From positions 1 to 33,177 of the forward strand of contig JAUYAK010000015.1 in assembly GCA_030693515.1 (NCBI GenBank): DNA of 33,177 nucleotides, given 5' to 3'. Each line of letters starts with the position of its first letter. The first letter of the stretch is position 1. This document shows positions 1 through 33,177 of this stretch, in pieces. The translations under genes and the position numbers were made by a program. Below the pieces are notes generated by a model that had not been told where the DNA came from, did no database searches, and worked only from the letters and a program-made list of their open reading frames with translations. Source of the DNA: Opitutaceae bacterium (GTDB lineage: Bacteria > Verrucomicrobiota > Verrucomicrobiia > Opitutales > Opitutaceae).

Positions 1-725
1 CCGACACCGCCCGCGCGCGCCTGGCGCTTGCCGACGCCACGCTCGAAAGCGAACACGCCGAGCACCTCCTCCTCTCCGCCCGCCATTCGCTCGCCTCCCT
101 TTGGGGCGCCGCCGCGCCCGACTTCGACACCGCCCGGGCCGATCTCACCACACTGCCCGCCGCCGCGCCCTACGAGACACTCATCGCCCGCCTCGCGGCC
201 ACGCCCGCGCAGGCCCGCTTCGCCGCCCTCGCCCGCTGGCGCGGCGCGCAGGAACGCCTCGCGCGGCGCGAAGCCGCCCGCGGCGAGGCCCGCTGGTCCG
301 CCGGCCTCCGCCGCGTCGAAGCGACGGACAACTTCGGGTTCGTCGCCGGCCTCAGTTACGCGCTCCCCAACCGCGCCGCCGGCGACGCCGCCTCGGCCGA
401 AGCCCGCGCCGAGCGCGACCGCACCGTTGCCGACGGCGAGGCCGCGCTTCACGCCGTCCGCGCCACGCTCTTTTCGTTGCATCAAGAACTCGGCCACGCG
501 CGCATCGCCCACGACCTCGCGCGCGACGAATTGATCCCCGCCGCCACCGCCTGGCTCGCCGGCCTCGAACCCGGCCTCGCCGCCGGCCGCTACCAAGTCC
601 GCGACCAGCTCGAAGCCCGCGCCGCGCTGTCCTCCGCCCGCCGCCGCCAAGTCCAGGCCGCCGCCGACTACCATGCCACGCTCGTCGAAATCGAGCACCT
701 CCTCGCCGCTCCCGCCTCCTCTTAA
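1..725 (+). CDS. TolC/CzcC-family outer membrane efflux channel, C-terminal part (5'-truncated)
   Basis: The reading frame is open from base 3 to the TAA at 723-725 and gives 240 residues with no start inside the window, so the N-terminal half lies off the left edge. The visible part is rich in Ala, Arg, Glu and Leu, as in the long periplasmic helices of the TolC/OEP family. It contains a segment like the one that leads into the second set of beta strands in CzcC-like proteins: WSAGLRRVEATDNFGFVAGL followed by SYALPN (roughly residues 98-123). The family forms trimeric outer membrane ducts for RND pumps. The adaptor gene starts 25 bases downstream and the pump gene follows, so this is most likely the CzcC-type component of a CzcCBA operon. 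Function rests on context plus the weak family pattern; substrate is not shown. Confidence 0.8.
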   Translation, partial: DTARARLALADATLESEHAEHLLLSARHSLASLWGAAAPDFDTARADLTTLPAAAPYETLIARLAATPAQARFAALARWRGAQERLARREAARGEARWSAGLRRVEATDNFGFVAGLSYALPNRAAGDAASAEARAERDRTVADGEAALHAVRATLFSLHQELGHARIAHDLARDELIPAATAWLAGLEPGLAAGRYQVRDQLEARAALSSARRRQVQAAADYHATLVEIEHLLAAPASS

Positions 726-750
726 ATAAATCACCTCCTCCCATTTTCCC

Positions 751-5246
<4,496 letters not shown>

Positions 5247-5273
5247 GCACTCGCACTCACGATCACCCATTTT

Positions 5274-6359
5274 ATGAAACCGCTCGTCCGCCTCCTCTTC
5301 GTTGGACTTGTCCTCCCCGCCACGGCCTTCGCCCATGCGATGTCCAGCGCCGATCAACAGGCCGCCCTCGCCGGCGGAAACCTCGAATACATCCGGCTCG
5401 GCGCCGTCCATATGCTCACCGGCTACGACCATCTGCTGTTCCTCTTCGGCGTGATGTTCTTCCTCACGAAATTCGGCGAGATCGTGAAATTCATCACCGC
5501 GTTTACGCTCGGCCACTGTCTCACGCTCGTGTTCGCGACGCTGCTGCACATCCGTGCCAACTATTTCCTCATCGACGCCGTGATCGCCCTCACCGTCTGC
5601 TACAAGGCCTTCGACAACCTCGACGGCTTTCGCAAATGGATCGGCGTCCAGTCGCCGAACCTCCTCGGCGCTGTGTTCCTCTTCGGCCTGATCCACGGCT
5701 TCGGCCTCTCGACCCGCCTGCAACAGCTCCCGCTCGGCCACGACGGCCTCGTGCTGCGCATCCTGTCGTTCAACGTCGGCGTCGAGCTCGGCCAGATCGC
5801 CGCGCTCTCCGTGATGCTGCTCGTCCTCGCGCAATGGCGGAAAACCGCCTCCTTCGCGAAATTCAGCGGCGTCGCCAATGTCGCGCTCATGCTGGCCGGC
5901 GCGCTACTGCTTTTGATGCAGCTACACGGTTTCCAGCACACGAAGTTCCCCGAGGATCTCGTGCCGCACGACGACGAGAAACACCACGCCGCTGAGCACA
6001 AGGCGGCCGATTCGGTGCAAGGGCATTCGCATAGCACAAAGGTTCCCGGCAGCGTCGCCGAAATCTGGCAGGCGATCGCGACCCGGCAGGACCAGCTCGC
6101 GAAAACCCTGCGGGCGCAAAACCTTGATGACGCGCATGACTTCGCCTTTGCGATTCGCGATCTCGCGCAGGCCCTGGCGGCGCAGGCCCCCGCCGCCCAG
6201 AAGCCCGCCGCCGACTCCGCGGCGAAAACCATCGCCGCACTTGCGGTCGCCATCGACAACACGTCAGCCGCCGATGCCCAGGAAGCCACCGAAGCCAACG
6301 CCCGCGCGCTCGACGGCGCGATCGCCGCGCTCAAAACTCTTTTTCCCCTGTCCCCGTAA
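5274..6359 (+). CDS. HupE/UreJ-family membrane protein with extra C-terminal helical domain
   Basis: Predicted 361-residue membrane protein. Residues 1-20 form a signal peptide ending AFA, followed by HAM. The family core (about 30-220) has several membrane helices and the conserved polar motifs VHMLTGYDHLLFLFG (H46, D52, H53), FTLGHCLTL (H81), LIHGFGLS (H141) and NVGVELGQ (E171). HupE/UreJ proteins are linked to nickel or cobalt uptake next to hydrogenases and urease, but many members sit beside metal efflux genes, as here. After the core comes a His-rich linker (about 218-253) and a helical, Ala-rich domain of about 100 residues (260-361), so this is longer than simple HupE proteins. It starts 27 bases after czcA and is followed 21 bases later by a DUF3347-like gene, so it is probably co-transcribed. 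Direction and metal of transport are unknown. Confidence 0.85.
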   Translation: MKPLVRLLFVGLVLPATAFAHAMSSADQQAALAGGNLEYIRLGAVHMLTGYDHLLFLFGVMFFLTKFGEIVKFITAFTLGHCLTLVFATLLHIRANYFLIDAVIALTVCYKAFDNLDGFRKWIGVQSPNLLGAVFLFGLIHGFGLSTRLQQLPLGHDGLVLRILSFNVGVELGQIAALSVMLLVLAQWRKTASFAKFSGVANVALMLAGALLLLMQLHGFQHTKFPEDLVPHDDEKHHAAEHKAADSVQGHSHSTKVPGSVAEIWQAIATRQDQLAKTLRAQNLDDAHDFAFAIRDLAQALAAQAPAAQKPAADSAAKTIAALAVAIDNTSAADAQEATEANARALDGAIAALKTLFPLSP

Positions 6360-6380
6360 TCCTCAACCCTCAGATCCACC

Positions 6381-6863
6381 ATGATAACAAAAGCCATCCG
6401 TTCCCTCGCGTCCGTCACCCTCGGACTGTTTGCCCTCACCGCGTTCGCCCACGAAGCCGGCGGTCCCCTCACGGACTTCCAGAAGAATTACCTGAAGCAA
6501 TATGAGAGTATCCGCGCCGCGTTGGCGGCCGACGATCTCGCCGCCGCCAAGAAAGCAGCGAGCACCCTCGCGGCCACCCCTACCGAAAAGGCGGCCAATG
6601 ACGCCGAGGCCAAGCGTATCGCCAACCGGACCAGCGCCGCGAAAAAGCTCAGCGGCGCGGATTCACTCAGCGCCGCACGCGAGGAGTTCAAAATCCTCAG
6701 CCGGACCGCGGTTCACCTGGCCGAAGGCCAGAAGGGGTATTACCGCTATCTCTGCCCGCACGTCCCGAATGACCAGGGCAAGTGGGTGCAGACAAACAAG
6801 GACATCAGCAATCCCTACGAGGGAAAAGCCATGCCCAAGTGCGGCAAGGAGCTGACTGACTGA
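6381..6863 (+). CDS. Exported DUF3347-like protein, putative metal-binding
   Basis: Small exported protein of 160 residues. A signal peptide (1-23, ending TAFA) precedes a helical Ala/Lys-rich region (about 28-118). The C-terminal part has the pattern LCPH...GKWVQ...SNPYEGKAMPKCGK (C125, P126, H127, W135, NPY 144-146, M151, C154). This resembles the end of DUF3347 domains, which carry a YyCPM...W.Q...I.NPY.G..M..CG pattern and occur alone or fused to CusB/CzcB-like adaptors. The Cys, His and Met residues could ligate metal; that is inference. It follows the HupE-like gene by 21 bases and appears to close the Czc operon, since a terminator-like hairpin lies 24 bases downstream. Confidence 0.75.
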   Translation: MITKAIRSLASVTLGLFALTAFAHEAGGPLTDFQKNYLKQYESIRAALAADDLAAAKKAASTLAATPTEKAANDAEAKRIANRTSAAKKLSGADSLSAAREEFKILSRTAVHLAEGQKGYYRYLCPHVPNDQGKWVQTNKDISNPYEGKAMPKCGKELTD

Positions 6864-6887
6864 CGCTCCACTTGCCATCGGAACGAT

Positions 6888-6914
6888 CGCGGAGCCTTCG
6901 CCATAGGCTCCGCG
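6888..6914 (+). terminator. Terminator-like hairpin after the Czc operon
   Basis: A perfect 9-bp stem (CGCGGAGCC at 6888-6896 with GGCTCCGCG at 6906-6914) encloses a 9-base loop. It lies 24 bases after the stop of the DUF3347-like gene. No strong T-run follows, so it may be a weak intrinsic terminator or an mRNA-stabilising hairpin. Confidence 0.45.
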
Positions 6915-6953
6915 GTTCGATTGCGCTGAATCTTCGGCACTGAGCGTGGTCTC

Positions 6954-7861
6954 GTGACCCATCTTCGCGGACCGCTCTTCGCCCTGCTCGCGGCGGCGCT
7001 TTTCGGCCTGAGCCCGCCGCTCGCGAAACCCCTCATCGGCCAGAGCAATCCTCAGCTCCTCGCCGGCCTGCTCTATCTCGGCTCCGGCCTCGGTCTCGGC
7101 ACCGTGTTGCTCGGTCGCCGCCTGTTTTCCCCACACCGCCCCACCCGCGCGCATGTCGCCGGGCGGGACTGGCTCTGGCTCGCGGGTGCCATCGCGTTCG
7201 GCGGTGTCGTCGCGCCCGTGCTGCTCATGACCGGACTCGCGCGCACGGCGGCGGCCACGGCCTCGTTGCTGCTGAATCTCGAAGGCGTGTTCACGGCGCT
7301 GCTCGCGTGGTTTCTCTTTCGCGAAGGCGTGAACCGCCGGATCGTCCTCGGCTTCGCCCTCATCGTCCTCGGCAGTATCGTGCTGAGTTGGACCACCGGC
7401 GCGGGATTCAGTCTCTCGCCGGCCGCGCTGCTGATCGTCGCCGCGTGCGCGTGCTGGGGCCTCGACAACAATCTCACGCGCAAAGTCGCGCAGGCCGACG
7501 CGTTTTCCACCGCCGCGCTCAAGGGTATCGCCGCGGGCGTCGTCAACGTGTCGCTCGCGCTCGCCACCGGCGCGCACCTGCCCGCCGGCCCGAGTCTGGG
7601 CGCCGCGCTCGCCCTCGGCTTCGTTTCCTACGGCCTGAGCTTGGTGTGTTTCATCGTCGCGCTCCGGCACGTCGGCGCGGCGCGCACGGGCGCGTATTTT
7701 TCAACCGCCCCGTTCCTCGGCGCGCTCATCGCCGCACATTTTTCGGCGAACACCTCTCCGCGCAAATCTGGCTCGCTGGCGCGCTCATGGCCGCGGGCGT
7801 CTGGCTGCACCTGACCGAGAGCCGCGAGGACACCGAGCGCGCGCTGCGCAATGTGCGCTAG
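6954..7861 (+). pseudogene. EamA/DMT-family transporter with a one-base frameshift
   Basis: The frame starting with GTG at 6954 encodes a ten-helix drug/metabolite-transporter protein with two EamA repeats: about residues 5-135 and 155-270, with the second-repeat end RTGAYFSTAPFLGALIAAH. At the T5 run 7739-7743 the frame leaves the family pattern and stops early at 7814. If one T is added there, translation continues FFGEHLSAQIWLAGALMAAG then VWLHL to the TAG at 7861, exactly the expected last helix. So the gene is either truly broken near its end or carries a sequencing/assembly error in a homopolymer. The start is uncertain; GTG 6954 is the first plausible codon. Substrate is unknown; DMT transporters export varied small molecules. 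It may not belong to the Czc operon because a hairpin separates them. Confidence 0.8.
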
Positions 7862-7954
7862 CGCTGCGCCGGCGCCCTTTGACTCCCGGCGCTCAACCCG
7901 ACAGGTTGCCCGATTCCCGCCGGGCTCCGCGGCGAGCCCATCCACTTTGCATCC

Positions 7955-9274
7955 ATGAATTCCGTCCTCCTCGAACTCTCCATCATCCTCGCCCTGCTGC
8001 TGGCCAACGGCGTCTTCTCGATGGCCGAGATCGCCATCGTCTCGGCCCGCAAGGCAAAGCTCCGTGCGCTCGCCGATGGCGGAGATGCGAGCGCGCGCCT
8101 CGCGCTCGACCTCGCCGAGTCGCCCAACACCTTCCTCGCCACCGCCCAGATCGGCATCACGCTCGTCGGCGTGGTGGCCGCGGCCTTCAGCGGCGCCTCG
8201 CTCGCCGCGCCGCTCGCCGCGTGGCTGAGGGAAATCGCGTGGCTCGCGCCCTACGCCGACCAGGCCGCGTTCGCCATCGTGGTGATCGTGCTCACCTATT
8301 TCACCCTGGTCATCGGCGAACTCGTGCCCAAGCGCGTCGGTCTCGGAAATCCCGAGGGCGTCGCCCGCGCGCTCGCCGGCCCGATGCACCGGCTCTCGCG
8401 CCTCGGCGCGCCGCTCGTCAGCCTGCTGGGCGCCTCCACCGATGCGCTGTTGAGAATTTTCCGCATCAAGCCTGAGCCCGAGGTGAAGGTGACCGAGGAC
8501 GAGGTGCGCCTCCTCGTGCGGGAAGGCATGCGCGTCGGCGTCTTCCACCCGCAGGAGCCCGCCATGGTCGAAAGCGTGATGGCTTTCGACCGCCTGCCGA
8601 TTCGCGATCTCATGACCCCGCGCTCCAAGATCATCTGGATCAATGCCTCCGATGCGCACGAGACCGTCTGGCAGCGCATCGTCGTCAGCGCGCACTCGGT
8701 GTTTCCGGTTTACGAGGGCCGGCGGGACAATGTGATCGGCCTCGTGACGGTGAAGGCCATCTACGCCAATCTCGCGGCCGGCGCCCCGGTCAACGTGCGC
8801 GACCTCTCCACTCCGGCGCTCGTCGTGCCCGAATCGCTGTCGGCCACGGCGCTGCTGGAAAAGTTCAAGTCGACCGGCAAGCACGTCGCGCTCGCAAGCG
8901 ACGAGTTCGGCGCCATCTCCGGCCTGGTTTCCCTGCACGACATCATGGAGGCCATCGTCGGCGACCTCCCCTCGCCGAGCGACCGCCTGAAGCCGCGGGC
9001 CGTGCGGCGTGACGACGGCTCCTGGATCGTCGACGGGATGCTCGAAGCGGCGGAGTTCGAGCAAGCCGTCGCGGATTTCCCCCTGCACCAAGGCGTCGCG
9101 CGCGACTACCAGACCTTCGCCGGCTTCATCGTGAAGCACCTCGGCCACGTGCCCGCGGAGGGCGAATCCTTCAACCACCACGGCTACTGCGTCGAGGTCA
9201 TCGATCTCGACGGCCACCGCGTGGACAAAGTGCTCCTTATCGCGCGAAGAACCCCTCCCACCATCACGCCCTGA
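7955..9274 (+). CDS. CNNM/CorC (HlyC)-family transmembrane protein with CBS domains
   Basis: Protein of 439 residues with the standard order of this family. A CNNM/DUF21 membrane domain comes first (about 1-190, including LLLANGVFSMAEIAIVSARK and LVIGELVPKRVGL). A cytoplasmic CBS pair follows (about 205-330, including RDLMTPRSKIIWI and SVFPVYEGRRDNVIGLVTVK), then a CorC/HlyC domain (about 350-432). Members have been linked to magnesium or cobalt efflux and to Mg homeostasis; the old name hemolysin is misleading. ATG 7955 puts the first helix at the N-terminus. A 93-base gap separates it from the EamA gene and 89 bases separate it from the antiporter gene, so co-transcription is possible. Fits an ion-homeostasis neighbourhood. 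Confidence 0.93.
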   Translation: MNSVLLELSIILALLLANGVFSMAEIAIVSARKAKLRALADGGDASARLALDLAESPNTFLATAQIGITLVGVVAAAFSGASLAAPLAAWLREIAWLAPYADQAAFAIVVIVLTYFTLVIGELVPKRVGLGNPEGVARALAGPMHRLSRLGAPLVSLLGASTDALLRIFRIKPEPEVKVTEDEVRLLVREGMRVGVFHPQEPAMVESVMAFDRLPIRDLMTPRSKIIWINASDAHETVWQRIVVSAHSVFPVYEGRRDNVIGLVTVKAIYANLAAGAPVNVRDLSTPALVVPESLSATALLEKFKSTGKHVALASDEFGAISGLVSLHDIMEAIVGDLPSPSDRLKPRAVRRDDGSWIVDGMLEAAEFEQAVADFPLHQGVARDYQTFAGFIVKHLGHVPAEGESFNHHGYCVEVIDLDGHRVDKVLLIARRTPPTITP

Positions 9275-9363
9275 TCCAGACGGCACGCACCTCGGCAGCC
9301 CGGCTCGCGCTACCCCTATTTCGGCTGGTGCCCGCGGTGCGAAACCGCCCATGCTCCGCATCC

Positions 9364-11640
9364 ATGGACCCCGGCGTCAGTCTCATCCAGGATTTGGCCA
9401 TCGTGCTGCTCGCCGCGGGCTTGGCCGGCGCGCTGTGCCGCCGGATCGGCCTCTCGGTCATCGTCGGCTACCTCGTGGCCGGCGCCGTCATCGGGCCCTA
9501 CACGCCGCCGTTCTCGTTCATCCAGGATCAGGACCGCATCCAGACGCTGTCGCAGATCGGCCTCGTGTTCCTGATGTTTGCGATCGGGCTCGGGCTGAGC
9601 CTGACCAAGCTCGCGCGCATGGGCTGGGCGACGCCCGTTGCGACGTTTCTCGCGGCATTTCTCGTCTTCGAACTCACGAAGCTCCTCGGCTTCGCCGCCG
9701 GCTGGCCGGCCCTGCACACGTTCTTCGTCGCGGCCATGTTCATGGTCTCCTCCTCGGCGGTCATCTCGAAGATCGTCGGCGAGATGAACCTCACGCACGA
9801 ACGCGCCGGGCAGCTCGCGCTGGGTGTGACGGTGCTGGAGGACGTGGTCGCCGTCATTTTGCTTACGCTGCTGACGGCGCAGAGCGGCGGGGGCTCGGCC
9901 CGCGTAAGCGTGATGCTGCTCGGCATGACGGCGTTTGTGGTCGTGCTGGTGGGCGTGGGGCTGGTGATGGTGCCCGGCCTGATGCGCAAGCTTGAGGCGC
10001 GCGCCGATCCGGAGCTGCAGACGGTGACGGTGGCGGGCATCCTTTTCATCCTGGCCGTCGCCGCCGCCCGGGCCGGATATTCGCTGGCGCTCGGCGCGTT
10101 TCTCCTCGGCGCGATCGTGGCGGAGATCCCGCAGCGCTCCTCCGTGGAGAAGGCGTTCACGGGCATGCGCGATTTGTTCAGCAGCGTGTTCTTCGTCGCG
10201 ATCGGCATGATGATCGACGTGAAGCTGCTGCTCGAGGTCTGGCCCTGGATCATCGGGCTCGGCGTCTTCGCCATCGTGGGCCGGGCGTTTGCGACCGGGC
10301 TCGCGCTGATTGTGTGCGGCACGCGGCCGCGCGAGGCGCGCCGGGCGGGGCTGCTGCTCGGGCCGCTGGGTGAATTCACCTTCATCATCGCGCAGCTCGG
10401 CGTGGGCGCCAAGGTTCTCCCGCCAAACTACTACCCGCTCGCCGTCGGAGTCTCTCTCTTCACGGTCCTGGCGGTGCCGCTGGTCAACCGCTACGCTGAT
10501 CCGCTCCTGAATTTTCTGGAGCGCATCGAGCCGCTCCGGATCACCCGGGGGTTCGACGCCTACCATGCCTGGCTCGCGCAGGCGCAAAATTCGCCCGACT
10601 CCTCGCGCACGTGGCGCCTCGTCCGCGGCCGCATCGTGCAGATGGCGATCGAGATGCTCTTCGTCACCGGCGTGCTGATCTTTTCCGGGCAGATCATCGC
10701 GTTCATCGGCGAACACCTCCCGGCCACGGGCCTCGCGCCCGCGACCGTGCGCTACGTGGCCTGGGGCGCGGTGGCGCTCCTCGCGCTCATCCCGCTCGTG
10801 GCCATCTGGCGCAACGTCGAGACCATCGGCCTGATCCTCGCGGAGGCCTCCGGCGGCAGCACGCGCCTGCCGGTCCGCACCGTGCGCGGCGGCATCCGCG
10901 GCATCGCGGCCGTGCTGCTGGGCTACTGGCTCTACGCGATCATTCCGGCGAATCACCTCGGCGTCTGGGGTTGGTTCGGCATCGCGGTCGCGGCGGCGCT
11001 CGTGGTTTTCCTTTTCTCCCGGCGCCTCATCTACTGGCACAGCGAATGGCAGTCGTCGGTCACCTCCGTCCTGGCCGGCGACCCGACCGCCGCGGAGGCC
11101 GAGGCGGCGCGCGAGCGCCGGACGCAGAACCTCGGCTCGTGGGACGTGAAGCTCGGCGAATGCGTCGTGCCCGATCACGCCGGCTACGCCGGCCAGCTCC
11201 TCTCCCAGCTCGCGCTGCCCACTCGTTTCGGCTGCGCCATCCTTGAGATCGAGCGCAACAACTACGTCATCACCGCCATCCGGCCCGAGCTGCGGCTCTA
11301 CCCCGGCGACAAGCTCCTGCTGATGGGCCGGGCCGAGCAGCTCGCCAGCGCCCGCACTTTCCTCACGCGCTCGCCCGCCGCGGCGGATCAGACCGTGGAG
11401 TTCCGCGGCTCCGTGCTCGAGACCTTCCTGGTGCCCGCCGGCCCGCGCGCGGGCCGCTCCTTGGCCGACCTCGGCGTCGCGCAGCTCACCGGCACGCGCA
11501 TCGTCGGTATCGAGCGCCGCGGCCAGCGCATCATCGCACCCGCCGGGGCCGAGCGCCTGGAGCCGGGCGACAACGTCCTCGTCGCCGGCACCCTCGCGCA
11601 GATCCGCACCTTTCGCCGTTGGTTGCATGCCGCCGCCTGA
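9364..11640 (+). CDS. Kef/CPA2-type monovalent cation:proton antiporter with C-terminal RCK_C domains
   Basis: Protein of 758 residues. Residues 1-380 are a Na+/H+ exchanger (CPA2) domain with the family segments GYLVAGAVIGPYTPPFSF, TLSQIGLVFLMFAIGLGLSL, MVSSSAVISKIVGEMNL and LGVTVLEDVVAVILL. A second hydrophobic region (about 430-560) precedes two TrkA_C/RCK_C-like regulatory segments (about 595-665 and 675-750; PELRLYPGDKLLLMG and AERLEPGDNVLVAG are the paired signatures). This combination is typical of YbaL/KefB-like potassium:proton antiporters gated by ligands. An in-frame GTG at 9328 would add 12 residues; ATG 9364 was chosen because MDPGVSLIQDLAI leads straight into the first helix. 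The lipoprotein gene starts 31 bases downstream. Confidence 0.92.
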   Translation: MDPGVSLIQDLAIVLLAAGLAGALCRRIGLSVIVGYLVAGAVIGPYTPPFSFIQDQDRIQTLSQIGLVFLMFAIGLGLSLTKLARMGWATPVATFLAAFLVFELTKLLGFAAGWPALHTFFVAAMFMVSSSAVISKIVGEMNLTHERAGQLALGVTVLEDVVAVILLTLLTAQSGGGSARVSVMLLGMTAFVVVLVGVGLVMVPGLMRKLEARADPELQTVTVAGILFILAVAAARAGYSLALGAFLLGAIVAEIPQRSSVEKAFTGMRDLFSSVFFVAIGMMIDVKLLLEVWPWIIGLGVFAIVGRAFATGLALIVCGTRPREARRAGLLLGPLGEFTFIIAQLGVGAKVLPPNYYPLAVGVSLFTVLAVPLVNRYADPLLNFLERIEPLRITRGFDAYHAWLAQAQNSPDSSRTWRLVRGRIVQMAIEMLFVTGVLIFSGQIIAFIGEHLPATGLAPATVRYVAWGAVALLALIPLVAIWRNVETIGLILAEASGGSTRLPVRTVRGGIRGIAAVLLGYWLYAIIPANHLGVWGWFGIAVAAALVVFLFSRRLIYWHSEWQSSVTSVLAGDPTAAEAEAARERRTQNLGSWDVKLGECVVPDHAGYAGQLLSQLALPTRFGCAILEIERNNYVITAIRPELRLYPGDKLLLMGRAEQLASARTFLTRSPAAADQTVEFRGSVLETFLVPAGPRAGRSLADLGVAQLTGTRIVGIERRGQRIIAPAGAERLEPGDNVLVAGTLAQIRTFRRWLHAAA

Positions 11641-11671
11641 TGCCCATCGTCCCACTTCACCTCCGCCAATC

Positions 11672-12142
11672 ATGAAACTCCTCCGCCTCCTTCCCGCCCT
11701 CTTCGCCCTCGCCATCCTCGCCGGCTGCGGCAAATCCGATCCGCACGCCGGCCACAACCACGGCGGCCACGCCCATACCGCGCCGCACGGCGGCCTCCTC
11801 GTCGAGCTGGGCGATCACGCCGCCAACGTCGAGCTCGTGCGCGACGATGCCGCCGGCAAGCTCACCGCCTACGTGCTCGACGGCCACGCCGAGAACTTCG
11901 TGCGCCTCGCCGCCCCGTCGATCACGGTCACGGCCTACGCGGCCGGCCAGCGGCAGACCGTCACGCTCGCCGCCGTCGCCAACAGCGCCACCGGCGAGAC
12001 CGTGGGCAACACCTCGCAGTTCGAAGGCGCGGCCCCGTGGCTCAAGGACGCCGGCGAGTTCAACGGCGAGATCGGCGCCCTCGAAATCAAGGGCACAAAG
12101 TTCGCCCCCGCCGCCTTCAAGCTCCCGAAGCGCAAGGGCTGA
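11672..12142 (+). CDS. His-rich lipoprotein, CzcB N-domain-like, putative periplasmic metal binder
   Basis: Lipoprotein of 156 residues. The signal peptide ends in a clear lipobox (LAILAGC) and the mature part begins [21 protein letters not shown], a His cluster likely to bind metal. The remaining ~110 residues form a beta-rich domain ([18 protein letters not shown]...[18 protein letters not shown]) that resembles the N-terminal domain seen in CzcB here and in related adaptors, but without any lipoyl or barrel part. The ATG at 11672 was preferred because it places the signal peptide at the start; the frame runs 45 bases further upstream. It lies 31 bases after the antiporter stop and 52 bases before the CobW gene, so the three may be one transcript. 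Function as a metal buffer or chaperone in the periplasm is inference. Confidence 0.8.
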
Positions 12143-12194
12143 TCGCACTTCCCCTCCGCGCCTGCACCTTCGTTTTCCGTCCCCGCCGACCCGC

Positions 12195-13610
12195 ATGATT
12201 CCCGTCACCGTCCTCACCGGCTTCCTTGGCGCCGGCAAGACCACGCTCCTCAACCGCATCCTCACGGAGCACCACGGCAAGAAGCTCGCCGTGATCGAAA
12301 ACGAGTTCGGCGAGGTCGGCGTGGATCACCAGCTCGTGATCCAGAGCGAAGAGGAGCTGTTCGAGATGAACAACGGCTGCATCTGCTGCTCCGTGCGCGG
12401 CGACCTCATCCGCATCATGGGCCGCCTGCTCAAGCGCAAGGACCAGCTCGACGGCATCCTCATCGAGACCACCGGCCTCGCCAACCCCGCGCCCGTCGCG
12501 CAGACCTTCTTCACCGACGACGAGGTGAAGGCCGCCTTTAAGCTCGACGCCATCGTCACCGTCATCGACGCCAAGCACGTCGCGCAGCACCTGGACAAGG
12601 ACGACGAGTCGATGAAGCAGGTCGCCTTTGCCGACGTGATTCTGCTCAACAAGACCGACCTCGTCAGCCCCGCCGAACTCGACGCCCTCGAGGCGCGGAT
12701 CAAGCGCATCAACGCCGTCGCGAAAATCCACCGCACCAAAAACTGCGATCTCCCCCTCGACCGCGTGCTCGATGTCGGCGGCTTCAACCTCCACCGTGCC
12801 ACCGAACTCGACCCCAAGTTCCTGGAGCCCGAATATCCTTTCGAGTGGGCCGGCGCCTACGCCCTGCCGACGGGCACGCACACCCTCGAGATCGGCCACT
12901 GCGATCACCACCATGAGCACGGCCACGACCATTCGCACGAAGGCCATGACCATGCCCACGGTGAGCACGACCATGCGCACCACCATCACGGCAATCCCAA
13001 CGAACTCGATGTCGTCGTGATGCCCGTGAAATCCCTCGCCGACGCCGACATCGCCGCGGCGCGCGAAGCGGCCGTCCATGTTTTCGCCGATTGGGAATCT
13101 CGCACCAATGAGGGCGACCCCGTCGCCCCCGGCGCGACGCTCCACCGCCTCCTCCTCGCCGAAGGCAATGGCCGCTTCGCCCTGAAGATCGCCGCGCCCG
13201 GCTTCTACCTCGTTTTCGAAAGCTGCGGGCACGATCCGCTGCACATCCGCATCATGGGCGAGACCGCGCGCCCGTGCTGGCAGCAGGATTTCCACGCCGC
13301 GCACGAGCACAACGAATCAGTCACGAGCGTGGGCATCGCCACTCCCGGCGATCTCGACGGCAAGAAGCTCAACGACTGGATCAGCGAGCTGCTCCGTGTC
13401 CAGGGCGGTGACATCTACCGCATGAAAGGCGTGCTCGCCGTGAAAGGGTCCAACAAGCGCCTCGTCTTCCAGGGCGTCCACATGCTCTTCGACGCGACCT
13501 TCGACCGCGAGTGGAAGCCCGGCGAGGCCCGCGCCAACACCCTCGTCTTCATCGGAAAAAACCTCGACCGCGCGAAGCTGACCGAGGCGTTCAAGGCGTG
13601 CCTGGCCTGA
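12195..13610 (+). CDS. CobW/COG0523-family GTP-dependent metal chaperone with His-rich loop
   Basis: GTPase of 471 residues. It shows the G3E pattern: Walker [10 protein letters not shown] (residues 9-17), the metal-binding CICC (C62, C64, C65), the Walker B-like segment [12 protein letters not shown] and the guanine specificity motif NKTD. A His-rich stretch (about 236-265) follows the GTPase domain. Between it and the CobW C-terminal domain (about 370-471, [12 protein letters not shown]...[11 protein letters not shown]) is an insertion of roughly 100 residues (about 268-368) not usual in CobW/YeiR/ZigA proteins. COG0523 GTPases deliver zinc, cobalt or other metals to client proteins in the cytoplasm. 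Proximity to a His-rich lipoprotein and to Czc genes supports a metal role; the metal itself cannot be read from the sequence. ATG 12195 begins [17 protein letters not shown]. Confidence 0.9.
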
Positions 13611-13632
13611 GCGACAGAGCAGCCGCATGGTC

Positions 13633-13695
13633 GCGCGAGGCTTCAGCCCGCGCCGAACGGAATGCCGACTTCCTGCGCGGGCTAAAGCCTCGCGC
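13633..13695. repeat. Hairpin repeat with 21-bp arms (REP-like)
   Basis: Two 21-base arms (13633-13653 and 13675-13695) are inverted copies differing at one base (GAGGCTTCAGCCCG against the complement of CGGGCTAAAGCCTC), separated by 21 bases. Each arm contains its own AGGCT..AGCC palindrome. It lies 22 bases after the CobW stop, in the 172-base gap before the Sel1-like gene. It may act as a terminator or be a REP-type mobile repeat. Confidence 0.7.
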
Positions 13696-13782
13696 TACCC
13701 CGGTCCTCCGCCCGCATACACCCGCCTCCAGCCCGCGCAGGCCGCAATTCTGCAGCAGCAAACCACCCGACCCATTTCATCG

Positions 13783-16731
13783 ATGACCCGCCCTCTCCGC
13801 GCCCTCGGCTTCGCCGTCGCGTTCACCAGCCTCGTCCCGCGCACCGTCGCCGCGCCCTACACTTACAAGGAGGCCAATAATTTCAGCGCCCAGTTGCAGC
13901 GCTCCTTCAACTCGACTCCGACCACCACCACCGTCTCCGTTTACAAAAGCACCATCACGGGCACCGGCTCGGGCACCGGCTCATCTTCCGGGTCCTCCCG
14001 CACCGGCAGCTCCGGCTCCCGCGGCGGTTTCGCCAGCCCGAGCGACAGCAACTCGTGGGGGATGCCGAGCCGCCAACCCGCTTTCAACTGGGGTCCCGGC
14101 CACGTGCCCAAACCGGATCCCGACGGCGACAAAATCGCGGCCGCCCGGATCCGCACCTGGGAGTTGCCCGCCCCGCCTCTCGCCGACGCGGCCGCCATCG
14201 CCCGCTACTATCAGTCCCGGGGCGTCTCGACCTCACGCGCGCATGAAGCCGCGCGGTCCGATGTGATCGACTACCAGCGCGCCAAAGCAAAACGCGAGAA
14301 CGACGCCAAATGGGAGGCCTACAACCGCGAGCAGCGCCGCATCTCCACCTACCTCGCCGGGCAGAAAGCCGGTCGCGCCGCTTTCCTCGTCGAACTCGCC
14401 GCCGTCCGCGCCCGCGCCCGCGCCTCCGGCGGCGACGGCACCGGCACCGGTGCCGATCCCGCCCTCGCGAGCGCCTGGTTCGACCTCGCCGGCAGCACCC
14501 AGATGTGGCGCGGCACCTACATCGAATACGATCCTCTCGCGCGGCGTGAAGCCCTCTTTTTCGCGGCGCGCGCCGGCGTCCGCCGCGCCATCATTGCCGC
14601 GTGGGGTGAAGCCGACGCCGCCGGGGAAAATGCCGACTACTGGCGCGACCTCAGCGTCCTGGCGGGCGACACCGATGCCATTGCCGCCGTCTTCAAATCC
14701 GCCGACCAAGACCCCCGCTTCGGCTTCGCCCGCGCCGCCGCGCTCTTCACTCACGCCTATCAAGTCATGCCCGCCACCGCCTCGCCGCGCGAGAGTGCCG
14801 AGAAGGCGGGCGCCGCACGCGCGCTGTGCGCCTACTTTCTGGGCGATTTTTACGCGCGCGGTGATGCGACCCTGCCCGCCGATCCGGCGCGCGCGCTGGC
14901 CTGGGCGCGAAAAACGCCCGCCGCCTCACCCGGTGGGTGGCAGGAATTGCAAATCTACAACCGCGCCTATGCCCTCGAGCAGCTCGAAGCCAACATCCTC
15001 AGCGCCCGCGCCGTGGAGAACGATCTGCTCGCCGAGTGGGAGGCGCTGCTCACCGGCCCCGCCCAAGCCCGCGCCCGCCGCGCCCTTTACCCGATTTACC
15101 TCGGAAAGAATCCCGCCTTCCCGCGCTCGGCTCATCCCGCCAAGGCCCGCGCGCTCTTTCCCGACGGCCCCGACGATCTGCAGTTAATCATCGACGTGGG
15201 CGACTGGCCCTCCGCCGCCAAGTTCGAGGCCCTCCCGTTCGATCGCCACTCCAGCCTCCCTTTCCTGCTCGGCCGCCTGTGGCGCGAGCGCACCGACGGC
15301 AAACGCGATCTGGCCAGAGCCCGCGCGGCCTTTATCCACGCCATCTCCGATTCCCGCAGCAACAATGGCAACGGCGAGGCCGCCATCGGCGTGAGCGAAA
15401 TCCAGCTCGAGCTCGGCGAGCGCTCCGACGCGCAGCTCACCCTCGAGAGAACGACCAAGCATTGGCTCGCGCTCGCGCGCTGGCGCGTGCAACTGCGCCT
15501 CGCCCTTGGCTTCTATCGCGGCGAATTCGGCGAGATCAGCGAAAAGGACGGCGACGCGCAGATGGCCCTGCTGGCGAAGGAAACCGCGAAACTGCCCGGC
15601 CACTTTCGCGATCAGGAGGAAAAGTTCGTGCGCGAGTTCGAGTTTCAGCGCATCGCCGCGCCCCTGCTCATGCGCTTCAACCGCCTCGAGGCCGTGCGGC
15701 TCGAGACCGCCTTGCCCACGTGGGACGGCCCCGTGGACATCGTCCGCCACCACCGAGAAAACCTCGAGGCGAGCCTGCCCGCGCTCCGTGCCCTCGCCCT
15801 CACCGGCTACGGCCCCGCCACGCGCCTCTGGGCCATGCTCACCCTGAGCAACTACGCCGCACCCTCGCCCGCCGACGCCGGCCTCGCGAAGACTTTCCTC
15901 TTCCAAAGCGGCATCCGCGGCGACGCCCCCGCCGTCGTCGTGCTCGCACAGCGCCTCTACCTTGACGCGCAGGAAGCCCGCCTCGCGCCCGACGCGACGC
16001 CCGCGCGCCTGCGCGAACAGTTCACCGAGGCCGCCGCGTGGCTCGAGGCCGCCTGGAAAACCGGCGACGAAGGCTCCCTCCGTCCGCTTCACACGATCTA
16101 CCACGAGAATCTCGGCGGCCTCGGCTCCGCCGAGAAGGCGCACGCCCTCCTGCAAGCGCTCGCCCTCAGCGGCGACAAGGAAGCGGCCGCCGAGATAGCG
16201 GAACGCGAGGTGGCCGCGCTCAGCCTCAGTTCATTGCCGGCCACCGAAAAATTCACCCGCTTCGAAAAGCTGGCCGAGTCCGGCAACTCCGCCGCCAAAC
16301 GCGAGCGCGCGATGATGATGTTTCGCGGCGAGGGCACGCCCAAGGACGACAGCGATCAGAGCAGCGAAGTGCTGTTCCTGCTCGAAGAGGCCGCCAACGC
16401 CGGCGACTTCACCGCCGCCCTCTGGCGCGTCAAAATCGAATACCTCGGCCTGTATAACGGGGCCGGCAACCGCGACGCCGACACGGTCATGCAGGACCGT
16501 TTTTACGCCAAAGAATTTCTCCACAACGTCGCCCACAACGGCTCGCCGCTCATGAAATACCGCGTCGGCCTGCTCTACCTGAACGACAAGAAGCGCGAAC
16601 CCGAATGCTTCCTCGAACCCGAGCCCGCCTTTCCCGAACGCGCCCGCCGCCTGCTCGAAAAGGCGCGCGACGAAGGCGTGAAGGCGGCCGCCGAGCCCCT
16701 CGCGCAAGTCGCCGCGGAGCTTCGCCAGTGA
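13783..16731 (+). CDS. Large exported Sel1/TPR-repeat-like protein of unknown function
   Basis: Predicted exported protein of 982 residues. I do not recognise it as a named protein. Residues 1-24 form a signal peptide ending in VAAP. A Gly/Ser/Thr-rich linker follows (about 60-90, TGSGTGSSSGSSRTGSSGSR). Most of the rest is Ala-, Glu- and Leu-rich helix, consistent with TPR/Sel1 solenoid repeats. The clearest repeat-like parts are near the C-terminus: AESGNSAAKRERAMMMFRG, EEAANAGDFTAALWRVKIEY and NVAHNGSPLMKYRVGLLYLN. Sel1-like proteins usually act as scaffolds for protein contacts; no catalytic motif was seen. The start ATG 13783 was chosen for the signal peptide; the frame extends 156 bases upstream through the hairpin repeat. 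It stands alone between the CobW gene and the oppositely oriented aquaporin. Confidence 0.75.
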   Translation: MTRPLRALGFAVAFTSLVPRTVAAPYTYKEANNFSAQLQRSFNSTPTTTTVSVYKSTITGTGSGTGSSSGSSRTGSSGSRGGFASPSDSNSWGMPSRQPAFNWGPGHVPKPDPDGDKIAAARIRTWELPAPPLADAAAIARYYQSRGVSTSRAHEAARSDVIDYQRAKAKRENDAKWEAYNREQRRISTYLAGQKAGRAAFLVELAAVRARARASGGDGTGTGADPALASAWFDLAGSTQMWRGTYIEYDPLARREALFFAARAGVRRAIIAAWGEADAAGENADYWRDLSVLAGDTDAIAAVFKSADQDPRFGFARAAALFTHAYQVMPATASPRESAEKAGAARALCAYFLGDFYARGDATLPADPARALAWARKTPAASPGGWQELQIYNRAYALEQLEANILSARAVENDLLAEWEALLTGPAQARARRALYPIYLGKNPAFPRSAHPAKARALFPDGPDDLQLIIDVGDWPSAAKFEALPFDRHSSLPFLLGRLWRERTDGKRDLARARAAFIHAISDSRSNNGNGEAAIGVSEIQLELGERSDAQLTLERTTKHWLALARWRVQLRLALGFYRGEFGEISEKDGDAQMALLAKETAKLPGHFRDQEEKFVREFEFQRIAAPLLMRFNRLEAVRLETALPTWDGPVDIVRHHRENLEASLPALRALALTGYGPATRLWAMLTLSNYAAPSPADAGLAKTFLFQSGIRGDAPAVVVLAQRLYLDAQEARLAPDATPARLREQFTEAAAWLEAAWKTGDEGSLRPLHTIYHENLGGLGSAEKAHALLQALALSGDKEAAAEIAEREVAALSLSSLPATEKFTRFEKLAESGNSAAKRERAMMMFRGEGTPKDDSDQSSEVLFLLEEAANAGDFTAALWRVKIEYLGLYNGAGNRDADTVMQDRFYAKEFLHNVAHNGSPLMKYRVGLLYLNDKKREPECFLEPEPAFPERARRLLEKARDEGVKAAAEPLAQVAAELRQ

Positions 16732-16735
16732 TCAA

Positions 16736-16796
16736 AGTGGGGCGGGCTTCCGCCTTAGCCAAGGCTACGGCGGACAAGGAAGCCGCGCCCTACCCC
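16736..16796. repeat. Imperfect inverted repeat, REP-like, overlapping the end of the aquaporin gene
   Basis: The left part (AGTGGGGCGGGCTTCCGCC, then TTAGCC) and the right part (GGCTACGGCGG, then GGAAGCCGCGCCCTAC) form an interrupted hairpin. The outer end resembles the GTAGGGCGGG end of the REPIN repeats at 17605 and 25072. It starts 5 bases after the Sel1-like gene stop and contains the TAG stop codon of the minus-strand aquaporin gene (16790-16792), so it sits between two converging genes and could terminate both. Confidence 0.65.
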
Positions 16797-17596
16797 GCAT
16801 ACGCCCGCCGCAAAAACACCCGGTAGAGCCCGCCGCCCACCTGCCCGCCGAGGAGCGGCGCAATCACGTAAACCGTCAGCCAGCCCCAGCCGTTGGCGGA
16901 AAACGGCACGCTGCCCCAGCCGGCCAGCGCGCTCCACACCCGCGGCCCGAGGTCGCGCGCGGGATTGAAGCACGCCATCGTGAGCGGCCCGAGCAGCGAG
17001 ATGAGCAGCGTGACCGTAAGCCCGATCACGACGGGCGCGAACTCGCGCGGCCGGCCGGCATTGCGCTCGTCCGTCACGCCCAAGATCACGAGCACGAGCA
17101 CCGCCGTGCCGACAACCTCGATGAAAAACGCGGTCGCTGGCGGCACGAGCGCGCGGGCCGCCTCGGTCAGCGGCTTGCCGCCGGGATTGGGAAAATACTC
17201 CCCGAAGATCATCGCCGTGGCCTCACTGCCGGCCGCACCGCGCACGATGCCGTGAGCCGCCTCGTAGGCGGAAAGCGCGCCGGAGAAAATCCCGTGCAGC
17301 ACCGCCGCCGCCGCAAACGCCCCCGCCATCTGCACGATCACGTAGCCTGCCACCCGCCGCACCGGGAATCGGCCGCACGCCGCGAGCGCGCACGTGACCG
17401 CCGGGTTGAGATGCGCCCCGCTCAGCGACCCGGTGAGAAAAATCGCGAGGGCGATGCCGAGCCCCCACACGATGGCGACTTGAAAAATCCCGACCTGCGC
17501 CCCGAGCAGCACCGCTGCCGCGACCGAGCCGCAGCCGAAGAACACGAGCAGGAACGTGCCGAGAAATTCACCGACGATCCAAGGAGGGAGTTTCAT
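16790..17596 (-). CDS. MIP-family aquaglyceroporin, AqpS/GlpF-like
   Basis: Membrane channel of 268 residues with six helices and two NPA half-helices: SGAHLNPAVT (N64-A66) and MACFNPARDLGPR (N211-D215). The Asp after the second NPAR is the mark of the glycerol-conducting (GlpF) branch, which can also pass undissociated arsenite and antimonite. ATG at 17596 gives MKLPPWIVGEFLGTFLLVFF, the usual first helix; an in-frame ATG 39 bases upstream lies within the REPIN repeat and is less likely. It lies downstream of an arsenate reductase on the same strand (79 bases). In Sinorhizobium meliloti the aqpS-arsC pair confers arsenate resistance by reducing arsenate and letting arsenite flow out. The same role here is inferred from adjacency; glycerol transport is the alternative. 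The stop codon is within a repeat. Confidence 0.93.
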   Translation of the reverse strand: MKLPPWIVGEFLGTFLLVFFGCGSVAAAVLLGAQVGIFQVAIVWGLGIALAIFLTGSLSGAHLNPAVTCALAACGRFPVRRVAGYVIVQMAGAFAAAAVLHGIFSGALSAYEAAHGIVRGAAGSEATAMIFGEYFPNPGGKPLTEAARALVPPATAFFIEVVGTAVLVLVILGVTDERNAGRPREFAPVVIGLTVTLLISLLGPLTMACFNPARDLGPRVWSALAGWGSVPFSANGWGWLTVYVIAPLLGGQVGGGLYRVFLRRAYAG

Positions 17597-17604
17597 GGGA
17601 GGAA

Positions 17605-17680
17605 AGTAGGGCGGGTCTGTGACCCGCCCGTTCACGCCTTGAGTGTTCGCACCGAGTGCGGGTCACAGACCCGCCCTACT
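17605..17680. repeat. REPIN-like inverted doublet, copy 1
   Basis: Left unit 17605-17629 and right unit 17658-17680 are inverted copies; each is itself nearly palindromic (GGCGGGTCTGTGACCCGCC). The right unit lacks perfect pairing at its two inner bases. The element fills the gap between arsC and the aquaporin gene, and its TAGGGCGGG end supplies the TAG stop of arsC (17676-17678). A second copy of the same family is at 25072-25171. Confidence 0.88.
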
Positions 17681-18119
17681 TTTTCAGCGCATCGCGCCGC
17701 CCATCGGCGTAGGCCCCGAACACCGCCTTGATCTCGTCGCGCACCCGGCGGAAGACCGCCATCTGCTCCTCCTCCGTGCCGGTCGCGTGCGCCGGATCCT
17801 CGAAGGGCCAGTGGTGGCGGTTGACCTGCCCGGGATAGACCGGGCACGCCTGGTCGGCGTTGCCGCACACGGTGATGACGGTCTCGATTTTTAGCCCGAG
17901 GAAATCGTTCATGTGCTTCGAGCGGTGCGAGGAAATGTCGAGGCCAACCTCGGCCATCGCGCGGACGGCGAGCGGATGGACGTAGCCGGCGGGCTTGGAG
18001 CCCGCGCTCTGCACGTCGAACAGGTCACCCGCCGCCGCGCGCAGCAGACCCTCGGCGAGGTGGCTGCGGCAGGAGTTGCCGGTGCAGAGGATGAGGACAG
18101 TGGGTTTGGGTTGGGACAT
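17676..18119 (-). CDS. arsC: Arsenate reductase, thioredoxin-coupled (low-molecular-weight phosphatase fold)
   Basis: Protein of 147 residues. The phosphatase-type anion loop CTGNSCRS gives C12 as nucleophile and R18; a second Cys pair, C85 and C92 in [11 protein letters not shown], matches the disulfide relay Cys82/Cys89 of Staphylococcus ArsC; and D108 in FEDPA is the expected general acid. The three-cysteine set separates it from ordinary low-molecular-weight tyrosine phosphatases. It would reduce arsenate to arsenite in the cytoplasm using thioredoxin. The aquaglyceroporin gene downstream offers an exit route. No arsR, arsB or acr3 is visible in the window, so regulation is unknown. The stop codon TAG is supplied by the REPIN repeat, so the last residues (DALKK) may have been trimmed by its insertion. 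Confidence 0.92.
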
Positions 18120-18194
18120 GGCGATGGAGACAGACTATTCCGCGGCCCGGCCGAACGCGGTCAAACGTCGGCCGTGACAATCGCGTGACGACGC

Positions 18195-19343
18195 TCAGGC
18201 GGGCGCAGCGAGGAAGGCGAGGTCGAGCGCGCCACGCGCCCGCCGGCCGTTGGCGGCGACGAGTTCGATGCCGCCCTTCACCGCCCTGATGTCCTTCACG
18301 CGATCGAAGCCCGCCGGGATCGCGGCGACGCCGAGGATGTAGCTCACGACGGTCGGGCGCTTCCGATGGAGCGTGAGTGTCGTGGAGTGGCCGGCGCGAG
18401 AGAGAGCGTTGGGTTTCGCCGATTCGGCGAGGCCCAGGTGAAAATAACTCGTCGTGTCCTCGAGGCCCATGACCGCCGTGTGCCGGCCATTCCACGGCGC
18501 ATAGTGGCGGCCGCCGTTGGAGATCCACAGGATCGTGTGGCGCAGCACGCGCGGATCGCGCAGCGCGAAATAGGCGTAGCGCTCGCCCGGGAAGGTCACG
18601 GCGTTCCAGGCAAAATCCAGCTTCGGGTCCGCCGTGAGCATCACCAGATCGTCGAAGCCGCGGCGCGCAGGATACACGCTCACATCAGTCGTGCCACCGG
18701 CGAGCAGCGGCACGCGGTCGAGCGAGCGGAAGCGCGCGCCGGCCTTGAGCGCCTGGTAGCCTTTGTTCTCCGGCAACTCGAACGGCACCGGCAGCACCTG
18801 CGCGCGCACAAAGCGGCTGGTGCTCACGACGCCGCTACCCTCGGTGTCGGGAAATTTCAGCATCGCATGATGGCCCACGCTCATCGGCCCCCGCATGCCG
18901 GCCATCACGTGGCGCTGATAGACCGCCGTGTGCCCGTCCACGAGCGTGAGGTGCTTGCCCACATGGCCGGCGCGCACCGTGAGATCGAGGCCCGCGTGCA
19001 GCGTCACGCGCTTCGGCGCACGCTCGATGGCGGAAAGCTGCCACGTCGCGTTGGCCGTTTCGCCGTGCGGCGGGTGCCGCTCGCCGCGCCACGGCGTGCC
19101 GTTGCCGCCGAAAGGCGCGCAGAAAAAATCCCCGCGCAACGCGTGCAGCAACGGCGGCAGCGCCGCGTCGATTTTATCCTCCGCCCATGGCGCGACGGAA
19201 AACGGCGCGACCGTGCGCCGTCCCAGCCGGAACTCCACCGGCCCGAGATGCCCGCCCAACCGGGTGAGCTGCGCGGCGACGTGGCTCGATTGCAACGCCC
19301 ACGACGGTTGGCCGCGGACTTGGCGCAGAGGAAAGACGCTCAT
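18195..19343 (-). CDS. Aldose 1-epimerase-like (galactose mutarotase superfamily) protein
   Basis: Protein of 382 residues without an evident signal peptide, so probably cytoplasmic. Features that suggest the mutarotase fold are the N-terminal VAAQLTRLGGHLGPVEFRLG, the core GDFFCAPFGGNGTPWRGERH followed by PPHGETANATWQL (about residues 80-115), and later beta-rich stretches such as DGHTAVYQRHVMAGMRGPMS. The HGE..N..W element resembles substrate-site segments of aldose epimerase-like enzymes. ATG 19343 (MSVFPLRQVRGQPSW) is preferred; the open frame continues 378 bases upstream but with Arg-rich sequence that reads through the inverted repeat at 19410-19540. It lies 75 bases upstream of arsC on the same strand and downstream of the pectate-lyase-like gene, so a role in sugar breakdown is plausible. 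The specific substrate is unknown. Confidence 0.65.
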   Translation of the reverse strand: MSVFPLRQVRGQPSWALQSSHVAAQLTRLGGHLGPVEFRLGRRTVAPFSVAPWAEDKIDAALPPLLHALRGDFFCAPFGGNGTPWRGERHPPHGETANATWQLSAIERAPKRVTLHAGLDLTVRAGHVGKHLTLVDGHTAVYQRHVMAGMRGPMSVGHHAMLKFPDTEGSGVVSTSRFVRAQVLPVPFELPENKGYQALKAGARFRSLDRVPLLAGGTTDVSVYPARRGFDDLVMLTADPKLDFAWNAVTFPGERYAYFALRDPRVLRHTILWISNGGRHYAPWNGRHTAVMGLEDTTSYFHLGLAESAKPNALSRAGHSTTLTLHRKRPTVVSYILGVAAIPAGFDRVKDIRAVKGGIELVAANGRRARGALDLAFLAAPA

Positions 19344-19409
19344 GAGGGCCACGAGCGTTTTGCGCCCAGCGCTGCGTGGCAAGCGTCGAGCCCCGAAAAC
19401 CACGCGCCA

Positions 19410-19540
19410 ATACCAAGGTCTGTTAATACTTGGATTGTCATGGCGAGGAGCGAAGCGACGACGCCATCTAGCTGTAGCGCCACGGCACACTTCGCGCACC
19501 TCGCGATGACAAAGGTCTAAAACCCAAGATAGGTCGGTAT
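19410..19540. repeat. MITE-like inverted repeat, about 131 bp
   Basis: Inverted arms include TTGTCATGGCGAGG (19435-19448) against CCTCGCGATGACAA (19499-19512), with one mismatch. Outer ends ATACC (19410-19414) and GGTAT (19536-19540) also pair, and GCGAAG/CTTCGC lies inside. There is no gene within it. It fills the 202-base gap between the epimerase-like and pectate-lyase-like genes. The motif TGTCATnGCGAGGnGCGAAG is similar to interspersed repeats I have seen described in several bacterial phyla. Confidence 0.75.
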
Positions 19541-19545
19541 AAGAC

Positions 19546-21060
19546 TTACCGCGCCGCCTCCACGTAGTCCGCCAAGGTGCGCAGGTTGGCGATAAAGGCG
19601 GTCGTGGTGATCTGGGGGCCGCTGGCCTTGCGGCCGGCGGGGCCGACCCAGCGGCCTTCCGCGTCGAGTGACTCGATGAGGGCGCGGACGCGCGGCTCCA
19701 AGGCCTTCGCCCGCGCCGCACGGGCGGCGGGGGTCTTGGCCTTCGTCTCGGCGGCCGCGCGTTTGGCGAGGATGGCGTCCCGACCGGCGGACTTTACCTC
19801 GTCGTAGTAGCTGAAGACCGCGGGCAGGCCGTAGCTGCCTTTCCACGAGTAGCCGGTCTGGCGTTCGGGACTCAGGTCTTCGACGCGATATTTTATTTTC
19901 CCGTCGCGGTCGCCGTAGATGGGGGTGTTGGTGCCGATCTCATACATGCGGGCCCAGAGGCCGGGTGAAATTTCGGAGCGCTTGAACCACGCGATGGCGC
20001 GCGGGAGAGGCTCGAGGTATTTCGCGTCGCCGGTTTCGAGGTGGAGGTCGAGGAGGAGGCGCATCGCGCCGCCGCTCTCGTTGGAGCACACCGCGGGCGG
20101 CTCGAAGGCGCGCGCCCAGGCGGGCTCGAGCTGGGCGTTGTATTGTTGCGCCCAGGTGGGCTGCGGTTCGGGGAGCTGCGCGAGCAGGAGGAAATCGCCC
20201 CCCTTCAGCGCGGCGGCGCGATACTCGGGGCGGCCGAGGCGCTTCGCGGCGTCGAGGAGCGTCATCACGCAGTCGCGGTGGGTGTTGTCGTTGAGCGTGT
20301 AGTAGCCGTTGTAGTTCGGCTTGGGATGCTCGCGCGCGTAGTCCTGCGGCATGCGCGCGGGTTGCACGGGATATTCCTTCGGGTCAACGGGCACGCCGCT
20401 CCAGCGCTGCGGCCAGCCACCGTTGGGGCGCTGCGCTTCAAGCATTTTTTTCAGCGCGTAGTCGCGCGCCTCGCGGATGCGCCCAGCGCGCGGGTCGCGC
20501 GAATCCTTGGCCGCATCGGCGACGGCGAGGAGAAGGCGGAGGGCGCTCTGGGTGTTGTCGTCGTCGAAAGTCGTGACGTTTTTTCGTTTCGCGGCGTCGG
20601 CGGCGGAGATTTTCCCCATGTCGGATTTGCGATACCACGCCGCACCGAGCTTCGGATCGAAATCGATGAGATAATCCCACCCGCCCGACGCGAGCTGGCC
20701 GACGGCAAGCGCATCCGCGGCGGCCTGGGCGGCCTCGAGATAGCGGGCATCGCCCGTCGCCTCGTGCGCGCGGAGAAACGCCAGGCCCATCGACGGTGTG
20801 CCCGGCGGCTGCACCCAGATTTGCGAGGCGGTGGCGGTGTTCTCGCCGGCGCGCTCCTTCAGATCGAGGGAGTAGCGCCACAGGTAGCCGCCCTCGGTCG
20901 CGAGGCCGCGCATGAACGCCGTCGCCCGCTCCATCGCCGCACGCGCCTCGCGTGCGAGCGCCTCATCGGCGGCGCGCAGCGGGAGCGCGACGAGGGCCAG
21001 GGCGATCAGGAGCGAGGGCGTGAAGCGAAGGCGGAAGGGGGAAGGAAAGGTCGCGGTCAT
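19546..21060 (-). CDS. Pectate lyase-like exported protein (PL10-related)
   Basis: Exported protein of 504 residues. A signal peptide (about 1-30, LLIALALVALPLRA) precedes an alpha/alpha-barrel-type enzyme region. Segments that resemble polysaccharide lyase family 10 are TTFDDDNTQSALRLLL, AQRPNGGWPQRWSG, YNGYYTLNDNTHRD, FEPPAVCSNESGGAMRLLLD, and TPIYGDRDGKIKYR with ERQTGYSWKGSYG. Acidic residues in the DDDNT and NDN elements would match the catalytic and calcium sites of the family. Expected reaction is calcium-dependent beta-elimination of polygalacturonate in the periplasm or outside. It is longer than minimal PL10 catalytic domains by a C-terminal Ala/Arg/Lys-rich helical tail. Its start is 234 bases from the divergent DUF1080 gene. 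Activity needs direct testing, because PL10-like proteins also include non-lyases. Confidence 0.8.
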   Translation of the reverse strand: MTATFPSPFRLRFTPSLLIALALVALPLRAADEALAREARAAMERATAFMRGLATEGGYLWRYSLDLKERAGENTATASQIWVQPPGTPSMGLAFLRAHEATGDARYLEAAQAAADALAVGQLASGGWDYLIDFDPKLGAAWYRKSDMGKISAADAAKRKNVTTFDDDNTQSALRLLLAVADAAKDSRDPRAGRIREARDYALKKMLEAQRPNGGWPQRWSGVPVDPKEYPVQPARMPQDYAREHPKPNYNGYYTLNDNTHRDCVMTLLDAAKRLGRPEYRAAALKGGDFLLLAQLPEPQPTWAQQYNAQLEPAWARAFEPPAVCSNESGGAMRLLLDLHLETGDAKYLEPLPRAIAWFKRSEISPGLWARMYEIGTNTPIYGDRDGKIKYRVEDLSPERQTGYSWKGSYGLPAVFSYYDEVKSAGRDAILAKRAAAETKAKTPAARAARAKALEPRVRALIESLDAEGRWVGPAGRKASGPQITTTAFIANLRTLADYVEAAR

Positions 21061-21294
21061 GGGAAAATTCTCTGCGTTTCGACCCTGATACTCAGGGCGC
21101 GCCAGACCTGGGGGCGACGCATTTCACCGCGGACACTCCGACCCAAGCCCGCCTCGCCCCTGCCGGCCGGTCCCTTGACTCGCCGAAGCTTGATTCGCAC
21201 GCTCCGCCAGAGCCACGTCGAACGCTCCCAAGCGATTCGCGACGTCCGCCTCGGCCGTGCCACGAGCCTGTGCGCCGCAAAAACAGCTCTCCCC
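21061..21294. other. Intergenic region between divergent pectate-lyase-like and DUF1080 genes
   Basis: This 234-base gap must hold the promoters of both divergent genes. I see TTGACT near 21175 but no convincing -10 partner, and no clear inverted repeat or operator. Nothing more can be supported. Confidence 0.4.
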
Positions 21295-22053
21295 ATGAAA
21301 TCATCCCCCTCCTCCTCCCGCCCCTTCGCGCGCAGCGTGATTTTGTCCACTGCAACCGTTGCGTTCCTGCTGGCTGGCTTCGCCAGCCGTGCCGCCGATT
21401 CCACCCCGCCCCGTCCCGCCGCGCCGGCCGACACCTCCCGCCTCGCGCCGCCCTACCCCGGCTGCGTGCGGGTTTTCAACGGCCAGGATTTCACCGGCTG
21501 GGTCGCCGACGCCTCGACGTGGAGCATCGTCGATGGCGCCATGCGCGGCGTGGCCGGCACCTCGCGGCTCGCCTACACCCGGGCCGACTACGGCAGCTTC
21601 CGCCTCATCTTCACCGCACGCATGAATCCCGTGAACGGTGATCACCTCGGCGTCCTCTTCTGGGGCGACCGCCCGGCCGATCCCGCCAAACCCAAGATCG
21701 ATCTCGCCGGTTGGATCCAGTTCATGCCGCCGCACGGCTCGATGTGGAGCTACCATCCGCCCAAACACCACAGCCTCCCGCACGAGAAGCTCGTGCCCGG
21801 CTCGCGGGATTTCACGCGCTGGTCCGTGACCGAGCTGCTCTGCAACCTGGAGAAAGGCACGATGCGCGCCGCCGTCGATGGCGTCGAAATCGTGCGCTAC
21901 ACCCATCCCCACGCGAGCGAGCGCACCGACCCGGAGAAGCGAATCGTCGCCGGCACCATCGGGATGTTCCGCCACGGCGCCGGCGCCTCCGAATACAAAG
22001 ACATCTACATCGAGGCGAATCCCAAGGAGGACAAGTTGATTACGGTGCGGTAG
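21295..22053 (+). CDS. Exported DUF1080 (3-keto-disaccharide hydrolase-like) protein
   Basis: Exported protein of 252 residues. After a signal peptide (about 1-34, VAFLLAGFASRAA) and a Pro-rich linker, the rest is a single DUF1080/PF06439 concanavalin-like beta-sandwich. It is recognised from CVRVFNGQDFTGW, WSIVDGAMRGVAG, YGSFRLIFTARM, VLFWGDRPADP, TRWSVTELLCNLEKGTM and the closing GTIGMFRHGAGASEYKDIYIE. Such proteins are abundant in Verrucomicrobia and Planctomycetes, act on or bind glycans, and some hydrolyse 3-keto-glycosides. The ATG at 21295 (MKSSPSSSRPFARSV) is preferred over an upstream frame that runs antisense through the pectate-lyase gene. It is transcribed divergently from that gene. 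The region just after its stop drops in GC content. Confidence 0.88.
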   Translation: MKSSPSSSRPFARSVILSTATVAFLLAGFASRAADSTPPRPAAPADTSRLAPPYPGCVRVFNGQDFTGWVADASTWSIVDGAMRGVAGTSRLAYTRADYGSFRLIFTARMNPVNGDHLGVLFWGDRPADPAKPKIDLAGWIQFMPPHGSMWSYHPPKHHSLPHEKLVPGSRDFTRWSVTELLCNLEKGTMRAAVDGVEIVRYTHPHASERTDPEKRIVAGTIGMFRHGAGASEYKDIYIEANPKEDKLITVR

Positions 22054-22201
22054 GAAACGATTGCTCGCTGTTGCTTTAGCAGGAGCGATCCCGGATGGGA
22101 CTTTGCGCATCTTCACTAACCACAATCAAATCGGCTTGAGCCGCAAACCCGCGCTCCCAAGTTAGCCAACCAAGATGAGCAACGCGAAGTTCGTCACTAC
22201 C
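22054..22201. other. Lower-GC non-coding stretch before the cassette
   Basis: After the DUF1080 stop, G+C falls visibly. The segment includes TTGAGCCGC followed by AAACCC (about 22135), a motif repeated as TTGAGCCGC and GAACCC at about 22543 on the other side of the insert. No gene is seen. It may be part of the same inserted DNA, perhaps a recombination site of the upstream side. Confidence 0.4.
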
Positions 22202-22537
22202 TGTTAGGTGTCAGGTGTCATCGTGAGCGCCACCACATCCATCACTTGGGAGCAGCGGATGTTGCCACACTTGGAGGGTCTTGCCGCCAAGATGGTCAGG
22301 AGTCGGCACTTTGGCTACCTGAAGACTGTCGCAGATCTACTGGTTGGATTGAGCGGCCCGGGATGGAGTCGCCTCGCCGACGAGGACAGGATGCGCTACT
22401 TGGAGCAGATGCAGATTGATTTTCATCCGCGAGGGATGGGTGATTCCGAGTATGGTTCAGACCCTGACTACTCAGCCGTTTGTGACCTGATTGATTTAGA
22501 GGTTCGAGCAGTGAGACGACGACTATGACACCTAACA
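22202..22537. mobile_element. Cassette-like insert with perfect 12-bp inverted ends
   Basis: TGTTAGGTGTCA at 22202-22213 and TGACACCTAACA at 22526-22537 are exact reverse complements. They bracket one small ORF. GTTAGGT fits the integron attC core GTTRRRY and ACCTAAC fits RYYYAAC, and their order around an ORF is what a gene cassette would show. Base composition is lower in G+C than the neighbours. No integrase gene is in the window, and I could not fold a full attC site, so this may instead be another kind of small element. Confidence 0.5.
22223..22528 (+). CDS. Small hypothetical protein inside the cassette-like insert
   Basis: Short ORF of 101 residues from GTG 22223 (an earlier in-frame GTG at 22208 would give 106 and lies in the left inverted repeat). 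I do not recognise the protein. It is soluble and has mixed charge: SITWEQRMLPHLEGLAAKMV, a helical DLLVGLSGPGWSRLADEDRM segment and an acidic DFHPRGMGDSEYGSDPDYSA, ending in RAVRRRL. There is no signal peptide or membrane segment. Codon use (AAG, TTG, GAT, TCA, CGA mixed) is less GC-biased than in neighbours, which supports recent acquisition. Its TGA stop lies in the right inverted repeat, as in many integron cassette genes. Being a complete ORF in a bounded element supports it as a real gene, but expression is unproven. Confidence 0.55.
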   Translation: MSATTSITWEQRMLPHLEGLAAKMVRSRHFGYLKTVADLLVGLSGPGWSRLADEDRMRYLEQMQIDFHPRGMGDSEYGSDPDYSAVCDLIDLEVRAVRRRL

Positions 22538-22563
22538 TGGGATTGAGCCGCTGAACCCTTCTC

Positions 22564-24120
22564 TCACCGCCCCACGTTCGCCACCGCCGCCGCGCCGAGG
22601 CGGGCATCGAGTTGCGCGAGGTAGAGGCTGCGGGGTGTCACGGGGCGGCCTTCTGATTCGATGAGGCCGCGCGGCGCGTTCGGCGACCAGTCGCCGGCGA
22701 CAAATTTTCCCACGCAGCCAATCGCGTAGTTCTGCGCGGTGGGCGGTTGCTGCACGACGATCGTCGGGCTCGTGCAGTTCCAGAGCACCTGTTGCGCGCC
22801 GGCCCAACCGTGGCCGCTGCCCGCCCACTGCCGATCCTGCACGCGGAGCTGGCGGTCGTCGGAGATATTGTCGTAGAGCGTGCCGACGGCCCAGCGGTGG
22901 TGCGGGCCCGAGTCGGCGTGCGACTGCACGGCCTGACCGTCGAGAAATACATTTGGGCCGGGGACGCGCGAGCCGGTCACAAACGTGTGCCGCGCCCCGC
23001 GCGCGGTGCAGCGTTGCACGAGGCCATACTGGCCGTTGAGCGAAAACGAATACCGCCGGCTCCCCGTGATGAGCGACACGGGATCGAGGTGCGCGCAGTC
23101 CTGCGTCGTCGTGAAAATCGAGGCGCCGCTGGCCTGCACCGCGTGGCTGAAATGCACGGCCGTCACGTCGCGCACCCAGGCGTTTTCCACCGCGCCGAGG
23201 TTCACGGCGATCCACGCGTGGGCCTCGTCGGAAGTCTCCTTGCCTTTCTCATACGCGGAGACGAGCCGGAGGTTTTCCACGCCGCACTGGGCGATCCGCG
23301 GAAACGTGTAGCGGTAAACCGCGCCGCCGCCGAATTTCGTATCGAGGGCGTTCATCACCGGTGCGTCGAGCGTCACGCGCGGCCCGTCGATGGCGGTGAT
23401 CGTGCGCTCAAAATCCATCGTGAAGCCCTCGGCCTTCCACTGCTTGGTCTCGCCCGCCGGCGCGCCGGGGCGGTTCTTGATCCGGTCCATGCCGAGCTCG
23501 TGAATCCACGCGTCGTTCGCCACGCGGCGCAGCACGACGCGGTCGCCGACGCGCAGGCCTGCGGTCGAGGCGAGGGCAAAGGTCTTCGCGCTCCACGGCA
23601 CGTAGGCATCGGTAACGTCGCGGCGCGAAGCCTCGGCGATTTCGCGCGTGGCGCGGGGCGCACCGACCTCGATGAGCGTGCGCTGCTTTTTTCCGGTCGC
23701 GAGAATCACGGTGCCGTCTTCATCCGCGCCTTCGCCACGCAGCACCACACCGCTGGCGCGGATCGCCAGCGTGCCCTCGACGCGATACAGGCCGCGCCGC
23801 AGCAGCACCGCGCCGCGCAAGCCGCGCGCATCGACGGGACGTTTTCCCGCTTCGTCGAGCGCGGCCTGGATGCGCGCGCCATCATCGCCGCTGGGCTGGG
23901 GTCCGAGCGTGAATGCGCCAGTCGCTTCCGGCAGCCGCACTCCGCCCCCGCCGTAGCCTGCCCGCGAGAAATCCGGGATCGTGTTGCCCCGTTCGTCGGC
24001 CCGGTAGGCGAGATGGCCATCGGGTCCGGCCTGCACCCACGCGCTGCCGGCCCCGGGTGCCAAGGCGGCCAAGACAATGAAGACGCCGGCAAGGGCGATA
24101 CGGGAGACTGCAAGTCGCAT
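22564..24120 (-). CDS. Exported right-handed beta-helix protein (pectate-lyase-3-like)
   Basis: Exported protein of 518 residues. Residues 1-26 form a signal peptide (VFIVLAALAPGAGSA). The region GNTIPDFSRAGYGGGGVRLP, then SGDDGARIQAALDEAGKRP and GAVLLRRGLYRVEGTLAIR followed by SGVVLRGEG (about 44-130), matches the start of Pectate_lyase_3/beta-helix proteins, in which DD.A.IQ.A.D is conserved. Later strands include GVENLRLVSAYEK, HAWIAVNLGAVENAWVRDVT and YGLVQRCTARGARHTFVTG, consistent with the stacked turns of a parallel beta-helix. These proteins bind or cleave polysaccharides, often pectin-like. No catalytic residue set can be assigned. The ATG at 24120 gives a good signal peptide. It is oriented away from the dienelactone hydrolase gene, sharing a 150-base region with it. 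Confidence 0.82.
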   Translation of the reverse strand: MRLAVSRIALAGVFIVLAALAPGAGSAWVQAGPDGHLAYRADERGNTIPDFSRAGYGGGGVRLPEATGAFTLGPQPSGDDGARIQAALDEAGKRPVDARGLRGAVLLRRGLYRVEGTLAIRASGVVLRGEGADEDGTVILATGKKQRTLIEVGAPRATREIAEASRRDVTDAYVPWSAKTFALASTAGLRVGDRVVLRRVANDAWIHELGMDRIKNRPGAPAGETKQWKAEGFTMDFERTITAIDGPRVTLDAPVMNALDTKFGGGAVYRYTFPRIAQCGVENLRLVSAYEKGKETSDEAHAWIAVNLGAVENAWVRDVTAVHFSHAVQASGASIFTTTQDCAHLDPVSLITGSRRYSFSLNGQYGLVQRCTARGARHTFVTGSRVPGPNVFLDGQAVQSHADSGPHHRWAVGTLYDNISDDRQLRVQDRQWAGSGHGWAGAQQVLWNCTSPTIVVQQPPTAQNYAIGCVGKFVAGDWSPNAPRGLIESEGRPVTPRSLYLAQLDARLGAAAVANVGR

Positions 24121-24270
24121 GGTTTATGATCGGAGAGCGGGCCGCAGGACGCAGCCCCGCGCCGGACGATGCGGCGGAGCGTTCGCTTGCCACGACCCGC
24201 GGGCAACTCTTCCCTGCGTCCGTGCGTCGTGCCCGACGCGAAGCCATCCCGGCCCAGCCCCCTCCCCACC

Positions 24271-25065
24271 ATGAAACGTCTGCTCCTCTCCCTCGTCGCG
24301 CTCGCCCTCGGCAGCGCCGCCCAAGCCCAGGACTGGGCCAAGGCCCGCCTCGACAAATCCCCCCGCCACCTCGAGTGGGTCACGCTCAAACACGGCGGCC
24401 GCGAGGTGAAGGCCTTCGTCGGCTTCCCCGAGGTCAAGACCAAGGCCACCGCCGTCGTGCTCATCCACGAGATTTTCGGCCTCTCCGACTGGATGCGCAG
24501 CATGGTCGATCAGTTCGCCGAGGCGGGCTACATCGTCATCGCGCCCGACTTCCTCTGGGGCGCCGGCCCCAACGGCGGCGGCACTGAATCCCTCGGCGGC
24601 CCCGACGGCGCTCGAGGCAAGATCCAAGGCCTCGCGCAAACGCAGATCGACGCCGACCTTGATGCGGCGGTCGCCTATGCGAAGCAGCTGCCCGCCTGCA
24701 ACGGCAAGGTCGTCGTCGGCGGCTTTTGCTGGGGCGGCGGCAAGACCTTCCTCTACGCCGCGCACAATCCGGGCATCCAAGCCGGCCTCGTTTTCTACGG
24801 CTCGGCCGCCCCGGCCGAACTGATCCCGAAGATCAAGGCGCCCATCCACGGCTTCTACGCGCAGAACGACGCGCGCATCAACGCCGGTCTCCCCGCCGCC
24901 ACCGAGGCGATGAAGGCGAACGGGAAGAAATTCGATCCCGTCACCTATGAGGGCGCCGGCCACGGCTTCATGCGCGCCGGCGAAGATCCCGCCGGCAGCG
25001 CCGAGAACAAGAAGGCCCGCGCCGATGCGTGGAAACGCATCAAGGACCTCCTCGCGAAGATTTAA
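24271..25065 (+). CDS. Exported dienelactone hydrolase family protein
   Basis: Alpha/beta hydrolase of 264 residues with a signal peptide (1-19, LLLSLVALALGSAAQA), so exported in contrast to the cytoplasmic ClcD-type enzymes. The Cys-type nucleophile elbow GFCWGG puts C153 in place, D200 in AQNDARI and H231 in EGAGHGF complete the triad, and E67 in IHEIFGL is the activating Glu known from dienelactone hydrolase. Substrates of exported members are poorly known; esters or lactones are likely. The ATG at 24271 (MKRLLLSLVALALG) was chosen over an earlier ATG at 24169 because it places the signal peptide at the N-terminus. A REPIN-like doublet begins 6 bases after the stop and separates it from the next hydrolase gene. 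Confidence 0.9.
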   Translation: MKRLLLSLVALALGSAAQAQDWAKARLDKSPRHLEWVTLKHGGREVKAFVGFPEVKTKATAVVLIHEIFGLSDWMRSMVDQFAEAGYIVIAPDFLWGAGPNGGGTESLGGPDGARGKIQGLAQTQIDADLDAAVAYAKQLPACNGKVVVGGFCWGGGKTFLYAAHNPGIQAGLVFYGSAAPAELIPKIKAPIHGFYAQNDARINAGLPAATEAMKANGKKFDPVTYEGAGHGFMRAGEDPAGSAENKKARADAWKRIKDLLAKI

Positions 25066-25071
25066 GCCCCC

Positions 25072-25171
25072 AGTAGGGCGGGTCTGTGACCCGCCCTTTC
25101 GCGCTGCACGCCTTCGCCCGAAAAAACGTCCACGCAGCCGCACCAAGGGCGGGTCACAGACCCGCCCTACT
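25072..25171. repeat. REPIN-like inverted doublet, copy 2
   Basis: Units 25072-25096 and 25147-25171 are perfect 25-bp inverted copies, each nearly palindromic (GGCGGGTCTGTGACCCGCC), 50 bases apart. They match copy 1 at 17605-17680, including the flanking ACTTTTT after the right unit. The right unit plus T5 (25171-25175) would also work as an intrinsic terminator on the plus strand. No RAYT transposase is in the window. Confidence 0.92.
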
Positions 25172-25178
25172 TTTTCCC

Positions 25179-27122
25179 ATGCGCCCTCTCGTAACGTTTC
25201 TCGCCGTCGTCACGTTCGTCTCGCTCGCCCTCGCGCAGACCCCGCCAGCGCCGCCGCCACCCAAGCGCATCCCGATTCCGGGTATTACCCTCACCACCGC
25301 GGAGCGCGCCGAGCTCACCGCCGGCGCCGCCGCCCTGGGCCGCGAAATCACCGCGCTCAGCGCCGAACTCGCCGGCAACCCCAAGCTCGCCGCGCTCGTG
25401 CCCGACGTGGCGGTCCTGCACAAGGCCGTCGATTGGGCGCTGCACTACGATGAATTCATGGCGCCGAAGGAAATCGCGTTTGCCCGGCGCACGCTGGACC
25501 TCGGCCGCGAGCGCGCCGCGCAACTCCGCAGCGGCACCGCGCCGTGGCTTGATGCCAACGGACTGATCCTGCGCGGCCACCGCTCCGCGCTCGACGGCTC
25601 CGTGCAGCCCTATGGCCTCGTCGTGCCCGAGTCGCTCAAGGGCGCGACGCGCGAGCTGCCGCTCATGGTCTGGCTCCTCGGCCGCGGCGAGAAGCGCACC
25701 GAACTCGCCTTCCTCGCCGAGCGCGACGCCGGCCCGCCGCAGCTCACGCCCAAGGACACGATCACGGTCGTGCCCTACGGCCGCTTCTGCAACGCCACCA
25801 AGTTTGCCGGCGAGGTCGATGTCTTCGAGGCGCTCGCCGCCGTGCGCGCGCAGTATCGCGTCGACGAGAACCGCATCGCCGTCGGCGGCTTCTCGATGGG
25901 CGGCGGCAGCGCCTGGCACCTCGCCACGCACTACTCCGGCCTCTGGTGCGCCGCGACGCCCGGCGCGGGTTTCGCCGAGACGCCCATTTTCACCAAGGCT
26001 CTTTCGCCTAACCGCGAGCCGCGTGCGTCGTGGGAGCAGTTGCTTTGGCGCCAATACGAGGCCACCGGCATCGCGGGCAACCTCTTCAATCTCCCCACGC
26101 TCGCCTACACCGGCGAAAACGACGGCCAGAAGGAAGCCTCCGATCTCATGGAGGCCGCCATGGCCAAGGAGGGCCTGAAGCTCGAGCGCTTCATCGGCCC
26201 GCAGACCGCGCACAAATACCACGACGAAACCAAGGCCGCGCTCACCCGCCGCCTCGAGCAACTCATCGCCAAGGGCCGAGATCCCAAGCCGCGCGAGGTT
26301 TGGTTGCAGACCTACACGCTCCGCTACCCTGACGGCCCCGGCGTGCGCATCGAGGGCATGGGCCGCCACTGGGAACTCGCCGAAGTCCGCGCCACCCTGC
26401 ACGACAGCAACCACATCGCCGCGCACACCAAAAACGTGGAGGCGATCTCTTTCCCCGGCCGCGCCGCCAGCACCGTCATGCTCGACGGCCAGGAGCTGCG
26501 CCCCGCCGGCGGTGAGCTGCAATTTCACCGCGAGGGCGACGCGTGGAAACCCGGCCCCGCCCCCGGCCTCCGCAAACGCCCCGGCCTCACTGGGCCGGTG
26601 GACGATGCGTTCATGGCGCCGTTTCTCTTCGTGCGCCCGAGTGGCAAGCCGTTGAGCCCCGAGGTCGGCGCGTGGGTCGAGTCCGAACTCACCGCCGCGC
26701 GCAACCTCTGGCGCGATGTCTTTCGCGGCGAGGCCCGCATCGTCGCCGACCGCGCCGTGAGCGAAGCCGACATCGCCAACCACAACCTCATCCTCTGGGG
26801 CGACCCGTCGTCCAACGCCGTCCTCGCCCGGATCGTCGCGCAGCTCCCCGTGCAGTGGGACGCCAAGGCTCTCGTCTTCCGCGGCCGCACCTACGAAGCG
26901 AAGCACCACGCGCCGATCCTCGTGTTTCCCAATCCGCTCAACCCCGCGCGCTACGTCGTCCTCAACAGCGGCATCACCTTCCGCACCGAAGGCTACGGCA
27001 ACAACGCTCACCAAACGCCCAAGCTCCCCGACTGGGCCATCGTCGATCTCCGCACGCCCCCCGGCCCCCGCTGGCCCGGCAAGATCATCGACGCGGGCTT
27101 CTTCGACGAACAGTGGAGGTAA
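25179..27122 (+). CDS. Exported alpha/beta hydrolase (prolyl oligopeptidase-like)
   Basis: Exported protein of 647 residues. A signal peptide (1-19) and Pro-rich stretch are followed by a helical region (about 40-125), then an alpha/beta-hydrolase domain (about 140-380): QPYGLVVPESL, LPLMVWLLGRGEKRTEL, nucleophile elbow GGFSMGGG (S239), D315 in TGENDGQ and H345 in QTAHKYH. A C-terminal region (about 390-647) with an HWELAEVRATL strand set and a second beta/alpha segment is common in planctomycete/verrucomicrobial peptidase-like hydrolases. It might be a peptidase or a carbohydrate esterase; the sequence does not decide. The ATG at 25179 lies 8 bases after the right REPIN unit, so the repeat forms its leader and no usual ribosome-binding site is visible. 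The open frame continues upstream through the repeat but is unlikely. Confidence 0.85.
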   Translation: MRPLVTFLAVVTFVSLALAQTPPAPPPPKRIPIPGITLTTAERAELTAGAAALGREITALSAELAGNPKLAALVPDVAVLHKAVDWALHYDEFMAPKEIAFARRTLDLGRERAAQLRSGTAPWLDANGLILRGHRSALDGSVQPYGLVVPESLKGATRELPLMVWLLGRGEKRTELAFLAERDAGPPQLTPKDTITVVPYGRFCNATKFAGEVDVFEALAAVRAQYRVDENRIAVGGFSMGGGSAWHLATHYSGLWCAATPGAGFAETPIFTKALSPNREPRASWEQLLWRQYEATGIAGNLFNLPTLAYTGENDGQKEASDLMEAAMAKEGLKLERFIGPQTAHKYHDETKAALTRRLEQLIAKGRDPKPREVWLQTYTLRYPDGPGVRIEGMGRHWELAEVRATLHDSNHIAAHTKNVEAISFPGRAASTVMLDGQELRPAGGELQFHREGDAWKPGPAPGLRKRPGLTGPVDDAFMAPFLFVRPSGKPLSPEVGAWVESELTAARNLWRDVFRGEARIVADRAVSEADIANHNLILWGDPSSNAVLARIVAQLPVQWDAKALVFRGRTYEAKHHAPILVFPNPLNPARYVVLNSGITFRTEGYGNNAHQTPKLPDWAIVDLRTPPGPRWPGKIIDAGFFDEQWR

Positions 27123-27133
27123 ACAAATCCTCG

Positions 27134-27214
27134 CCACCGAGAACACCGAGTTCCAATCCGAGGACACACAGACTTGCTCCGTGAACTCCGGGTCTCCTCA
27201 GTGACCGCTGTGGC
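27134..27214. repeat. Degenerate inverted repeat before the NHL gene
   Basis: GCCACCGAGAACACCGAG (27134-27151) and the complement of CCTCAGTGACCGCTGTGGC (27196-27214) match at about 13 of 19 positions. It looks like a decayed relative of a GCCACAGAGAACACAGAG-type repeat. Support is moderate only. Confidence 0.4.
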
Positions 27215-27242
27215 TGGCCCGGGAACTATGCGAATACATCCC

Positions 27243-28313
27243 ATGCGCTTCTTTCTCATCCTCGCCTTGCTCAACTCCGCCTTGATCGCTTCCGCCGCCA
27301 CGACCCGCAGTGTCGCCGGCACCGGCGCGCGCGGCTTCTCCGGCGATGGCGGCCCCGCCACCGCCGCCCAGCTCAACGATCCCTTCGGCGTCGTGCGCGG
27401 ACCCGATGGCGCGCTGTGGTTCTGCGAATATGGCGGCCAGCGCGTGCGCCGCATCGCGGCCGACGGCACAATCTCCACCGTCGTCGGCACCGGCGCCAAG
27501 GGCCACACGGGCGACGGCGGCCCCGCCCTCGCCGCCACGCTCAACCTCCCGCACGAGATCCGTTTCGATCGCGCGGGAAATCTCTTCATCGTGGACATGA
27601 TGAACCACGCCGTGCGCCGCGTGGACGCGAAGACCAAGCTCATCACCACCATCGCCGGCACCGGCCAGCCCGGCTACGCTGGCGACGGCGGCCCCGCCAC
27701 CGCCGCCCAGCTCAATCAGCCCCACAGCATCCAGTTCGACCCCAAGGGCGATCTCTACATCTGCGACATCCGGAACCACGTGATCCGCAAAATCGACCTG
27801 TCGACCGGCTTCATCTCGACCTTCGCCGGCACCGGCAAACCCGGCGACACGCCCGATGGCGCGCCCATCGCCGGCACGCCGTTGCGCGGACCGCGCTCGC
27901 TCGACTTCGATGCGCGCGGCGATCTCTGGCTCGCGACGCGCGAGGGCAACCAGGTCTTCCGCTTCGATCTCGCCGCGGGCAAAATCCACCACGTCGCCGG
28001 CACCGGGAAAAAGGGCTACACCGGCGACGGCGGCCCCGCGCTCGCCGCCACGCTCAACGGCCCGAAAGGGATCACCATCGGCCGCGACGGCCGCGTCTAT
28101 CTCGTCGACACCGAAAACCACGCCATCCGCGTCGTCCATCCGGCCACCGGCCTGATGTCCACGCTCGTCGGCCACGGCGCCAAGGCCGACGGCCCCGACG
28201 GCGACAACCCGCTCGCCTGCGGCCTGGCCCGCCCCCACGGCATCTGGATCGATCCCGACGGCACCGTCTTTATCGGCGACTCCGAAAACCACCGCATCCG
28301 CGCGGTGAAGTAG
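27243..28313 (+). CDS. Exported NHL-repeat (six-bladed beta-propeller) protein
   Basis: Exported protein of 356 residues. A signal peptide (MRFFLILALLNSALIASAA) is followed by about six NHL repeats. Repeats carry the marks SVAGTGARGFSGDGGPATAA, LNDPFGVVRGPDGALWFCEY, GNLFIVDMMNHAVRRVD, GDLYICDIRNHVIRKID, GRVYLVDTENHAIRVVH and GTVFIGDSENHRIRAV, one per blade, giving a propeller. NHL propellers mediate binding and, in some enzymes, catalysis; no active site is visible. ATG 27228 is an alternative start with 5 more residues; 27243 gives the simpler signal peptide. The dihydropyrimidinase gene starts 12 bases downstream, which suggests one transcript, though a propeller protein has no known role in pyrimidine breakdown. 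Confidence 0.87.
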   Translation: MRFFLILALLNSALIASAATTRSVAGTGARGFSGDGGPATAAQLNDPFGVVRGPDGALWFCEYGGQRVRRIAADGTISTVVGTGAKGHTGDGGPALAATLNLPHEIRFDRAGNLFIVDMMNHAVRRVDAKTKLITTIAGTGQPGYAGDGGPATAAQLNQPHSIQFDPKGDLYICDIRNHVIRKIDLSTGFISTFAGTGKPGDTPDGAPIAGTPLRGPRSLDFDARGDLWLATREGNQVFRFDLAAGKIHHVAGTGKKGYTGDGGPALAATLNGPKGITIGRDGRVYLVDTENHAIRVVHPATGLMSTLVGHGAKADGPDGDNPLACGLARPHGIWIDPDGTVFIGDSENHRIRAVK

Positions 28314-28325
28314 CCTCCACCTCCC

Positions 28326-29708
28326 ATGAGCCTCCTGATCAAAAACGGCGAGATCATCACCGCCGACTCGCGCTACGTCGCGGACATCTACTGCGAAGGC
28401 GAAACCATCACACGCATCGACCACGGCCTCGTTGCGCCCGCCGGTTGCGAAGTCATCGACGCCACGGGCAAATACGTCTTCCCCGGCTTCATCGATCCGC
28501 ATGTCCACATCTACCTGCCCTTCATGGGCACGTTTTCCAAGGATACCTACGTGACCGGTTCGCAGGCCGCGCTCGTCGGCGGCACGACCACGCTCATCGA
28601 GATGTGCTGCCCCGGGCGGAAGGACGATGCGCTCGCGTCGTTCGAACTCTGGATGGCGCAGGCCGCAGGCAAGAGCGCCTGCGATTTTTCGTTCCACATG
28701 GGCGTCACTAAATTCGACGCCACCACCGAGGCCCAGCTCCGCGAGATCGTCCGCCGCGGCATCGCGTCCTTCAAAATCTTCCTCGCCTACAAAGGGGCCT
28801 TCGGGATCGACGACACGGAGCTCTACCAGACCCTCAAGCTCGCCAAGGAACTCGGCGTCGTCGTCACTGCGCACTGCGAAAACGAGACGCTCGTCGCCGA
28901 GCGCTGCAAGGAACTCCTCGCCGCCGGCAAAACCGATCCCGCGCAGCACCACGAGAGCCGCCCGCCCGCCGTCGAGGCCGAGGGCGTGCATCACCTGATG
29001 ACGTTTGCCGAGTTGACCGGCGCCGCGACCTACATCGTCCACCTCTCGTGCCAGGAGGCCCTCGATCAAGCCATCGCTGCCCGCCAGCGCGGCGTGCGCG
29101 TCGGCATCGAGACCCTCATCCAATACCTCACGCTCGACAAAACCTACGCGGAAAAGCCGAACTTCGAGGGCGCCAAATATGTGATGTCGCCGCCGCTCCG
29201 CGATGCGCGCAACCAGAGCGTGCTGTGGAATGGCCTGCGCGACGGCCTCATCAACACCGTCGCCACGGACCACGCGCCCTTCGATTTCGAAAAACAAAAA
29301 CCGATGGGCCGGGATGATTTCACGAAGATCCCCAACGGCATCCCGTCGCTCGAGGAGCGCGTGAACCTGCTCTACACCCACGGCGTCGCGCGCGGCCGCA
29401 TCGACCTGCACACCTTCGTGAATGTCGCCAGCACCGCCGTCGCCAAGCAGTTCGATCTCTTCCCGCGCAAAGGCGCGATCCAACCCGGCGCCGACGCCGA
29501 CCTTGTGGTGTTTGATCCCAACTACCGCGGCACGATTTCTGCGAAGACCCAGCACATGAATGTCGATTACAGCGCCTTTGAAGGCTGGCCGCTGGAGGGC
29601 CGGGCGAGCGTCGTAACCGTCCGAGGCCAAGTCGCAGCCCGCGACGGCAAGTTCACCGGCACCCTCGGTCGCGGAAAATTCCTCCAACGCAAGCCCAGTA
29701 GCTTTTGA
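28326..29708 (+). CDS. hydA: Dihydropyrimidinase / D-hydantoinase
   Basis: Metal-dependent amidohydrolase of 460 residues, the usual length. The binuclear metal site is complete: H59 and H61 (DPHVH), carboxylated Lys K150 (SFKIFLAYKG), H183 (TAHCEN), H239 (YIVHLS) and D315 (ATDHAPF). Y155 matches the Tyr that stabilises the intermediate in D-hydantoinases. The enzyme opens dihydrouracil/dihydrothymine (or hydantoins) to N-carbamoyl-beta-amino acids, the second step of the reductive pyrimidine pathway. The neighbouring NCS1 transporter and class III aminotransferase fit uptake of the base and use of beta-alanine. Dihydropyrimidine dehydrogenase and beta-ureidopropionase are not seen and may lie beyond the right edge. 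The TGA stop overlaps the first base of an ATCCGTG-type repeat. Cytoplasmic. Confidence 0.95.
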   Translation: MSLLIKNGEIITADSRYVADIYCEGETITRIDHGLVAPAGCEVIDATGKYVFPGFIDPHVHIYLPFMGTFSKDTYVTGSQAALVGGTTTLIEMCCPGRKDDALASFELWMAQAAGKSACDFSFHMGVTKFDATTEAQLREIVRRGIASFKIFLAYKGAFGIDDTELYQTLKLAKELGVVVTAHCENETLVAERCKELLAAGKTDPAQHHESRPPAVEAEGVHHLMTFAELTGAATYIVHLSCQEALDQAIAARQRGVRVGIETLIQYLTLDKTYAEKPNFEGAKYVMSPPLRDARNQSVLWNGLRDGLINTVATDHAPFDFEKQKPMGRDDFTKIPNGIPSLEERVNLLYTHGVARGRIDLHTFVNVASTAVAKQFDLFPRKGAIQPGADADLVVFDPNYRGTISAKTQHMNVDYSAFEGWPLEGRASVVTVRGQVAARDGKFTGTLGRGKFLQRKPSSF

Positions 29709-29784
29709 CCACAGATAGCACCGATGAACACGGATAAAACCGCTGTCTTCATCCGTGATAATCCGTGAAATCCGTGGTTAAAAG
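29708..29784. repeat. ATCCGTG-type inverted repeat, copy A
   Basis: Left arm 29708-29735 and right arm 29751-29778 are 28-base inverted copies (22 of 28 match) around a 15-base loop, followed by TTAAAA. The right arm carries ATCCGTG three times at offsets 0, 10 and 19, close to one helical turn apart. It fills the gap between hydA and the GxxExxY gene and starts within the hydA stop codon. Confidence 0.9.
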
Positions 29785-29808
29785 TTCCGGGCTCTCCTTC
29801 ACGTTCCC

Positions 29809-30186
29809 ATGAGTTCCGACCATCTAATCCACTCAGAACTGAGCCACGCGATCATCGGTGCCGCCATGCAGGTGCTCAACACCCTGAAACCCGGTTTGAG
29901 CGAGAAAGCCTACGAAAACACCCTCGTCATCGAACTGAGGAAACGTGGCCACCGCGTCGAACAACAGAAGCGCTTCGACGTGCGCTACGACGGGCAGGTC
30001 GTCGACACCCTCGTGCCCGACCTGATCGTCGATGATTCGGTCATTGCCGATCCCAAAGTGACCGAGGATTTCACTCCGACCCATCAAGCCCAGATGATTG
30101 GCTACCTCACCATCACTCAGCTGCGGCTTGCCCTCCTCCTGAACTTCAAGCACGCCGACCTGCGTTGGAAACGCGTAGTCCGCTGA
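29809..30186 (+). CDS. GxxExxY family protein (PDDEXK_3 nuclease-like)
   Basis: Small protein of 125 residues of the GxxExxY family (PF13366-like). The naming motif is G29-L30-S31-E32-K33-A34-Y35, in KPGLSEKAYENTLVIELRKR. The nuclease-type core follows: D71 in VPDLIVDD, then an acidic-x-Lys pair D81-P82-K83 (VIADPKV), then THQAQMIGYLTITQLRLALLLNF. In most relatives I recall, the pair is E-x-K (VELK), so D81 and P82 are unusual; catalytic ability is uncertain. Function of the family is not established. The gene is bounded by ATCCGTG-type repeats on both sides (ending 25 bases before the ATG and beginning 5 bases after the stop) and interrupts a pyrimidine catabolism cluster, which suggests that gene and repeats came together. 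Confidence 0.88.
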   Translation: MSSDHLIHSELSHAIIGAAMQVLNTLKPGLSEKAYENTLVIELRKRGHRVEQQKRFDVRYDGQVVDTLVPDLIVDDSVIADPKVTEDFTPTHQAQMIGYLTITQLRLALLLNFKHADLRWKRVVR

Positions 30187-30190
30187 CTGC

Positions 30191-30223
30191 ATCCGTGGAG
30201 ATCCGTGAAATTCGTGGTTAAAG
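30191..30223. repeat. ATCCGTG-type repeat, copy B (right-arm only)
   Basis: This single arm (ATCCGTGGAG, ATCCGTGAAA, TTCGTGGTTA and AAG in sequence) matches the right arms of copies A and C, same orientation, including the trailing GGTTAAA. No left arm is visible because the GxxExxY coding sequence precedes it. The proposed NCS1 start codon lies inside it. Confidence 0.85.
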
Positions 30224-31716
30224 AATCCTCCTCCGAGTTGATCGATTCCACTGCCGCCCTCGTCGGCGCGCGCGACTCGCGACTCTACAACGACGACCTG
30301 GCACCCGTGCCGCCTTCCGCGCGCAAGTGGGGGCTCGCGTCGTTTGCCGCGCTGTGGGTGTCGATGGCGGCGTGCATTCCCACCTACATGCTAGCCTCCG
30401 GCCTGATCGGCAGCGGCATGAATTGGTCGCAGGCCGTCTTCACGATCTTCCTCGGCAATGTGATCGTCGTGATTCCGATGATCCTCAACGCCCATGCCGG
30501 CACGCGCTACGGCATTCCGTTTCCCGTCTTCTGCCGCGCCTCGTTCGGCACGACCGGCGCCAACATCCCCGCGCTCCTGCGTGCGCTCGTCGCCTGCGGC
30601 TGGTTTGGCATCCAAACATGGATCGGCGGCGATGCGATTTTCAAAATCATCGGCGTCTTCGCCCCGGCCTTCACCGCCGGCACCCCGCTGCCGGTCCTCG
30701 ACATCACGCCGGCTCACTTCGCCTGCTTCCTTTTTTTCTGGGCGATCAACATGTGGGTCATCTGGCGTGGCATCGATACGATCCGCGTGCTGCTCAACCT
30801 CAAGGCCCCGCTGCTCATCGTCCTCGGCCTCGTGCTGCTGGCGTGGGCCTGGCAGGCCGCCGGTGGCTTCGGCCCGATTCTCTCGCAGCCCTCGGCCTTC
30901 GATGTCGGCCAGCCCAAGGCCGGGCAATTCTGGGCGGTGTTCTTCCCCTCGCTCACCGGCATGATCGGCTTTTGGGCGACCCTCTCGCTCAACATCCCCG
31001 ATTTTTCCCGCTACGCGAAATCCCAGCGCGACCAAGCCCTCGGCCAGGCGCTCGGCCTGCCGGCCACGATGGCGCTCTATTCGTTCATCGGCGTGGCGGT
31101 CACCAGCGCCACCACGATCATCTACGGCAAGACCCTCTGGGATCCCGTCGATGTGCTCACGCGTTTCACGAATCCCTTCGTGCTCGTCGGCGCGCTGTTC
31201 GCGCTCTGCCTCGCGACGCTCGCGACCAACATCGCCGCCAACGTCGTCTCGCCGGCCAATGATTTCGCGCAGCTCGCCCCGCAGAGAATCTCCTTCCGCC
31301 TCGGCGGGCTCATCACGGGCCTCATCGGCATCGTGATGATGCCGTGGAAACTCGTCGCCGATCCCAGCGGCTACATCTTCACGTGGCTCATCGGCTACAG
31401 CGCCCTGCTCGGCCCCATCGGCGGCATCATGATCGCGGACTATTTTGTTTACCGCAAAAGACACCTCAACGTGCCAGCGCTTTACTCCGCTGAAGGCGAG
31501 TATCGCTACGCCCGCGGCATCAGCTGGGTGGCGGTCAGCGCGTTTCTCGCGGGCGCGTTGCCCAGCCTGCCCGGCTTCCTCGCGCACGTCGGAGCAATCG
31601 CCGCCACGAGCGTGCCGTCGATCTTCCATTCGCTCTACAGCGTCGCCTGGCTCGCAGGCTTCGCGATCGCGTTCGTCGTCTACCTCGTTTTGCGCAAACT
31701 CGCACCGAACCATTGA
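30205..31716 (+). CDS. NCS1-family nucleobase/allantoin/hydantoin:cation symporter
   Basis: Membrane transporter of up to 503 residues with twelve helices. Family landmarks are SRLYNDDLAPVPPSARKWG before the first helix, NWSQAVFTIFLGNVIVVIPM, GTRYGIPFPVFCRASFGTTG and CGWFGIQTWIGGDAIFKIIG, then NIPDFSRYAKSQRDQALGQA and TNIAANVVSPANDFAQLAP. The Trp/Gln-rich third-helix segment matches the substrate site of Mhp1. NCS1 proteins import uracil, cytosine, allantoin or hydantoins with H+ or Na+; the hydA neighbour supports a pyrimidine or hydantoin. The start is unsure: GTG 30205 and GTG 30214 both lie inside repeat copy B, and TTG 30238 is a further option; GGAG at 30197-30200 could serve GTG 30205 but is close. 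The TGA stop overlaps the next repeat. Confidence 0.92.
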   Translation: MKFVVKESSSELIDSTAALVGARDSRLYNDDLAPVPPSARKWGLASFAALWVSMAACIPTYMLASGLIGSGMNWSQAVFTIFLGNVIVVIPMILNAHAGTRYGIPFPVFCRASFGTTGANIPALLRALVACGWFGIQTWIGGDAIFKIIGVFAPAFTAGTPLPVLDITPAHFACFLFFWAINMWVIWRGIDTIRVLLNLKAPLLIVLGLVLLAWAWQAAGGFGPILSQPSAFDVGQPKAGQFWAVFFPSLTGMIGFWATLSLNIPDFSRYAKSQRDQALGQALGLPATMALYSFIGVAVTSATTIIYGKTLWDPVDVLTRFTNPFVLVGALFALCLATLATNIAANVVSPANDFAQLAPQRISFRLGGLITGLIGIVMMPWKLVADPSGYIFTWLIGYSALLGPIGGIMIADYFVYRKRHLNVPALYSAEGEYRYARGISWVAVSAFLAGALPSLPGFLAHVGAIAATSVPSIFHSLYSVAWLAGFAIAFVVYLVLRKLAPNH

Positions 31717-31815
31717 CCACGGATCACACGGATAAACACGGATGCAACCATCGGCTCTGTTTCCCTTTCCTTCCCTGCCTTTATCCGTGTTTATCCGTGA
31801 AATCCGTGGTTAAAA
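31716..31815. repeat. ATCCGTG-type inverted repeat, copy C
   Basis: Left arm 31716-31743 and right arm 31783-31810 are 28-base inverted copies with 26 of 28 matches, around a 39-base loop, followed by TTAAAA. It is the best-preserved copy. It starts at the last base of the NCS1 stop codon and ends 28 bases before the aminotransferase ATG. Confidence 0.94.
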
Positions 31816-31843
31816 ACACCGCCCTCTCCCGGCCTCCTCTCCC

Positions 31844-33177
31844 ATGAAATCCATCCCCCTCCCGCCCACCGCGCACCAGCCGTCGCCCTACGTGGGGCCC
31901 TCGCTCGAGCAGGTGCTCGCGCAGCGCAAGCAGTTCCTCAACCCCGGCCTCTTCCTCTACTACAAGCAGCCGATTATGATCGTGGAGGGGAAGATGCAGT
32001 ATGTCTGGGACTCCACCGGCAAACGCTACCTCGACGGCCTCGGCGGCATCGTGACCGTGAGCGTCGGCCACTGCCACCCGCACGTGCTCAAGGCCATCAA
32101 CGCCCAGAACGCCACGCTCCAGCACAGCACCACGATTTACCTCAACCCCAACATCGGCGCCTTCGCGGAGAAGCTGGCCTCCAAACTCCCCGGCGATCTC
32201 AAGGTCTGTTACTTCGTCAACTCCGGCTCCGAGGCCAACGACCTCGCGCTCCTCATGGCGCGCCTCTACACGGGCAACTACGATGCCATCGCCTTGCGCA
32301 ACGGCTACCACGGCGGCAGTCCCTCCTCGATGGGGCTGACCGCGCACAGCAACTGGAAATTCAACGTCCCGCACTCCTTCGGCGTCCACCACGCTGTCGC
32401 GCCCTATCCGTATCGCGGCCACTTTGGCTACGACGACCCCGACGCCGGCCGTAAATACGCCGACGACGTCAAGGACCTCATCGCCTACGCCACGCCCGGC
32501 AAGCTCGCCGCCTTCATCGCCGAATCGATCCAGGGCGTGGGCGGTTTCGTCGAGTTTCCGCAGGGTTATCTCAAGCACGCCTACGAACACGTGCGTGCCG
32601 CGGGCGGCGTGTGCATCGCCGACGAGGTGCAGACCGGCTTCGGCCGAACCGGCAGGCTGTTTGCAATGGACCACTATGCCGATCAGGGCATCACACCCGA
32701 CCTGATGACCATCGCTAAATCGCTAGCCGCCGGCCTGACGCTGTCAGCCGTCACCGGGCGCGCCGACATCATGGACGCCCCTGCGCCAGGCGGACTGGGC
32801 GGCACCTACGCTGGCAACCCGCTGGCTGTGGCCGCTGCCCAAGCAGTGATTGACATCATGCACGATGAACAGCTGCCCGCGCGGGGCCAGCAACTAGGCG
32901 ACCAGTTGCAACATCGGCTCAGCATCCTGCAGCACCGTGTGCCTCAACTGGCAGAGGTCAGGGGGCTGGGCGCGATGGTGGCTGCCGAATTCCGGAAGAC
33001 CGACGGCAGCCCCGATGCGCCATTTACCAAAGATGTACAAGCCAGGGCACTGGCGAAAGGGCTGATTTTGCTGACCTGCGGCATGGACGGAAACGTGCTT
33101 CGCTTCCTGTTTCCGCTGACCATCGAACAACCCGTGTTTGACGAGGCACTTGAGATCATGGAGGAGGCCCTTCTCAG
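31844..33177 (+). CDS. Class III PLP aminotransferase, 3'-truncated; probably chimeric (AGXT2-like then GabT-like)
   Basis: Open frame of 444 codons that runs off the right edge. Residues 1-260 resemble AGXT2-like (alanine-glyoxylate / beta-alanine-pyruvate) aminotransferases: MQYVWDSTGKRYLDGLGG, IVTVSVGHCHPHV, NSGSEANDLALLMARL and RNGYHGGSPSSMGLT. Cofactor Asp D260 is in ADEVQTGFGRTG. From about residue 271 the sequence is GabT-like (4-aminobutyrate aminotransferase): LFAMDHYADQG, PDLMTIAKSLAAGLTLS with catalytic K292, DAPAPGGLGGTYAGNPLAVA, EVRGLGAMVAAEF, KGLILLTCG and LRFLFPLTIEQPVFDEALEI. An AGXT2-like protein would be expected to continue with a different pattern. At the same point codon choice shifts to CGA, AGG, CTA, GCA, GCT and CAA and G+C falls. 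The first half fits the beta-alanine step of the pyrimidine pathway; the second half probably belongs to a betaproteobacterial gene joined in assembly. Confidence 0.85.
   Translation, partial: MKSIPLPPTAHQPSPYVGPSLEQVLAQRKQFLNPGLFLYYKQPIMIVEGKMQYVWDSTGKRYLDGLGGIVTVSVGHCHPHVLKAINAQNATLQHSTTIYLNPNIGAFAEKLASKLPGDLKVCYFVNSGSEANDLALLMARLYTGNYDAIALRNGYHGGSPSSMGLTAHSNWKFNVPHSFGVHHAVAPYPYRGHFGYDDPDAGRKYADDVKDLIAYATPGKLAAFIAESIQGVGGFVEFPQGYLKHAYEHVRAAGGVCIADEVQTGFGRTGRLFAMDHYADQGITPDLMTIAKSLAAGLTLSAVTGRADIMDAPAPGGLGGTYAGNPLAVAAAQAVIDIMHDEQLPARGQQLGDQLQHRLSILQHRVPQLAEVRGLGAMVAAEFRKTDGSPDAPFTKDVQARALAKGLILLTCGMDGNVLRFLFPLTIEQPVFDEALEIMEEALL

Follow-up and report, generated by a model that had tools for sequence, protein, structure and literature searches.

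An aminotransferase frame at a contig end of an Opitutaceae genome joins host and Comamonadaceae-like sequence and is very probably an assembly chimera

The aminotransferase frame that closes the stretch of DNA analysed here (33,177 nucleotides, the whole of contig C11 in a 6.65-Mb genome of 130 contigs, hereafter the window) consists of two parts of different origin, contig C11 being host sequence up to about position 32614 and foreign over its last ~0.53 kb. We infer, with very high confidence, that the assembler rather than the cell made this join, and regard the hybrid as an artefact and not as biology. The first-pass annotation had already called an assembly chimera likely, a judgement that is very probably right and to which the contig end and the synteny of a second contig of the same genome (C72) add evidence. 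The frame (31844-33175, + strand; 444 residues) remains open up to the right end of the contig and gives one near full-length match to Pfam Aminotran_3 (residues 43-443 of the hybrid), in agreement with the earlier observation that the frame is kept; the motifs that had been named within it are present. The coordinates of its parts are given in Table 1.

Table 1. Parts of the hybrid aminotransferase frame and the related stretch on contig C72 (window coordinates)
Feature	Position	Strand	Evidence
Host part: class-III aminotransferase (AGXT2-like / PRK06148-like, group A), N-terminal residues 1-257	31844..32614	+	95.5% to G018 (residues 1-267); 70/70 diagnostic residues of type A; downstream of the permease as in G018, G001, G003, G025 and G011
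Junction zone: conserved ADEVQTGFGRTG stretch	32615..32653	+	both parent kinds can be base-identical over part of it; diagnostic residues absent between 256 and 273
Foreign tail: Comamonadaceae-like GabT, C-terminal part, truncated by the contig end before the stop	32654..33177	+	84% (amino acids) to Curvibacter L010 and Polaromonas L014; 52/53 diagnostic residues of type B
Second copy of the stretch on the tip of contig C72, same genome	32014..32657	+	88% identical (565/644); first 45 bases identical

Compared separately, as the first-pass annotation had proposed, the two halves of the protein (cut at residue 267/268) lead to relatives of the host on the left and, as it had anticipated, to Burkholderiales on the right. 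The left half is closest to the host's own genus (G018; 95.5%, versus 29% for the right half) and to a further relative (G001; 92.5% versus 30%), and the right half shares 77-84% identity with the named Comamonadaceae, a family to which Curvibacter, Acidovorax, Polaromonas and Rhodoferax all belong according to the lineages we looked up. The identities of Curvibacter (L010), Acidovorax temperans (L012) and Polaromonas (L014) to the window are 84%, 82% and 84% in the right half versus 35%, 35% and 33% in the left. For the diagnostic residues and the trees, group A comprised 15 sequences (C72 plus the full-length copies of 14 relatives, the fragment of G013 being omitted) and group B another 15 (L010-L024, out of 80 loci, most of them titled Burkholderiales and some only 'Proteobacteria' or 'Gammaproteobacteria'). 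The two groups are separated by 123 alignment columns, none of which falls between residues 256 and 273. Up to residue 257 the window carries the group A residue at 70/70 of these columns, and from residue 271 it carries the group B residue at 52/53 (the remaining one is neither) and the group A residue at 0/53; the frame does not keep A residues over its full length and has different closest relatives on the two sides of one point. Maximum-likelihood trees of the two halves conflict: the left half places the window within group A, clustered with G018 and G001 (98/91) to the exclusion of C72, and the right half places it within group B, together with Polaromonas, Curvibacter, Acidovorax and L011 (99/91), with the branch that divides the groups at 100/100 in each tree.

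Profile and structure comparisons of the two halves also differ. The best NCBIfam profile HMMs are PRK06148/PRK06149 for the left half and GABA transaminases for the right half; among solved structures, the left half is nearest to an ethanolamine-phosphate phospho-lyase (6tor) and the right half to proteins named GABA aminotransferase or PuuE. We take the phospho-lyase to be the enzyme also called AGXT2L1, so that the earlier label 'AGXT2-like' is a fair one. PRK06148/PRK06149 are also the best models for the genes of G018 and C72; these scores, like that of the left half, fall below cut-offs that were set for longer proteins. The right half lies outside this family. The best match of the right half is to the GabT/PuuE models (TIGR00700, NF005692), but the whole protein does not pass their curated cut-offs and stays far below the equivalog thresholds (367.7 versus 724 and 358.2 versus 506.65 bits). 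The family switch that the first-pass annotation had read within the frame is thus borne out by the half-wise identities, the 123 diagnostic residues, the conflicting trees and the profile HMMs.

The exact runs of identity and the last left-type codon place the join within 32615-32653. That codon is TGC at 32612-32614, the codon at 32654-32656 (residue 271) is the first to fit the right side better, and residue 274 is the first that is fixed between the groups. Our base-level comparison (15 group A and 11 group B loci) shows that exact runs with the window extend to 32643-32646 in some group A genes, such as that of G014 (L096; 47 bases, 32597-32643), and start at 32615 in some group B genes, such as that of Aquincola (L018; 32 bases, 32615-32646). 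As these two runs overlap, the two genes have at least 29 nt in common (32615-32643), in line with the earlier proposal that the switch sits in a conserved stretch that can be identical across unrelated genomes; a join within sequence common to both parents is therefore documented on this pair, and the common length at the actual join is an estimate. In successive 30-nt blocks at the junction, the window matches G018 at 28/30, then at 14/30 and 7/30, and Curvibacter at 12/30, then at 28/30, 23/30 and 24/30. The contig ends 533 bases past position 32644, so that the foreign tail forms its final ~0.53 kb; no host DNA follows, and tail and contig stop together. The advice to exclude the sequence to the right of about 32,640 holds in principle, with its start corrected to 32615.

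The composition of the tail, which had been offered as a further sign of foreign origin, supports this in its codons and not in its overall G+C. The codons CGA, AGG, CTA and GCA together account for 11/177 in the right part versus 0/267 in the left part and 38/4302 in eight host ORFs with Pfam matches, one of which (25086-27119) is barely over the cut-off; CGA alone contributes 1/177 in the right part. The right part has a GC3 of 0.72, versus a minimum of 0.74 in 53 host stretches of equal length, and a fit to host codon use as poor as that of the tail is seen in 1/53 of these. At 62.5%, the right part has an overall G+C as low as is seen in ~9% of 643 equally long stretches of the window (mean 67.2%), so that G+C alone is not evidence. 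With a codon-fit score of -1.31, the tail resembles the host less than do the equivalent stretches of four group B genes (-0.70 to -1.13), which means that a Comamonadaceae origin by itself predicts no value so low.

The group A gene was searched for in 57 genomes, the window's own included, among the matches listed, in which weak matches are represented in part. A full-length copy is present in 14 of the 56 relatives (53-70% identity over the whole query) and is unmixed in all 14, with no second group A copy in these 14 among the matches listed; G013 has only a fragment of 198 residues. No hybrid gene appears among the matches listed in the 56 relatives. The window's own genome holds the group A gene region in two places, on C11 and on C72. 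The tip of C72 (L110; 9021-9664) matches window 32014-32657 at 565/644 positions, and its first 45 bases are those of window 32014-32058; being 88% alike and not identical, the two contigs are not a simple overlap. Past the window match, C72 continues with a group A C-terminus and is 90% identical to G018 over 8,363 columns. In G018 the locus lies on one contig, which window 20069-32657 matches in three main pieces and earlier window parts match further along. When a 19.9-kb stretch of G018 was compared with the window's genome, the main matches among the best 40 of 900 candidates were to C11 and C72; C48 matched at the far edge, and C38 gave weaker matches (73-74%) on the upstream side. Within the same 40, contigs other than C48 gave only repeat-like matches of <100 bases on the downstream side, and the remaining matches were short and nearly all repeat-like. 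Across eight relatives whose regions were compared, the permease match lies upstream in five (G018, G001, G003, G025 and G011), the C72 match lies downstream in seven (all except G003), and both are found in four (G018, G001, G025 and G011). No permease DNA match was seen in G029, G002 and G008, and no C72 DNA match beyond the gene in G003, so the gene order is not universal. The combination on C11 is thus absent among the matches listed in the relatives, and its true continuation is found elsewhere in the genome, on a contig whose overlap is 88% and not 100%.

The surroundings of the frame have features of their own. The region 28326-33175 holds, in a row, a dihydropyrimidinase (TIGR02033, over cut-off), an NCS1 nucleobase permease (TIGR00800, over cut-off) and the aminotransferase; the same row is recognizable by DNA match in G018, G001, G003, G025 and G011, and suggests a role in pyrimidine breakdown in which the aminotransferase would act on the beta-amino acid product. 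Between the dihydropyrimidinase and the permease lies a GxxExxY protein (29809-30183; TIGR04256, 129.7 bits versus a cut-off of 35); G+C is lower there (0.56-0.57 in 500-base steps), and the block 29801-30100 matches G018 and has no DNA match in G001, G003, G025 and G011. The lowest G+C of any 500-base step of the window is at 22001-22500 (0.54). Between the permease and the aminotransferase there is an inverted repeat (31713-31813; arms of 31 nt, 90% complementary), with related pieces at 29719-29783 and 30180-30222. It does not match a palindromic element that occurs in two copies in the window (17604-17681 and 25072-25172, with matches on both strands) and is related to G018 L109 15786-15860; the G018 element gives ~75-base matches on more than 20 contigs of the window's genome (among the best 40 of 900 candidates). 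The ORF at 27174-28313 contains direct repeats (27292-28108; spacing ~171 bases or 57 codons, 61-86% alike), which we would guess to be NHL-like beta-propeller repeats.

The first-pass annotation had named one finding that would overturn its reading, the presence of the same full-length gene in a close relative; this was sought and not found among the matches listed in the 56 relatives, in the 252 genomes of the family or in a class sample of 384 genomes. The right half is matched in 2/252 genomes of the family (E<=1e-30), namely its own and one at 45%, and in 5/384 genomes of the even class sample (E<=1e-40), namely its own and four at 47-53%, and a search of viral_contigs for exact copies of the 51-base junction gave 0 matches. 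The genomes of six named loci did not yield the donor, nucleotide identity reaching at most 79%, and nothing closer was found in an even sample of 399 genomes from the family of Acidovorax temperans, a coarse search with two candidates scored per genome among the matches listed, in which A. temperans alone (76%) is found at E<=1e-90. Matches on plasmids come from 271 records (ten of them listed, at 66.7-69.2%, and eight others in the 80-90% band) and those on phages are three partial ones. With the full Acidovorax GabT as query, the window's genome yields, besides C11, only places at 34-40% and no other piece of the donor gabT. Among 13 contig ends compared, one pair (C70 and C73) has 119 bases in common and no exact runs of at least 20 bases connect the other pairs; the contig ends therefore do not identify the assembler.

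Our data are best explained by a course of events in which the sequence up to about 32614 is host chromosome, carrying the dihydropyrimidinase, the NCS1 permease and the first 257 codons of the AGXT2-like class-III aminotransferase. The donor, a co-occurring Comamonadaceae-like bacterium, would have a gabT identical to the host gene over ~30-40 bases at the conserved ADEVQTGFGRTG stretch; there the assembly path would quit the host and follow gabT almost to its end, the contig stopping there. The host's own C-terminal half and downstream genes are those on C72. As members of one homologous family that align without gaps at the join, the two genes leave the frame intact. The source sample was presumably a metagenome.

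That an ordinary, unmixed aminotransferase has merely diverged in its C-terminal half would agree with both halves belonging to the same Pfam family and aligning over the whole model, but the half-wise identities, the diagnostic residues and the trees refute it; the change is abrupt in 30-nt blocks and the halves stand on opposite sides of the 100/100 branches, leaving this explanation practically no chance. A natural recombinant, in which Comamonadaceae-like DNA recombined with the host gene at the conserved stretch and left a real hybrid with a GabT C-terminal half in the permease-dihydropyrimidinase locus, is a very improbable alternative. It would account for the preserved frame and family match (Aminotran_3), since ~30 identical bases in common could also serve recombination in a cell, and the two versions of the group A region (C11 and C72) make a duplication with one converted copy conceivable. 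Such an event would, however, need to coincide with a contig end, as the tail stops with the contig and no host DNA lies beyond it; moreover, the 14 full-length copies of relatives are unmixed and without a second copy among the matches listed, the right half has a counterpart in only 1/251 other genomes of the family (the one at 45%), and the codon use of the tail is foreign to the host.

A variant that is compatible with the assembler chimera, and to which we assign a small probability, would start the chimera earlier: 32014-32614 would derive from a different strain of the host genus, the 45 bases in common with the tip of C72 being the point of joining, and C72 would be the host's true version. 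In its favour, the 45-base identity with C11 starts precisely at the end of C72, and 12% of 644 bases differ between the two versions. Against this, identity of the window to G018 (94% over 31844-32013 and 90% over 32059-32644) is in line with the upstream coding blocks, and it is C72 that is the outsider to the window, G018 and G001 in the left-half tree, whereas in the right-half tree C72 pairs with G018 (100/74). C72 is less similar to G018 in the left half (505/585) than in the right half (481/525; Fisher p 0.006), but the left-half identities of the window (525/585) and of C72 (505/585) to G018 differ at p 0.087 only, so that the case against the earlier start is weak. At the tip of C72 there may be a further mis-join involving a different strain of the genus, which is a hint and not a result.

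The assembler chimera on C11 has counterparts in the literature. Inter-species chimeric contigs that arise from shared k-mers have been described for metagenome assemblies (PMC7299287), and the chimeric sequences of one mock community were invariably located at contig ends (PMC8172020). To go by the portions of these two papers considered here, C11 is like such contigs in having its join in a common stretch, at a contig end, with a change of composition and nearest relatives, and is unlike them in its parents, since their chimeras mostly involve related species or strains and C11 combines distant ones, with 33-35% protein identity across most of the left half, one conserved motif being enough. 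As the chimera on C11 also keeps the reading frame, gene-calling programs would take it for a plausible enzyme. Ratings of 100% completeness and 1.1% contamination were given to the genome despite the chimera, which means that such figures do not reveal it. The hybrid ORF resembles an intact enzyme and could be annotated as one, or mistaken for transfer between distant bacteria. As an artefact the finding is a matter of data quality and of low biological interest; for work on the host, we recommend masking everything from 32615 to the contig end and turning to C72 for the C-terminal side of the host gene.
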